Shown in pieces: positions 1-64,000 of a stretch of 64,000 nt of DNA. How positions within the stretch are numbered: position 1 is the stretch's first letter; every line of letters starts with the position of its first letter. The position numbers and the translations under genes were made by a program. The stretch is from Burkholderiales bacterium. Its GTDB lineage: Bacteria > Pseudomonadota > Gammaproteobacteria > Burkholderiales > SG8-41. Location: contig JAUXMZ010000035.1 of NCBI GenBank assembly GCA_030683105.1, positions 62,001 through 126,000 of the forward strand, in the 5' to 3' direction. The notes beneath the pieces are model-generated. The model did not search any database. It had not been told where the DNA came from and was given only the letters and a program-made list of their open reading frames with translations.

Positions 1-827
<827 letters not shown>

Positions 828-924
828 CTGCCTGCCAGAGGGAAATGCAGAAAGTTACCGTAAATGGCTCGCGCCGATTCTGTAAACCCGCGGCAACCGG
901 TTTATATGCTTAACAATTTTCCTG

Positions 925-948
925 TTATTCACATTGTCTTGTGGATAA
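925..948. promoter_or_regulatory. Two inverted DnaA boxes upstream of priA
   Basis: TTATTCACA at 925-933 reads on the plus strand. TGTGGATAA at 940-948 is TTATCCACA on the minus strand, identical to the E. coli R1 box. They face each other with 6 bases between. Both match the TTATNCACA consensus exactly. They lie about 100-120 bp upstream of the priA start. DnaA binding here is inferred from sequence only. Confidence 0.6.
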
Positions 949-1114
949 TTTGGTTGATAAAGGCGCCCTGGCTTCAGAATAGCAACAGGGGCGGCCCCAG
1001 ACTAGATGCGATGCGCCAGGAACGCGATAGATTATTTCAATAATAACAATTACTTAGAGTTTGGCGTTTGTCGAGGCATGCCATCTCTCTGGCGGAACGC
1101 TGGCAAGGCCTTGT

Positions 1115-1123
1115 TGTGTATAA
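1115..1123 (-). promoter_or_regulatory. Third DnaA box in the hemE-priA gap
   Basis: TGTGTATAA on the plus strand is TTATACACA on the minus strand, an exact TTATNCACA match. It lies 42 bp from the hemE stop and on the opposite side of the AT-rich patch (1027-1056) from the other two boxes. Confidence 0.5.
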
Positions 1124-1165
1124 GTTTCCTGAGCCGGCGCCTGCCGAAGCCGGGCGTGGGCCCGG

Positions 1166-2227
1166 TCAGTGATGAGCCCGGCTCAACTCGTGTACCGCAT
1201 CGACCAGCGTCGCAACGTGCTCCGGCGGCGTAAACTGCGAGATGCCATGTCCCAGATTAAAGATATGTCCGCTGCCGTGACCATAGGCGTCGAGAACCTG
1301 CTGTACCTGCCCGCGGATGATTGCCGGCTCGGCAAACAGGACGGCAGGATCAAGATTGCCCTGTAACGCAACGCGGTCACCCACGCGCCGCCGGGCAGCA
1401 CCGATATTCACGGTCCAGTCCAGCCCCACGCCGTCGCAGCCTATGGCAGCAATATCCTCCAGCCACAGGCCGCCACCCTTGGTAAATACGATGCTGGGGA
1501 TGATCGCGCCATCGTGCTCGCGCTTGAGACCGGCAATGATGCGTTGCAGATAGGCCAGAGAAAACTCGCGATACGCGGCATCGGCAAGCGCGCCGCCCCA
1601 GGTATCGAAAATCATCACAGCCTGAGCACCGGCCTCGATCTGCGCGTTCAGGTAATCGATCACGGCACGGCTATTAATATCGAGGATATGGTGTAATAGC
1701 GCCGGCTGCTGGTAGAGCATGGTTTTGACAAGGCGAAAGTCAGCGCTCGCTCCACCTTCTATCATATAGCAGGCAAGCGTGAATGGGCTTCCTGAAAAGC
1801 CGATGAGAGGCACTTCGTCGGCCAGTGCACGCCGGATCTGGGACACGGCATCAATCACATAACGCAGATGTACAGAGGGGTCGGGAACGCGCAAATTGCG
1901 GATTTCCCACTCTTCACGCAAAGGTCGCTCGAATTTCGGGCCTTCGCCATCGGCAAAATAAAGGCCCAGGCCCATGGCGTCGGGGATGGTCAGGATGTCG
2001 GAAAACACGATCGCGGCATCCAGCGCATAGCGCGCCAGGGGCTGCATCGTAACCTCAGTCGCATAGTCCGGATTCTTGCACAGACCCAGAAAATTTCCGG
2101 CGCGCGCGCGCGTCTGGTTGTATTCGGGGAGATAACGCCCCGCCTGCCGCATGACCCACACGGGCGTGTATGGCGTGGGCTGCCTGAGCAGCGCGCGGAT
2201 CAGCGTGTCGTTTTTGAGTTTCGTCAC
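1166..2227 (-). CDS. hemE: Uroporphyrinogen decarboxylase
   Basis: HemE decarboxylates the four acetate side chains of uroporphyrinogen III to give coproporphyrinogen III in cytoplasmic heme synthesis. The signature [11 protein letters not shown] sits near residue 26, [17 protein letters not shown] follows mid-protein, and the C-terminal half carries FDTWGG and GNLDPAVL. I chose the GTG at 2227, giving [17 protein letters not shown] and 353 residues, because this matches the usual N-terminus of the family. A TTG two codons upstream (2233) is also open. The gene follows gltD by 28 bp on the same strand and may be the last gene of a gltB-gltD-hemE transcript. Identification is secure; only the start is uncertain. 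Confidence 0.96.
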
Positions 2228-2255
2228 TTGCAATAGGCCGGGTTCATTAAATGAT

Positions 2256-3677
2256 TCAGCGCGGCAGTTCTGATGAACCCATCAGGAACTCATCGACGGC
2301 GCGCGCGCATTGACGCCCTTCGCGTATGGCCCACACCACCAGGGACTGGCCGCGCCGGATGTCGCCAGCTGCGAACACTTTGGGCAGTGAGGTTCGGTAA
2401 TTTTCGGTGTCCGCCACGACATTGCCGCGCGCGTCATTCGCGACACCCATTTCCTGCAGCAGACCCTCCTGCTGCGGCCCCAGAAACCCCATCGCGAGCA
2501 AAACCAGGTCGGCCTTCAGTTCAAATTCAGACCCCGGGATTTCTTGCATCGCGCCGTCTTTCCATTCGACGCGCGCTGCGACCAGTTTCTCGACTTTGCC
2601 GTTCCTGCCCTCGAAACGTTTGGTTGCGACCGACCAGTCACGGTTGCAACCCTCCTCCTGTGAGGAAGAGGTGCGCAGTTTTACCGGCCAGTAAGGCCAG
2701 ACCATGGGCTTGTTTTCATGTTCCGGTGGTTGCGGCAACAGCTCAAACTGGGTCACGGACTTGGCGCCATGTCGGTTCGAAGTCCCGACACAATCAGAGC
2801 CGGTGTCGCCCCCGCCGATGACCACCACATGTTTTCCGGTGGCCAGGAGTTGATCCGGAATGACATCCCCGGCTACGACCTTGTTCTGTTGAGGTAAAAA
2901 TTCCATGGCAAAATGTATGCCGCCGAGTTCACGCCCGGGCACCGGCAGGTCCCGCGGTTTTTCCGCGCCGCCGCTAAGCACCATGGCGTCGAATTCATCA
3001 ACGAGCTGTTTCGCCGGGATGTCTGTGCCGACATTCTGATTGACACGAAATTCAATCCCTTCAGCGCGCATCTGCTCGAAGCGCCGGTCGATCAGGTTTT
3101 TTTCCATCTTGAAATCGGGAATGCCGTAGCGCAGCAGTCCGCCAATGCGGTCGGCTTTTTCGAATACCACGACATCATGACCGGCGCGGGCAAGTTGCTG
3201 GGCGCAGGCCAGCCCGGCGGGTCCGGAACCGACAACCGCAATGCGCTTCCCGGTCTTGCGTTTGGAGGGCGCGGGCAGCACCCAGCCCATCTCCCAACCC
3301 TTGTCTATGATGGCATGTTCGATGGACTTGATGCCGACCGCGTCATTGTTGATGTTGAGCGTGCACGCCGCTTCGCACGGCGCGGGACAGACGCGCCCGG
3401 TGAATTCCGGAAAGTTATTGGTTGAATGCAGCGTGTCGAGCGCCTGTTTCCAGTCCTGCTTGAAGACGAGATCATTCCAGTCCGGGATGATGTTGTTGAT
3501 GGGACATCCGCTCATGCAAAACGGGGTGCCGCAGTCCATGCAGCGAGCGCCCTGGACGGCGGCCTGATCGTCGCTCAAATGATGGACGAATTCGCGCCAG
3601 TGCTTGACTCGCTCCCGGGCCTGCTCGGACGGCTCTGACAGGCGCTCAAATTCCATGAATCCAGTGATCTTGCCCAT
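2256..3677 (-). CDS. gltD: Glutamate synthase (NADPH) small/beta subunit
   Basis: The beta subunit passes electrons from NADPH via FAD and iron-sulfur clusters to the large subunit for glutamate formation from glutamine and 2-oxoglutarate. The 473 residues show the family order. An N-terminal cysteine-rich segment ([14 protein letters not shown] and CPAPCEAAC) carries the 4Fe-4S ligands. It is followed by the FAD Rossmann motif [19 protein letters not shown] near residue 150 and the NADPH motif [13 protein letters not shown] near residue 290, with the closing FAD motif [20 protein letters not shown] near the C-terminus. It lies 95 bp downstream of gltB, the usual partner order. Start is ATG at 3677. 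Confidence 0.97.
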
Positions 3678-3772
3678 CTTGATTCAGCCTCAAAAAACTC
3701 CATCCACAAACATTACGAAGGACACCGGGCCGCCTGCTCTTGACGATGCCGGTGTCCTCTGCACTAGAGGTG

Positions 3773-6700
3773 CTAGGCAGCGATTTTCTTGCTTTTCGCG
3801 GCCATCTCGCCCAGCGCGCGCCGGTATTCGTTGGGAAAAACCTTGACGAATTTGGCCCGGGATTGCGGCCAATGATCGAGAATGTGCTGCGCCTGAGCGC
3901 TGCCGGTATATTTCACGTGTTTTTCGATCATGTGCTTGAGCATCGCCTCGTCGGTCTCGCCCAAATGCCAGACATCACGCGCAATCTTGGCCTCCTGTTC
4001 GGCCGCAGCCAGCACAGACTCAAGCTTGACCATGGCAAGATTGCAGCGCGATTCAAACGTGCCGTCTTCGTCGAGCACGTAGGCAATGCCGCCCGACATG
4101 CCGGCCGCGAAATTACGCCCGGTCAGGCCCAGCACGACCACTGTGCCGCCGGTCATGTACTCGCAGCCGTGGTCGCCTACGCCCTGCACAACCGCGCGTG
4201 CGCCCGAGTTGCGCACGGCAAAGCGTTCGCCCGCCACGCCGCGGAAATAGGCCTCGCCGGCGATCGCGCCGTAGAGCACGACGTTGCCGGTGATGATGTT
4301 GTCCCGCGGTTCGCCGCGGAACTTGGGCGAAGGCTGCACCGATATGCGACCGCCCGACAACCCCTTGCCGCAGTAATCGTTGGTGTCACCGATGAGGTCC
4401 AGCGTCACGCCTTTGGCAAGGAAAGCGCCAAAACTCTGGCCGGCAGAACCGGCGAAACGGATATGGATCGTGTCGTCCGGCAACCCTTCGTGACCATAAC
4501 GCGTGGCGATCGCGCTCGACAGCATGGTTCCGACCGTGCGATTGATGTTACGGATCGGCATGTCGATCGTCACGTTCTCGCCGCGCTCGAACGCTGGTTT
4601 GGAGAGCTCGATTAACCGGTAATCAAGCGCTTTTTCCAGGCCGTGGTCCTGCTCTTCGCATTTGTAGCGCGCCACTTCAGCCCCGACCTGGGGCTGGTAG
4701 AAAATCCTGGAGAAGTCGAGACCCTTCGCTTTCCAGTGCTCGATGCCCTTCCTGGTTTCGAGCAGATCGGAGCGGCCGATCAGATCGCTGAATTTGCGGA
4801 TCCCGAGTCTCGCCATCAACTCACGGAGTTCTTCCGCCACAAAGAAGAAATAATTGATCACGTGCTCGGGCTTACCCCGGAACTTACTGCGCAATACAGG
4901 ATCCTGGGTGGCGACACCGACCGGACAGGTATTCAGATGACACTTGCGCATCATGTTGCAGCCCTCGGTCACCAGAGGCGCGGTGGAAAATCCGAACTCG
5001 TCGGCGCCGAGCAGCGCGCCTACGATGACATCGCGGCCGGTTTTCATCTGGCCGTCGGCTTGCACCGCAATCCGGCCGCGCAGGCGGTTAAGTACCAGCG
5101 TCTGCTGTGTTTCGGCGAGACCCAGTTCCCACGGCGTGCCGGCGTGCTTGATCGACGACCATGGTGAGGCGCCGGTGCCGCCGTCGTGCCCGGAAATGGT
5201 GACATGGTCGGCCTTGGCTTTGGCGACGCCCGCCGCAACGGTGCCGACGCCGACCTCCGAGACCAGCTTGACGCTGATCGAGGCGGCAGGATTAGCGTTC
5301 TTGAGATCGTGTATGAGCTGCGCCAGATCCTCGATCGAGTAAATGTCATGGTGCGGCGGCGGCGATATCAATTCCACGCCCGGCGTGGCGTAGCGCAGCT
5401 GCGCGATGTATTCAGACACCTTGCGTCCCGGAAGCTGGCCGCCTTCGCCAGGCTTGGCGCCCTGCGCCATTTTGATCTGGATCTGCTCGGCGCTCACCAG
5501 ATACTCTGTGGTGACACCGAAACGGCCGGAGGCGACCTGTTTTATTTTCGATTTGAGGGAGTCGCCCGCCTTGAGTTCGATATCGTGCTCGACATTACCT
5601 TTGCCCAGGCGCGAGGCCAGCGTTTCGCCTGCCTTGACCGGGGCATAGCGATTGCGGTCTTCGCCGCCTTCGCCGGTGTTCGACTTGCCGCCGAGACGGT
5701 TCATCGCGATAGCCAGTGTGGTGTGCGCTTCGGTGGAGATCGACCCCAGCGACATGGCGCCGGTCGAAAAACGCTTGACGATCTCGGCGGCGGGCTCTAC
5801 TTCCTCGATCGGCACCGGCGTGCACTGATCGAATTTGAACTCGAACAGGCCGCGCAATGTCATGTGACGCGTCGACTGGTCGTTGATGAGCTGCGCGTAC
5901 TCCTTGTACGTCGCGTAGCTGTTATTCCGCGCCGAATGCTGCAGTTTGGCGATGGCATCCGGCGTCCACATGTGTTCTTCGCCACGCAGGCGCCACGCGT
6001 ATTCGCCTCCGGCGTCGAGCGTGCCCGCCAACACCGGGTCTTCACCAAAGGCGGCATTGTGGATACGGACGGCCTCTTCCGCCACCTCGAACACGCCTAT
6101 GCCTTCCACGCTTGAGGTGGTGCCGGTGAAGTATTTGTCTACCAGCGATTTGGAAAGCCCCACGGCTTCGAAAATCTGGGCGCCGGTGTAAGACATGTAA
6201 GTCGAAATACCCATTTTGGACATGACTTTGCGCAGACCCTTGCCGACCGCCTTGACAAAGTTTTTGATGGCCTTCTTGCCATCTACGTCGTCACCCAATT
6301 GATTTTTTTCGGCCAGATCGAGTAACGATTCTAGGGCCAGATAGGGATGTACCGCTTCCGCGCCGTAGCCGGCAAGCAGGGCGAAATGATGAACTTCGCG
6401 TGCCGAGCCGGTCTCGACAACCAGGCCGGCAGTGGTACGCAGGCCTTTGTTGACCAGATGCTGGTGGATGGCCGATAACGCCAGCGGCGCGGGAATCGCC
6501 ACGTGGTCGCGGTCGACGCACCGGTCGGAGATGATCATTACGCTGTAACCCGCGCGCGCCGCGTCTTCGGCCTGGGCACACAGGCTCGCCAACCGCGCTT
6601 CGATCGCTTCCTTGCCCCAGGCTACGGGGTAACAGATATCGAGCTCGAAGGATTTGAATTTGCCGTCGGTATAGCGGTCGATGTTACGGATCTTCTCCAT

Positions 6701-8431
6701 TTCGAAGAAGTCGAGCACAGGCTGGCCCACCTCGAGGCGGATCGGCGGATTCATCTCGTCGATGCCGAGCAGGTTGGGTTTGGGCCCGATGAACGAAACG
6801 AGCGAAGTCACCAGTTCCTCGCGAATCGGATCGATCGGCGGGTTAGTGACCTGGGCAAACAACTGCTTGAAGTAGTGATAAAGCGTCTTGTTCTTGCCCG
6901 ACAACACGGCCAGCGGTGAGTCATTGCCCATCGAGCCGGTCGCCTCTTCGCCATTGGTCGCCATGGGGGTCATCAGGAACTTGAGGTCTTCCTGGGTATA
7001 GGCGAAGGCCTGCTGGCGATCCAGTAGCGGCACGTTGGAACGCTCAGGCTGGTGCATGTCGCTCTCCACATCGTCAAGCCTGATGCGGATGCGCTCCATC
7101 CATTCGGTGTAAGGCTTGGCGGAGGCCAGTGTATCCTTCAGTTCCTTGTCGTCGATGATGCGGCCCTTCTCCAGATCGACCAGGAACATCTTACCCGGCT
7201 GCAGACGCCATTTCTTGATGATCCGCTCCTCGGGTATCGGCAGCACGCCAGCCTCTGAAGCCATGATTACCAGATCATCATCGGTGACGATATAGCGCGC
7301 CGGCCGCAGGCCGTTGCGATCGAGCGTGGCGCCGATCTGGCGGCCGTCGGTAAAGGCGATTGCCGCCGGACCGTCCCATGGCTCCATCATCGCGGCGTGG
7401 TATTCGTAGAACGCACGGCGGCTGGTATCCATCAGCGTGTGGCCTTCCCACGCTTCCGGGATCATCATCATTACGGAATGCGCAATCGAATAACCACTCA
7501 TCGCCAGCAGTTCCAGCGCGTTATCGAAAGAAGCCGAGTCCGACTGGCCGTCGTAAATCAGCGGCCACAGCTTGTCGAGGTCCTTGCCCAGGACCGGGCT
7601 CGAGATTGCACCCTGGCGCGCGCGCAGCCAGTTGACGTTGCCGCGCAGGGTATTGATCTCGCCGTTGTGCGCGATCATGCGGAATGGATGCGCCAGTTGC
7701 CACGTCGGGAAGGTGTTGGTCGAGAAACGCTGGTGGACGAGCGCCAGCGCCGATACAACGCGCGGATCCTGCAGGTCCTTGTAGTACTTGCCGACTTGGC
7801 CGGCGAGCAGCATTCCTTTGTAGCCGATGGTGCGCGCAGATAGGGTCGGAGCGTAGAATTCTTCGCCATGCGCGAGCTTGAGTGCCCGGATCGCATGACC
7901 GAATGATTTGCGGATTATGTAGAGTTTGCGCTCAAGCGCGTCGGTGACGGTGACGCCCGGGCCGCGACCGACGAACACCTGACGGATCACCGGCTCGATT
8001 TTTTTGACCGACTCACCCAGGCCGGAGTTGTCACAAGGCACGTCGCGCCAGCCGAGTGGAATCTGGCCCTCGTCTTTGATCGCGCGCTCGATTTCATATT
8101 CGCACGCCAGGCGCGAAGCCGGTTCCTGCGGCAGGAACACCATGCCGACGCCGTACTGCCCGAGGGGCGGCAGCTTGATGCCGTGCTGCGACATTTCCTC
8201 GCGGAAAAATTTGTCGGGAATCTGCAGCAATATTCCTGCGCCGTCGCCGGCCAGCGGATCTGCACCCACCGCGCCACGGTGGGTCAGATTTTTCAGGAGC
8301 TGCAGTCCCAGTTCGACGATCTCGTGGCTTTTCTTGCCCTTGATGTTCGCAATAAAGCCGACGCCGCACGCATCATGCTCGTTTGCTGGATTGTAAAGCC
8401 CCTGTGAAGCTGGCAGACCGGATTGAGACAC
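3773..8431 (-). CDS. gltB: Glutamate synthase (NADPH) large/alpha subunit
   Basis: This 1552-residue enzyme performs glutamine hydrolysis, ammonia channelling and reductive amination of 2-oxoglutarate. Cys22 in DACGVGF would become the N-terminal nucleophile of the class-II glutaminase after propeptide removal. The central FMN-binding barrel includes [19 protein letters not shown]. The 3Fe-4S cysteines are visible in [19 protein letters not shown]. The C-terminal glycine-rich beta-helix domain has [21 protein letters not shown]. Length is normal for the family. The start is GTG at 8431, preceded by GAGGG at good spacing. The gene opens the gltB-gltD unit; its promoter would be in the 188-bp gap below dgt, where I see no clear -35/-10 pair. 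Confidence 0.97.
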
Positions 8432-8619
8432 GCTGCGCCCTCGTCAAATAAAGCCTTTTCAGCACAAGCAGTTGCGCACACATTGCTGCGCTGCCGCAAC
8501 AGCTGCGGAAAGGCTGGTTAAAGCTGGGGTGAAACCTGCGAAGTTTACCCGGTTCGGGGGGGTACATCAACCGTTGGCGGGACTGGGTCGGCTGCACGGT
8601 GCGCTGCCGCAACCGCGGA

Positions 8620-9741
8620 TCAGGCGGCGTCGACAGCGAATAACCGACGGTATTCGCGAATAGCGTAGCGGTCGGTCATGCCCGCAATATAGTCGGCGAT
8701 GGCGCGTGCGTTATCCTCGCGGGCACGAGCCTGGGATTCAGGCGGAAGCAGCTTGGGGTCGTCTCGGAAAGCGCCAAACAATTCGGTCACGATGCGCCGG
8801 GCCTTGGTGCTCATGCGCGCCACGCGGTAATGCTGGTAAAGATTCTGGCGCAGGAACTGCTTGAGTTCCTGCTGCTCGAGTTTAATCTTTGTGCTGAACG
8901 ATATCAGCGGCGGCGTTGAGCGAACTGCCGTTAAATCAGCCGGCGCCCGATCCCGGATATTGAGCGTGCTTTGCCGGGTCAGATCGGTCACCAGCGTGCC
9001 TATCATACGACGCACGGTTTCATGCACGAGACGCCGGTCATTCAGTTTTGGGAACTCGCGCAAAGCCGATTTCATATGCCGGGAAAAAATCCTGATTCCG
9101 GCCAGTTGCTCTAGCGTGAGTAATCCTGAACGCAAGCCATCATCAACATCATGATTATTGTAGGCAATCTCGTCCGCCAGATTTGCGATCTGCGCTTCCA
9201 GCGTAGGCTGCAGCTTCCGGATGAAACGCTCGCCGACGTCACCCAGCGCCCGGGCGTTTTTCTGCGAACAATGCTTCAGTATGCCTTCGCGCGTCTCGAA
9301 GGTGAGATTAAGTCCGTCGAACGCGCCATAGCGTTGCTCAAGCAGGTCGACTACGCGCAGGGACTGTAGGTTGTGCTCGAACCCGCCATATTTTGCCATG
9401 CAGGCGTTAAGCGCATCCTGGCCCGAGTGGCCGAACGGCGTGTGGCCAAGATCGTGAGCAAGCGCAATGGCTTCGGTAAGATCCTCGTCCAGCCTGAGGC
9501 TGCGCGCAACAGATCGCGCAAGTTGTGCAACTTCCAGGCTATGGGTGAGCCGGGTTCGAAACAAATCACCCTCGTGGTTGACGAACACTTGCGTTTTGTA
9601 TTCGAGGCGACGGAACGCCGTGGAGTGAATAATGCGGTCGCGATCGCGCTGGTATTCGCTGCGGCCGCTAGGCGCTGCTTCCAGATGACGCCGGCCTCGC
9701 GAGCGGCGCGGATCCGCCGCATAGGGGATACGCTCAGGCAT
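8620..9741 (-). CDS. dgt: Deoxyguanosinetriphosphate triphosphohydrolase-like HD-domain protein
   Basis: An HD-superfamily metal-dependent phosphohydrolase of the dGTPase family, which cleaves dNTPs to nucleoside and tripolyphosphate. The metal ligands are visible: His in RLTHSLEV near residue 66, the HD pair in [14 protein letters not shown] near 95, and the late Asp in [14 protein letters not shown] near 185. The 373-residue length fits the short, type-2 subfamily that is usually only called dGTPase-like, so the true substrate is uncertain. The start overlaps the aroB stop by 8 bp, which suggests translational coupling in an aroK-aroB-dgt unit. Confidence 0.88.
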
Positions 9742-10822
9742 TTACCGTGCGTCTGACAAGGATATCGCGGAGCGCCGCATCAGGCACGAGGTCGGTGACA
9801 AAGGCCTCGCCTATGCTTTTCAGAAGTACAAAGCGGACTTTTCCACCCTCGACTTTTTTGTCGTGCCCCATCAGGTCAAGGTAGCGCTCTACACCCAATT
9901 CAGGAGCAGAAACCGGCAGCTTGGCGCGAGCGAGCAATGCGGTTACCCGCGTGACATCCTGGCGCGAGATTAGTCCCATCTGCTGCGACAGTTCTGCGGC
10001 CAGCACCATGCCGGCCGCGACCGCTTCACCGTGCAACCATGTACCATATCCGAGGCCGGCTTCAATCGCATGGCCAAACGTATGCCCAAGGTTAAGCAGG
10101 GTGCGCACACCGTGTTCGTGCTCATCAAGCGCTACAATTTCAGCCTTGTTGCGGCACGATCGCTCAACCGCGTAGGCAAGGGCATCCGGCTCGCACGCCA
10201 AAAGTCTCGCGATGTTTTTCTCCAGCCAGACGAAAAATTCCGGGTCACGAATCAGCCCGTATTTGATGGTTTCCGCAATCCCCGCCGCAAGCTCCCGCTC
10301 CGGCAGCGTATTCAGCGTCTCGGTGTCGGCGATCACCGCGCGGGGCTGATAAAATGCGCCGACCATATTTTTACCAAGCGGGTGATTGATCGCGGTTTTG
10401 CCGCCCACGGCTGAATCGACCAGGGCAAGCAGCGTTGTCGGTACCTGGATGTACGGCACGCCACGCAGGTAGACAGCGGCAGCGAACCCGGTCAGGTCGC
10501 CGATAACCCCGCCGCCCAGGGCAATCAGGGTGGTCTTGCGCTCGCAGCGGTTCGTCAACAACGCATCAAAAATCCGGTTAAGCGTTTCCCAGTTTTTGTA
10601 AGCCTCACCATCGGGGAGCACGATGCTGACAACTTCGATGCCGCCTGATTTCAGCGCGGAGGTCAGGGTTGCAAGGTAAAGCGGCGCTATGGTCGCGTTG
10701 GTAATAACGGCAACTTTTTTCTGGGGCAGGTTTGCCGCAATCAATTGGGTTTTATGAATGAGGCCAACCCCGATATGGATCGGGTAGCTGCGATCACCGA
10801 GGGCTACGGTCAGGGTCTGCAT
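9734..10822 (-). CDS. aroB: 3-dehydroquinate synthase
   Basis: AroB converts DAHP to 3-dehydroquinate, the second shikimate-pathway step, using NAD+ and a divalent metal. The NAD-binding region shows [10 protein letters not shown] and [16 protein letters not shown]. The metal-binding part has [30 protein letters not shown], with the expected histidines. Length 362 is typical. It starts 17 bp after the aroK stop and overlaps dgt, so it belongs to an aroK-aroB-dgt unit, as in many betaproteobacteria. Confidence 0.97.
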
Positions 10823-10839
10823 GAGGTCACTTTGCGAGG

Positions 10840-11436
10840 TCAGTTGGCGCGCAATGCATCATCCGGGGTGCTTGCCGGCCCGCGTTTATGTTGTACCAGT
10901 TTTTGCTCGAGCTGGTGCACGAGTGCGCTTAAACTCTGGCTGCCGGTATCGATAATGATATCGGCAATTTCGCGATAAAGCGGGTCGCGCTGCGCATACA
11001 ATTCCTGCAGCTTCGCCATGGGGTTTTCAGTTTGCAGCAGTGGGCGGTTCTTGTCGTGACGGGTTCGCTGCCACAAATCCTTGACGCTGGCGCGCAGGTA
11101 AACGACCGTTCCATGCGCCGCAAGCGCCCTGCGATTAATTTCGGAGATTACCGCGCCACCGCCTGTAGCCAGGACGATGTTTTCCGCCTTGACCAATTCG
11201 GCAAGCAATTTGCTTTCACGGTCCCGAAAGCCGCTTTCGCCTTCAATTTCAAAAATCAACGGAATGCGGACCCCGGTGCCACGCTCTATTTCATGGTCGG
11301 CGTCATAAAAAGTCTTGTTCAGCCGCCGCGCCAGCATTCTGCCTACCGACGTCTTTCCAGCACCCATCAGACCGATTAAATAAATATTGTTCGGCGGGCT
11401 ATCGGGAACGGTGTTGTTTTCGCTGGCCGTGCACAT
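10840..11436 (-). CDS. aroK: Shikimate kinase
   Basis: AroK phosphorylates shikimate with ATP. The P-loop [11 protein letters not shown] is near residue 23, DADHEIE near 46, the shikimate-binding FRDRES near 70, and the GGGAV motif near 93. The 198 residues include a short non-conserved N-terminal extension and a charged C-terminal tail. No strong ribosome-binding site precedes the ATG at 11436. An inverted repeat (CGATTC/GAATCG, 11441-11457) sits just upstream. In many relatives aroK is part of the pil operon, but here a terminator lies between pilQ and aroK, so either readthrough or a separate promoter is implied. Confidence 0.95.
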
Positions 11437-11489
11437 ACACCGATTCTAACGGAATCGCCGCGTATGGCATAACCTGTTGTGTAACCAAC

Positions 11490-11520
11490 AAAAAAAAGCG
11501 GCGGAATCCGCCGCTTTATT
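11490..11520 (-). terminator. Intrinsic terminator of the pilMNOPQ operon
   Basis: On the minus strand GCGGCGG pairs perfectly with CCGCCGC across a 3-nt loop (11498-11514), extended by A/T pairs, and is followed by a run of T (plus-strand A-tract 11490-11497). It lies just beyond the pilQ stop. Confidence 0.88.
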
Positions 11521-11535
11521 AAAAAACAGACATGG

Positions 11536-13668
11536 TTACTGACGCAGGCTCAGGCTGTCCTTGATGATCTTCGGTGTAATAAAGATCAGAAGCTCTCGAC
11601 GGTCGTCTACCCGCTGGTTGTTCTTGAACAGAAAGCCAACATAGGGCAGGTCGCCCAGCACCGGCACTTTGGTGGTGGTCGAACGCTCTTCCTGGGTGTA
11701 GATGCCGCCGATGACGACCGTGCCGCCATTTTCGACCAGCACCTGGGTGTTGATCTGCTTGGTATCGATTGACGGCCCCGCGGTGGTGGTGGTACCGACG
11801 CTGTCTTTGTGCACCTTCAGGTTCATGATTACCTTGTCGTCAGGCGTGATCTGCGGCTTGACCATCAGTGACAGCGTCGCCTTTTTGAATGACACGGAAG
11901 TTGCACCGCTGGAGGTGGCCTGTTGGTACGGGATCTCCGTGCCCTGCTCGATGGTGGCCTCGACCTGATCGGCAGTAATGACGCGCGGACTGGAGATGAT
12001 CTTGCCCTTGCCGTCGGCCTGCAGCGCCGTGAGCTCGAGGTTAAGAAAGCGCGTCGCTTTGTCGTTGAACAGCAGGAATGAGAACACCCCGGCAGGCGCG
12101 CCGCCGATGCCGCCTCCCGGCAGGTTAACGCCCAGGGATTGAGTGAAGTCTGGGGCTGTCGCGATCTGCCCGGTGTGAAAGCCGGTGTCATTGAGGCTAC
12201 CGCCGACTGTCGAGCGAACGCCGCTGTTTGCGGAACCGATGGAAGCGCCTTGGTTCTGAGGGGAAGAGTTGTCATGATAACCGAGCCGCACGCCAATATT
12301 GCGGCTGAAGGTGTCAGAGGCTTCGACGATGCGTGACTCTATCATCACTTGCCGTACGGCTACGTCAACCTTGCGGATGAGTTTTCTGACTTCCTCCAGG
12401 CGAGTCGGCGTGTCCTGGATAAAGATGGTGTTGGTACGGGCATCTACGACCGCACTGCCGCGCTTGGACAGAATGCGCTGCTTGTCGTCGGCCAGGATCT
12501 TTTGGAATGCGTCGGCTTTCTGGTAGTTGAGCTGGAAGCTTTCCGTGCGCGTCGGCTCCAGGTCGGAAATTTGCTGCTGAGATTCGAGCGCCAGCTTTTC
12601 CCTGGTAGCCAGCTCGTCGCGCGGGGCAATCCAGACAACGTTGCCGGTCTTGCGCATATCGAGGCCCTTGCTCTGCAGGATGATGTCCAGCGCCTGGTCC
12701 CAGGGAACGTCTTTTAAGCGCAGCGTCAGGTTGCCGGATACGGTGTCGCTGGTAATGACGTTGAGCCCGGTGAAATCAGCGATCACCTGAAGCACGGCAC
12801 GCACTTCGACGTTCTGGAAATTCAGCGACAGCTTCTCGCCCGAGTATCCCGGACGGACCAGCCGGTTCGGATCCTCTATCGCTTGCTTTACCTCGATAAT
12901 AAACCGGTTATCGGTCTGGTAAGCCGAGTGTTCCCAGTTGCCTTTCGGCTCTATCACTATGCGCGCATTTCCCGACTGTGTGAGCGCATCGATGGTTTGA
13001 ACCGGGGTGCCAAAGTCGATCACATCGAGTCGTCGCTCGAGGTTCTTGGGCAGGGCGGTATTAATAAAATCGACAATGAGTTGCCGGCCTTGTTGACGGA
13101 CATCGATACCCACCGCATTGTCGGACAAATCGACCGTGATGCGCCCCTCGCCATTACGACCCCGTCGAAAGTCGATGTCACGCAGGCTGGATTTCTGCCC
13201 GCCGGGACGCGCTTCCGCAAAGTGCTGGGTGATCCCGGCAGGTGTTGCTGTTGCCCCCGCGGTGTCCTGGAGGGTGATAAGCAGTGAATTGCCAACGATT
13301 TGCGTGTCGTAACTGGTGTTTTTCGCCAGTTCCAGCACCATTCGAGTGCGATCCCCGGCCTGTACAACATTGATTTTGCGCAGGTCGCCTTCGCCGATAT
13401 CCTGCAGGCTGCGGCCCAGCGCATTGCTGGTATTCGGGAAATCAAATGCGATGCGCGGCGGGTTGTTGATGGTAAATCCCGCAGGCGGGTTCGCGGGCGG
13501 GTTCTTCAGCGTAACTTTGACGATGATTTTCCCCCCCTGCTGGGCCGAAACATTGACGGCCTCGATACTGTTAGCCGTCTGCGCTGATGCGCTGACGCTT
13601 GCACATGCAAAAGCCAGCGCAAGCGCTGCATGCTTCAGATAGACTCTATAGATTGTGAAAAGCTTCAT
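11536..13668 (-). CDS. pilQ: Type IV pilus secretin
   Basis: PilQ forms the outer-membrane channel through which the pilus fibre passes. A signal peptide ends near residue 29 (ALALAFACASVSASA). Two AMIN-like periplasmic regions occupy roughly residues 35-240, followed by the STN/secretin N domain near 270-340 (NVEVRAVLQVIADFTGLNVI). The secretin core runs over about 440-705 and includes VPVLGDLPYVGFLFKNN and a C-terminal LLIFITPKI. Length 710 is normal. Its ATG overlaps the pilP stop (ATGA), indicating coupled translation as the last gene of pilMNOPQ. Confidence 0.97.
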   Translation of the reverse strand: MKLFTIYRVYLKHAALALAFACASVSASAQTANSIEAVNVSAQQGGKIIVKVTLKNPPANPPAGFTINNPPRIAFDFPNTSNALGRSLQDIGEGDLRKINVVQAGDRTRMVLELAKNTSYDTQIVGNSLLITLQDTAGATATPAGITQHFAEARPGGQKSSLRDIDFRRGRNGEGRITVDLSDNAVGIDVRQQGRQLIVDFINTALPKNLERRLDVIDFGTPVQTIDALTQSGNARIVIEPKGNWEHSAYQTDNRFIIEVKQAIEDPNRLVRPGYSGEKLSLNFQNVEVRAVLQVIADFTGLNVITSDTVSGNLTLRLKDVPWDQALDIILQSKGLDMRKTGNVVWIAPRDELATREKLALESQQQISDLEPTRTESFQLNYQKADAFQKILADDKQRILSKRGSAVVDARTNTIFIQDTPTRLEEVRKLIRKVDVAVRQVMIESRIVEASDTFSRNIGVRLGYHDNSSPQNQGASIGSANSGVRSTVGGSLNDTGFHTGQIATAPDFTQSLGVNLPGGGIGGAPAGVFSFLLFNDKATRFLNLELTALQADGKGKIISSPRVITADQVEATIEQGTEIPYQQATSSGATSVSFKKATLSLMVKPQITPDDKVIMNLKVHKDSVGTTTTAGPSIDTKQINTQVLVENGGTVVIGGIYTQEERSTTTKVPVLGDLPYVGFLFKNNQRVDDRRELLIFITPKIIKDSLSLRQ

Positions 13669-14198
13669 TTTTTGGCCTCCTGTTCATCCTGCAGCTGCAG
13701 CATCTGCACCTTCTCTTCCCAGCTGCCGCTGCTGTCCTGAACAATCTCCTTGAGCTTGATGTTTGATTCAGAAATGGTGCTGATGCGCCCGAAGTTCTGG
13801 CCCACGTAGTTTCCCGCCTTAACCCGAAACAGATTGTTGTCAGGAGTGCGGATCAACGCAAAAATGTCTTTTTTCTGCTGCAACGTACCCACCATCTTGA
13901 GATTTTCAAGCGGATAGGCCTCGAGCGGCTCCCGCCGGCGGTTGAAGTCTGGCTGCAGGCTTCCAGGCACGGCGGCGGTTTTTGGCGGCTCGATTTTGCG
14001 CGGCCGGAACGGATCCGTGAGATTGAAAGCGTCGTAAGTGAACGGTTCGTAGGGTTTGGCTTCGGGCAGGGGCGGAATGAGCCCGCGCGGCAGGTTGTCG
14101 GAGTCTTTGACAAACTGTTTCAAATCGGAGTGTTGCTCCCCGCTACATGCGGCTAGCGCCAGGCATCCGGCCAGTGCGATGAACGTTTTGCGCATCAT
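13665..14198 (-). CDS. pilP: Type IV pilus assembly lipoprotein
   Basis: PilP is an inner-membrane lipoprotein that links the PilM/N/O platform to the PilQ secretin. The N-terminus has a lipobox ending at LALAAC (Cys about residue 18), then a flexible Pro-rich linker. The C-terminal beta domain carries FALIRTPDNNLFRVKAGNYVGQNFGRI, typical of PilP. It is 177 residues long and overlaps both pilO and pilQ through ATGA junctions. Confidence 0.95.
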   Translation of the reverse strand: MMRKTFIALAGCLALAACSGEQHSDLKQFVKDSDNLPRGLIPPLPEAKPYEPFTYDAFNLTDPFRPRKIEPPKTAAVPGSLQPDFNRRREPLEAYPLENLKMVGTLQQKKDIFALIRTPDNNLFRVKAGNYVGQNFGRISTISESNIKLKEIVQDSSGSWEEKVQMLQLQDEQEAKK

Positions 14199-14833
14199 TT
14201 TTTCTTCGCCGCGGGCTTGCCTTTGACAGCCGTCTTTCTCTTTTGTGCAACTTCGTCGTCGTCGAGATAGCGGAACGTCTTGGCGGTGGCGTCCAAGATC
14301 AGCACATTGTCTTTGGTGGACTCCAGGGCGATATTGTTTAGCGTCACGATCCGTGACAGCTTGCCGATGTCGCTCGCGAATGCGCCGATGTCGTGATAAT
14401 TACCGGAAACCTTGATGGTGATCGGCAATTCCGCATAGAAGTCCGCTTTGGTTTCCTGCATGGCTGGCTTGAACAACTCGAACTGCAGGCCGCGGCCCAG
14501 CCCGGCCTGGTTAATATCGGTTAGCAACGCGTCCATCTCCGATTTCCCCGGAAGTTGCTTAAGCAGCGCACCAAACTGTTTTTCGATGTCCTCGTTTTGT
14601 TTGAGGTAGTCGGGGAGTGCGACGGCCTGTTTCTTTTTGTCGAGAAATTCCGTCCGCAATTTCTGCTCTTTTTGTTTTTCGCTTTCGATCTGTTCAATCT
14701 GGTGTTGCCAGTCGAACCAATAACTTGCCCCCAGGATCAGCAGCAATACAAGAAGCAGCGCGCCAATTTTTGGCAAGACAGGCCACGAGCCAATTTTTTT
14801 CGGGTCCAGATTTCTGAGGTCATCAAGAGTCAT
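14195..14833 (-). CDS. pilO: Type IV pilus inner-membrane platform protein PilO
   Basis: PilO is a bitopic membrane protein that heterodimerises with PilN. It has a single transmembrane helix near residues 24-44 (IGALLLVLLLILGASYWF), a Lys/Glu-rich coiled coil from about 46 to 105, and a periplasmic ferredoxin-like domain with the GNYHDIGAF motif. It is 212 residues long with a basic C-terminus. It lies 6 bp after pilN. Confidence 0.95.
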   Translation of the reverse strand: MTLDDLRNLDPKKIGSWPVLPKIGALLLVLLLILGASYWFDWQHQIEQIESEKQKEQKLRTEFLDKKKQAVALPDYLKQNEDIEKQFGALLKQLPGKSEMDALLTDINQAGLGRGLQFELFKPAMQETKADFYAELPITIKVSGNYHDIGAFASDIGKLSRIVTLNNIALESTKDNVLILDATAKTFRYLDDDEVAQKRKTAVKGKPAAKKK

Positions 14834-14839
14834 GCTGCG

Positions 14840-15439
14840 CTACCTTTTTGCCACGGGTGGTTTGGGTGCCGGCTTGGCTTGGATCGGCTCCTCGGGTTTG
14901 CTCCGCGTGACATCAATGGTCATGGTGAACTGATTGAGCCGGGAACCGCCCACAGCCACCGCCTTGATTTCAATCAGCCCCGGATTTTCAAGTTGCCGGG
15001 AACCTTCAAGGTTGCGCATCAGGGTCGACACGCGCGCCTGTGACTGGGTTAATCCCGTGATCGTAACCTTGTTGCCGGTCTGTTTGATGCTTCTCAGATA
15101 GATGCCGTCGGGCAGTTGCCGGACCATCTGGTCGAGCAGGTGCACCACTTCCGAACGATTGCTCTGCAAAGTTTCAACAACCTTTTTGCGGGCCAGGAGC
15201 GAGGCGATCTGCTCCTTGAGCGCTTTGATCTCCTCAATCTGCTTGTCAAGCTTTACGATTTCTCCCTGAAGATACTTGTTCCGGCTGCTCTGCTCGTCAA
15301 TCGCGTCGCTCAAATAGGTGTGGACCACAAACCAGACACCCACGCCAATGGCGGCGAAGCCGGCAAGCAGGATGAAAAACTGTTCTTGCTGTTGTTTGCG
15401 CCGCATCTCCCGATGTGGCAGCAGGTTGATGCGGATCAT
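14840..15439 (-). CDS. pilN: Type IV pilus inner-membrane platform protein PilN
   Basis: The protein begins MIRINLLPHRE, the conserved cytoplasmic peptide that docks into PilM. A transmembrane helix follows at about residues 21-43 and a coiled coil at about 48-90. The periplasmic domain has LPDGIYLRSIKQTGNKVTI. The 199-residue length is typical, with a Pro/Lys-rich C-terminal tail. The start overlaps the pilM stop (ATGA). Confidence 0.95.
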   Translation of the reverse strand: MIRINLLPHREMRRKQQQEQFFILLAGFAAIGVGVWFVVHTYLSDAIDEQSSRNKYLQGEIVKLDKQIEEIKALKEQIASLLARKKVVETLQSNRSEVVHLLDQMVRQLPDGIYLRSIKQTGNKVTITGLTQSQARVSTLMRNLEGSRQLENPGLIEIKAVAVGGSRLNQFTMTIDVTRSKPEEPIQAKPAPKPPVAKR

Positions 15440-16542
15440 GATGGATCAAACCTCCGCATCGCGAGGCCGCAGGCGACCATCAAGGACGGCGCATCCTGCA
15501 ATAAAATCTTGGGCCGGATTACCGGCGACAACTCCATGTTTGCAAACGGGTTGGCAACGACAGTGTTGACCTGGGTCCGCTTGAACACGGACTCGGCTAT
15601 GCCCGGAATCGCAGCACAACCCCCGGCCAGCAAAATATGGTCGACCTGGTTAAACTGCGTCGAAGTAAAGAAAAACTGCAGGGCGCGGGCGACCTCCAGG
15701 GCGAGCATGTCCATGAAGGGGTGCAGCACTTCCGTTTCATAATCATCCGGCAATCCGCCGACCCGTTTTGCGGCTTCAGCTTCCTCCTGGGAAAGCCCGT
15801 ACTTATTTTGAATTTCCTGGGTGAGTTGATGGCCGCCAAACGGTTGCTCGCGCAGGTAAATCGACTGCCCGTTGCGCAGGACGTTGACGTTCATCATGGT
15901 CGAGCCAATTTCCACAATGGCGATGTTCTGGTCTTTCCCATTGTCTGGAAACTGGGATTCGATGAGTTCAAATGCGGACTGGCTGGCAAAAATATCGACG
16001 TCCATGACCATGGTCTTAAGCCCTGCAGCCTCAGCAACGGCGACGCGATCTTCGATTTTGTCCTTGCGCGAAGCCGCGATCATCACCTCGACATCCTCCG
16101 GACTGTTCGGCGCCGGACCCACTACCTGAAAGTCCAGATTGACTTCGTCGAGGGAGAACGGAATATATTGATTGGCCTCGGTTTCAACCTGAAGCTCGAG
16201 GTCTTCCTCGCGCTGGCCGGCCGGGACCAGGATTTTTTTGCTGATGACGGCGGCGTTGGGCAATGCCATCGCGAGATTCTTGAGTTTGCTCCCCATTCGT
16301 TTATGACAACGCCTGAGGGTTTCGCTGACGGCGTCGAGATTATTGATGTTGCCATCGACCACCGAGTCCCTGGCGAGCGGCTCAATGGCGTAGCGCTCGA
16401 CACGAAATGCACCTTTGACTTCGGAGAGTTCGACCATCTTGATGGAGGACGAGCTGATGTCTGTGCCGATAATGGCGACAGCACGCGGCTTGAATAACGC
16501 TTCAAGCGCTTTAAAGTCGAAGCTGAATTTTCCTTTGAGCAT
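15436..16542 (-). CDS. pilM: Type IV pilus assembly ATPase-like protein PilM
   Basis: PilM is an actin-fold cytoplasmic protein that binds PilN and connects the platform to the motor ATPases. Visible elements are the N-terminal phosphate loop region (GTDISSSSIKMVEL), ALPNAAVISKKI, the second nucleotide loop (IVEIGSTMMNVNVLRNG) and the adenosine region ILLAGGCAAIPG. I chose the ATG at 16542 (MLKGKFSFDF, 368 residues) over a TTG five codons upstream. It is the first gene of pilMNOPQ. Confidence 0.95.
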   Translation of the reverse strand: MLKGKFSFDFKALEALFKPRAVAIIGTDISSSSIKMVELSEVKGAFRVERYAIEPLARDSVVDGNINNLDAVSETLRRCHKRMGSKLKNLAMALPNAAVISKKILVPAGQREEDLELQVETEANQYIPFSLDEVNLDFQVVGPAPNSPEDVEVMIAASRKDKIEDRVAVAEAAGLKTMVMDVDIFASQSAFELIESQFPDNGKDQNIAIVEIGSTMMNVNVLRNGQSIYLREQPFGGHQLTQEIQNKYGLSQEEAEAAKRVGGLPDDYETEVLHPFMDMLALEVARALQFFFTSTQFNQVDHILLAGGCAAIPGIAESVFKRTQVNTVVANPFANMELSPVIRPKILLQDAPSLMVACGLAMRRFDPS

Positions 16543-16578
16543 AGGTTGGTAGGGCAATTTGCCTATAATTTACTTTAA

Positions 16579-16607
16579 ATGTTAGCAACAACTATGCAAG
16601 GTGTAAA
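16579..16607 (-). promoter_or_regulatory. Candidate sigma-70 promoter of pilMNOPQ
   Basis: On the minus strand TTTACA (16607-16602), a 17-base spacer and TAACAT (16584-16579) precede pilM by about 37 bp. The -35 matches 5/6 and the -10 4/6. This is inferred from sequence alone. Confidence 0.45.
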
Positions 16608-16644
16608 GTAATTCGTTGCCGTTTCCTTTATACCGAATAGTTTT

Positions 16645-16650
16645 TATAAT
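16645..16650 (+). promoter_or_regulatory. Candidate -10 element for ponA
   Basis: TATAAT, a perfect -10 hexamer, lies in the 219-bp pilM-ponA divergent gap. The 16-base-spaced -35 position holds TTCCTT, which is weak. It would give a leader of about 120 nt before the ponA ATG. Confidence 0.3.
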
Positions 16651-16776
16651 GGCGAGCCACTCAAAAAGATAGCGTGTTGACGCGACGATGTGCTGTGCGA
16701 TGGTTCACGGTTTGAGAAATATTATGCAACCTATTGTTTATTATCAGTTTTTATTCATTAAACGCCGCTAAATACT

Positions 16777-19098
16777 ATGACCTTACGTTGGTGGGCGTTT
16801 CCCGCGATGTTGTTGCTTTTTTGCATCACCGCAGCCACATTCCTCTTCGCATTTGCCGTCGTGTTGATTTATCCGGCGCTACCCTCGCTCGAAGTCCTTA
16901 CAGATTACCAGCCCAAAATCCCGCTGCGGGTTTTCAGTGCCGACGGCAAGCTGATCGGGGAATTTGGCGAGGAGCGCCGCGCGGTGGTTGCCATGGAGGC
17001 CGTGCCCAAGCCCATGGTCGCCGCCATTCTTGCCGCCGAGGATGAGCGCTTTTACCAGCACAGAGGCGTTGATTACATTGGGGTGGTGCGCGCCGCGATG
17101 TCAAATTTTGTGTCCGGGGGGGTGCGGCAGGGGGCTTCCACCATCACCATGCAGGTTGCGCGTAACTTCTTCTTATCAAAAGAAAAAACCCTGGCGCGCA
17201 AGTTTAACGAGATGTTGCTTGCGTTCAAGATCGAGCATAACCTGACCAAGGATCAGATTCTCGAGCTGTATATCAACCAAATCTATCTGGGTCAGCGTGC
17301 CTACGGTTTCGCCGCTGCCGCTCAGATTTATTTCGGCCGCCCGCTCGATAAACTCTCTTTAGCCGAGTACGCGATGCTGGCCGGGCTGCCCAAGGCGCCC
17401 TCGCGCTTTAATCCCATAGTCAACCCCAAGCGCGCCAAGCAACGGCAGCACTATGTACTTGCCCGCATGCGTTCTCTGGGGGCGATCACCGATGATCAGT
17501 TCGTTCAGGCCGAGAAACAGGAGCTGGTTTTAAAAAAAGACATCGGCGATTCTTCGGTCCGGGCTGATTATCTGGCGGAAATGGTAAGGCAGCTTATCTT
17601 TGAACGCTACAAGGACGATGCCTACACCAAGGGTATCCGCGTCTATACCACGATTCTTGCCTCGCATCAGGATGCAGCTTATGTGGCGCTGCGCCGCGGC
17701 GTGCTGGAATACGACCGGCGGCACGGGTATCGCGGGCCGGAAGGCTTTGCCGAACTGCCGGCTCAACCCAGCGACGAGGCGCTTGAGGACGCTTTGCAGG
17801 ACACGATTGATTATGATGACCTTATTGCCACTGTCGTCATAGAAGCGAGCTCCAGACAGGTCAAAGCCTACCGCAAAGGCGGTGAAATTCTGACCATTAC
17901 CGAGGACGGGCTCAAGTTCGCGAGCCGTATGCTGAGCGAAAAGGCGACCCCGAATCAGCGTATCCGGCGCGGCGCCATCGTCCGTGTGCAGAAGGACGAA
18001 AAAGGCCGCTGGCAGATAGCGCAGTTGCCGGCGGTTGAGTCGTCGCTGGTTGCTGTGGATCCGCGAGACGGCGCGATTCGGGCGCTGGTGGGCGGGTTTG
18101 ACTTTAACCTCAGCCAATATAACCATGTGACGCAGGCACTGCGCCAGCCCGGGTCAAGCTTCAAGCCCTTCATCTACTCGGCGGCGCTGGAAAAGGGCTT
18201 TACCGCAGCGACCGTGATCAACGATGCGCCCCTTACGTTTACCGCGGCGCAGACCGGGTCGGAACCCTGGGAACCTAAAAACTACGACGGTAAATTTGAC
18301 GGTCCGATGAGCATGCGGACGGGGTTGGTTAAATCCAAGAACCTGGTCTCGGTGCGGATTTTGCAGGCGATCGGGCCGCAGTATGCCCAGGACTACGTCA
18401 CGCGTTTTGGCTTCGACCCCAAGCTGCATCCACCCTATCTCACCATGGCGCTCGGTGCCGGCAACGTAACGCCGATGCAGATGGTTGCCGCGTATTCCAT
18501 TTTTGCCAACGGCGGTTATCGCGTCCTGCCTTACTTTGTCGAGCGTGTAGAGGATGCCCGCGGCAACGTGTTAATTCAGGCCAAACCGCAAAGCGCGGAA
18601 GAAGGCGCGGAGCGCGTGATAGATGCGCGAAACGCGTTCATCATGACCAGCATCATGCGAGACGTGGTGAAGAGGGGTACCGCGACGCGCGCCATGAAGC
18701 TTGGTCGCGATGATCTCGCAGGCAAGACCGGCACCACCAACGATTTCATCGATGCCTGGTTCTGCGGGTTCAACACTAATCTGGTTGCGGTGGCATGGAT
18801 CGGATTCGATACGCCGCAAACGCTGGGACGCAACGAAACCGGGGGCAGCGCCGCGCTGCCGATCTGGATGGGGTACATGGGCGCAGTCCTGAAAGGCACC
18901 CCTGAGCGGCAGCTGGCTGCGCCGGAAGGCGTGTTGTCGGTACGCGTCAATCCGGATACGGGGTTACGCGTTGCCGACGGCCAACCTGGGGTCGCCGATT
19001 TTTTTTACCAGGAGTTTCTGCCCGGCGCGGCCCCTGCCGGCGGCCTAGCTCCCGGAGCCGACAGGCCGCCGGAAGAGGTCAGAAACCAGTTGTTCTGA
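16777..19098 (+). CDS. ponA: Penicillin-binding protein 1A (bifunctional glycosyltransferase/transpeptidase)
   Basis: A class-A PBP that polymerises lipid II and crosslinks peptidoglycan at the inner membrane. One N-terminal transmembrane helix (residues about 5-33) is followed by a GT51 glycosyltransferase with catalytic AAEDERFYQHRGVD and QGASTITMQVARN. The transpeptidase domain has the SxxK nucleophile in PGSSFKP (Ser460, Lys463) and KTGTT at 650-654. Length 773 is typical of PBP1A. Its position divergent from pilM is standard in beta- and gammaproteobacteria. No strong Shine-Dalgarno is visible before the ATG. A nucleotidyltransferase-like gene follows 10 bp after the stop and is probably co-transcribed. 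Confidence 0.97.
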   Translation: MTLRWWAFPAMLLLFCITAATFLFAFAVVLIYPALPSLEVLTDYQPKIPLRVFSADGKLIGEFGEERRAVVAMEAVPKPMVAAILAAEDERFYQHRGVDYIGVVRAAMSNFVSGGVRQGASTITMQVARNFFLSKEKTLARKFNEMLLAFKIEHNLTKDQILELYINQIYLGQRAYGFAAAAQIYFGRPLDKLSLAEYAMLAGLPKAPSRFNPIVNPKRAKQRQHYVLARMRSLGAITDDQFVQAEKQELVLKKDIGDSSVRADYLAEMVRQLIFERYKDDAYTKGIRVYTTILASHQDAAYVALRRGVLEYDRRHGYRGPEGFAELPAQPSDEALEDALQDTIDYDDLIATVVIEASSRQVKAYRKGGEILTITEDGLKFASRMLSEKATPNQRIRRGAIVRVQKDEKGRWQIAQLPAVESSLVAVDPRDGAIRALVGGFDFNLSQYNHVTQALRQPGSSFKPFIYSAALEKGFTAATVINDAPLTFTAAQTGSEPWEPKNYDGKFDGPMSMRTGLVKSKNLVSVRILQAIGPQYAQDYVTRFGFDPKLHPPYLTMALGAGNVTPMQMVAAYSIFANGGYRVLPYFVERVEDARGNVLIQAKPQSAEEGAERVIDARNAFIMTSIMRDVVKRGTATRAMKLGRDDLAGKTGTTNDFIDAWFCGFNTNLVAVAWIGFDTPQTLGRNETGGSAALPIWMGYMGAVLKGTPERQLAAPEGVLSVRVNPDTGLRVADGQPGVADFFYQEFLPGAAPAGGLAPGADRPPEEVRNQLF

Positions 19099-19108
19099 GG
19101 AGCGGGTC

Positions 19109-19726
19109 ATGTCCAGGGATCGCGGCCGTAATGACGAGCGCAGCCGCATTGCGCATCTCGCGGCGCGGCTGATGGCCGAAGACGGCATCGAAGACTATGC
19201 GCTGGCCAAGCGCAAAGCGGCGCGGCAGGCGGGCGCGCCCGACACGAGGCAGCTCCCTACTAACGAAGAGATCGATGCTGCGCTGAGCAGCCACCGGCAA
19301 CTTTACCGTCCGGACGAGCAGCGTGCCCGTCTGCTCGAGTTGCGCAGGAAAGCGCTCAAGGTCATGCGCGAACTGGCCCAGTTCAATCCGTACCTCACCG
19401 GCTCGGTGCTCAATGGCAATGCCGGCAAGTACGCCGACATCGACATTCAGCTTTTCGCCGACAACGCCAAGGCGGTCGAGCTTTACCTGATCGACCGCCA
19501 GATTCCTTATAAGAGTGCGCAAGTCCGGCTGTACGCCGAAGACAAATTCCAGACGTTTCCGGTGTTTGCGGTTAACGACGAGGGCATCGATATTCTGTTT
19601 ACGGTTTTAGCGCTGCGCGATCTGCGATCGCCGCTCAAAACCAGCCCGGAAGGCAAAGCCATCGATCGTGCAAAGCTGCGGGAAGTGGCAATGCTGCTGG
19701 CCGAAACCGATGCGCCGCTGACCTGA
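19109..19726 (+). CDS. Uncharacterised protein with a nucleotidyltransferase-like signature, linked to ponA
   Basis: A 205-residue soluble protein with no signal peptide. The first 100 residues are charged and helical (a run of Arg/Lys/Glu). Residues about 95-165 show a pattern like polymerase-beta-type nucleotidyltransferases: TGSVLNGNAGKYADIDIQLF gives a GS followed by D-I-D, and a later acidic strand GIDILFTV could give the third carboxylate. A strong GAGGAG ribosome-binding site precedes the ATG, 10 bp after ponA. I do not recognise a named family, and substrate and activity are unknown. The fold is an inference from motif spacing only. Confidence 0.75.
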   Translation: MSRDRGRNDERSRIAHLAARLMAEDGIEDYALAKRKAARQAGAPDTRQLPTNEEIDAALSSHRQLYRPDEQRARLLELRRKALKVMRELAQFNPYLTGSVLNGNAGKYADIDIQLFADNAKAVELYLIDRQIPYKSAQVRLYAEDKFQTFPVFAVNDEGIDILFTVLALRDLRSPLKTSPEGKAIDRAKLREVAMLLAETDAPLT

Positions 19727-19765
19727 TGAAATCCGGGGTGTGCATCAGGCGCGGCCAGGGCGCAA

Positions 19766-20797
<1,032 letters not shown>

Positions 20798-20810
20798 TCA
20801 AATTATTTGA
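20798..20810. repeat. Short palindrome in the hemB leader
   Basis: TCAAATTATTTGA is a perfect 6-bp inverted repeat around one base, between the candidate hemB -10 and the start codon. It could be an operator, or chance in an AT-rich stretch. Confidence 0.3.
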
Positions 20811-20841
20811 GCACGGCGCGGGAACTAATCACAATTATAAC

Positions 20842-20963
20842 CGTCTTAGTTTTAAGACGATGTTTTATCGTCCCCCGCTTCTCCTCCCTGAGCGGGCGCC
20901 TTAATCTTTATTAAGGCTTTTGACCCCCGGTTTTACTCCCCTTTAACCGGGGGTTTTTTATTT
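20842..20963 (+). ncRNA. Hairpin-rich segment ending in an intrinsic terminator; candidate small RNA
   Basis: Five consecutive stems can be read. CGTCTTA/TAAGACG spans 20842-20859. GACGAT/ATCGTC spans 20856-20872 and is partly exclusive with the first. CCCGCT/AGCGGG spans 20874-20896. GCCTTAAT/ATTAAGGC spans 20898-20917 and is followed by TTTT. ACCCCCGGTT/AACCGGGGGT spans 20923-20954 and is followed by TTTTTT. The T-tracts make the last two good terminators only on the plus strand, yet both flanking genes (hemB, engB) are on the minus strand. No clear plus-strand promoter was found, so the RNA itself is hypothetical. The first stem also overlaps the region upstream of the hemB -10 and might be an operator. 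Confidence 0.35.
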
Positions 20964-21554
20964 CTGCGGCCGAAACCACTGTGCGAGGGTTTTCTGGGCC
21001 GCGACGACGCCCAGGCCGGTTGCGCCTGAAAACAGCTGAACGCTGCACAGGGGATACCGGTCGGCTTCGGCCTGAGCGGCACGCAACGTTGCCGCCGCCT
21101 CCTGATTGCCCAGTTTATCGGCCTTGGTCAGCAACACGTGCGCCGGTTTTTGCAGGGGCACAATCCAGTCCAGCAGCAGGCGGTCGAGTTCGGTAAAGGG
21201 ATGGCGCGCATCCATGATGAGCACCAGCCCGCGCAAAGACGTTCGGATCTGCAGGTAACTGCTGATCAATTCACCCCAGTGGCGTTTTTCCTTGAGCGGA
21301 ACAGCGGCAAAGCCGTATCCCGGCAAGTCGACGAGATGGCGCTGCGGCCCGATATTGAAAAAGTTTATCGTTTGGGTGCGGCCTGGTGTTTTGCTGGTAA
21401 ACGCCAGTCGTTTCCGGTTGACGATGGCGTTGAGCGCGGTAGATTTTCCGGCATTGGAGCGACCTGCAAAAGCGATCTCGGCCCCCTCATCCGGGGGCAG
21501 TTCGCTCAGATCGTATACAGATTTGAAAAAAACGGCTTGTGCAAAGAATGTCAT
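20958..21554 (-). CDS. engB: Ribosome biogenesis GTP-binding protein YihA/YsxC
   Basis: A TRAFAC-class GTPase needed for 50S ribosomal subunit maturation. The G motifs are clear: G1 GRSNAGKSTALN, G2 in KTPGRTQTINFF, G3 DLPGYG and G4 TKAD. I took the ATG at 21554 (MTFFAQAVFF, 198 residues); a TTG seven codons upstream is also open. It is transcribed divergently from the cytochrome c4 gene, with a perfect palindrome in the shared gap. Confidence 0.95.
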   Translation of the reverse strand: MTFFAQAVFFKSVYDLSELPPDEGAEIAFAGRSNAGKSTALNAIVNRKRLAFTSKTPGRTQTINFFNIGPQRHLVDLPGYGFAAVPLKEKRHWGELISSYLQIRTSLRGLVLIMDARHPFTELDRLLLDWIVPLQKPAHVLLTKADKLGNQEAAATLRAAQAEADRYPLCSVQLFSGATGLGVVAAQKTLAQWFRPQK

Positions 21555-21597
21555 GAGTTGTTGTTTTAGTGGCAAAACTGGCTTGTTTCACACCGGC

Positions 21598-21609
21598 TAT
21601 TGTACAATA
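21598..21609. repeat. Perfect 12-bp palindrome between divergent engB and cytochrome c4 genes
   Basis: TATTGTACAATA is completely self-complementary. TACAAT inside it (21603-21608) could be the -10 of the cytochrome gene, with only a weak -35 upstream. The palindrome sits 39 bp from the cytochrome start and 44 bp from the engB start, so it could be a shared operator. Confidence 0.4.
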
Positions 21610-21647
21610 CGCGCTTTTCCGTCCAAGCAAGGCAGTAAGGAGCAAGT

Positions 21648-22277
21648 ATGAGATTCCCCCTGGCCGCGGCCGCGGCGCTGGTCGCCAGCGCACTCATTTC
21701 GTCGCCGGCTTACGCCCAGAACGGTCCCGCCAAGGCGCAGGACACTGCGACCAAGATCTGCGCCGGTTGCCATGGCGAGAATGGTAACAGCACCATCGCA
21801 ATCAATCCTGTTCTCGCCGGACAACATCCCGAATACCTGCTCAAGCAGTTGATGAATTTCAAATCTCAGGCGGGCAAAGCCGCCGAGCGCGTCAACCCAG
21901 TGATGGGCGGAATGGCCGCTCCGCTGTCCGCTGAGGACATGACCCATCTGGCCGCATTTTACTCCAGCCAGAAACCCAAACCCCGCTCTGCGCGCGATCC
22001 CGAGCTGGCCAAGCTGGGCCAGTCCATTTATCGTGGTGGCGTCATGAGCAAGGGTGTGGCAGCTTGTGCCTCCTGCCACTCGCCCAACGGCGCGGGGATG
22101 CCGGCGCAGTACCCGCGGCTTGCCGGCCAGCATTCCGAGTATCTCGCGACGCAACTCAAGGCCTTTCGCTCCGGCGAACGCGCCAATGACCCGAACGACA
22201 TGATGCGTAAGGTTGCGGCGAAGCTCTCCGACAAGGAAATCAGTGCGGTCGCCGAGTATATTTCAGGGTTGCGCTGA
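21648..22277 (+). CDS. Diheme cytochrome c4, periplasmic
   Basis: A periplasmic electron carrier, typically to terminal oxidases. A signal peptide is cleaved near residue 24 (ALISSPAYAQ). Two class-I cytochrome c domains carry heme motifs CAGCH (about residue 38) and CASCH (about residue 140). The downstream Met ligands are probably in NPVMGGM and NDMMRK. The 209-residue two-domain layout is diagnostic of cytochrome c4. AAGGAG precedes the ATG. An intrinsic terminator follows, so it is monocistronic. Confidence 0.95.
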   Translation: MRFPLAAAAALVASALISSPAYAQNGPAKAQDTATKICAGCHGENGNSTIAINPVLAGQHPEYLLKQLMNFKSQAGKAAERVNPVMGGMAAPLSAEDMTHLAAFYSSQKPKPRSARDPELAKLGQSIYRGGVMSKGVAACASCHSPNGAGMPAQYPRLAGQHSEYLATQLKAFRSGERANDPNDMMRKVAAKLSDKEISAVAEYISGLR

Positions 22278-22308
22278 TCTCGCATAGCATCGCCGCAGCA
22301 GGTTTAAC

Positions 22309-22339
22309 AAAAAGGGTAGCCGTGGCCACCCTTTTTTTA
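22309..22339 (+). terminator. Intrinsic terminator of the cytochrome c4 gene
   Basis: AAAAAGGGT pairs with ACCCTTTTT around an inner GCC/GGC stem, followed by a run of T on the plus strand, 32 bp beyond the cytochrome stop. Confidence 0.88.
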
Positions 22340-22415
22340 TTCTGGTGACCAGGCGCGGTTGCTTCAGCGCACCGGGACAGGAGTCGGATTAACCATTTGT
22401 TTATATTGTTATTAT

Positions 22416-23738
22416 TTATCCTGGGGTCTGTAACAACATGCCTGACAGGAGCGTTGCAATACCGAGAAAAGAGAAAAATCCAACGACATCGGTGACGGTG
22501 GTCAGAATGATGGACGAGGATTGCGCAGGATCCTGGCCGAAACGGCTCAATGCGATGGGCACCAATGCGCCGGCAAAACCCGCTGCGACCATGGAGATCA
22601 CCATTGCGGCGGAGATGATGAGTACCAATCCGATGGAGCGGCTCCAGACGTAGACGCCCAGTGCGGTGGTGGCAGCGATGGCCAGGCCGTTGAGAAAGCC
22701 GACGCCGATTTCCTTGAATACGACTTTAGGCCAGTGGCGCAGGCTGATTTCACGCAGCACCAGCCCGCGCATGGTTACCGCCAGCGCCTGGGCGCCGGCG
22801 TTGCCGGATTGCCCCGCAACCACCGGCAGCAGTACGGCGAGTGCGGTGAATTTGGCGATGGTACCCTCGAACAGTCCAACCACCGATGCCGCCAGAAAAG
22901 CGGTCAGCAGATTGATCTGCAGCCAGGGCAGGCGTTTTTTCACCGCGAACCCCACCCCGGATAGCGCGCGCTCGTCCTTGCTGGCGCCCACCATGGTCAG
23001 CATGTCGATGCTGGCCTCTTCCTGCACGGCGGACACCAGTGCGGACTGGCGGATGACGCCGACCAGGCGGCCGGAAAAGTCGACCACCGGCAGATCGGTA
23101 ATATCGCTGCGCTCCAGCAGTTCCACCACTTCTTCGCGCGGCGCAACGTCGGTTACCACTCCCGTAATCTTGCGCCGCAGCCGTTGCAGCGTCAGGTCGG
23201 GCTCGGCCATCGCCAGATCCTGGATTTGCACCCGGCCTTCGAGATGCCCTGCATTGTCCACCAGAAAAATTTCGTGCACATCGCGCCGCTTCAGCGCTCT
23301 TAGCCGCGTCAATGCCTCTTGAACCGTGAATTCGGAGCGCAGCGTCACCACCCGCGGATCCATCAGTTGCCCGGCGGAATCCGGCGGATAATCCATCAGT
23401 TTTTTGAGTTCGGCCACAACCTGCGGGTCGAGCAGAGCCAGGCAGTGCTGACGTGGTTCCGGCTCCAGACGGACCAGCAGCGCCACAGCGAGCGCCGGCT
23501 CCAGTTCGGTCAGCAAATGCCGCACCATGTCGTCCGGCAGCAGTTCGATTACTGATTGCTCGACGTCGGACGCCAGTTGTTCCCATACCGGTACCACGGC
23601 GTGCGGTGGTTGTGCTGCCAGCAGCCCGGCCACCTCTTCGGCACGCATCAGTTCCAGACGGCGTGCGGCCTCTCCCGGATAATCGAGCAGAAAGCGCAGA
23701 TTGAGCGCCGCGACTGCGGCGCTGGCGCTAGCGTTCAT
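22416..23738 (-). CDS. mgtE: Magnesium transporter MgtE
   Basis: MgtE is a Mg2+-gated homodimeric channel. The cytoplasmic N domain (about residues 10-125, superhelical LLxxL repeats) and a CBS pair (about 130-250, with PREEVVELLERSDITDLPVVD) precede a C-terminal membrane domain of about five helices from residue 270. The pore motif region reads LLPVVAGQSGNAGAQALAVTMRGL. I chose the ATG at 23738 because GGAGG lies 5 bases before it; an in-frame ATG four codons upstream is possible. It overlaps the preceding MgtE-like gene by 11 bp and is last in a three-gene unit. Confidence 0.93.
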   Translation of the reverse strand: MNASASAAVAALNLRFLLDYPGEAARRLELMRAEEVAGLLAAQPPHAVVPVWEQLASDVEQSVIELLPDDMVRHLLTELEPALAVALLVRLEPEPRQHCLALLDPQVVAELKKLMDYPPDSAGQLMDPRVVTLRSEFTVQEALTRLRALKRRDVHEIFLVDNAGHLEGRVQIQDLAMAEPDLTLQRLRRKITGVVTDVAPREEVVELLERSDITDLPVVDFSGRLVGVIRQSALVSAVQEEASIDMLTMVGASKDERALSGVGFAVKKRLPWLQINLLTAFLAASVVGLFEGTIAKFTALAVLLPVVAGQSGNAGAQALAVTMRGLVLREISLRHWPKVVFKEIGVGFLNGLAIAATTALGVYVWSRSIGLVLIISAAMVISMVAAGFAGALVPIALSRFGQDPAQSSSIILTTVTDVVGFFSFLGIATLLSGMLLQTPG

Positions 23739-24585
23739 AGGATCCTCCATTCTGCTGGGGCGGTGTGACCGGAATCAATGCCACGACCAGCTGGATCAGA
23801 CTCGCCACGCCCAGCCAGTAGCCGCCGGCAACGTTGGCGACCAGGTCGTCGTAGCCGCCGCCGGGCTGGGCGTGCCGGGTGCGCAGCAGTGCGCGGGCCA
23901 GCACGCCGCGATCCAGCGCGCCGACGAAACGGTCTTCGCGCTCGACCACGGGCAGCATTTGATAATCGTCCCAGCCCGCATGTTCCCCAACAGCGCGAAT
24001 GGCCGCGCGCGCAGGCAGCGTGTAGGTTGCCTGGTGCATCACTTTGGACAATGGCGTTTCGGCTGCCGCGCGCAGCACTTCGGGCAAATCGGCCTGACCC
24101 AGCAGGCGCTGGCCCGGTCCGATCACGAATATGCTGACAGCGCTTTCTCCCTCCGCTTCGCGCAGCCGATTGAGCGCGGTTTCGGCCGTCGTGTCTGCGG
24201 GCAAGGCCAATACCCGCGGATCCATCCAGGCACCGACGGTATCTTCCGGGTAACCGAGCAGCAGACGGAACGCCATCGCCAGCGCGGTGGGCAATTGCGC
24301 AAGCAAGGCGTTGCGCCGGGACTCGGGGACGTAGTGCAGCACCGCAACACCGGCCTGCGGCCCCATGGCGCGCAGCAGACCCGAGACGGTGTCATCGGCA
24401 AGGGTGTCAAGGCAACGCGCAACGTGCAGCGGCAGCATCGCCCGCAACGCTGGCGCGGTAAGTCGCACCGGTGCATCCATCAGCAATGCCGCCACATTCT
24501 GCGAAGCGATGCGCTCCAGCACTCGTGCCGCGTCCGCTGGATGCGATTCGAGGAAGGCGAAGGACAAGTCTTCCGTGCCGGCCAT
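23728..24585 (-). CDS. MgtE-like regulatory protein (N domain plus CBS) lacking the transport domain
   Basis: A 285-residue protein whose first 120 residues match the MgtE N domain and whose next 120 look like a CBS pair (GYPEDTVGAWMDPRVLALPADTTAETALNRLR parallels GQLMDPRVVTLRSEFTVQEALTRLR in the neighbour). Instead of a five-helix pore it ends with a single hydrophobic segment near 258-275 (YWLGVASLIQLVVALIPV) and a short polar tail. No sign of a frameshift joins it to the downstream mgtE, which has its own complete N and CBS domains. It is therefore a diverged, truncated duplicate that may regulate or hetero-oligomerise with MgtE. Function is inferred. Confidence 0.8.
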   Translation of the reverse strand: MAGTEDLSFAFLESHPADAARVLERIASQNVAALLMDAPVRLTAPALRAMLPLHVARCLDTLADDTVSGLLRAMGPQAGVAVLHYVPESRRNALLAQLPTALAMAFRLLLGYPEDTVGAWMDPRVLALPADTTAETALNRLREAEGESAVSIFVIGPGQRLLGQADLPEVLRAAAETPLSKVMHQATYTLPARAAIRAVGEHAGWDDYQMLPVVEREDRFVGALDRGVLARALLRTRHAQPGGGYDDLVANVAGGYWLGVASLIQLVVALIPVTPPQQNGGSYER

Positions 24586-24587
24586 GA

Positions 24588-25418
24588 TCAGCGCTCCCCG
24601 ATCTTCAATACGATGGGTTCTTCGCCGAACACCTTGGCCGGCAGGGTAACCCGGCCTTCCTCGGTTTCCAGTATCACGGCAACCGGCGTGAGTTCGAGGA
24701 TGCGGCCTTCAAAACCGGCTATTTTCACGGTTTGACCGACTGAAAACGTCTGTCGCAGATGGTGGCCGCCGATCAGGTTTGCCACATAGTTGCGAGCCCC
24801 CAGGCTTAACGCAAGAGCCACGGAAGCGGCCATGGTTCCACCCGCGGCCGCGGCGATGATCACCAGGAATGTGACCTTGATCCCGATCTGATCAGCGCCC
24901 ACCAGCAGCGCGGTAACCAGAATGATCGCCTGCACCGTGCGTCCCAGCAGTTCGCGCTGCTTTGGGCCGGCGATGGCGGACGTCGCCACCACCAGATCGC
25001 GCGCCAGCCTGCTCAGCAGGAAACCCGCGGCGATGATGAGCGCCCCGGCAAACAGCGTGGGCATGTAGCCCACCACGCCGGCAAGCCATGCCGCAAATGC
25101 GTTCAGGCCCAGCACCTGGGTCGCCGCAGTGACAAAAAACAGCAGGACTACCCAGAAGACAATGCTGCCGAGGATTTTTGCCGAGGACGGCGGCAGTTTG
25201 GCGCGCTCGGTGCTTCCGGTGGCGGACAAACGGGACAGCATGCGGTCGGCGATCACTGCGGCACGAATGGCCAGGGTGCGTAACACGCGCGCGATGATCC
25301 AGCCGGTCAACAGCAACAGAAACGCACCCAGGATGCTGGGTAAATACTGGGCGGCACGCTCGACAAATTGCGCGAAGGCTGTGTTGATAGCGGTGCCCCA
25401 GTCGCTCAGGATTTGCAT
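24588..25418 (-). CDS. MscS-family small-conductance mechanosensitive channel-like protein
   Basis: A 276-residue membrane protein with about four or five transmembrane helices. It starts with helix YLPSILGAFLLLLTGWIIARVL, a conserved helix typical of the CmpX-like MscS branch. The pore-type glycine/alanine-rich helix reads AAAAGGTMAASVALALSLGARNYVANLIGG, followed by the cytoplasmic beta domain beginning FSVGQTVKIAGFEGRILELTPVAVILET. The ATG at 25418 has GGGGA at good spacing; an upstream TTG (25442) is less likely. It is first in a unit with the two MgtE genes (2-bp gap), suggesting a link to ion or osmotic homeostasis. Ion selectivity is unknown. Confidence 0.85.
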   Translation of the reverse strand: MQILSDWGTAINTAFAQFVERAAQYLPSILGAFLLLLTGWIIARVLRTLAIRAAVIADRMLSRLSATGSTERAKLPPSSAKILGSIVFWVVLLFFVTAATQVLGLNAFAAWLAGVVGYMPTLFAGALIIAAGFLLSRLARDLVVATSAIAGPKQRELLGRTVQAIILVTALLVGADQIGIKVTFLVIIAAAAGGTMAASVALALSLGARNYVANLIGGHHLRQTFSVGQTVKIAGFEGRILELTPVAVILETEEGRVTLPAKVFGEEPIVLKIGER

Positions 25419-25579
25419 TGCCGGATCCCCATTGCGGTTCAAAAGAAAATCGCTAGTCAGGCATGCTTCGCATGTTGTTTGGGTTTCACCTTAGCACCTT
25501 AGCATCGGAGCGCGCGCGCTGCTACCCCATGCGGGAATCGGTTTGAGGTTTTATGGCGGTAGGGGTTTGCGTCTGGCGA

Positions 25580-26311
25580 TCAGAAGCGCTCGTCCTCGCG
25601 CAGATATCGCCATTGCCCCGGGGGCAGATCGCCCAGCTTGATGTTGCCGATGCGCACGCGTTTGAGCCCGGTGACGTTGAGGCCGACGAGTTCGCACATG
25701 CGGCGGATCTGGCGTTTCCGGCCCTGTCGCAAAATGAAGCGCAGCTGATCCTCATTCTGCCACCGCACTTCGGCTGGCCTCAGCACAACGCCGTCCAGGC
25801 TCAAGCCGTGATTAAGCAGGGCCAGTCCGCTTTTCGTCAGCGTGCCTTCGACGCGCACCAGATATTCCTTCTCCATTCGGGCGTCTTCGCCTATGAGTTG
25901 CTTGGCAATGCGACCGTCCTGGGTAAGTACCAACAACCCTAGCGAATCGATATCAAGTCGTCCCGCGGGCGCCAGCCCCCGCAGATGCTGCGGGCTGAAC
26001 TTCAGCGGTGAACGGTCGCCGCTGAAGCGGGTGGCTGCGCTAATCAGCGTAATGGCCGGCCGGTAATTCTGTTCGGCCTGTCCCGATACATAGCCTATCG
26101 GCTTGTTGAGCAGGATGGTGACGCGGGCAAGCTGGGTGGTTTGCGCCGCTGCGGTCAGCGTAATTTTCTGGGTGGGATAGATTTTGGTGCCAAGCTCGGT
26201 CACCACCATACCATCGACCAGCACCCAGCCGCGTTCGATATAGCTGTCAGCCTCTCTGCGCGAGCACAGGCCCTGCTCGGACATCAGCTTGGAGAGGCGC
26301 GTTTTTTCCAT
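25580..26311 (-). CDS. 23S rRNA pseudouridine synthase, RluB/RluF type
   Basis: A 243-residue RsuA-family pseudouridine synthase. The N-terminal S4 RNA-binding domain reads [30 protein letters not shown]. The catalytic motif [17 protein letters not shown] supplies the active Asp. The C-terminus has the family pattern [37 protein letters not shown]. The composition of the S4 domain is most like RluF, but RluB/RluE/RluF cannot be separated by eye. The frame is open much further upstream only because it runs through hemL out of phase; the S4 domain fixes the start at the ATG at 26311. It lies 29 bp after hemL. Confidence 0.9.
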
Positions 26312-26340
26312 GTGACGAACGCTGTCGCCTGCCGGGGCGT

Positions 26341-27630
26341 TCAGACGCCGCTGCGGATGTCGGCAAAAACGGCCGTGGCAGTGCTGATGGTTTTCTCTAT
26401 TTCCGCCGCACCGTGCGCAGCCGAGACGAAACCCGCCTCGTATGCCGACGGTGCAAAATAGACGCCGGCGGCGAGCATGGCGTGAAAAAATCGATTGAAC
26501 GCATCCTTGTCGCATTCCATGACTTCGGCGTAACTTGAAGGTGGCGCGTCGCGGAAGTAGAGCCCGAACATGCCCCCCACGTTCTGTGCCGAAAATGCAA
26601 TTCCCTGCGCGCGCGCGGCGGCGGTCAGCCCGTCGCACAGCTGGTGCGTAGCGGCCTCGAGCCTGGTGAAGAACGCCGGAGCCTGTATGAGTTTGAGCGT
26701 AGCCAATCCTGCCGCCACCGCGACCGGATTGCCGGAGAGCGTGCCAGCCTGGTACACCGGGCCCAGCGGCGCGATGCATTGCATGATGTCGCGCCGGCCG
26801 CCGAAAGCGCCGACCGGCATGCCGCCGCCGATTACTTTGCCGAGCGTAGTTAAATCGGGCTTGATGCTGAAAAGACCTTGCGCTCCGCCGAGCGCAACCC
26901 GGAAACCGGTCATCACTTCGTCGAAAATCAGCACGGCGCCGTGTTTTGAGCAAAGCGTGCGCAGCAATTCAAGGAAGCCCGGGCGCGGCGCGACAAGGTT
27001 CATATTGCCTGCCACCGGTTCGACGATAACGGCCGCAATGCTGCCCCCTTCGCGCTCGAACGTCTGTTCCAGCGCGATCCCGTCGTTGTAATCGAGCACC
27101 AGGGTATGCGCCGCGGTCTCGGGCGGCACGCCGGCCGAAGAAGGCTGGCCCAGAGTAAGCGCGCCGGAACCGGCCTTGACCAGCAGCGCGTCGGCGTGAC
27201 CGTGGTAACAGCCTTCGAATTTGATGATCTTGCTGCGCCCGGTAAAGCCCCGTGCGAGCCTAATCGCGCTCATCGTCGCCTCGGTGCCCGAACTGACCAG
27301 GCGCACTTGTTCTATCGACGGCACCAGCCTGCAGATGAGGTCTGCCATTTCGATCTCGGTTTCAGTCGGGGCGCCAAAGGACAGCCCTTTGGCAGCAGCC
27401 TGCCCGACGGCCTTGACCACGTCGGGATGAGCATGGCCGACGATAAGCGGCCCCCACGAGCCGACATAGTCGATGTAGTTGTTGCCGTCGGCATCCCACA
27501 CCAGCGCGCCCTTGCCACGCTGGAAAAAAAGCGGCGTGCCCCCCACCGATCTGAAGGCGCGTACCGGGGAGTTGACTCCGCCCGGGATGTGGATCTGGGC
27601 ATGTTTGAAAAGTGTTTGGCTGCGTTTCAT
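26341..27630 (-). CDS. hemL: Glutamate-1-semialdehyde 2,1-aminomutase
   Basis: A PLP enzyme that makes 5-aminolevulinate from glutamate-1-semialdehyde in the C5 pathway. The N-terminal part has [12 protein letters not shown] and [18 protein letters not shown]. The PLP site shows [16 protein letters not shown], and the Schiff-base lysine is in [18 protein letters not shown]. Length 429 is normal. Its ATG overlaps the thiE stop (ATGA), so it is translated with thiD-thiE. Together with hemB, hemE and hemF it forms a dispersed heme pathway in this window. Confidence 0.97.
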
Positions 27631-28265
27631 GGTTTGTTGAATAAAAAGTTGAATTGTTGTGCTGCAATGGTTATGTCAGCGGCGTCGAACAGCGCCGAAA
27701 TGACCGCCACCATGTCAGCGCCAGCTGCAATCAGTTGTGGAGCGTTGGCAAGGGTGATGCCGCCGATCGCGACCACAGGCAGCGACACCTTATGCTTTGC
27801 CTCCACCAGCAGATCGAGCGGCGCATGCGCGGCGCCGGGCTTGACGCCGGAAGCGAAGAAGCTGCCGAAGGCGACATAGTCGGCGCCTTCATGCACGGCG
27901 GCGAGCGCCCGGTCCATGAGGTTATAGCATGATGCGCCTATCAGCTTTTGCGGCCCGAGTGCTTGGCGCGCTGTCACGACCGAACCGTCATCGCCGCCCA
28001 GGTGTAAGCCGTCGGCGTCAATCGCCAGCGCCAGCTCGAGATCGTCGTTGATAATGAGCGGCGCATGGTGCTGGCGGCACAGCGCAAGCACTGCACGGGC
28101 CTGTTCGTGCTGCAATGCGGCGGGTGCGCGCTTGTTGCGGTATTGCACCAGCACCGCGCCGCCAGTGAGCGCTGACTTGACCCGAAGCAAAAGCCGGCCG
28201 GTATCGTCGTCGTCTGGCGTGACGACGTACAGCCCGGAGAGCCGGTTCCTCGAGTGCTTAAGCAT
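27627..28265 (-). CDS. thiE: Thiamine-phosphate synthase
   Basis: ThiE joins HMP-pyrophosphate and thiazole phosphate to thiamine phosphate. The 212-residue TIM barrel shows [59 protein letters not shown] and [29 protein letters not shown], all family hallmarks. It lies 15 bp after thiD and overlaps hemL by 4 bp. Confidence 0.96.
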
Positions 28266-28280
28266 GACCCCGATTGACCC

Positions 28281-29120
28281 CTATTGCTCGCTGCGGCCGC
28301 TGTCATCGGGCTCGTCTTCGCGTGCCCAAAACAGGCGGTCCGGGATGTACTGACCCATGCCGGGCCGGAATGCGGACCTGAGTGTCTGCCAGGTGTATTC
28401 CTGGGCATCTTTGACGCCTTCGGCGACCGACAGGCCGTTGGCGATGGTGGCTGCGATGGCTGAAGCGAGGGTGCAGCCCGAGCCGTGAAAATTTCCCGGC
28501 AACCGCTGCCACGAATCACTGCGCACGATGCCTTCGTGACCGTACAGCGTATTGACGACTTGCGGCGTATTCTCGTGAGTGCCCGTGATCAGCACGTATT
28601 CGCAACCGCTCGCAATCAGGCGTTTTGCGCACTCCGCGAGGTCGGGGTTGTCGTTGTCGTCGCCGTCATCGGTGGCGAGCCGCCGCGCCTCCAGGCTATT
28701 GGGCGTGAGTATGGTGGTCTGCGGCACCAGCAGTTCGCGTATGCCCTGGACCATTTCGTCGGTGGCAAGTTCGTCGCCGCGGCCGGAAGCCAGCACCGGG
28801 TCGAGTATCAGCGGGATATCCGGGTAGTCGGACACGACTTCCGCGATAAACGCGATGGCCTCGATACTGCCCAGCATGCCGATCTTGAACGCGGCCACCG
28901 GCATGTCTTCCAGCACCGCGCGCGCCTGGTCAGCGACCCACTCGGGATCGATCGGCATCACATCTTCTACGCCCATCGTGTCCTGGATGGTGATGGCGGT
29001 CACGCATGACAGCGGATGGCATCCCATGCTCGACAGCGTCATGATATCGGCCTGCAGTCCAGCGCCGCCGCTGGGGTCGGTTGCGGCGAAAACGAGGACG
29101 ATGGGAGGCAGATCGGGCAT
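28281..29120 (-). CDS. thiD: Hydroxymethylpyrimidine/phosphomethylpyrimidine kinase
   Basis: ThiD phosphorylates HMP and HMP-P. It belongs to the ribokinase fold: substrate-side ATDPSGGAGLQADI near the N-terminus, TAITIQDTMGV, and the catalytic anion hole with Asp in FHGSGCTLASAIAATIANG. An acidic insertion (DDGDDNDNPD) sits mid-protein. I prefer the ATG at 29120, giving 279 residues that begin MPDLPPIVLVFAATDPSGG; a TTG eight codons upstream is open. First gene of thiD-thiE-hemL, divergent from rubredoxin. Confidence 0.95.
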   Translation of the reverse strand: MPDLPPIVLVFAATDPSGGAGLQADIMTLSSMGCHPLSCVTAITIQDTMGVEDVMPIDPEWVADQARAVLEDMPVAAFKIGMLGSIEAIAFIAEVVSDYPDIPLILDPVLASGRGDELATDEMVQGIRELLVPQTTILTPNSLEARRLATDDGDDNDNPDLAECAKRLIASGCEYVLITGTHENTPQVVNTLYGHEGIVRSDSWQRLPGNFHGSGCTLASAIAATIANGLSVAEGVKDAQEYTWQTLRSAFRPGMGQYIPDRLFWAREDEPDDSGRSEQ

Positions 29121-29214
29121 GGGCGGGTATGATCGCGTGAGCAATGGCGGGATAGGGGTGAGGAGACGGGGCGATTCGTTTAAAATGCGATTTTAGCTTA
29201 ATTCCGATAACACC

Positions 29215-29403
29215 ATGACAACCGCCAAGGCCGATGTGCTCAAGACTTACATGTGTCTGATATGCGGCTTCATTTACGACGAAGCCGCAGGGTTGCCTGA
29301 CGAGGGCATCGCCCCCGGCACCCCATGGGAGAACATCCCGATGAACTGGACGTGCCCGGAGTGCGGTGCGCGCAAGGACGATTTCGAAATGGTGCAAATA
29401 TGA
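29215..29403 (+). CDS. Rubredoxin
   Basis: A 62-residue cytoplasmic electron carrier. The four cysteine ligands of the single iron are in [13 protein letters not shown] and [13 protein letters not shown], with the usual spacing and aromatic residues. It is divergent from thiD, a common betaproteobacterial arrangement. Its stop overlaps the start of the glyoxalase gene (ATGA), implying coupled translation. Confidence 0.97.
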
Positions 29404-29789
29404 GAATCCTGCATACCATGATCCGCGTTGGCGATCTCGAGCGCTCAATCGCGTTCTATACCCAGGTGCTGGGCATGAAGCTGCTGCGGCGCTCGGATTA
29501 TCCCGGCGGGCGTTTCACCAACGCTTTTGTCGGCTACGATGATGAATCACGCGCGGCAGTGCTTGAACTTACCCATAACTGGGACACGACAAGCTACGAT
29601 CTGGGCGCCGGCTATGGCCACGTTGCGCTCGAGGTCGAGGATGCCTACATGGCGTGCGAAGCCGTGAAAAAGCAGGGCGGCAAAGTCACCCGCGAAGCCG
29701 GGCCGATGAAGCATGGCACGACAGTGATTGCATTTGTCGAGGACCCCGACGGTTATAAAATAGAGTTTGTCCAGAAAAAGGCAGGATGA
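29400..29789 (+). CDS. gloA: Lactoylglutathione lyase (glyoxalase I)
   Basis: GloA isomerises the methylglyoxal-glutathione hemithioacetal to S-lactoylglutathione. The 129-residue VOC-fold protein has the four metal ligands of the family: His5 (ILHTMIRV), Glu in VLELTHNW, His in GYGHVALEV and Glu in YKIEFVQ. Length and the lack of extra insertions fit the Ni/Co-type bacterial enzyme. The ATG at 29400 overlaps the rubredoxin stop; a longer frame extending upstream inside rubredoxin is a shadow. Confidence 0.95.
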
Positions 29790-29800
29790 GCGTCCATGCG

Positions 29801-29827
29801 GCAGCGCTAACGCGCAATCAGCGCTGC
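29801..29827. terminator. Possible bidirectional terminator stem between gloA and rsmA
   Basis: GCAGCGC (29801-29807) pairs with GCGCTGC (29821-29827) in the short convergent gap, overlapping the rsmA 3' end. There is no T-tract, so function is uncertain. Confidence 0.35.
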
Positions 29828-30591
29828 TTGCCCGCCAGATAATTCGTCGCCCGGACGAAATCACCGACCGCCAGATTTTCCGCGCGCCCCCCCGGATCGA
29901 GACCGAGCGCGGCAAAATCTTCCGCCTCGAACACCCCTTTTAACGCATTGCGCAGCATTTTTCGGCGCTGGCCGAACGCTTTGGCAACCACGTGCGCAAG
30001 CAATGCTTCGTCGCAGGCAGGCGCATGCCGGCGTGGCAGCATGCGCACCACCGCCGACTCGACTTTGGGCGCGGGACGGAAGGCCTCCGCCGGCACGTCA
30101 AGCACTTTATCCATCGTGAACTGGTATTGCAGCATGACGGACAGCCGTCCATATTCCGATGTGGACGGCAGTGCCACCATGCGTTCCACCACTTCCTTTT
30201 GCAGCATGACGTGGATGTCGCGAAGGTGAGCCGAGCTTTGCGCTAGATGAAACAAAATAGGGGTCGAGATGTTGTAGGGCAGATTGCCAATCACGCGCAA
30301 ATCCGAGCCGAGCGTGGCGAAATCGAATTTGAGCGCATCGCCCTCGTGTATCGTGAGCTGCTGTGACAAAAAATCTTGTTTCAGCTGCCCGACAATGTCG
30401 CGATCGATTTCAATCACGTGCATATGCTTGACGCCGGCCAGCAGCGGACCGGTCAATGCGCCCAGTCCAGGGCCTATTTCTACAATTAAATCATTTGGTT
30501 GCGGCGATATTGCGGCGATAATGCCGGCAATAACGACGTCATCGACCAGAAAGTTCTGGCCAAACCGCCGTCTTGGGATGTGTTTGGTCAC
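29818..30591 (-). CDS. rsmA: 16S rRNA (adenine1518-N6/adenine1519-N6)-dimethyltransferase
   Basis: RsmA (KsgA) dimethylates two adjacent adenines in helix 45 of 16S rRNA. The N-terminus has RRFGQNFLVD, the SAM site IVEIGPGLGALTGPLL, and the catalytic motif IGNLPYNIST. The C-terminal helical domain closes the protein. Length 257 is normal. The start is GTG at 30591. It is the last gene of lptD-surA-pdxA-rsmA, 10 bp after pdxA. Confidence 0.96.
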   Translation of the reverse strand: MTKHIPRRRFGQNFLVDDVVIAGIIAAISPQPNDLIVEIGPGLGALTGPLLAGVKHMHVIEIDRDIVGQLKQDFLSQQLTIHEGDALKFDFATLGSDLRVIGNLPYNISTPILFHLAQSSAHLRDIHVMLQKEVVERMVALPSTSEYGRLSVMLQYQFTMDKVLDVPAEAFRPAPKVESAVVRMLPRRHAPACDEALLAHVVAKAFGQRRKMLRNALKGVFEAEDFAALGLDPGGRAENLAVGDFVRATNYLAGKQR

Positions 30592-30601
30592 GGGGGTAAA
30601 G

Positions 30602-31600
30602 CTAGGCCGTCAACGCGCCGCGTTGTTTTCCACGCGCGACGAGCTCGGCCGCCAGCCGGATCGCCTCGATCAGGCTGCCGACCTCGGCTTGGCCGGTGCC
30701 GGCAAGCTCGAGCGCCGTGCCATGATCGACGGAAGTGCGGATGATCGGCAGCCCGAGTGTGACATTGACGCCCGAACCGAAGCTCGCGTATTTAAGCACC
30801 GGCAACCCCTGGTCGTGATACATCGCCAGCACGCAGTCATAATGTTTAAGCCGTTCGGGATGGAACAGGGTATCGGCGGGCAGGGGGCCGATCAGATCGA
30901 AACCTTCTGTACGCAACGCCGCGAGCACCGGGGCGATGACGTCGATTTCCTCGCGCCCCAGATATCCGCCTTCGCCGGCGTGCGGATTGAGGCCTGCAAC
31001 CGCAATCCGCGGCCGCGCGATCGCAAAGCGCTCGATAAGATCGCGCTGCACGATGCGCAGTGTTTGCTCCAGGCCTTCCCGGGTAATGCCGCCGGGGACG
31101 TCTTTGAGCGCGAGATGGGTGGTGGCAAGCGCCACCCGCATGCCGCCGCCCGCAAGCATCATGACCACCCGCGGTGTCGCGGTGCGCGCGGCGAGAAACT
31201 CGGTGTGCCCGGTGAACGCAAAACCGGCGTCATTGATCACGCCCTTGTGCACCGGTGCCGTGGCCATGGCATCGAACAGGCCGCTGCGACAACCGTCTGT
31301 GGCAATTTCGAGCGTTCGCAGCACGTAGGCGCTGTTAGCCGGGTCGGGTTTGCCGGCCCGCGCCGGAACCGCCAGTTCGACATGCCGAATCAGAAGCTCG
31401 CCGGAATCCGCCTGCACCGGGGCGCCGTGCGAAAATTCGGTGATTTTCAGCGGTTGTTTCAGTGCCTGGGCGCGCGCTAGCAGCAATTGCCGGTCGGCAA
31501 TGACGACGATGCGCGCCGGCAGGCTGTGCTGTGCCAGCATGACGCACAAATCAGGACCGATCCCGGCGGGTTCCCCCGCGGTAACGGCAATGACAGGCAA
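30602..31600 (-). CDS. pdxA: 4-hydroxythreonine-4-phosphate dehydrogenase
   Basis: PdxA oxidises 4-phosphohydroxy-L-threonine in pyridoxal phosphate synthesis. Visible elements are TAGEPAGIGPDL at the N-terminus, the metal-binding FTGHTEFLA, and GLNPHAGEGGYLGREE, YHDQGLPVLKY and LGLPIIRTSVDHGTALELAG, all conserved in the family. It is 332 residues long, starting at a TTG (31600) with no in-frame ATG upstream. It lies 110 bp downstream of surA. Confidence 0.96.
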   Translation of the reverse strand: MPVIAVTAGEPAGIGPDLCVMLAQHSLPARIVVIADRQLLLARAQALKQPLKITEFSHGAPVQADSGELLIRHVELAVPARAGKPDPANSAYVLRTLEIATDGCRSGLFDAMATAPVHKGVINDAGFAFTGHTEFLAARTATPRVVMMLAGGGMRVALATTHLALKDVPGGITREGLEQTLRIVQRDLIERFAIARPRIAVAGLNPHAGEGGYLGREEIDVIAPVLAALRTEGFDLIGPLPADTLFHPERLKHYDCVLAMYHDQGLPVLKYASFGSGVNVTLGLPIIRTSVDHGTALELAGTGQAEVGSLIEAIRLAAELVARGKQRGALTA

Positions 31601-31710
31601 ACTGGAGTTTGAGCGTTGGATGACGCGTTACCTAGGTCGTGCAATTAGCGCCTAGTGTAAAGCAAGCGCCCGCACTCATGTGGCAAGGGGTAACAGGCCC
31701 TGAACCAGAG

Positions 31711-33063
31711 CTATTTTTCCTCGAGCCGGATATCGATGAATGACCGGTCGCGCAACTGCCGCACCCACTCATGATAGGCCTCGTCCGATTTGCGCTCACG
31801 CAATACCTGGCGGGCTGCAAGGCGTTGCCGTTCCTTGGACATGTCCTCGTTGCGCCGTTCCATCACCTGGATCACATGCCAGCCGAACGGCGAGCGCACC
31901 GGCGCGCTGATGTCACCGGGTTTCAGCGCGTCCATGGCCCGCTCGAACTCCGGCACCGTGTCGCCGGGCGACAGCCAGCCCAGTTCGCCGCCTTTGACGG
32001 CGCTGCCATCTTCCGAATGCACGCGCGCAAGCTCGGCGAAGTCGGCCTTGTTTTCGAGCCGTTCCTTAAGCGCAAGGAGCCGGGCGCGCGCGTCATTTTC
32101 GGAGACCAGTTCGTTGGTTTTGATCAGGATATGCCGGGCGCGGGTCTGCTGCACGATTACCGGAGAGGTGGCGCCGCGCTGGTCGTTAAGCTTGAGTATG
32201 TGAAAGCCGTTGGCGCTGCGCAAAACGGGGCTGAGATCGCCGATGCGCATGGGCTTGAGCGCATCGATGTAGATCTCCGGCAGGCGCGCTGACTCCCGCC
32301 AGCCCAGCAGCCCACCCTGCAGCGCATCCGGCGCTTCCGAGAAGGCTGCGGCGACCTGGCGGAAATCCGCCCCGCCCTTGAGTTGTGCGAGCGCCTGTTC
32401 GGCGCGGCTTAGACGCTGCTGAATCTGCTCGGGGCTGGCATTTTCCGGCACGACAACCAGAATATGCGACAGGTTGAATTCGTCACCCTTGCCCTCCTGC
32501 GCCTGCTGGGTCTTGATGAAATTATCAATTTCCCCATCAGTGACCACAATTTTATTGTCGACTTCCCGTTCGCGCAGACGCGCCATCACGATCTCGTTGC
32601 GGATGTCTTCGCGGAAACTGGCAAATGGGACGCCGCCCTTTTCTATCGCCGTGCGCAGATCCGCCAGGGAAAGCCGGTTTTCCTGTGCGATACGGCCAAT
32701 CGCGCGCTCGAGCTCCGTATCGTCGATGCGCAATCCAGTCACCTTCGCATGCTGAAGCTGGACGCGGTCGCTTATCATGCGGTCGAGGATCTGGCGTTCG
32801 AGCACGGCCTCTGGCGGTGGCGAGGTCCCCTGCTGCTGCAGCTGCCGTTGTGCAATCTTGATGCGCTCCGCAAGGTCGAGACGGGTGATCACCTCGTCAT
32901 CGATCACGGCGACGATGCGGTCAATGCTGATAATCTGTCGCGGCTTCTGAGTCTGCGCGGCCGCCGGATTCAGTGCAAGCACGCAGGCAAGGACTGCCGC
33001 TGTGCAGTGGGGAAAATGCTTATACAAGGATATGGCCTGATCTGTTGGTGAGAAAATGATCAT
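31711..33063 (-). CDS. surA: Periplasmic peptidyl-prolyl isomerase/chaperone SurA
   Basis: SurA escorts outer-membrane proteins to the BAM complex. A signal sequence (TAAVLACVLALNPAAAQ) is preceded by a long polar N-terminus. A SurA N-terminal chaperone domain (IDRIVAVIDDEVITRLDLAERI) is followed by two parvulin domains, with LSHILVVVPENASPEQ and RARHILIKTNELVSENDA, and a C-terminal helix. It is 450 residues long from the ATG at 33063, 5 bp after lptD, an important client of SurA. Confidence 0.95.
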   Translation of the reverse strand: MIIFSPTDQAISLYKHFPHCTAAVLACVLALNPAAAQTQKPRQIISIDRIVAVIDDEVITRLDLAERIKIAQRQLQQQGTSPPPEAVLERQILDRMISDRVQLQHAKVTGLRIDDTELERAIGRIAQENRLSLADLRTAIEKGGVPFASFREDIRNEIVMARLREREVDNKIVVTDGEIDNFIKTQQAQEGKGDEFNLSHILVVVPENASPEQIQQRLSRAEQALAQLKGGADFRQVAAAFSEAPDALQGGLLGWRESARLPEIYIDALKPMRIGDLSPVLRSANGFHILKLNDQRGATSPVIVQQTRARHILIKTNELVSENDARARLLALKERLENKADFAELARVHSEDGSAVKGGELGWLSPGDTVPEFERAMDALKPGDISAPVRSPFGWHVIQVMERRNEDMSKERQRLAARQVLRERKSDEAYHEWVRQLRDRSFIDIRLEEK

Positions 33064-33068
33064 CAAAA

Positions 33069-35366
33069 TTAACGAAATGGCAGATAATAATCCTCGGCCC
33101 GCTGAGGCTGGCTGTACTGGTGGCCATAGCCGCTGATATTACGCCGTAATACATCCAATGGGTTAGAGCCGATACGCGACACGCCGTTCAATTCCAGCTG
33201 CAGAAATATCGACGTCGAGACCTCCTGCGTGGCCGTCACAAAGCGGTGCGCGACAGCGCGGAAGACCCAGCAGCCACCGTTATATTCAACCCCGGCCAGT
33301 GCCTCGACCGTGCGCTTGTCCAGCACTGAATAGTTCCAGCGGCCGACGGCGGACCACTGGCTGGACAGCGGCCATTGCGCCGAGATGTCGGTTTGCTTGA
33401 GCACGTCTGCGGTGTGGCGGTAAGTCAGATTAAGGACTTTGCCGGGCTGCGGCTGATAGCGCGCGCCGATGTTCGCCCGCTGCGTTTGCGACAGATCGGT
33501 GTTGTATTGCCAACCGCCTTCCGCGGTCCAGTACGGAGCGACGGTGCCGCTGACGGCGGCGAGCAGGTCGGATGTCGATCGCTGGGCGGAGCGCGGCGGC
33601 ACTCCCGGCAGCGTCACCTCCTGCGGCCGGAAATAATAGCGCTGGGCTACGCCCACGCGCAGTCGTTCGACGCCATTGTCGGCGTTGAGGAAGCGCGAAG
33701 TAACACCCAGCGTGACCTGGTTGGCATCGTTGATGCGGTCGTACCCGCTGAACTGGTTTTCGGAATAAATCGTTGCGAAATTGATGTCCTGCAATCCGCT
33801 CTCGAAGTTTGGTATCCGGCTTTGATCCCGGTACGGGATATAAACGTAGTAGAGCTTGGGTTCCAGCGTCTGCGTCAGGCGCTGTCCGTAGGCGCTGGTG
33901 TCGCGTTCGAGCACCAGGCTGCTTTCGGCACTGAAAATCGGTACTGCACGTGACGTATTGGGTAAAGTAGTGGTGTTTTTATCGAGCGCGTAATGCGCAA
34001 GGTTTACGCCGATTTTTGGCGTGACATAAGCGTATGAAGTTTGCAGCGGCAGACTCAGGCTGGGGTACGCCATGTAGCGCTGGCCGTTGACCAGGGTGGG
34101 GTGATTGAAATCGACAAAATTGCCGACAAAATCAAAGTCGCTGCGCAGAATATTCTGGTTGTAGGCGGTCAGCATCAATTGCGGCTGGCGGGTATAGGGT
34201 GAAGTGATTGGCGCCAGCGGGTCGACCTGCAGCGTCTGCCAGCGTTGCACCAGTGCGCTAAAGCCATAGGTCCCTCCCTGGCCCCAGGTTCCGCTGCGCG
34301 AAAGCGAGCCCTGGCGGGGCAACACCGTTTGCGAAGTCACGGTGGACAGGGTCGCGAGATCGGTGAAGTACTTGTCGTCCGAGACTGTCTGCAAATCGAG
34401 CGCCCCGTCCCAGCCATAGGGCAGTGCCTGCGAATGCTTGAAGAAAACACCGCTGCGGTCCAGGCGGGCGAGATTATCGTTGGGCAAATATTCAACCTGG
34501 AGCTGCCCGTTGTAGCGTGGATCGAGATAGCGGAATTCGGTGTTGAGCTGCACGCCGCGTTTGGTCATTATGCGCGGCGAGATCGTGGCATCGCGATTGG
34601 GAGCGATATTCCAGTAATACGGCAGCGTAAATTCAGCTCCGCTGGTGCTCGTGCTGCCGTAAGTTGGGGTGAGGAATCCCGATTTGCGCTCCTGGTGCAG
34701 CGAGAACGACAGGTAGGGCGAGTAAAAAATCGGCACGCCCATGAACACGATGCTTGCATCGCGCGCCACGCCGAGGTCGTGGTCCTTGTCGATCAGCAGG
34801 TCCCGGGCGCGGATGAACCAGTCATCATTGCCCGGCGCACAGGTCGTGTATTGCGCCATTTGGGCACGGTAGAGCCTGGGCCCTTCAAACAGCAGGCGCT
34901 CAGCTGAGCCGCGAGCGTCGGTCGCGGCGAACGGCGGGAAGCCGGCAACAGGCGGAGCAACCGGGGCCGCCGGGGTGAGCGAGTAACGCGACTTGTCCAT
35001 GAAACCGCGCTCTGTTTCAAGGTTAAAGTGCAGCCGGTCACCTTCGGTTACGTCGCCGCGCTGATCGATACGCACATTGCCCACAGCGGTGATCTCGTCT
35101 TCCGGCTTGTCATAACGCAGCCAGTCGGCAAATATGGCCTTGCCGCGCTTGCGCAGCCTGACGTCGCCCTCAGCCTCGGTTTCCCTGTCGTTACGCCCCC
35201 GGAGGTTGTCAGCCTCGATGAACAAGGGCACCGCATCGGTGTTGGAGGGCGGGATCAGAATGAGCGAGGGTTGAGATTTGAGTGTAAGCCCCTCCTGGGC
35301 TGCGGCAGCGAGCGGCAACGCGCACAAGACAGCCAGCGTGACGCGCATTATTCGGAACGTATGCAT
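33069..35366 (-). CDS. lptD: LPS-assembly protein LptD
   Basis: LptD is the outer-membrane barrel that inserts lipopolysaccharide into the outer leaflet. A signal peptide (LAVLCALPLAAAAQ) precedes the N-terminal beta-taco domain (LFIEADNLRGRNDRETEAEGDVRLRK...), which resembles LptA. The remainder is barrel, with typical motifs TPTYGSTSTSGAEFTLPYYWNIAPN and a C-terminal GGCWVFRAVAHRF containing the conserved cysteine. The 765-residue length fits. Head of lptD-surA-pdxA-rsmA, divergent from amgK. Confidence 0.96.
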   Translation of the reverse strand: MHTFRIMRVTLAVLCALPLAAAAQEGLTLKSQPSLILIPPSNTDAVPLFIEADNLRGRNDRETEAEGDVRLRKRGKAIFADWLRYDKPEDEITAVGNVRIDQRGDVTEGDRLHFNLETERGFMDKSRYSLTPAAPVAPPVAGFPPFAATDARGSAERLLFEGPRLYRAQMAQYTTCAPGNDDWFIRARDLLIDKDHDLGVARDASIVFMGVPIFYSPYLSFSLHQERKSGFLTPTYGSTSTSGAEFTLPYYWNIAPNRDATISPRIMTKRGVQLNTEFRYLDPRYNGQLQVEYLPNDNLARLDRSGVFFKHSQALPYGWDGALDLQTVSDDKYFTDLATLSTVTSQTVLPRQGSLSRSGTWGQGGTYGFSALVQRWQTLQVDPLAPITSPYTRQPQLMLTAYNQNILRSDFDFVGNFVDFNHPTLVNGQRYMAYPSLSLPLQTSYAYVTPKIGVNLAHYALDKNTTTLPNTSRAVPIFSAESSLVLERDTSAYGQRLTQTLEPKLYYVYIPYRDQSRIPNFESGLQDINFATIYSENQFSGYDRINDANQVTLGVTSRFLNADNGVERLRVGVAQRYYFRPQEVTLPGVPPRSAQRSTSDLLAAVSGTVAPYWTAEGGWQYNTDLSQTQRANIGARYQPQPGKVLNLTYRHTADVLKQTDISAQWPLSSQWSAVGRWNYSVLDKRTVEALAGVEYNGGCWVFRAVAHRFVTATQEVSTSIFLQLELNGVSRIGSNPLDVLRRNISGYGHQYSQPQRAEDYYLPFR

Positions 35367-35430
35367 CGTGGGGGGGAGGTGGATCGGAGCGAGGTGCTAA
35401 AATCGCACAAATTTCCCATTTAGGCAACCG

Positions 35431-36438
35431 TTGACCGTGCATAATGATCAGCGCCTGGATCTGCTGCAGAATTGGCTGGCCCGGCGATTTGCAAAAGACT
35501 CGTTTTCATTGACGCCGGCGTCCGAGGATGCCAGCTTCAGGCGCTATTTTCGCCTATCCGCCGAAGGACGGTCGTGGATCGTCATGGATGCGCCGCCCGA
35601 GAGCGAAGACTGCCGCCCTTTCGTGAGTGTTGCCACCCTGATGCGGGCGGCGGGGTTGAATGTGCCGGAAGTCCTGGCGCAGGATCTTGACCGCGGCTTC
35701 CTGCTGCTCACTGATCTGGGCGCCACGACGTATCTCAAGGCGCTCAATGAGGCCAACGCCGACGAATTGTTCGGTGACGCAATCGAAGCGCTGCTCCGGC
35801 TGCAGCTTGCCAGTCGCCCCGGGGTGCTTCCCGCTTATGATGAGGCCCTGCTCCAGCGCGAGCTGGCGCTGTTTCCGGAGTGGTACATCGGGCGTCATCT
35901 GGGCGTAACGCTGAGCGCCGAACAGCGCCGCGCCCTGGCGGAGATCACGGCGCTGATCGTTGGCAACAATCTCGAGCAACCGAGCGTGTTCGTGCATCGC
36001 GATTACATGCCGCGCAATCTGATGGTGTCCGATCCCAATCCAGGGGTGCTCGATTTCCAGGACGCAGTATTTGGCCCGATTACTTATGATGTCGTGTCCC
36101 TGTTCAAGGATGCGTTCATAAGCTGGGATGAGGAACGCGTGCTGGACTGGACGGTGCGCTACTGGGAAAAAGCCGGACGAGCGGGTCTGCCGGTCAATGC
36201 GGATTTCGGCCAGTTCTATCGTGGATTCGAATGGATGGGCCTGCAGCGTCATCTCAAAGTGCTGGGCATATTCGCGCGCATCAATTACCGTGACGGCAAA
36301 CCCGGCTATCTGGCGGACACGCCGCGTTTCGTGGGGTATGTACGGGCAGTGTGCGCGCGCTATGCTGCGCTGGCGCCGCTGGCCCGCCTGTTTGACCAGA
36401 TGGAGAACCGGAACGCAACTGCCGGTTACACGTTTTAG
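35431..36438 (+). CDS. amgK: N-acetylmuramate/N-acetylglucosamine kinase (AmgK-type aminoglycoside phosphotransferase fold)
   Basis: AmgK phosphorylates MurNAc and GlcNAc at C1 in the peptidoglycan recycling route that bypasses de novo UDP-MurNAc synthesis. The 335-residue APH-fold protein has the catalytic loop [13 protein letters not shown] and the metal-binding [23 protein letters not shown]. Its partner murU follows 10 bp later, and its position divergent from lptD is the known arrangement. The start is TTG at 35431 with TAGG six bases upstream; GTG at 35437 is an alternative. Confidence 0.9.
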
Positions 36439-36448
36439 GCCAGGTCGA

Positions 36449-37129
36449 ATGAAAGCGATGATACTTGCGGCGGGACGTGGCGAGCGCATGCGTCCGCTGA
36501 CCGACCACACGCCCAAACCGCTGCTGCCGGTGGCAGGCATGCCGCTGATTGCATGGCAGATTCATAAGCTGGTGCGGGCGGGAATTTCCGAGATCGTGAT
36601 CAATGTGTCCCATCTTGGCGCCATGATCGAGACCGCATTGGGGGATGGCGCGCAGTACGGTGCGCGCCTGGCTTACTCCCATGAAGGCGAAGCCCTGGGA
36701 ACCGCCGGCGGCATCGCCTACGCATTGCCGCTGCTGAGCGGCGAACCGTTTCTGGTGGTCAATGCCGACGTATTCAGCGAGTTTGACTACGCCCGCCTGG
36801 TGGCAACGGCAGCCAGCCCGTCGCACGCGGGTATTCTTGCGCACCTGGTGCTGGTCGATAATCCTGCGCATCATCCGGCAGGGGATTTCTGCCTTAGCCA
36901 GCAACTGATCGCGGCAGAGGGCGGACCGCGCCTGACGTTCAGCGGTATCGGGCTTTACCACCCGGCGCTGTTTGCCGCCATCGACCGCGGAGCGAAGTTT
37001 CCGCTGGCCGCGCTGTTGCGCGGACCGATTGCTGAGGGCAAGGTAAGCGGCGAGCATTACCCGGGGCGGTGGTTTGACGTTGGCACGCCCGAGCGCCTGG
37101 CCGCGCTCGAGCGGCAGTTGAGTCAATAA
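36449..37129 (+). CDS. murU: N-acetylmuramate alpha-1-phosphate uridylyltransferase
   Basis: MurU transfers UMP to MurNAc-1-phosphate, giving UDP-MurNAc in cell-wall recycling. It is a nucleotidyltransferase with [27 protein letters not shown] at the N-terminus, [16 protein letters not shown], and the metal-binding Asp in [11 protein letters not shown]. The 226-residue length is that of MurU rather than of longer GlmU/RmlA proteins. The ATG at 36449 is 10 bp after the amgK stop. The upstream open frame is a shadow of amgK. Confidence 0.92.
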
Positions 37130-37130
37130 C

Positions 37131-37559
37131 GTGGATCCGGAAGCGGTCAAAGAGGCGCTGGCAATCGATCCGGATTGGGAGGCCGCGGCACGGCAAGCCT
37201 GGCGAGCCGCGATGGAGCTTGCCGTGTGGGGCGATCTCAGGTCATCACGCCTCGGGGCAACTGCCCGGCTTAGAAAACGCGTGCTCGAAGCAGGGGAAAG
37301 ACTAAAGAGCCTGGTTGCCGATCGCGCCTGGATACCACATCCCCGCGAGCAGCTTAAAAACGCCCTGGCTTCCGCCCTCAATCTTCGCGACTGCCTTAAC
37401 GAACTCGAGCGCGCAGCCGGCAGCATCGATGGCGGCTGCGATCTTGAGGCCTTTCGGACGGACCTTGAGTCGCTGCGGCGGGTCATAGAAAAAATCGGGC
37501 CGCTGGAGCACAGCTGGGCGCAGCTGCTCGATGCCCAGTACCTCGCGGACGACGATTGA
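37131..37559 (+). CDS. Conserved-looking hypothetical protein between murU and pepP
   Basis: A 142-residue, probably all-helical soluble protein starting at GTG 37131, one base after the murU stop. It is rich in Ala, Leu, Arg and Glu, with heptad-like stretches (LRKRVLEAGERLKSLV and LESLRRVIEKIGPLEHSW). It has no signal peptide, transmembrane helix or recognisable motif. Tight spacing suggests co-translation with amgK-murU. I do not recognise it. Confidence 0.65.
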   Translation: MDPEAVKEALAIDPDWEAAARQAWRAAMELAVWGDLRSSRLGATARLRKRVLEAGERLKSLVADRAWIPHPREQLKNALASALNLRDCLNELERAAGSIDGGCDLEAFRTDLESLRRVIEKIGPLEHSWAQLLDAQYLADDD

Positions 37560-37619
37560 CATGCTTGCGTTCAGCCTCCCGGCAACGTCTAATTACCAGT
37601 TTCAGGAATGGGTATACCA

Positions 37620-38930
37620 ATGAGCGAAACTAGCATCTATGCGCGCCGCCGTTCCCTGCTCGCGGAACAGATGAAAAACGGAGTGGCGGTCATCCCCACC
37701 GCGCCCGAGCGCATGCGAAACCGCGATGCACATTACCCGTTCCGTTTCGACAGCTATTTTTATTATCTGTGTGAATTCAGGGAGCCTGAAGCAGTGCTGG
37801 TGGTTGTGGCCGGAGAACAGCCGAAAAGCCTGCTGTTCTGCCGGGACAAGCATCCCGAGCGCGAAGTGTGGGAGGGCTTCCGGTACGGAGCCGCCGCGGC
37901 CAAGGAATCATTTGGTTTCGATGAGGCGTATTCGATCACCTTGCTTGACGAGATGATGCCCGGATTGCTGGAAAACCAGGCCTCGCTGTTCTGCCATCTC
38001 GGCAGCGACAGCGCCTGGGATGCGCGGGTGGTCGGATGGGTAAATGAGGTGCGTAACCGCGCCCGCAGCGGAGTCACGGCGCCTCGTGACATCATGGATG
38101 TGCGCGCCCTCCTGGATGAAATGCGGGTGATCAAGAGCACGGAGGAAATAGCTGTCATGCGGCGGGCGGCAGAGATTTCAGCCGGTGCGCATCGGCGCGC
38201 GATGCAGGCGGCGCGACCAGGGCGCACCGAATACGAAATCGAGGCGGAATTGCTGCATGAATTTAGGCGGTGCGGCGCGCAGGCTCCGGCTTACACGCCG
38301 ATTGTGGCGGCCGGCGCCCATGCCTGCGTTTTGCACTACGTAGAAAACGCGGGCGCGCTCGTTGACGGCGATCTGCTGTTGATCGACGCCGGTTGCGAGC
38401 TGGATGGCTATGCGTCGGACATCACCCGCACTTTTCCGGTGAATGGAAAATTCAGCGGTCCGCAGAAAGACGTCTATCAGCTGGTGCTGGCGGCGCAGGC
38501 GGCAGCGATGGCCGAAATCAGACCGGGCAACACCTGGGATAAGCCGCACGAGGCGGCGGTGGGGGTTCTGGCGCAAGGATTTGTCGATCTGGGCCTGCTA
38601 ACCGGCAGCGTCGAGCAGGCTATAGAAACCGAAGCCTACAAGAAATTTTACATGCACCGCACCGGACACTGGTTGGGGCTGGATGTTCACGATGCCGGTG
38701 AATACAAACGCGATGGCCGGTGGCGCGAACTGCAGCCGGGCATGGTACTGACGGTGGAACCCGGCTGTTATATTCGCGCCGGCGATGGCGTGCCGGCTCA
38801 ATTCGTCGACATCGGCGTGCGTATCGAGGACGATGTTGTGGTTACGGCAAACGGGCACGAAGTGTTGACCCGCGCCGCGCCGAAAAGCATCAACGAAATT
38901 GAAGCCCTGATGCGGTCCCGGAATGAATGA
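37620..38930 (+). CDS. pepP: Xaa-Pro aminopeptidase (aminopeptidase P)
   Basis: PepP removes N-terminal residues before proline. It has the two-domain pita-bread layout: N-terminal creatinase-like domain (about 1-170) and the dimetal catalytic domain. Ligands are visible as LLIDAGCELDGYASDITRTF (two Asp), MHRTGHWLGLDVHDAG (His), VLTVEPGCYI (Glu) and DIGVRIEDDVVVT (Glu). About 436 residues from ATG 37620; AGGA is about 12 bases upstream. An ATG four codons earlier (37608) has no usable ribosome-binding site. Overlaps ubiH by 8 bp. Confidence 0.95.
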   Translation: MSETSIYARRRSLLAEQMKNGVAVIPTAPERMRNRDAHYPFRFDSYFYYLCEFREPEAVLVVVAGEQPKSLLFCRDKHPEREVWEGFRYGAAAAKESFGFDEAYSITLLDEMMPGLLENQASLFCHLGSDSAWDARVVGWVNEVRNRARSGVTAPRDIMDVRALLDEMRVIKSTEEIAVMRRAAEISAGAHRRAMQAARPGRTEYEIEAELLHEFRRCGAQAPAYTPIVAAGAHACVLHYVENAGALVDGDLLLIDAGCELDGYASDITRTFPVNGKFSGPQKDVYQLVLAAQAAAMAEIRPGNTWDKPHEAAVGVLAQGFVDLGLLTGSVEQAIETEAYKKFYMHRTGHWLGLDVHDAGEYKRDGRWRELQPGMVLTVEPGCYIRAGDGVPAQFVDIGVRIEDDVVVTANGHEVLTRAAPKSINEIEALMRSRNE

Positions 38931-40083
38931 TGCTGCGGATGTTGTGATCATAGGCGGCGGGCCGGTTGGTGCGGCGCTGGCGCTGGCGCTGTCCGGCAGC
39001 GGACTGGAAGTGACGCTGCTCGAGGCGCGCCCCGCCGGCGAGCGCGCCAGTGATCCGCGGCCGCTCGCATTGTCGTACGGCAGCCGGCTGATACTCGAGC
39101 GCCTGGGTGTCTGGGCGGCGCTCGCGCCTGTGACCGCGATCGATCGCATCCACATTTCCCAGCAAGCCGGTTTCGGGCGCGCGGCGCTTACCGCCGCCGA
39201 AGCCCGGTTGCCCGCGCTCGGGTATGTTGCCGATTACATGCAACTGCACGCGACATTACACAACGCACTGCAAGACCGGGGGACGGCGCTGCGCTACATA
39301 ACCGGTGCAAACGTGTCTGCAATCCGCGATGTTGAGGCGGTATCTGAAGTTGAGTTTACGGCGGGCGGCGTTCAGCAGTCAGTGAGAGCGAGGCTGGCTG
39401 TCGCCGCTGACGGTGGTGCGCTCGATGGGGTGGCCGACATGCGCAGCGTTGATTACCGGCAGTCTGCAGTGACGACCCGCCTGCATAGTGAGTTGCCGCA
39501 TCGCAACACGGCATTCGAGCGGTTTACCAGCGGCGGGCCGATTGCGTTGCTGCCATCGGGCGATGATCTGGCGCTGATCTGGAGCGCGGAACATGAACAG
39601 GCGCAAGCGTTGTGCGGGCTCGCGCCGGCCGAATTTGTGGCACAGCTTGAGCGGCATTTCGGCAAACGCCTGGGTGCCCTGGCCATCGAGGGTAAGCGCT
39701 CATTGTTTCCGCTGGCGCTGCGCTATGTAACACAGGTCACGAAAAAGCGAGCGATTCTCATTGGCAACGCGGCCCAGACGCTGCACCCGGTGGCGGGCCA
39801 GGGCTTTAATCTTGGCTTGCGCGACGCCTGGGAGTTGGCGGAGGAAGCGCTGCGTAGTGGCCGCGAGGCGCTTGGCGAACCGGGAATGCTTAAGGCCTAC
39901 GCTGCGCGGCGCCGTCTTGACCGCGGTGGCGGCATTTGGTTTACAGACTCCCTGGTCCGGATGTTTTCCAACGATATCGCGCCACTCAGGGCTGCGCGCG
40001 GCGCAGGCCTTGTGCTGCTCGGCTGCGTCCCTCCGCTGAAAAATTTCGTTGTGCGCCGTATGACTTTCGGTGCGCGCGGCTGA
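38923..40083 (+). CDS. ubiH: 2-octaprenyl-6-methoxyphenol hydroxylase (ubiquinone biosynthesis FAD monooxygenase)
   Basis: A class-A flavin monooxygenase of ubiquinone ring hydroxylation. Elements are the N-terminal ADP-binding VVIIGGGPVGAALALALSGSGLEVTLLEA, the DG motif ARLAVAADGGALDGVADM, and the second FAD motif ILIGNAAQTLHPVAGQGFNLGLRDAWELAEE. The conserved Asp of a GD motif is Asn here (GNAAQTLHP), as often seen in UbiH. It is 386 residues long. It is coupled to pepP by overlap, the usual pepP-ubiH pairing. UbiF/VisC paralogues cannot be fully excluded. Confidence 0.9.
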   Translation: MNDAADVVIIGGGPVGAALALALSGSGLEVTLLEARPAGERASDPRPLALSYGSRLILERLGVWAALAPVTAIDRIHISQQAGFGRAALTAAEARLPALGYVADYMQLHATLHNALQDRGTALRYITGANVSAIRDVEAVSEVEFTAGGVQQSVRARLAVAADGGALDGVADMRSVDYRQSAVTTRLHSELPHRNTAFERFTSGGPIALLPSGDDLALIWSAEHEQAQALCGLAPAEFVAQLERHFGKRLGALAIEGKRSLFPLALRYVTQVTKKRAILIGNAAQTLHPVAGQGFNLGLRDAWELAEEALRSGREALGEPGMLKAYAARRRLDRGGGIWFTDSLVRMFSNDIAPLRAARGAGLVLLGCVPPLKNFVVRRMTFGARG

Positions 40084-40179
40084 ATGCGGGGTTTAGTGTG
40101 TAATGAAGCAAAGACTCTGCGTGAAATCTTTTTGGTAAGCGCCTACTTTCGCTAGCAGTTCTTTTTTCATGGCGCCTTG

Positions 40180-40216
40180 GCACAGCTTATGCCTGTGCAT
40201 TTGTCACAGTACTGTG
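40180..40216. promoter_or_regulatory. Two tandem palindromes upstream of dusB-fis
   Basis: GCACAG-N7-CTGTGC (40180-40198) is followed by the perfect 12-bp palindrome CACAGTACTGTG (40205-40216). On the minus strand both begin TGCACAG, about 20 bp apart, roughly two helical turns. They lie just upstream of the candidate dusB promoter, so a dimeric regulator binding in tandem is plausible. The half-site differs from the LexA box. Confidence 0.5.
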
Positions 40217-40236
40217 CAAAAAATAGGCGATTTTGC

Positions 40237-40265
40237 TTTTCATGCAGCAGCACAGCGTTTACAAT
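40237..40265 (+). promoter_or_regulatory. Candidate promoter of dusB-fis
   Basis: TTTTCA (40237-40242), a 17-base spacer and TACAAT (40260-40265) give a predicted start about 25 bp before the dusB ATG. The -10 is good and the -35 weak. Confidence 0.4.
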
Positions 40266-40296
40266 TACGCCCTTTCTCAAACAATAAAAGTACCCG

Positions 40297-41304
40297 ATGC
40301 AAATCGGCCCCTATCAACTCAAGAACAATCTGATTGTTGCGCCCATGGCCGGAGTGACCGACCGGCCGTTCCGCCAGCTGTGCAAAGCCATGGGAGCAGG
40401 CATGGCGGTATCGGAAATGGTGGCCAGCAATTCGCTGCTGTACGGATCGGAGAAGACCCGGCGGCGCGCCAATCATGAGGGTGAGGCCGATCCGATTTCA
40501 GTGCAAATTGCCGGAGCCGACCCGAACATGCTGGCCGAGGCGGCGAAGTATAACGTTGACCGCGGTGCGCAGATTATCGATATCAACATGGGCTGCCCGG
40601 CGAAAAAGGTGTGCAACGTCATGGCCGGTTCAGCGCTGTTGAAAGACGAGCCCCTGGTCAGGCGCATCCTCGAGGCCGTGGTCGGCGCGGTCAACGCACC
40701 GGTGACGCTCAAAATCCGCACTGGCTGGGACCGCGATAACAAAAACGCGCTGGCCGTGGCGAGAATTGCCGAGTATTCGGGCATACAGGCACTGGCGATA
40801 CACGGCCGGACCCGGGCCTGCGGTTTTTCCGGCGAGGCCGAGTTCGACACCATCGCCGAGGTCAAGTCGCGGATTGGCATTCCGGTGATCGCCAACGGCG
40901 ACATTGGGACGCCGCAGCGCGTCAAGGAAGTGCTGGATTACACCGGCGCCGATGGGGTGATGATCGGACGCGCAGCGCAGGGGCGGCCGTGGATATTCCG
41001 CGAGATCAGTCATTTCCTTCAGACCGGTAAAATGCTGCCGCCACCGGAAGTCTCGGAAATACACCGCGTGCTGGTGGCGCACCTGCACGACCTTTATGGC
41101 TTTTATGGCGAAGTTACCGGCGTGCGTATCGCGCGCAAGCACATCTCCTGGTACACAAGGGGGTTGGCCGGATCGGCGTCATTTCGCCATGCCATGAATC
41201 AACTGCAGACCTGTGGCGAGCAGCGGCTTGCGGTGGATGAATTTTTCGGGAAGCTCGCCAGCCAGGGGCGGTGGTTGTCTTATGTCGAGGAACTTGCAGC
41301 ATGA
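40297..41304 (+). CDS. dusB: tRNA-dihydrouridine synthase B
   Basis: An FMN enzyme that reduces uridine to dihydrouridine in tRNA. The TIM barrel shows VAPMAGVTDRPFRQL, QIAGADPNMLAEAA, IDINMGCPAKKVCN with the catalytic cysteine, LKIRTGWD, IHGRTR, VIANGDIGTP and MIGRAAQGRPWIF. The 335-residue length fits. As in many proteobacteria it is followed by fis with an ATGA overlap. Confidence 0.95.
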   Translation: MQIGPYQLKNNLIVAPMAGVTDRPFRQLCKAMGAGMAVSEMVASNSLLYGSEKTRRRANHEGEADPISVQIAGADPNMLAEAAKYNVDRGAQIIDINMGCPAKKVCNVMAGSALLKDEPLVRRILEAVVGAVNAPVTLKIRTGWDRDNKNALAVARIAEYSGIQALAIHGRTRACGFSGEAEFDTIAEVKSRIGIPVIANGDIGTPQRVKEVLDYTGADGVMIGRAAQGRPWIFREISHFLQTGKMLPPPEVSEIHRVLVAHLHDLYGFYGEVTGVRIARKHISWYTRGLAGSASFRHAMNQLQTCGEQRLAVDEFFGKLASQGRWLSYVEELAA

Positions 41305-41540
41305 TGAATGAGAATGAAATGACACGCGTGGTACGGCGGGCGATAGAAGGCTATTTCAAGGATCTGGACGGCGAAAAACCCAGTTGTGTCTACGACATGG
41401 TCATCAACTGCGTTGAAAAGCCGCTGCTGGAGACGGTGCTGCATCGGGTGCGCGGCAACCAGACCCATGCCGCGGACATGCTGGGGATAAATCGCAACAC
41501 CCTGCGCAAGAAGATGAAGTCGCACGGCATCAAATTCTAG
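41301..41540 (+). CDS. fis: Fis-family DNA-binding protein
   Basis: A 79-residue nucleoid-associated protein. The C-terminal helix-turn-helix is clear: LLETVLHRVRGNQTHAADMLGINRNTLRKKMKSHGI, nearly identical in pattern to E. coli Fis. The N-terminal arm is shorter than in enterobacteria, which is usual for betaproteobacteria. The start is one of two adjacent ATGs at 41301/41304, overlapping the dusB stop. The longer open frame upstream lies within dusB and is not used. Confidence 0.95.
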   Translation: MMNENEMTRVVRRAIEGYFKDLDGEKPSCVYDMVINCVEKPLLETVLHRVRGNQTHAADMLGINRNTLRKKMKSHGIKF

Positions 41541-41601
41541 GGTAAACAGTCAATGGCAAATTGCAAACGGGTTGAGTTTTCCCGTTATTCATTGTTCACC
41601 C
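41540..41601. repeat. Imperfect inverted repeat between fis and purH
   Basis: The left arm begins GGGTAAACAGTCAAT and ends AACGGG (41540-41571); the right arm CCCGTTATTCATTGTTCACC (41581-41600, plus one C) is its imperfect complement. The left arm carries an extra 11-base bulge. The loop is 9 bases. No T-tract follows. It begins at the last base of the fis stop codon and ends 10 bp before purH. Confidence 0.55.
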
Positions 41602-41611
41602 GCTCCTGATT

Positions 41612-43174
41612 ATGGCCGTCATCAAACAGGCGTTGATCAGCGTATCCGACAAGGCCGGCGTCGTCGAGTTTGCGCGCGGGTTGCAGGATTTTGGTGTGAT
41701 GCTGATTTCTACCGGTGGCACAGCCAAGCTGCTTAAAGCGGCGGGACTCAGCGTCACCGAGGTCGGCGACTACACCGGGTTTCCGGAGATGCTGGACGGG
41801 CGCGTGAAAACACTGCATCCGCGGGTCCATGCCGGCATACTCGCGCGGCGCGATGTTCCCGCGCATATGGGGGCGATGCAGGACGCGGGCATTCCAGCCA
41901 TCGACCTGGTGGTGGTCAACCTCTATCCTTTCAGCCAGACCGTGGCGAAGCCGGACTGCGCGCTTGCCGAAGCCATAGAGAATATCGATATTGGCGGGCC
42001 GGCGATGGTACGCAGCGCGGCCAAGAACTATCAGCATGTCGCGGTCGTGACCGATCCGGCGGACTACGCCCCCTTGCTGCGCGAAATGGCGTCGACTAGC
42101 GGTGCGATAGGCGCGGAGATGCGGTTTGCCCTGGCCCGGAAAGCGTTTTCGCACACCGCGGCCTATGATGGCGCGATCAGCAATTACCTGACGGCGCTCG
42201 ACGCCGCTGGACAGCGCGACCCATTTCCAACGCGGCTTAATCTGCAGTTTGAACTGGTGCAGGCGCTGCGCTACGGAGAAAATCCGCACCAGCATGCGGC
42301 TTTTTATCGAGACCTCGATCCCGCGCCGGGCGGCCTCGGCGCTTACACGCAATTGCAGGGCAAGGCCCTGTCATACAACAATATCGCCGATGCCGATGCG
42401 GCGTGGGAGTGCGTGAAGACCTTTGAGCAGGCCGCGTGTGTGATCGTCAAGCATGCCAATCCCTGCGGCGCTGCGATCGGCGCCAGCCTGACGGAGGCGT
42501 ACCGCAACGCCTTTGCAACGGATCCGACCTCGGCATTTGGCGGAATCATCGCCTTTAATCGCGACCTCGACGCAGCGACTGCAGAAGCCGTATCGCAACA
42601 ATTCGTCGAGGTGGTGATTGCGCCGCGGGTGTCAGAAGAAGCTGCCGCGATTTTCTCGCAAAAACCGAACATCCGGGTGCTGACTGTCGCGCTTGCCTCC
42701 GGCGGCAACACGCTGGAATTAAAACGTGTAGGCGGCGGATTGCTGGCCCAGACGCCTGACAATCTGAATGTCACCGAGTCGCAGCTTAAAGTTGTCACCC
42801 AGCGCAAGCCCAGCGCCAAACAGTTGAGCGACCTGCTTTTTGCCTGGCGCGTGGCCAAGTATGTCAAATCAAATGCCATCGTGTTCTGCGTAGATGGCCG
42901 CACGCTCGGCGTTGGCGCCGGCCAGATGAGCCGCGTCGACTCGGCGCGCATTGCCTCGATCAAGGCCGCCCATGCCGGCCTTGCGCTTAAGGACTCGGTG
43001 GTCGCATCCGACGCATTTTTTCCGTTCCGTGATGGTGTCGATGTCGTGGCCGAGGCCGGCGCCACTGCCATCATCCAGCCCGGCGGCAGCCTGCGCGACG
43101 AGGAAGTCATTGCTGCTGCCGATGAACATGGCATGGCGATGGTGTTTACCGGCTTTCGGCATTTCCGCCACTAA
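41612..43174 (+). CDS. purH: Bifunctional AICAR transformylase/IMP cyclohydrolase
   Basis: PurH catalyses the last two steps of IMP synthesis. The N-terminal cyclohydrolase (MGS-like) domain has [41 protein letters not shown] and NLYPF. The C-terminal transformylase has [40 protein letters not shown], the Lys-His motif and [19 protein letters not shown]. The 520-residue length is normal. Structured intergenic repeats flank it on both sides. Confidence 0.97.
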
Positions 43175-43178
43175 TAGC

Positions 43179-43274
43179 GTGAGGCGAGAGGTGTCAGGCG
43201 TGAGGCGAACCCGGCTCGATACTGCGCGCCGCATAGCGGCGCTCCACCTCACTCCTCACTCCTTGCTCCTCACC
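43179..43274. repeat. Structured low-complexity inverted repeat between purH and purD
   Basis: The left arm (43179-43207) is built of degenerate GTGAGG-type words; the right arm (43246-43274, CACC TCACTCCTCACTCC...) reads as the same words on the other strand. Over 29 bases the arms match at 22 positions. Inside lies a perfect hairpin GCGCCGC-ATA-GCGGCGC (43226-43242). The region starts 4 bp after the purH stop and ends just before purD. Confidence 0.6.
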
Positions 43275-43279
43275 ATCAA

Positions 43280-44584
43280 ATGAAGATTCTCGTCATCGGT
43301 TCCGGCGGACGCGAGCACGCGCTGGCGTGGCGGCTGGCGCAATCGCCGCGCGTGTCCCGCGTGTTCGTTGCGCCCGGCAACGCGGGTACCGCGACCGAGG
43401 TGGGGGTAGTCAATGTCGCGGTCACCGCCATTCCCGAGTTGATCGATTTTGCCCGGAAAGAAGCGATTGCCATCACGGTAGTCGGTCCGGAAACGCCGCT
43501 GGCGGAAGGCGTGGTGGACGCATTTCAGGCCGCCGGACTTAAGATTTTTGGGCCGACCCAGCGGGCGGCCCAGCTCGAGAGCTCCAAAGACTACGCCAAG
43601 TCATTCATGGCGCGCCATGGCATTCCAACGGCAGCCTACGCGACTTTTAGCGATGCGCAGCTGGCCCACGCGTATATCGACCGCCAGGGTGCGCCTATCG
43701 TCATCAAGGCCGACGGGCTTGCCGCCGGCAAGGGCGTGGTCGTGGCCACCGATCTGGCGCAGGCGCACGCTGCGGTCGACATGATGCTGGTCGACAATAA
43801 AATGGGTGCGGCGGGCGCGCGCGTAGTCATCGAGCAGTTTCTCGACGGCGAGGAAGCCAGCTTCATCGTGCTGTGCGACGGCCGCCATGCGCTGCCGCTG
43901 GCCAGCAGCCAGGATCACAAGCGGTTAAGGGATGGCGATGAAGGGCCCAATACCGGCGGCATGGGCGCTTATTCCCCCGCACCCGTTATTACGCCCAGCA
44001 TGCACGCGAGGGTCATGCGCGAAGTCATACAGCCCGCGATCAACGGCATGGAAAAAGACGGCGTGCCGTATCTCGGGTTTCTGTATGCCGGCCTGATGAT
44101 AGGCAAAGACGGCCAGATCATGGTGCTCGAATTCAACTGCCGCATGGGGGATCCCGAAACCCAGCCCATCATGATGCGGCTCAAGAGCGATCTGGTGATG
44201 CTGATTGAGTCCGCGATCCGCGGCGAACTCGACCGCGTTGAAGCCGAATGGGATCCGCGGGTTGCGCTGGGGGTGGTGCTGGCGGCGCGAGGTTATCCTG
44301 ACAATCCAGTAAAAGATGATATAATACAAGGACTTACAAACGATAACTGCGAGGATGCCCACGTGTTTCACGCCGGAACCGCGTTAAAAGACAAGCAGGT
44401 CGTCACCAGCGGCGGGCGCGTGTTGTGCGTCACCGCGCTGGGCCACAACGTGAAAACCGCGCAGGCCCGCGCCTATGAAGCCGCCGAGGGCATCCGTTTT
44501 GAAGGCATGCAGCTTCGGCGCGATATCGGTCATCGCGCCATTGAGGCCCGTGGCGGCGCACCGGCCCGCCAGACCGCTAAATAG
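43280..44584 (+). CDS. purD: Phosphoribosylamine-glycine ligase
   Basis: PurD (GARS) ligates glycine to phosphoribosylamine. The ATP-grasp enzyme has ILVIGSGGREHALAWRL at the N-terminus, APIVIKADGLAAGKGVVVATD, SSQDHKRLRDGDEGPNTGGMGAYSPAPV and EFNCRMGDPETQPIMMRL. The 434 residues match the family. It is transcribed with purH, though a structured repeat intervenes. Confidence 0.97.
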   Translation: MKILVIGSGGREHALAWRLAQSPRVSRVFVAPGNAGTATEVGVVNVAVTAIPELIDFARKEAIAITVVGPETPLAEGVVDAFQAAGLKIFGPTQRAAQLESSKDYAKSFMARHGIPTAAYATFSDAQLAHAYIDRQGAPIVIKADGLAAGKGVVVATDLAQAHAAVDMMLVDNKMGAAGARVVIEQFLDGEEASFIVLCDGRHALPLASSQDHKRLRDGDEGPNTGGMGAYSPAPVITPSMHARVMREVIQPAINGMEKDGVPYLGFLYAGLMIGKDGQIMVLEFNCRMGDPETQPIMMRLKSDLVMLIESAIRGELDRVEAEWDPRVALGVVLAARGYPDNPVKDDIIQGLTNDNCEDAHVFHAGTALKDKQVVTSGGRVLCVTALGHNVKTAQARAYEAAEGIRFEGMQLRRDIGHRAIEARGGAPARQTAK

Positions 44585-44593
44585 GTTTTTTTC

Positions 44594-45454
44594 ATGACAA
44601 CCACGCCGCAGTATGACCGGACCCAGGAAAACGTCGGCAACATCATCGCGCTCGAGCACGTCAATCTGGCGATCCCGGACCAGCGGCTCGCCCAGTTATT
44701 TTATGCGGCGGGCATGGGCTTCACCCGCGACCCGTATATGATGGTCGGTGACGAGAACATGTGGATCAACCTTGGCCATCAGCAGTTTCATCTGCCGACG
44801 CGCGGCCAGCACGTGCTGCGCGGCCATGTCGGACTGGTGGTGCCTGATCTTGAAGCGCTCAAGGCGCGGCTCTCCGCAGTGCGCGCCAAGCTCGTCAATA
44901 CCCGCTTCGGTTTTACCGAGCAGAATGGATACCTGGCAGTGAACTGCCCCTGGGGTAACCGGCTGCACTGTTTTGCGCCGTCGTCGCGTTTTGGCGATAT
45001 GACGCTGGGCATGCCTTATGTGGAGTTTAATGTGCCGCGCGGGGCGGCGCCCGGCATTGCGCGGTTTTATGAGCAGGCCTTTGGTGTGGCCAGTATGCTG
45101 GCACAGGATGAGACCAGCGCGACAATCCCAGCCGGCCGCAATCAGGCGCTGATTTTCCGCGAAAATGACGCGCCACTGCCGCCTTATGACGGCCACCATA
45201 TTGCAATTTATGTCGCCGACTTCTCGGGCCCGCATCATTTTCTCAAACAGCACGACCTGATCAGCGAAGAGAGCGATCAGCACCAATACCGCTTCCGGGA
45301 TATTTTCGATCTGGAGACCGGCGCCAAGTTGTTTGAGATCGAGCATGAGGTGCGCAGCCTCAGGCATCCGCTGTGGGGCCGCACCTTCATCAACCGCAAT
45401 CCGGAACAAACCCAGCGCGGCTATATGCGCGACCGGGACGCGTTCGCCGGTTGA
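44594..45454 (+). CDS. Two-domain VOC (glyoxalase/dioxygenase-fold) protein of unknown function
   Basis: A 286-residue protein with two vicinal-oxygen-chelate modules. The first (about 18-130) contains [20 protein letters not shown] and RLHCFAP. The second (about 138-255) contains [20 protein letters not shown] and [11 protein letters not shown]. The histidines and glutamates at usual ligand positions suggest a metal site, but I cannot name a substrate. No signal peptide. It lies 9 bp after purD and 11 bp before hemF, so it is probably co-transcribed with both. Confidence 0.8.
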
Positions 45455-45465
45455 TACTCCCGCCT

Positions 45466-46362
45466 GTGGACACAGCCCGCGTCAAGCAGTACCTGCTCGG
45501 TCTGCAACAGCAGATCGTCACGCAACTTGCGGCAACTGACGGAACAGCGTTCCGGCGCGACAGGTGGGAACGCGAACAGGGCGGCGGCGGCATTTCTCAG
45601 CTGCTCGAAAACGGAAAAGTCTTCGAACGCGCCGGCGTCAGCTTCTCCCATGTGTTCGGATTGAATCTGCCGCCTTCGGCCTCCGCCTCGCGTCCGGAAC
45701 TGGCGGGCCGTTCGTTCCAGGCGCTGGGGGTGTCGCTGGTACTCCACCCCCGCAATCCCCATGTGCCCACTGTGCATATGAACGTGCGCTTTTTCGTCGC
45801 TGAGAAAAACGATGCCGCGCCGGTATGGTGGTTTGGCGGCGGCATGGACCTCACCCCGTACTATCCGTTCGAAGAAGACGCGGTCCACTTTCACCGCACC
45901 TGCCGCAGTGCGCTCCTGCCGTTCGGGTCCGACTGTTATCCGCGCTACAAGAAATGGTGCGACGAGTATTTTTTTCTGAAACACCGCCAAGAACCGCGCG
46001 GCATCGGCGGGATTTTTTTTGACGACCTCAATAAGCCCGACTTCGAGTCCTGTTTTGGGCTCATGCGCAGCGTCGGCGATCATTTCCTGGAGGCCTATCT
46101 ACCCATCGTCGAGCGCAGGAAAGACCTCGCGTTTGGTGAACGGGAGCGCGACTTCCAGTGTTATCGCCGCGGGCGCTACGTGGAATTCAACCTGGTCTAC
46201 GATCGCGGCACACTGTTTGGCCTGCAGTCGGGCGGGCGCACCGAATCGATATTGATGTCGCTGCCGCCCCAGGTCAGCTGGCGCTACGACTGGAACCCGG
46301 AACCCGGGACCCCTGAAGCAAATTTGTACGCGGAATTTCTGGTCGCTAAAGACTGGATCTAA
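45466..46362 (+). CDS. hemF: Oxygen-dependent coproporphyrinogen III oxidase
   Basis: HemF oxidatively decarboxylates coproporphyrinogen III to protoporphyrinogen IX using O2. It aligns with the E. coli protein throughout: [79 protein letters not shown], and [22 protein letters not shown]. The start is probably GTG at 45466 ([11 protein letters not shown], 298 residues); the frame extends further upstream inside the VOC gene out of phase. Its presence implies aerobic heme synthesis. Confidence 0.95.
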
Positions 46363-46381
46363 GTCGCGACGGGGTCAGCGG

Positions 46382-48298
46382 CTATTCCGGGGCAAACCAG
46401 CCTTTGATCGACCGCACGCGCCCGATAATTTTCTCGCTGATTGAACTGTCGATTTTGGTGCTTTCAACGCGATGCCGGTGCGTCAGCACGGGCGTCTGCT
46501 TGAAGGTCTGGTAGCGCGTCAATGCCGCCTGCGCGTGCTGCTTGAGCAGCTTGAGGTTGACCGGCTTGTTCAGAAAACGAAAAATCTGGGCTTCGTTGAT
46601 CAGGTCGATCACCAGCTCCGAATCAGACGTGGTCGTGAGCGCAATGGTGAGAATTTCCGGGTGCTCCTGCTTGAGCAGCTTGAATGCGGCGATGGTTTCG
46701 GGGCCGCCGCTTTCGATATCGGCAAGAACCAGCGCGATTTCCTGCGATGCCATGATGCCGAAAGCGTCATCCAGGGTATTGGCGCTGACTACCGGGCAGC
46801 CGGTCCCGCTAAACAGCTCCTTGGTGGCGCGAAACACCGCCTGATCGGCGTCCACCACCAGGATGCCCGCGGTCATGGGGTCAGGCACGATAGCAGGAGA
46901 CGCGGAAGTGTCGGCAAGTTCCATCGCTATGGCGACAGCCTCGGCCATGACTTTGCGGATTTCCTGGTTGTCCCACGGCTTGCTGATGAAGCGGAAAACC
47001 TCGCCGTCGTTGATGGAGCCGACGATCGCGGCCAGGTCCGAATAGCCTGTCAGCAGGATGCGCACCGCATTGGGCGCGACCGCCTTGACCTGGCTCAGCA
47101 ACTCGACGCCCAGCATGTCCGGCATGCGCTGGTCGCTCACCACGACATGGGGCTTGAATTTTTTGACGAACTCCAGCGCCTCCGGACCATTGGTCGCGGT
47201 GAACACGTGGTAACTGGTGCGGAAAACTGAGCGCAGCGCGGTCAGGATGCGTTCTTCGTCATCGACGAACAGCACGCGTGCATTTTTGCTGCTGGTATCA
47301 AGGGGGGCGCCGCCGCCTGCAATGGTCGTAATCCTGGGCTCGGTGGGCGCATCCACGGGCGGCGGCTGGGTCTGTTGCATCCCGGAAAGCAGGCGCGCGG
47401 CATTGATCAGATTCGGATCGATGCGCTGCGTGGGCGAATCATCGGTCACGGCGGAAGCGGTGGGAAAGATGCGCAGGCTGGCGGCGATGCCCTTGGTGAA
47501 GGCGTCCGAGAATTCGCGCGCCGTCTGAAACCGGTCCTCGGGTTTTTTCGCGAGCGCCTTCAGCGTTGCCCAGTCAAGCTGCACCGAAATCCTGGTGTTG
47601 AGCTCCGACGGATTTGCCGGCTGCTCATTCATGGCCTGGCGCATGACTTCGAGATTGCTGCCGGTGAAGGGCTTGGCGCCGGCGAGCAACTCGTAGGCAA
47701 TCACGCCGACCGAGTAGATATCACTGCGTGCGCCGGCCTCGGTGCCGAGAATCTGCTCGGGCGACATGTAACTTGGCGAACCCATGATCTCGCCGACCTG
47801 GGTCAGCGTCGAAGTGTCGAGTCGCGCGATGCCGAAATCACTGATCTTGATGCGGCCGTCGTCGTTGATCAGGATGTTGGAGGGCTTGATGTCTCTGTGA
47901 ACCACGCCCTGGTTGTGGGCATAGTCGAGGCCGTCGAGCAGCTGGCGGATGATCTCGCCGATCTCCTTGAGACCGAAGTGCGCATTGTCCCGCAGGTGAT
48001 GGAACAGGGTATCGCCGTTAACCAGTTCCATCACGATATAAGCGAGTTCCAGATCTTCGCCATAATCGTAAATTGCGGCAATGCGCGGATGCGTGAGCCG
48101 ACCCACAGCCTGCGCCTCATGACGAAAGCGTGTCAGCGCGTATTGCAGTTCCGAGGGATCCATTGTCGACTTGGTAATGGTCTTGATCGCGACTTGGCGC
48201 TGGATCGCCGGATCGAAAGCCCGGTAGACCACGCCCATGCCCCCCTTGCCGAGGATGCCCTGGATGTCGTACTTGCCGATTTTCTTGGGTATGTCCAT
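46382..48298 (-). CDS. Ser/Thr protein kinase with two C-terminal response-regulator receiver domains
   Basis: A 638-residue soluble hybrid signalling protein. Residues about 8-270 form a Hanks-type kinase: GKGGMGVVYRAF, Lys39 in VAIKT, HRDIKPSN with Asp136, and DFG at 154. A Pro-rich linker (about 275-338) follows. REC1 (about 341-455) has VDDEE, phospho-acceptor Asp389 in VVVSDQRMPD, Thr in LLTGYSD and Lys in FISKPWD. REC2 (about 478-590) has VVDAD, Asp527 in VLADIESGG and Lys in FLNKPVN. All key residues for kinase and receivers are present. No transmembrane helix. It starts 4 bp after the histidine kinase stop and is last in the Liv operon, so its receivers are likely targets of that kinase. 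Downstream substrates are unknown. Confidence 0.92.
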   Translation of the reverse strand: MDIPKKIGKYDIQGILGKGGMGVVYRAFDPAIQRQVAIKTITKSTMDPSELQYALTRFRHEAQAVGRLTHPRIAAIYDYGEDLELAYIVMELVNGDTLFHHLRDNAHFGLKEIGEIIRQLLDGLDYAHNQGVVHRDIKPSNILINDDGRIKISDFGIARLDTSTLTQVGEIMGSPSYMSPEQILGTEAGARSDIYSVGVIAYELLAGAKPFTGSNLEVMRQAMNEQPANPSELNTRISVQLDWATLKALAKKPEDRFQTAREFSDAFTKGIAASLRIFPTASAVTDDSPTQRIDPNLINAARLLSGMQQTQPPPVDAPTEPRITTIAGGGAPLDTSSKNARVLFVDDEERILTALRSVFRTSYHVFTATNGPEALEFVKKFKPHVVVSDQRMPDMLGVELLSQVKAVAPNAVRILLTGYSDLAAIVGSINDGEVFRFISKPWDNQEIRKVMAEAVAIAMELADTSASPAIVPDPMTAGILVVDADQAVFRATKELFSGTGCPVVSANTLDDAFGIMASQEIALVLADIESGGPETIAAFKLLKQEHPEILTIALTTTSDSELVIDLINEAQIFRFLNKPVNLKLLKQHAQAALTRYQTFKQTPVLTHRHRVESTKIDSSISEKIIGRVRSIKGWFAPE

Positions 48299-48302
48299 GC
48301 CG

Positions 48303-50198
48303 TTATCGGATTGCCGCCAAGGCCGCCAGCTCGACCGGTTGCGGCGGCGTCACCGGCAGCACCACCGTGAACTTGGTGCCGACACCGACTTTGGTATCGA
48401 CGCTTATTTTGCCGCCGTGGCGCTTGACGATCTTGTAAACGATAGACAGGCCCAGTCCCGTGCCTTCGCCGACATCCTTGGTGGTGAAAAATGGATCAAA
48501 GATTTTGGGAAGCGCTTCCGGTGTGATTCCTTTGCCATTGTCTTCTATTTCCACGGCAACGCGATCCGCGCCTTCTTTGCGGGTCGTGATCGTGATGGCC
48601 CCGTGATCTGATTCGATCGCCTGGATGGCGTTGTGGATCAGGTTGAGGAGCACCTGGTTGATCTGCGACGGAGAACAGGTGATATGCGGCACATCGCCGA
48701 GTTGCTTGGTGACGGTAAGCTGCTTGATCTCGTGCTTCGCCAGCTTCAGGGTGCTCTCCACGCCGTCGTTCACATTGAACAGCGCCACTTTGCTGCGGTC
48801 GAGCCGGCTGAAATCCTTGAGGTTGGCGACGATATCCGAAATCTGGCCTATGCCGTGCAATCCGTCATTCACCAGCGCCAGCAATTCCTCGAGCCCCTGG
48901 TGATCCCGGAATTCCCGAATCTGAGTTTGTGTCAGGGCGAACTGCCGGGACAACTGATGCGGGTCGGCATTTCCGGCCTGCAGCATCGCCAGCAATTTTT
49001 CGCTTTCGGAAATCAACAGCACCAGTTCCGGCAACCGGTTTCTGACCGAGCCCAAACCATTCTTGATATATGCGAGCGGGGTGTTGATTTCATGCGCAAT
49101 GCCGGCGACCATCTGGCCCAGAGATGACATTTTTTCAGTCTGGATCAGCTGTGCTTCCGAGTCTTTGAGCCGGGCCAGCGCTTCGGACAGCTCGAGGGTG
49201 CGTTCCGCGACCCGCTGCTCGAGGCCTTCATTGGCGGCATGCAGCGCGCGATTCGCCGCATTGAGCAGGCGGTAGCTGGCAAACAACCGCGTCGCGAGGT
49301 AGCCGATCAGGACCAGCAGCGCCGCCGAGAAGGCGATCAGATAAACCCGATAACGCTGACGCTCGACGAGGATTTGTTCGAGTTCGAGACTGAAGGCATT
49401 GGTCAGACTGTCCACGCGCGGCCCGGCAGTGAGAAAGGACACGCGCTGAAACAGTTGCTGTTCAACCGGTTTGGTGCTGAGCAGCTTCCCGATATGACCA
49501 TCGAGACGGGTGATCCCGTCGCGCAGGGCCTGGGGAAACGGAGCCGCCGATTCACGAAGATCGGCGGCGCTGATCTCAAGGTCTTTGCGCCGCGCATCTT
49601 CCGGCGCGAAATAATATTTCTGAGCGCTGGCGAGCAACTGAGTGACGACATTTTCCGCGGCGACCAGCCGCTCGCGCTGCGGATAGGTGCGCCACGCGCC
49701 GCGCACCAGGCCGGCAAACTCGTTGTCGGCGGCCATCACGAGCTGTAACGCCTGCCTCGCCTCGGCGTTGGCTGTTCTGAACTGCGCCATGAGTTCGGCT
49801 TTTTCGGTAAACGCTTTCTCAAGATCGGGCAGACCATGCGCTAGCGCGGGGCTGTCGAGGTCGCGAGCGGACGCAGCAAGATCCTGCTGGACGCGGCCGA
49901 GGATCGCCGCGCCGTGGTCGCTGGCAGCAGACGGCGGTTCGCCCAGCCCGGTGCGCGCCCGCAAGGACTCGATGTCCCAGCGCACGTCGATTTCTTTCAG
50001 TGCGCGCAAACTGCTCAGCGCCTCATTCTGGCGCCTGATGTCGACGCCCTGGGTCTTGATATAGAGGAATGCGAGCAGGCCGGCGAGAGCAACGCCAGCA
50101 ATAACCGCGGCTATCCCGCGCACGGGGATTTCGATCCGTGTCGAATGCCGGCCGGCGGCCGGTGTTTCAATTGCCGTGTCTATCGCGTCATTCGCCAA
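48303..50198 (-). CDS. Membrane sensor histidine kinase co-encoded with a Liv-type ABC importer
   Basis: A 631-residue kinase with two transmembrane helices (about 28-46 and 284-303) enclosing a 235-residue all-helical periplasmic sensor. The sensor has a [11 protein letters not shown] motif and [13 protein letters not shown], resembling DAHL-type sensors (tentative). A coiled coil ([20 protein letters not shown]) leads to the HisKA motif [17 protein letters not shown] (His about 369) and the HATPase domain with [44 protein letters not shown]. No receiver is fused. The start is probably TTG at 50198, overlapping livF; GTG at 50123 is an alternative that still keeps TM1. Confidence 0.92.
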
Positions 50199-50892
50199 GA
50201 TAAGCCTGTCGTACCTGGGGATTGCTGAGTAATGCCGTCGCACTATCCGCGAGGGTGATGGTGCCGCTTTCCATGACATAGCCCCGATGGCAGACCTCAA
50301 GGGCGAGCCTGGCGTTCTGCTCGACGAGCAGCAGCGTGACGCCTTCCGCGGCAATGGCGCGTATGGTTTCGAATATCTTGTGCACCATCAGCGGGGCCAG
50401 GCCCATGCTCGGCTCATCGAGCAACAGCAGCTGGGGCCGGCTCATCAGGGCCCGGCCTATGGCGAGCATCTGCTGCTCTCCGCCGGACAGCGTTCCGGCC
50501 AGTTGCCTGCGCCGCTCGGCAAGGCGCGGAAACAATGCGTACACGCGATCCTGGTCTGCAGCGATCTGTTCACGGTCAACACGGCTGTACGCTCCCATTG
50601 CGATATTTTCTTCCACCGTCAGCCGCGCAAACACGCCGCGCCCTTCCGGCACCAGCGCGATACCCTGCCGCACCAGTCGGAACGGCGGCTGCGCTGTTAT
50701 CTCGTTGTTATTATAGTAGATATGACCGGAAATGGGTTTATGAAGGCCGGTGAGCGCCTTCAGCGTCGAGGTCTTGCCGGCGCCATTGGCGCCGATTAGC
50801 GTGACCAATTCGCCGCGCTTGACGTCAAGGTCTATGCCTTTGACGGCATTGATCCCGCCGTAAGCGACTTTCAGGCCCCTGACTTCAAGCAA
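50188..50892 (-). CDS. livF: Branched-chain amino acid-type ABC transporter ATPase LivF
   Basis: A nucleotide-binding subunit of the HAAT family. Walker A GANGAGKTST, the signature LSGGEQQMLAIGRALMSRP, and Walker B LLLLDEPSMGLAP are intact. The 234-residue length and the C-terminal [30 protein letters not shown] are typical LivF. The start is a TTG at 50892 (MLEVRGLKVAYG) overlapping livG by 8 bp, with no better codon nearby. Confidence 0.95.
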   Translation of the reverse strand: MLEVRGLKVAYGGINAVKGIDLDVKRGELVTLIGANGAGKTSTLKALTGLHKPISGHIYYNNNEITAQPPFRLVRQGIALVPEGRGVFARLTVEENIAMGAYSRVDREQIAADQDRVYALFPRLAERRRQLAGTLSGGEQQMLAIGRALMSRPQLLLLDEPSMGLAPLMVHKIFETIRAIAAEGVTLLLVEQNARLALEVCHRGYVMESGTITLADSATALLSNPQVRQAYLGE

Positions 50893-51661
50893 GCGAGCCT
50901 CCCAGATAGGCTTCGATGACCGCGGGGTCGCGCCGCACCGCGGCCGGCGCGCCCTCGGCGATTTTTTTGCCGTAATCGAGCACGGCCACGCGGTCGCACA
51001 GGCCCATCACCAGTTTGACATCGTGCTCGATCAGCAGCAGCGTGACGCCGTCGCCGCGGATTTTTTCCAGCAGGCGCTTGAGCTCGTTGGTTTCCGTGGC
51101 GTTCATGCCGGCGGCAGGTTCATCCAGCGCCAGCAGCAGCGGCTCGGTGGCGAGCGCGCGCGCGATCTCCAGCCGTCGCTGATCGCCATAGGATAAATGG
51201 CGCGCCAGCCCACCGGCGTGCTGCACGATACCGACATAATCGAGCAGCTCGTAGGCGCGGCGCACGATAGCCGCTTCTTCGCTGCGGGTCGCGGCAGTGC
51301 GCAAAATAGCGCCGAAAACGCCGCTGCGAGTGCGGACATGGCGTCCGACCATGACGTTTTCAAGCGCGGACATGTTGCCGAACAGGCGTATGTTCTGAAA
51401 CGTGCGGGCAATGCCATAAGCCGCGACATGATGGGGTTTGAGTCCGACGAGGCGTTCGCCGTCAAAAATGAAATCGCCGCGATCCGGCTGATACAGCCCG
51501 GTCAGAACGTTGAACAGCGTGGTTTTGCCGGCGCCATTGGGGCCGATCAGGCCGAAGATCTCGCCGCGCCTGACCTCGAGCGACACTTCGGTAAGCGCGG
51601 CGAGGCCGCCAAAAGACTTGGTAATACCGGCCACGGACAGCAGGGGCGCAGGTTCAGGCAT
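50885..51661 (-). CDS. livG: Branched-chain amino acid-type ABC transporter ATPase LivG
   Basis: The second ATPase of the importer. Walker A GPNGAGKTTLFNVLTG, LSYGDQRRLEIARALATEP signature and Walker B LLALDEPAAGMN, with the LivG-specific GIARTFQNIRLFGNMSALENVMVG. I chose the ATG at 51661 (MPEPAPLLSVAG, 258 residues), which overlaps the livM stop by 8 bp. A longer frame upstream lies within livM. Confidence 0.95.
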   Translation of the reverse strand: MPEPAPLLSVAGITKSFGGLAALTEVSLEVRRGEIFGLIGPNGAGKTTLFNVLTGLYQPDRGDFIFDGERLVGLKPHHVAAYGIARTFQNIRLFGNMSALENVMVGRHVRTRSGVFGAILRTAATRSEEAAIVRRAYELLDYVGIVQHAGGLARHLSYGDQRRLEIARALATEPLLLALDEPAAGMNATETNELKRLLEKIRGDGVTLLLIEHDVKLVMGLCDRVAVLDYGKKIAEGAPAAVRRDPAVIEAYLGGSLA

Positions 51662-52760
51662 TAGCCCGCTCCTCGTCGCCGGCTTCGTCTTCAATGGCAA
51701 ATTCACGGCGGCGCGTGCTCGAAGGCCACAGCCCCGCGGGACGGAACAGCATCATCAGCACCAGCGCCAGCCCGAACAGCAGCATACGCAGATCCGAGGG
51801 GTCGATATAAACGGCGCCGAACCACGCCTGCTGCAGCTGGCCCACGTAGCGCAGGGCTTCAGGGAGCGCTGTCAGCAGTATCGCGCCCAACACGACCCCA
51901 CCCACATTACCCATGCCGCCGAGCACCACCATGCACAGCACCATGATCGAATCGAGCAGGGTGAAGCTTTCGGGACTGATAAAACCCTGAAAGGAAGCGA
52001 ACAGCCCGCCTGAAATCCCGCCGAAGGTTGCGCCCATGGCAAAGGCCAGCAACTTGATGTTGCGGGTGTTGATGCCCATGGCGCTGGCCGCAACTTCGTC
52101 CTCGCGAATGGCGACCCAGGCGCGGCCGATGCGCGAATCCTCAAGCCGCAGCGATATGATGATCGCGAGCAGCGCGCACGCGAGGAAGACAAAGTAATAA
52201 CCGTGCACCGGCGCGATGGTCAGGCCGCCGACTGAATAGGATTGGTTCAGCGCTATGCCGCCGAATTGCAGCGGGTCGATCAGCGTGATGCCTTGCGGCC
52301 CGTTGGTGATGTTGACCGGGCGGTTCAGGTTATTGAGGAAGATGCGGATGATTTCGCCAAAGCCGAGTGTGACGATGGCGAGATAATCGCCGCGCAGTCT
52401 CAACGTGGGCGCACCGAGCACGATGCCGAAGACCCCGGCCACCAGCGCTCCCAGCGGCAGCAGCAGCAGAAACGAGCCGTGAATCCCGAATTGAGGCGAG
52501 GCGAGCAGCGCGTAGCTGTAGGCGCCGACGGCGAAAAAAGCGATGTAGCCGAGATCGAGCAGTCCGGCGTAGCCGACCACGATGTTAAGCCCGAGTGCGA
52601 GCAGGATGAACAGCAATGCCACATCGATGATGCGAACCCAGGCACGACCCAGCAGGGCGTCCACCGCAAACGGCAGCGCCAGCAGGAGCGCGGCGATGAC
52701 GAGGTACGCGAGCCAGCGCTGGCGCGGTGAAAGCGCGCGGCGGGTCGCGACAGGATTCAC
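51654..52760 (-). CDS. livM: Branched-chain amino acid-type ABC transporter permease LivM
   Basis: An inner-membrane permease of 368 residues with about eight to ten helices. The family stretch LNIVVGYAGLLDLGYIAFFAVGAYSYALL and the EAA-like cytoplasmic loop RIGRAWVAIREDEVAASAMGIN are clear. The C-terminus is short and charged. The GTG start overlaps the livH stop (GTGA). Confidence 0.95.
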   Translation of the reverse strand: MNPVATRRALSPRQRWLAYLVIAALLLALPFAVDALLGRAWVRIIDVALLFILLALGLNIVVGYAGLLDLGYIAFFAVGAYSYALLASPQFGIHGSFLLLLPLGALVAGVFGIVLGAPTLRLRGDYLAIVTLGFGEIIRIFLNNLNRPVNITNGPQGITLIDPLQFGGIALNQSYSVGGLTIAPVHGYYFVFLACALLAIIISLRLEDSRIGRAWVAIREDEVAASAMGINTRNIKLLAFAMGATFGGISGGLFASFQGFISPESFTLLDSIMVLCMVVLGGMGNVGGVVLGAILLTALPEALRYVGQLQQAWFGAVYIDPSDLRMLLFGLALVLMMLFRPAGLWPSSTRRREFAIEDEAGDEERANA

Positions 52761-53680
52761 GCGCGGTCACTCACGCGTTGCCCCATGAGTCCGGAGGGCC
52801 TGAGCACCAGCACCAGAATCAGCACCAGGAACGCGAAAATATCGCGGTAATTGCTGCCCAGTACGCCGCCGGTCAGGTCGCCGATGTAGCCTGATGCGAG
52901 GCTTTCGATGAGGCCGAGCAGCATGCCGCCGAGCATCGCGCCGGGCACATTGCCGATCCCGCCCAGCACCGCGGCGGTGAACGCTTTCATGCCGAGCATG
53001 AAGCCCATGAAATAATGGCCCAGTCCGTAATACAACACGACCATGACGCCGGCGAGGGCGCCCAGCGCGGAGCCCAGCAGGAACGTGAAGGAGATGATGC
53101 GGTTGGTGTCGATGCCCATGAGCCCGGCGACATCCGGATTTTGCTCGGTGGCGCGCATGGCCTGGCCGATGCGGCTTGTTTTGATAAACCACAGCAGACC
53201 TGCCATGACCGCGCAGGCAAGCAGGAAAATAAAGGCCTGCAGCCCCGTGAACTGGGCGCCGGCCACGGCGTAATGGTCGGTTTTGATCAGTTCGGGCATG
53301 GGCATATATTGTTTGCCCCAGATCAGCGCCGCCGAATATTGCAGCAGCATGGAAATGCCGATCGCGGTAATCAGCGGCGCCAGCCGGGGCGCGCGCCGCA
53401 ACGGGCGATAAGCGACACGTTCCATCGAAATCCCCAGCAGTATGCAAACCGCGATGGCAGCGCACGCTGCAATCAGCAGAATCACGGGCGCCGGCAGGCC
53501 GCTCCCGGCCAGCGCCTGGGTCACCGTGAGGGTGACCAGTGCGCCGACCATGACGATGTCGCCATGGGCGAAATTAATCAGCCCCAGGATGCCGTAGACC
53601 ATGGTGTAGCCGAGCGCCACCAGCGCGTAAATGCTGCCCAGGACCAGGCCGTTGATGAGTTGCTGCAGGAAAATGTCCAT
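52757..53680 (-). CDS. livH: Branched-chain amino acid-type ABC transporter permease LivH
   Basis: A 307-residue permease partner of LivM. The N-terminus QLINGLVLGSIYALVALGYTMVYGILGLINFAHGDIVMVGA is the family hallmark, and the cytoplasmic loop TSRIGQAMRATEQNPDVAGLMGIDTNRII is intact. It ends with LVLILVLVLRPSGLMGQRV. It lies downstream of livK after a 95-bp gap holding a perfect hairpin. Confidence 0.95.
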   Translation of the reverse strand: MDIFLQQLINGLVLGSIYALVALGYTMVYGILGLINFAHGDIVMVGALVTLTVTQALAGSGLPAPVILLIAACAAIAVCILLGISMERVAYRPLRRAPRLAPLITAIGISMLLQYSAALIWGKQYMPMPELIKTDHYAVAGAQFTGLQAFIFLLACAVMAGLLWFIKTSRIGQAMRATEQNPDVAGLMGIDTNRIISFTFLLGSALGALAGVMVVLYYGLGHYFMGFMLGMKAFTAAVLGGIGNVPGAMLGGMLLGLIESLASGYIGDLTGGVLGSNYRDIFAFLVLILVLVLRPSGLMGQRVSDRA

Positions 53681-53701
53681 GGCGCAAGTCTACATGACAT
53701 G

Positions 53702-53728
53702 GAAACGGCACCGCAGGGGTGCCGTTTC
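53702..53728. repeat. Perfect 11-bp stem-loop between livK and livH
   Basis: GAAACGGCACC pairs perfectly with GGTGCCGTTTC across GCAGG. There is no T-tract on the minus strand. Its place after the binding-protein gene suits an RNA-processing or attenuation element that raises livK mRNA relative to the permease genes. This role is inferred. Confidence 0.65.
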
Positions 53729-53775
53729 TCTTGTGGCTTGATGACCCGCGTGAACCGCAGGCTATGCGGGGCGCC

Positions 53776-55023
53776 TTACTTCTTGGCGGCGTCGCTCTTT
53801 TCCGCTGCCTTGGGTTCGGCCGACTCGGGTGCGCCCGGCGTCACAGTTTCCAGCGCTTCCCACTTTCCGCCCTTCACCACGTAAATGGTGATCGGCCCGT
53901 TCTTGAGATCGCCTTTGTCGTCAAAGGCAATCGGTCCGATCACGCCCTGGTGATTGGTGTTACCGACTTCGGGGAGAAACTTCGCGGGGTCGGCTGATGC
54001 TGCGCGCTTCATGGCTTCCACAAAAACCATCACCGCGTCATAGCCCATGGGTGCGAACAGTTCGACCTCGGCGTTGAATTTTGCTTTGTATTTCTCGACA
54101 AACGCCTTGCCGCCCGGCATCTGGTCTTTGGGCAGGCCGGGCATGGAGGCCATCATGCCTTCAGCGGCATCGCCGGCAAGTTTGATGAAGTTGGGGGTCT
54201 GCATGCCATCGCCGCCGATGAACTTGGCCTTGATGCCGAGCGATACCATCTGCTTTACCATCGGGCCGGCCTGCGGGTCTATGCCGCCGAACATGATGAG
54301 ATCGGGTTTGCGGCCCTTGATCTTGGTCAGGATGGCGGAGAAATCGGTGTCCTTGTCGGTGGTATGTTCGCGAGCAACGATTTTTGCGCCAGCGGCTCTT
54401 GCCGTGGCCTCGAACGCGTCGGCCAGACCCTGACCGTAGGCCGTGCTGTCATCGATGATGGCGATGGACTTCGCCTTGAGTTTTTCGATCGCGAATTTGC
54501 CCAGCGTCGGACCCTGCTGGTCATCGTGGGCAACGACCCTGAAGGTGGTTTTGAAGCCTTGCTGGGTGTATTTCGGGTTGGTCGAAGAGGGCGAAATCTG
54601 CGGAATGCCGGCATCGGCGTAGATTTTCGATGCCGGTATGGAGGCGCCCGAGTTGAAGTGCCCCACGACTGCGGCGACTTTGGCGTCGGCGAGCTTTTGG
54701 GCGACCGTGGTGGCTTTGGTGGGATTCGCCTCGTCGTCTTCGGCGACCATCTCGAATTTCACTTTTTTGCCGCCGATTTCAACGCCGGCTGCATTCAGGT
54801 CCTCGACCGCCAACTGCACGCCATTCCTGATATCGATGCCGATGTGCGCCTGCGGGCCTGTCAGCGGCGAGGCCGAACCGATTTTAACCGTAATCATTTC
54901 GGGGGCGGGGGCAGCGGCCGGCGCCGCTGCCTTGGGGGCGGGTGGCGGCGCTTCTTTGCCGCACCCGTAAATGACGGCCAGCGCCAGCGCCGCTACCACG
55001 CTCAGCAAATGCCTGCGTTTCAT
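53776..55023 (-). CDS. livK: Branched-chain amino acid-type ABC transporter substrate-binding lipoprotein
   Basis: A periplasmic-binding protein of type I fold. The signal peptide ends in a lipobox-like VIYGC (Cys about 21), followed by an Ala/Pro-rich linker (to about 42). The binding domain begins VKIGSASPLTGPQAHIGIDIRNGVQLAVEDLNAAG and includes VGHFNSGASIPASKIYADAGIPQISPSSTNP. The C-terminal tail is charged (EPKAAEKSDAAKK). Ligand could be branched-chain or other amino acids, or amides; it cannot be read from sequence. AAGGGGCAG precedes the ATG. It is the first gene of a seven-gene unit ending in the Ser/Thr kinase. Confidence 0.93.
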   Translation of the reverse strand: MKRRHLLSVVAALALAVIYGCGKEAPPPAPKAAAPAAAPAPEMITVKIGSASPLTGPQAHIGIDIRNGVQLAVEDLNAAGVEIGGKKVKFEMVAEDDEANPTKATTVAQKLADAKVAAVVGHFNSGASIPASKIYADAGIPQISPSSTNPKYTQQGFKTTFRVVAHDDQQGPTLGKFAIEKLKAKSIAIIDDSTAYGQGLADAFEATARAAGAKIVAREHTTDKDTDFSAILTKIKGRKPDLIMFGGIDPQAGPMVKQMVSLGIKAKFIGGDGMQTPNFIKLAGDAAEGMMASMPGLPKDQMPGGKAFVEKYKAKFNAEVELFAPMGYDAVMVFVEAMKRAASADPAKFLPEVGNTNHQGVIGPIAFDDKGDLKNGPITIYVVKGGKWEALETVTPGAPESAEPKAAEKSDAAKK

Positions 55024-55066
55024 GACTGCCCCTTATCGGTAAATGGTTGTTGTTGCGTAAAAAATC

Positions 55067-55095
55067 ATTATCCGTGGCGGATTTTGCCTTGTCAA
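55067..55095 (-). promoter_or_regulatory. Strong sigma-70 promoter of the liv operon
   Basis: On the minus strand TTGACA (55095-55090, perfect -35), a 17-base spacer and GATAAT (55072-55067, 5/6) precede livK, giving a leader of about 35 nt. This is the best promoter match in the window. Confidence 0.75.
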
Positions 55096-55134
55096 TTTCC
55101 AGGCAGACACTCACGCTGGAACCGGCGCGGCCAA

Positions 55135-55163
55135 TAAAAAAGCCGGCCCCGCCGGCATTTTTT
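55135..55163 (-). terminator. Intrinsic terminator of the cytochrome c551/552-like gene
   Basis: On the minus strand GCCGGC-GGG-GCCGGC is flanked by A and T runs and ends in TTTTTT. It separates the cytochrome gene from the liv promoter. Confidence 0.88.
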
Positions 55164-55180
55164 ACTGAGACAAGCGTGTC

Positions 55181-55501
55181 CTATTTGATCGTGAGTATCC
55201 AGTGCACCATGGACTTGATGTTGTCGTCTTTCACATGCATATGGGGCGGCATGGGCACTTCACCCCACGCCCCTTTGCCGCCGGCTTTTACTTTTTTGAC
55301 CAGCGCCGCTTCTGCGCCTTTGTCATTTTTATATTTGGCGGCGACATCCTTGTAGGCCGGGCCGACCAGTTTTTTGTCCACCGAATGGCAGGCAGTGCAT
55401 CCGGAGCTTTTGGTGAGGCTTTCGCCCGCGTCGGCAGCAAACGTTATGGTTGCGAACATCAGGCCGGCTGCTGTGGCAAGCGCCATAAACAGTGCTTTCA
55501 T
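55181..55501 (-). CDS. Monoheme cytochrome c551/c552-like protein, periplasmic
   Basis: A 106-residue class-I cytochrome c. The signal peptide is MKALFMALATAAGLMFATITFA, and the mature protein has heme motif CTACH (SSGCTACHSVDKK). The axial Met is in VPMPPHMHV, the proline-rich loop characteristic of c551/c552 electron donors. I chose the ATG at 55501, because the upstream 12 codons do not extend the signal peptide sensibly. It is monocistronic, between its own promoter and terminator. Confidence 0.93.
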   Translation of the reverse strand: MKALFMALATAAGLMFATITFAADAGESLTKSSGCTACHSVDKKLVGPAYKDVAAKYKNDKGAEAALVKKVKAGGKGAWGEVPMPPHMHVKDDNIKSMVHWILTIK

Positions 55502-55535
55502 CGTAGGTCCCTTGGGGAGTTTAAAAATCCCGCGC

Positions 55536-55564
55536 ATTGTAACGTAGAAATGGATACTTTTAAA
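55536..55564 (-). promoter_or_regulatory. Candidate promoter of the cytochrome c551/552-like gene
   Basis: On the minus strand TTTAAA (55564-55559), a 17-base spacer and TACAAT (55541-55536). The predicted leader is about 28 nt. Confidence 0.5.
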
Positions 55565-55597
55565 CGCGCGTCAGGCGTATACGTCACAGGAGAGTCG

Positions 55598-57673
55598 CTA
55601 CGGACTTTGATCCGGGGCGGCTCCGTGGAGCGCGCGTTCGAGGACCGTGCAATCAAAGATAGGCGGAAGGCAGGTGACGCCCCGGCATAACCAGGCGCTC
55701 ACCCCGCTGCCGTTCTGTCCGGCAGCCGCGGGCTTATCGAGAGCCGGCGGCAGGTGCTGGAGATTTTCGGGGATACCGATAATGAGCGTATCCGGGCGGT
55801 ACGTCGCGGTGAGTGCACGCTGCCATTCCCCGGCTGCGCCGGCCGGGCCCCGCAGTATGACGATGGATGGCGGCGTCAGCCATTCTTCAAGCGCCGTGGC
55901 GAGGCTCACGAAGCTGCCGGGGTTTTGTGCCAGCGCCGGATAGAACAGCCGGAGTGTGCGTTCGGCAGCGGCGAGATAGCGCGGTTCGCCCATGAGGTGT
56001 CCGAGGCGTTGCAGCGCGATCGAAGTCACGCCGTTGCCCGACGGGGTCGCGTTATCGTGGCCGGACTTGGCGCGGTGTATCAGTTTTTCGTGGTCGTGAC
56101 TGACAAAGAAAAAGCCGCCGTTCTCCTTGTCCTCGAACTGCGCCAGCAGCAGTTCGGCCAGATCGCGCGCGAAATCAAGATCGGTTCGCCGAAACTCGAT
56201 TTGCATCAATTCGATCAAGGCATCGAGCAGGAAGGCGTGATCGTCGAGATAGGCGTTGAGATGGGCCCTGCCATCCTTGTGCGTGGCCAGCAGGCGACCG
56301 TCACGCCACATCACGCTGCGGATGAAATCGGTTGCGCGCTGCGCCGATTGCAGCCAGGCGGGTTCGTCGAAGACACGCGCGGCGCGCGCCATGCCCCTGA
56401 TCATCAGCGCGTTCCAGCTCACCAGCACTTTTTCGTCGCGTCCCGGCCAGATGCGCTGTCCACGCGCAGCCAGCAGTTTCCCGCGCGCCGAGGCGAGCCG
56501 TGACGCACACTCGGGAAGGGGTGCACCGAGTCGTTGTGCGACCTGCGCCAGTGGCGTTTCCACGCGCAGGTGCCAGTATTTCCCTTCGAAGTTCGGGCCG
56601 CCCGCGAGCCCGTAATGCGGCGCGATGACCGCATATTCCCCGTCCGTCACCAGCGCTTTTACCGTGGCGGGCGACCAGACATAGAACTTGCCTTCCTCGT
56701 GCTCGGAGTCGGCGTCAAGCGAAGAGTAGTAGCCGCCTTCCGGTGACTGCATGTCGCGCATCACCCAGGCCGCGGTCTCGGCCGCCACTGTTTTGAACAA
56801 GGAGTGCTGCGTGACGCGCCAGGCGTCGCTGTAGAGCGCCAGCAGCGGGCCGTTGTCGTAGAGCATTTTCTCGAAATGCGGGATGGCCCAGTACTCATCC
56901 ACGCTGTAACGGCAAAAGCCGCCGCCCAGTTGATCATAGATGCCGCCTTCGGCCATTTTGGTCAGCGTCAGGCGCGCAATGGACAGCGCGATCTCGTCGC
57001 CATCGCGCGCATGACGGCGCAGGCAGAATTCGAGTTCGAACGGATGGGGAAATTTGGGCGCGGCGCCGATCCCGCCGTGAACCTCGTCAAACACCCGGGC
57101 GAACGATGTCACCGCGGCCGCCAGCGGCGTGGCATCCATGGCAGGCGGTTCGTCGTGGCCGGTAACCGGCAGGGTGCGGCCCAGCGCTGCCATCAATGCT
57201 GCGTTTTGCCTGCCGATGTCATCGCGTTTTTCGCGGTAAGCGGCGGCGATCCTGGGCAGCATGTCCAGGAACCCGGGCATGCCGTAGCGCGGGGTTTTCG
57301 GGAAATAAGTGCCGCCGAAAAACGGCGTGCCATCCGGCATCAGGAACATGGTGAGCGGCCAGCCGCCGTTTCTTTGCGTCAGCATGGCGTGTGCGGTCTG
57401 GTAGATCTGGTCGAGGTCGGGGCGTTCTTCGCGATCGACCTTGATGTTGATGTAATCGCGGTTCATTGCCGCCGCGACGTCCGGGTCTTCGAACGATTCG
57501 TGCGCCATCACATGACACCAGTGACAGGCGGAATAACCGATAGACAACAAAATCGGTTTATCCTGTTCGCGCGCAAGTTTCAGCGCGTCACCGTCCCACG
57601 GCTGCCAGTCGACCGGATTATCGGCGTGTTGCTGCAGGTAAGGGCTGGTTTGAGTGGCGAGGCGGTTGGGCAT
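55598..57673 (-). CDS. Thioredoxin-fold/(alpha/alpha)6-barrel protein of the YyaL (DUF255) family
   Basis: A 691-residue cytoplasmic protein. The N-terminal thioredoxin-like domain (about 1-170) begins [23 protein letters not shown] and contains the CHWCH motif ([20 protein letters not shown]) and [13 protein letters not shown]. The remainder resembles a glycoside-hydrolase-like helical barrel ([51 protein letters not shown]). The family is conserved from bacteria to human SPATA20, but its biochemical role is not established. Full length, so probably functional. Confidence 0.92.
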
Positions 57674-57676
57674 GAT

Positions 57677-57766
57677 CGTGTGTTAGGTTCGCGGCAAAGC
57701 GGGCGATCAGATGTTTATACACAACGTTTGATTCTGTCACAAAGCGCCCGCGGCACGAACCACACG
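57677..57766. repeat. Long imperfect inverted repeat in the YyaL/SNF divergent promoter region
   Basis: The left arm (57677-57705) has CGTGTG, GGTTCG and GCGGGCG blocks; the right arm (57745-57766) has the complements CGCCCGC, CGAACC and CACACG in mirrored order, with small indels between blocks. The 39-bp AT-richer core contains the candidate YyaL promoter. Confidence 0.5.
57714..57742 (-). promoter_or_regulatory. Candidate promoter of the YyaL-family gene
   Basis: On the minus strand TTGTGA (57742-57737), a 17-base spacer and TATAAA (57719-57714), 41 bp before the ATG. The -10 also overlaps a TTATACACA 9-mer at 57715-57723. Confidence 0.5.
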
Positions 57767-57812
57767 CCTGATAGGGGATAATGACGGCTATGTATGGAGG
57801 CCAGCAAAAATA

Positions 57813-59183
57813 ATGATACGCAACGCCGGCGCCCGCCGCGCCCATTGGTCGAGCCGCTGGGCCTTTATTCTGGCGGCCACCGGCTCGGCGGTCGGGCTCG
57901 GCAATATCTGGAAGTTTCCGTACATGGCCGGCGAGAGCGGCGGCGGCGCGTTCGTGCTGATCTATCTGGTGTGTATCGCGGCCATCGGTTTGCCGCTGTT
58001 GATGGCCGAGATCATGCTCGGGCGCCGGGCACAGCGCAATCCGGTCGATGCCATGGCCGTGCTGGCGCGCGAGGCCGGCGCATCTGCAGCGTGGCGCGCG
58101 CTTGGTGTGACCGGTGTCATCACCGGCTTGCTGATCCTGTCTTTTTACAGCGTGGTGGCGGGCTGGATGCTCGATTACCTGGTGCTGGGCGCCGGCGGCG
58201 GTTTCGCGGGTCTCGATTCCGCGGCCGCGCAGTCGCGCCTGAGCGCACTGCTTGCCGATCCGCAACGCATGCTGTTGTGGCACAGCGTGTTCATGCTGAT
58301 GACGGCAGCCATCGTCGGCGGTGGCGTGGCGCACGGACTGGAACGCGCCAACAAACTGCTGATGCCCGCGCTGTTCGCAATCCTGCTGTTTTTGCTCGTC
58401 TACGGATTGATCTGGGGCGAAGCCGGCCGCGCCGCGGCATTCCTGTTTCATGCGGACTTCGCGAAAATCACGCCCGGGGTCACGCTGGCCGCGATGGGTC
58501 AGGCCTTTTTCTCGCTAAGCCTGGGCATGGGTTCGATGATGGTCTACGGCTCCTACCTCAAGCGCGACACGTCCATCGTGCGCGCCAGCGTCGCGGTGGC
58601 GGCGATGGACACGGTGGTGGCGTTGCTGGCGGGACTGGCGATTTTTTCCATCGTGTTCGCGCACCATCTCGAACCCGCTGCCGGGCCGGGGCTGGTGTTG
58701 CAGACCCTGCCGATTGCCTTTGGCGACATGGCGGGCGGCGCGCTGATCGGCAGCCTGTTTTTCGTGCTGCTGGTGTTTGCGGCCTGGACCTCCTCCATCG
58801 CCCTGCTCGAACCGGCCACGGCGTGGATCACCGAGAATACGCGGTTGACCCGGCCGCGTGCGAGCGCGCTGCTGGGTACGGCGGCCTGGCTGCTGGGCGT
58901 AGCAGTGGTGTTGTCGTTCAACGCATGGCGGGGTGTGACGCTGTTCGGGCTGGGGATCTTCGATGCGCTCGATTATCTGTCGTCAAATATCCTGTTGCCG
59001 CTGGGCGGCGTATTGATCGCGGTGTTCGCGGCATGGGTGATGAAAGCGGGCCATTCCCGCCAGGAACTCAACCTGGACGCGACGCTGTATGCGGTATGGC
59101 GCCTCACATTGCGTTACGTCGTGCCGCTGGCGATTGTGCTGATTTTTCTGCAGCTGACCGGTCTGCTGCCGCGTCTGACGTGA
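57813..59183 (+). CDS. Sodium-dependent neurotransmitter:sodium symporter (SNF/NSS) family transporter
   Basis: A 456-residue inner-membrane protein with about eleven helices, LeuT fold. TM1 reads FILAATGSAVGLGNIWKFPYMAGESGGGAF, which carries the unwound substrate and Na+ site. TM3/TM8-type motifs and SLSLGMGSMMVYGSYL (TM6) are present. Bacterial members carry amino acids such as tryptophan, leucine or tyrosine; the substrate here cannot be told. GGAGG lies about 12 bases before the ATG. metY follows 146 bp downstream with its own promoter candidates. Confidence 0.93.
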   Translation: MIRNAGARRAHWSSRWAFILAATGSAVGLGNIWKFPYMAGESGGGAFVLIYLVCIAAIGLPLLMAEIMLGRRAQRNPVDAMAVLAREAGASAAWRALGVTGVITGLLILSFYSVVAGWMLDYLVLGAGGGFAGLDSAAAQSRLSALLADPQRMLLWHSVFMLMTAAIVGGGVAHGLERANKLLMPALFAILLFLLVYGLIWGEAGRAAAFLFHADFAKITPGVTLAAMGQAFFSLSLGMGSMMVYGSYLKRDTSIVRASVAVAAMDTVVALLAGLAIFSIVFAHHLEPAAGPGLVLQTLPIAFGDMAGGALIGSLFFVLLVFAAWTSSIALLEPATAWITENTRLTRPRASALLGTAAWLLGVAVVLSFNAWRGVTLFGLGIFDALDYLSSNILLPLGGVLIAVFAAWVMKAGHSRQELNLDATLYAVWRLTLRYVVPLAIVLIFLQLTGLLPRLT

Positions 59184-59196
59184 CGCTGCTGCGCCG

Positions 59197-59226
59197 TCGA
59201 CAGACTATATTAATAACTCATATAAT
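59197..59226 (+). promoter_or_regulatory. Candidate promoter upstream of metY
   Basis: TCGACA (59197-59202), an 18-base spacer and TATAAT (59221-59226). A second TATAAT at 59287-59292 with TTCGTA 17 bases upstream could be an alternative, shorter-leader promoter. Confidence 0.45.
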
Positions 59227-59329
59227 CAACAAGTTACGATGCCTAATAACTGTAGGCACACCATTCGTATTCCCGGGGCCTGCATCTATAATGCCCTGGT
59301 TTATTCTCAACGACCGCGGAGCGTCTCGA

Positions 59330-60601
59330 ATGAAAATTGACACCATTGCCGTGCATGGCGGCTACTCGCCGGATCCCACGACCAAAGCGGTCGCTGTCCC
59401 CATTTATCAGACCACCTCGTACGCATTCGACAGCACGCAACACGGCGCCGACCTGTTCGATCTGAAGGTGCAGGGCAATATTTACACCCGGATCATGAAT
59501 CCGACGACCGATGTGCTGGAGAAGCGCGTTGCCGAACTCGAAGGCGGAATCGCCGGGCTGGGGCTTGCCTCCGGCATGTCGGCCATTACCTACGCCATCA
59601 TGACGATCGCCGAGGCGGGCGACAACATCGTGACTTCTAGCGCCTTGTATGGCGGCACGTACAATTTGTTTGCGCACACCTTTCCGCAATACGGTATTGA
59701 GGTGCGCTTTGCCGATTATCGCGAGCCGAAAGCCTGGGAAAAACTGATCGACGCGAAAACCAAGGCCGTGTTCTGCGAGTCCGTGGGCAATCCGCTGGGC
59801 AATGTGGTCGATTTCGGCGCGCTCGCTGAGATTGCGCACGCTCGCGGCGTGCCGGTGATCGTCGACAATACCGTGCCCACGCCGTACTTGTGCCGGCCGT
59901 TCGAGCACGGCGCCGACATCGTGGTGCATTCTCTGACCAAATACCTGGGAGGGCACGGTAATTCGATCGGTGGCGCGATCGTCGATTCCGGCAATTTTCC
60001 GTGGGCCGACCACAAGCAGAAATTCCGCCGCCTGAACGAACCCGACGTGTCCTATCACGGCGTGGTCTACACGGAGGCGCTGGGGGCGGCGGCCTATATC
60101 GGGCGCGCACGCGTCGTGCCTTTGCGCAACATGGGCGCCGCGCTCTCGCCGTTCAACGCCTTCCTGATTCTTCAGGGCATAGAGACCCTCGCCGTGCGCA
60201 TGGACCGTATCTGTGACAATGCACTGGCGGCGGCGCAGTTTTTACAGAAGCACAAGAAAGTCGGATGGGTGCGCTATGCCGGACTGTCCGACCATCCGGA
60301 CAAACCGCTGGTTGACAAATACATGGGCGGCCGCGCTTCCGGCATCCTCAGTTTTGGTATCAAGACCGGCAGCGCAGGCGGTGCGAAATTCATCGATGCA
60401 CTGAAGCTGGTCACGCGGCTGGTGAATATCGGCGACGCCAAATCGCTCGCCTGCCACCCGGCGTCCACCACGCACCGCCAGCTGTCACCGCAGGAACTGG
60501 CGAGCGCCGGCGTCAGTACGGACATGGTGCGCCTGTCGCTCGGCATCGAGCATATCGACGACATCATCGCCGATCTCGAACAGGCGCTGGCAGCAGCCTA
60601 G
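59330..60601 (+). CDS. metY: O-acetylhomoserine (thiol)-lyase
   Basis: A PLP enzyme that makes homocysteine from O-acetylhomoserine and sulfide. It belongs to the Cys/Met metabolism family: IDTIAVHGGYSPDPTTKAVAVPIYQTTSYAF at the N-terminus, YTRIMNPTTDVLEKRVAELEGG, and the Schiff-base lysine in VVHSLTKYLGGHGNSIGG. The 423-residue length favours MetY over MetZ/MetB. The ATG at 59330 has CGGAG eight bases upstream. The same frame is open through the upstream transporter gene, but that is a GC-rich shadow. MetZ activity cannot be excluded. Confidence 0.92.
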   Translation: MKIDTIAVHGGYSPDPTTKAVAVPIYQTTSYAFDSTQHGADLFDLKVQGNIYTRIMNPTTDVLEKRVAELEGGIAGLGLASGMSAITYAIMTIAEAGDNIVTSSALYGGTYNLFAHTFPQYGIEVRFADYREPKAWEKLIDAKTKAVFCESVGNPLGNVVDFGALAEIAHARGVPVIVDNTVPTPYLCRPFEHGADIVVHSLTKYLGGHGNSIGGAIVDSGNFPWADHKQKFRRLNEPDVSYHGVVYTEALGAAAYIGRARVVPLRNMGAALSPFNAFLILQGIETLAVRMDRICDNALAAAQFLQKHKKVGWVRYAGLSDHPDKPLVDKYMGGRASGILSFGIKTGSAGGAKFIDALKLVTRLVNIGDAKSLACHPASTTHRQLSPQELASAGVSTDMVRLSLGIEHIDDIIADLEQALAAA

Positions 60602-60612
60602 CGCTGCCAGTG
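60585..60612. terminator. Stem-loop at the convergent metY/ilvD junction
   Basis: CGCTGGCAGC (60585-60594) pairs with GCTGCCAGTG (60603-60612), overlapping the metY stop. No T-tract, so it may act as a bidirectional 3' end stabiliser rather than a true intrinsic terminator. Confidence 0.4.
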
Positions 60613-60617
60613 GCGCA

Positions 60618-62291
60618 TCAGTCGGTGACCGCGCCCTTGCTGGCCGTGGAGACCAGCTTGGTGTACTTGGCCAGCGCACCGCGCGTGTAACGCGGCTTGG
60701 GCTGCTTCCATTTCTTTTTGCGCGCCGCGAGTTCTTTGGCCGGCACGTTGAGCTGGATCAGCAGCTTGTCCGCGTCGATGGTGATCGAATCGCCGTTCTT
60801 GACGAGCGCGATCGGCCCGCCGACAAACGCCTCGGGTGCGACGTGGCCGACCACCATGCCCCAGGTGCCGCCCGAGAAGCGGCCGTCGGTAATGAGCCCG
60901 ACTGACTCGCCCAAACCCTGACCGATCAGCGCGCCCGTTGGCGCCAGCATTTCCTGCATGCCGGGGCCGCCCTTCGGGCCTTCATAACGAATGACGAGAA
61001 CGTCGCCCGCTTTGATCTTCTTGGCCATGATCGCTGCCATCACCTTGGGTTCGGAATCGAACACCCGCGCCGGTCCGGTGATCTTGGGCGACTTCAACCC
61101 CGTGATTTTGGCGACACAGCCTTCCGGCGCAAGATTGCCCTTGAGGATGGCCAGGTGCCCGTGCGCATACAGCGGATTGTTCCAGGGACGGATCACGTCC
61201 TGATCTTTGCGCGGTGCATCTGGCACGTTTTTCAGTTCCTGGGCGAGCGTCCTGCCGGTGATGGTCAGGCAGTCGCCGTTGAGCAAGCCCTGTTTGAGCA
61301 GCATTTTCAGCACCTGCGGCACGCCGCCCGCACGATGGAAATCGACCGCGACGTAACGGCCCGACGGTTTGAGATCGCATAACACGGGCACTTTCTTGCG
61401 CATGCGTTCGAAGTCGTCGATGCTCCATTTGACCTCCGCAGCATGGGCGATCGCGAGAAAATGCAGCACCGCGTTGGTCGAGCCGCCGGTGGCCATGATC
61501 AACGCCACCGCGTTTTCTATCGACTTGCGGGTGACGATGTCGCGCGGCTTGATGTCGTTTTTGATGGCGTTGACCAGCACCTGCGCCGATTGCGCGGCGG
61601 AATCCGCTTTCTCGGCATCGGGCGAAGCCATTTGCGAGGAACCCAGCAGGCTCATGCCCAGGGCTTCGAACGAAGACGACATGGTGTTGGCGGTGTACAT
61701 GCCGCCGCAGGCGCCGACCGACGGGCACGCGTGCTTTTCGATGCCGACGAAATCTTCCTTGCTCATCTTGCCCGCGGCGAACGCGCCGACCGCCTCGAAC
61801 GAGCTGACGATGGTCAGATCCTGTCCTTTCCACTTGCCGGGCTTGATGGTGCCGGCATAGACATAGATGCCGGGCACATTCATGCGCAGCATCGCGATCA
61901 TGCCGCCCGGCATGTTCTTGTCGCAGCCGCCGCACACCAGCACGCCGTCCATCGCCTGGCCGTTGACCGCGGTCTCGATGCAATCAGCGATCACTTCGCG
62001 CGAGACCAGCGAATATTTCATGGCTTCGGTGCCCATGCCGATGCCGTCGGTGACGGTCGGCACGCCGAACACCTGGGGCATGGCGCCGGCGTCCTTGAGC
62101 GCAGCCATCGCGCGGTCGACCAGCGGCTGGATGCCGGCGTTGCACGGATTCATCGTGGAGTGGCCGTTGGCGACACCTACGATCGGTTTCTGGAAATCGT
62201 TGTCGCCGAAGCCGACGGCGCGCAGCATGGCGCGGTTGGGCGAGCGGGCGATGCCCTGGGTGATGAGCTGACTGCGTTTATTGAGCGGCAT
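60618..62291 (-). CDS. ilvD: Dihydroxy-acid dehydratase
   Basis: IlvD dehydrates dihydroxy acids in branched-chain amino acid synthesis using an Fe-S cluster. Cysteine motifs are [16 protein letters not shown] and [17 protein letters not shown], and the conserved [15 protein letters not shown] is near the C-terminus. The 557-residue length fits the shorter IlvD class. The ATG at 62291 has GGAGAG upstream; the frame is open nine codons further. It is divergent from lgt. Confidence 0.96.
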
Positions 62292-62362
62292 GGGGAACTC
62301 TCCGGGAAAACAATGCACGTATAATGAAGGTCGTTATTTTAACCCAAGCCGCCTCACTCCAA

Positions 62363-63190
62363 ATGCTCATCCACCCGCAATTTGACCCGATCGCGATACA
62401 ACTGGGCCCGCTCGCCGTGCGCTGGTATGGGCTGATGTATCTGGTGGGCTTCGCCCTGGTCTGGTGGTTCGGCCGGCAGCGCATCCGCGCCCAGCCGCAG
62501 GGCGTGTGGAGCTTCAAGGACTTCGAAGATGCGTTGTTCTACGGCATCCTCGGCACCATCCTCGGCGGTCGCTTCGGCTATGTGCTGTTCTACAAATTCG
62601 GCGACTATCTGGCGACGCCGTGGAAGATCTTTTACGTGTGGGAAGGCGGCATGTCGTTTCACGGCGGGTTTCTCGGCGTGGTGCTGGCGCTGTGGTGGTT
62701 CGCGCGCAGCCGGCGCCTGGACTGGCTGCGGATTACCGATTTCATCGCGCCGCTGGTGCCGCTGGGTCTTGCTGCCGGGCGCCTCGGTAATTTCATCAAT
62801 GCGGAATTGTGGGGGCGGCCGGCTACTGTGCCGTGGGCGACGGTGTTTCCCAACGTCGATCGCGTGCCGCGGCACCCCTCGCAACTCTACGAGTTCGCGC
62901 TCGAAGGCGTCGTATTATTCGTACTGTTGTGGTGGTTTTCGGCCCGGCCCCGGGCGCGCGGCGCGGTGTCGGCGCTGTTCCTGATCGGCTACGGCGTGTT
63001 CCGCTTCGGCGTCGAATACACGCGCGAACCTGATGGTTTCCTCGGCTTGCTGGCGCTCGGCTGGTCGATGGGGCAGTGGCTGTCGGCGCCGATGGTGGTG
63101 GCCGGTGCGGCGATGCTGGTCTGGGCTTATCGCGCCGGCGCGAAGGGGGCTCCGGCCCCTGGCCCGGAAAAGCGCCAAAACCGGGGCTGA
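62363..63190 (+). CDS. lgt: Prolipoprotein diacylglyceryl transferase
   Basis: Lgt attaches diacylglycerol to the lipobox cysteine of prolipoproteins in the inner membrane. About seven transmembrane helices. Key motifs are [22 protein letters not shown], the HGGFLG box with the essential His, and [17 protein letters not shown]-terminal [10 protein letters not shown] is also typical. I chose the ATG at 62363 ([16 protein letters not shown], 275 residues). An in-frame ATG at 62324 is part of TATAAT (62320-62325), so that hexamer is more likely a -10 box than coding. Confidence 0.94.
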
Positions 63191-63211
63191 GGAGTGTGCC
63201 CGGATTCGGGT

Positions 63212-63241
63212 TTGTCCGGGGACCGCAACTCGTTGTAGAAT
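63212..63241 (+). promoter_or_regulatory. Candidate promoter of tRNA-Ala(CGC)
   Basis: TTGTCC (63212-63217), an 18-base spacer and TAGAAT (63236-63241), followed by a GC-rich discriminator (GCCGGGC), the pattern of stringently controlled stable-RNA promoters. Transcription would start about 12 bp before the tRNA. Confidence 0.6.
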
Positions 63242-63259
63242 GCCGGGCTGCAATCAAGT

Positions 63260-63335
<76 letters not shown>

Positions 63336-63340
63336 AATTT

Positions 63341-63368
63341 AAAAAAGCCGCCGTTTGGTGGCTTTTTT
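63341..63368 (+). terminator. Intrinsic terminator after tRNA-Ala
   Basis: AAAAAAGCCGCC pairs with GGTGGCTTTTTT across GTTT (one G-U pair), ending in a T run just after the tRNA. Confidence 0.9.
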
Positions 63369-63515
63369 AATTTGTGAGATCGAGGGTCTTAAAACACGCG
63401 TGAAGAAAAGTCAGCAATCCGACTTGCTCGCAGATTGCCAGTCATTGCTTGAGAGTTTATTTACTCGCTTGCTTCATACACCAAACACGGGGCGCGCCAG
63501 GGTGACAGAGATCAA

Positions 63516-63944
63516 TTACTGGTGGTCGAATGTCCGAATATTGGGAACGACGAAACGGCCTTGCAGCGATAACAATTCGGCACGGTGCAGGCGCGCCAGC
63601 TTATTGAGCAATCTATCGCCTTTCTCGAGCAGGCGGACTTCGATTCGCCGCCGGTCCTCCGAAGAACGGCGGCGCTCGACAAAACCGAGTTTTTCGCAGC
63701 GCGAAATCAACGCGACTACACCGTGATGTTGCGCCTGCAGCCGCTCCGCCAGTTCTCCGACCGTCGCCCAGTCGCGGCCGGGATACCCCTTGATTTGCAG
63801 CAGCAACAGGTACTGTCGCGGTTTGATGCCGTGCTTGAGCGCGAGCTGCTCGCTGAATCTGACGAATTTTCGTATTTGATAACGAAAATCCGCAAGCGTC
63901 TCGAAATCACGTTTGTTCAGGGGGCGGGCATCAGGTTTTTGCAC
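63516..63944 (-). CDS. MarR-family transcriptional regulator
   Basis: A 142-residue winged helix-turn-helix protein. The DNA-binding region reads RQYLLLLQIKGYPGRDWATVGELAERLQAQHHGVVALISRCEKLGFVERRRSSEDRRRIEVRLLEKGDRLL, with the MarR wing (SSEDRRRIEVRLLEKG). N- and C-terminal helices form the dimer interface. The start is GTG at 63944; no in-frame ATG lies upstream within the window. Its effector and targets are not visible. The 180-bp gap between it and the tRNA holds only the tRNA terminator. Confidence 0.9.
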   Translation of the reverse strand: MQKPDARPLNKRDFETLADFRYQIRKFVRFSEQLALKHGIKPRQYLLLLQIKGYPGRDWATVGELAERLQAQHHGVVALISRCEKLGFVERRRSSEDRRRIEVRLLEKGDRLLNKLARLHRAELLSLQGRFVVPNIRTFDHQ

Positions 63945-64000
63945 GGAGCGTCCATCGGGCGGAAGGAAAACCGGAGATACCCGGTATCGTGGCCCAATTT

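Follow-up and report, generated by a model that had tools for sequence, protein, structure and literature searches.

We describe an arrangement of DnaA boxes and a predicted IHF site in the gap between the hemE and priA genes of a Burkholderiales bacterium, which, as judged from its sequence, is best read as a module that works like the datA site of E. coli, which restrains the start of replication, though we do not claim that it is datA. The region was studied in a window of 64 kb, namely positions 62001-126000 of contig C37 of a 78-contig, 4.12-Mb draft assembly, and in the genomes of its relatives, where the predicted module recurs across the Betaproteobacteria and some Gammaproteobacteria. 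The sites datA, DARS1 and DARS2 were worked out in E. coli, and our search of the open-licence literature found no earlier report of the module outside the relatives of that organism. A DnaA-IHF module with fixed spacing across an order and beyond provides exact sites for testing in other bacteria, and its position may tie the control of initiation to a gene for replication restart.

The DnaA box consensus TTATNCACA occurs exactly three times in the 338 bp of the hemE-priA gap, just where the earlier note had placed the boxes (Table 1), with one more exact site in the 64-kb window at 57715, against an average of 0.84 sites in whole-window shuffles. The 4.12-Mb genome has 43 exact sites in all, of which only the three of the hemE-priA gap lie within 400 bp of each other. 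Simple arithmetic from these 43 sites gives an expectation of about 0.0035 per 338 bp, and makes three in one gap an event of about 1e-4 even when corrected for all such windows. The gene calls of the earlier note also hold, both genes being on the minus strand, with the start of priA at 827 and the end of hemE at 1166, as does its AT-rich patch at 1027-1056, where 26 of the 30 positions are A or T. Its suggestion that the patch is an unwinding element fares differently: the patch instead holds an IHF-consensus site, and is by this token a predicted IHF-type site at a fixed place. No RNA element of Rfam was matched in the gap. A reading of the inverted box pair as an NrdR-like or CRP-like site was dropped, as the alignment conserves the mid box and not the palindrome.

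Table 1. Features of the hemE-priA region, in window coordinates
Feature	Position	Strand	Basis
priA (primosomal protein N'), 5' part; continues left of the window	3..827	-	NCBIfam matches
hemE-priA intergenic gap, containing the whole module	828..1165		gap length and module conserved in the family
Inverted DnaA box TTATTCACA, 15 bp beyond the mid box; corresponds to datA box 4	925..933	+	exact
Mid DnaA box TTATCCACA; geometrically equivalent to datA box 3	940..948	-	exact consensus; better conserved than any other feature in the alignment
Weak DnaA box TTATCAACC, head-to-tail with the mid box and 12 bp upstream of it	952..960	-	at most two mismatches at -12 in 136 of 157 elements (see text)
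IHF-consensus site TAACAATTACTTA, matching WATCAANNNNTTR at 8 of its 9 fixed positions	1044..1056	+	within the patch 1027-1056; site start precedes the mid box by 108 bp
Far DnaA box TTATACACA; geometrically equivalent to datA box 2	1115..1123	-	exact consensus; 24 of the 25 family gaps place it 174-181 bp from the mid box
hemE (uroporphyrinogen decarboxylase)	1166..2233	-	NCBIfam TIGR01464

The general layout of the module is a DnaA box, 66-79 bp, an IHF site, 107-112 bp and a second DnaA box, and the full arrangement is found at the hemE-priA boxes alone among the 43 exact boxes of the genome. Its regularity was gauged in 157 elements selected with a search pattern; these are related to each other, and counts among them do not amount to independent events. 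In 98 of the 157, an IHF site matching 8 or all 9 of the fixed positions lies 107-112 bp before the mid box, whereas other blocks of equal width yield 0-5; in these 98 it is always in the minus orientation when read along the direction of the mid box. The IHF site was no part of the pattern. In Pseudomonas elements just 3 of 24 such sites reach 8 of 9 positions, though 22 of the 24 reach 7 of 9. The distance from the far box to the IHF site is bimodal, being mostly 66-70 or 75-79 bp, with modes about one helical turn apart. The offset of the weak box is exact, being -12 in 136 of the 157 elements and never -11 or -13; the pattern itself fixed three bases of this box, and the family alignment, which was built without the pattern, also displays it. 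An inverted box with at most two mismatches stands at +14 in 71 of the 157.

Box conservation in close relatives, which the earlier note had named beforehand as a test able to refute it, proved to be strong. The order hemE-gap-priA is kept in nearly all loci read from the 74-genome family, and in 24 of the 25 family gaps longer than 250 bp two boxes of the same direction lie 174-181 bp apart. Shuffling of the same 25 gaps yielded such a pair in 10 of 2,500 cases, and no IHF site scoring 8 of 9 or more accompanied any of them. Four other family gaps are just 53-70 bp long and have no module. As most of the sequence between the boxes is unconserved in the alignment, we infer that the boxes themselves are held by selection. 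At the level of the order, the pattern TGTGGATAANTNTGT-N155..172-TGTGNATA matched in 114 of 250 genomes and its reversed control in none; many true cases, among them that of the window, escape this exact pattern. The matches listed from a wider collection, at least 117 in number and not to be taken as frequencies, include Azoarcus, Nitrosomonas, Ralstonia, Pandoraea, Polynucleobacter, Dechloromonas, Paraburkholderia, Duganella, Pseudomonas, Marinobacter, Solimonas and Nevskia, while a few from distant phyla are probably due to chance.

In E. coli, datA (the DDAH locus) requires boxes 2, 3 and 7 together with one IHF site; its essential boxes are unidirectional, their spacing matters, the locus lies near oriC, and IHF bending is thought to join the DnaA molecules of boxes 2 and 3 (PMC5742627, PMC10380432, PMC4585315). 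When datA of E. coli K-12 was run through the same script, it gave box 2 (+), an IHF site of 9/9 (-) at +65, box 3 (+) 97 bp on and box 4 (-) a further 12 bp on. The order and directions are thus alike in datA and the module, namely a box (+), an IHF site (-), a second box (+) and an inverted box (-): by consensus, two predicted high-affinity boxes of the same direction flank one IHF site in the E. coli orientation. The box-IHF intervals are 67 and 108 bp in the window and 65 and 97 bp in datA; more generally, the short interval of datA (65 bp) compares with 66-70 or 75-79 bp in the module, whereas the interval from the IHF site to the second box (97 bp) is about one helical turn shorter than the 107-112 bp of the module. 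The two differ in their neighbors, datA being downstream of tRNA-Gly genes and the module beside priA, and they share a position near oriC, at least in the family of the source genome (28 kb from the dnaA-dnaN gap), though not in all other families.

The resemblance suggests an off-oriC datA-like site, at which IHF bending would let DnaA inactivate itself after initiation, and we give this reading about an even chance of being right. IHF would bind at 1044-1056 and bend the DNA sharply; the bend would place the DnaA of the far box (1115-1123) beside that of the mid, weak and inverted boxes (925-960); and DnaA-ATP would be hydrolysed at the looped module, holding back extra initiations. The genome encodes DnaA, IHF-alpha, IHF-beta and Hda. 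Binding of DnaA and IHF, looping and the sign of the effect (inactivation and neither reactivation nor mere titration) are all inferred, the last of these being the weakest link in the mechanism. The proposal draws support from the fixed order, orientation and helical spacing of the parts and from their deep conservation, as well as from the short distance to dnaA in this family, from the IHF and Hda genes and from copies of the module that lie outside promoters. The suggestion in the earlier note of a DnaA titration or control site gains support, and can be sharpened to a putative datA-like module with conserved DnaA-IHF spacing.

Certain features weaken the datA-like reading. In the module, the weak box is found 12 bp ahead of the mid box, the second of the strong boxes; in E. 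coli datA, by contrast, the low-affinity box, TTGTAAACA, which we take to be box 7, precedes and adjoins box 2. The inverted box lies at +14, as in the DARS cores, or at +15, as in the window, and not at +12 as in datA. Further, priA and the module are far from dnaA in some genomes, 1.2 Mb away in one (G273); few Pseudomonas IHF sites reach 8 of 9 positions; and 29 of the 30 order-level loci fetched adjoin priA (the other adjoins yifB), which suits a link with that gene. Tentatively, and with lower expectation of being correct, we extend the proposal: datA-type DnaA-inactivating sites might be widespread in the Beta- and Gammaproteobacteria, taking the form of a portable DnaA-IHF module; E. 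coli datA would then be one rearranged form of this module, which in the Betaproteobacteria would be coupled to priA. If this were true, the control of initiation and replication restart would share one switch in the Betaproteobacteria.

The main rival holds that the module is a promoter region of priA controlled by DnaA and IHF, where looping by DnaA would repress the gene for this replication-restart helicase or set the timing of its transcription. We consider it unlikely, if deserving of serious attention, given the persistence of priA as the neighbor: beyond the 29 of 30 order-level loci, priA adjoins 46 of the at least 117 collection matches listed, the module remains with priA where hemE is not adjacent, and the mid box lies 115-128 bp before priA across most of the family. 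Against it, a scan of 700-1250 for a sigma-70-like promoter found none in the gap, and the far box is about 300 bp upstream. With no such promoter found and the paired boxes lying 98-121 bp from the start codon, the idea of the earlier note that these boxes cover the -35 position of priA is unsupported. Moreover, the same module occurs at other loci: in Pseudomonas it lies just downstream of a methyltransferase gene (24 of the at least 117 collection matches listed, e.g. L079:5059-5245), in Paraburkholderia at the 3' end of yifB, which codes for a Mg-chelatase-like ATPase (L047:4724-4907), in P. veronii between convergent genes (L060:4078-4262), in one locus (L211) between uvrC and mutL, and elsewhere in the xseA-exbB gap. 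Such copies, for instance those of the P. veronii convergent gap and of uvrC-mutL, lie outside promoters. Control of priA by DnaA, as raised in the earlier note, may still fit the persistent neighborhood, but leaves the copies at other loci unexplained.

Another view, which we regard as decidedly improbable, is that of a DARS-like site reactivating ADP-DnaA. In their 14-bp offset the mid and inverted boxes match boxes I and II of DARS, IHF sites are found in DARS2 at a comparable distance, and conservation of the spacing within DARS2 is reported for some beta- and gammaproteobacteria (PMC5742627). However, the DARS1 and DARS2 core needs box III, and a third box at the corresponding position (+26) was found in just 1 of the 157 elements; the conserved strong far box beyond the IHF site also has no DARS2 counterpart in that orientation. 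Still less do we favor a site that simply titrates DnaA and has no catalytic role: high-affinity boxes near oriC, as in the family of the source genome, would suit it, but an IHF site and fixed helical spacing are unneeded for pure titration. Off-oriC clusters of DnaA boxes that restrain initiation are known from Bacillus subtilis and Streptomyces (PMC10950094), and resemble the module in being DnaA boxes away from oriC; IHF, by contrast, is for the most part a proteobacterial protein (PMC10380432).

The genomic context points to a chromosomal origin elsewhere. The genes dnaA, dnaN, gyrB, rpmH, rnpA and yidC (the last five named from their sequences) are found about 27 kb to the left on this contig, whose cumulative GC skew bottoms at C37:33947, about 29 kb from the module, and already rises through the hemE-priA gap. 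The dnaA-dnaN gap (C37:34782-34973, equivalent to L005:14782-14973), about 28 kb from the module, combines several DnaA boxes with a GC-rich stretch and, ahead of dnaN, a TTACTACTATTATT tract. This is the layout of a DnaA-trio origin, and when the corresponding gaps of relatives were read in register, about 14 of 17 displayed, by eye, boxes and a similar tract. This gap, situated at the GC-skew minimum, looks like the real oriC. The distance from dnaN to priA is about 27-37 kb in six relatives of the family. In G111 no cumulative-skew minimum lies at the module, in a genome whose skew is weak, as it likewise is in G273. The module does resemble the right half of E. coli oriC (the R4 region), where a strong box TTATCCACA has a weak box, ACAGAGTTATCCACAG, 12 bp upstream; however, the outer boxes R1 and R4 of oriC are opposed, whereas those of the module are co-directional, and the module is away from the skew minimum and has neither an unwinding element nor a DnaA-trio, its AT-rich patch being the predicted IHF site. 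That the module is the chromosomal origin, as the earlier note had entertained, or a second origin is hence hardly credible, despite its DnaA boxes, IHF site, AT-rich patch and place 27 kb from dnaA, being contradicted by the skew minimum, the oriC-like dnaA-dnaN gap and its distance from dnaA in other genomes. The parallel drawn with hemE at the Caulobacter origin likewise fails, as the module follows priA even where hemE is not adjacent.

Partial modules and duplications were also observed. In the source genome, a site in the divergent gap between xseA and an ExbB-TolQ-like gene (C1:25324, L303:3325) has its far box at 180 bp and a poor IHF site, and has counterparts in three other genomes (G067, G068 and G070). 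A reading of the xseA modules of genomes with short hemE-priA gaps as relocated was rejected: they represent a second site that is present in the source genome too, with no evidence of movement. Another site of the source genome, about 1 kb from an aldehyde reductase gene (C16:54689, L304:4690), has a strong box accompanied by a weak one at -12 and an inverted one at +14, with the far box absent. Upstream of priA in E. coli there is one weak box only. On plasmid pSCD of Sulfuricella denitrificans, a hemE gene occurs without a neighboring priA (L042:8007-9071). Finally, in some genomes (L130, L145, L172 and L173) the hemE-priA gap carries tandem copies of the module about 460-470 bp apart.
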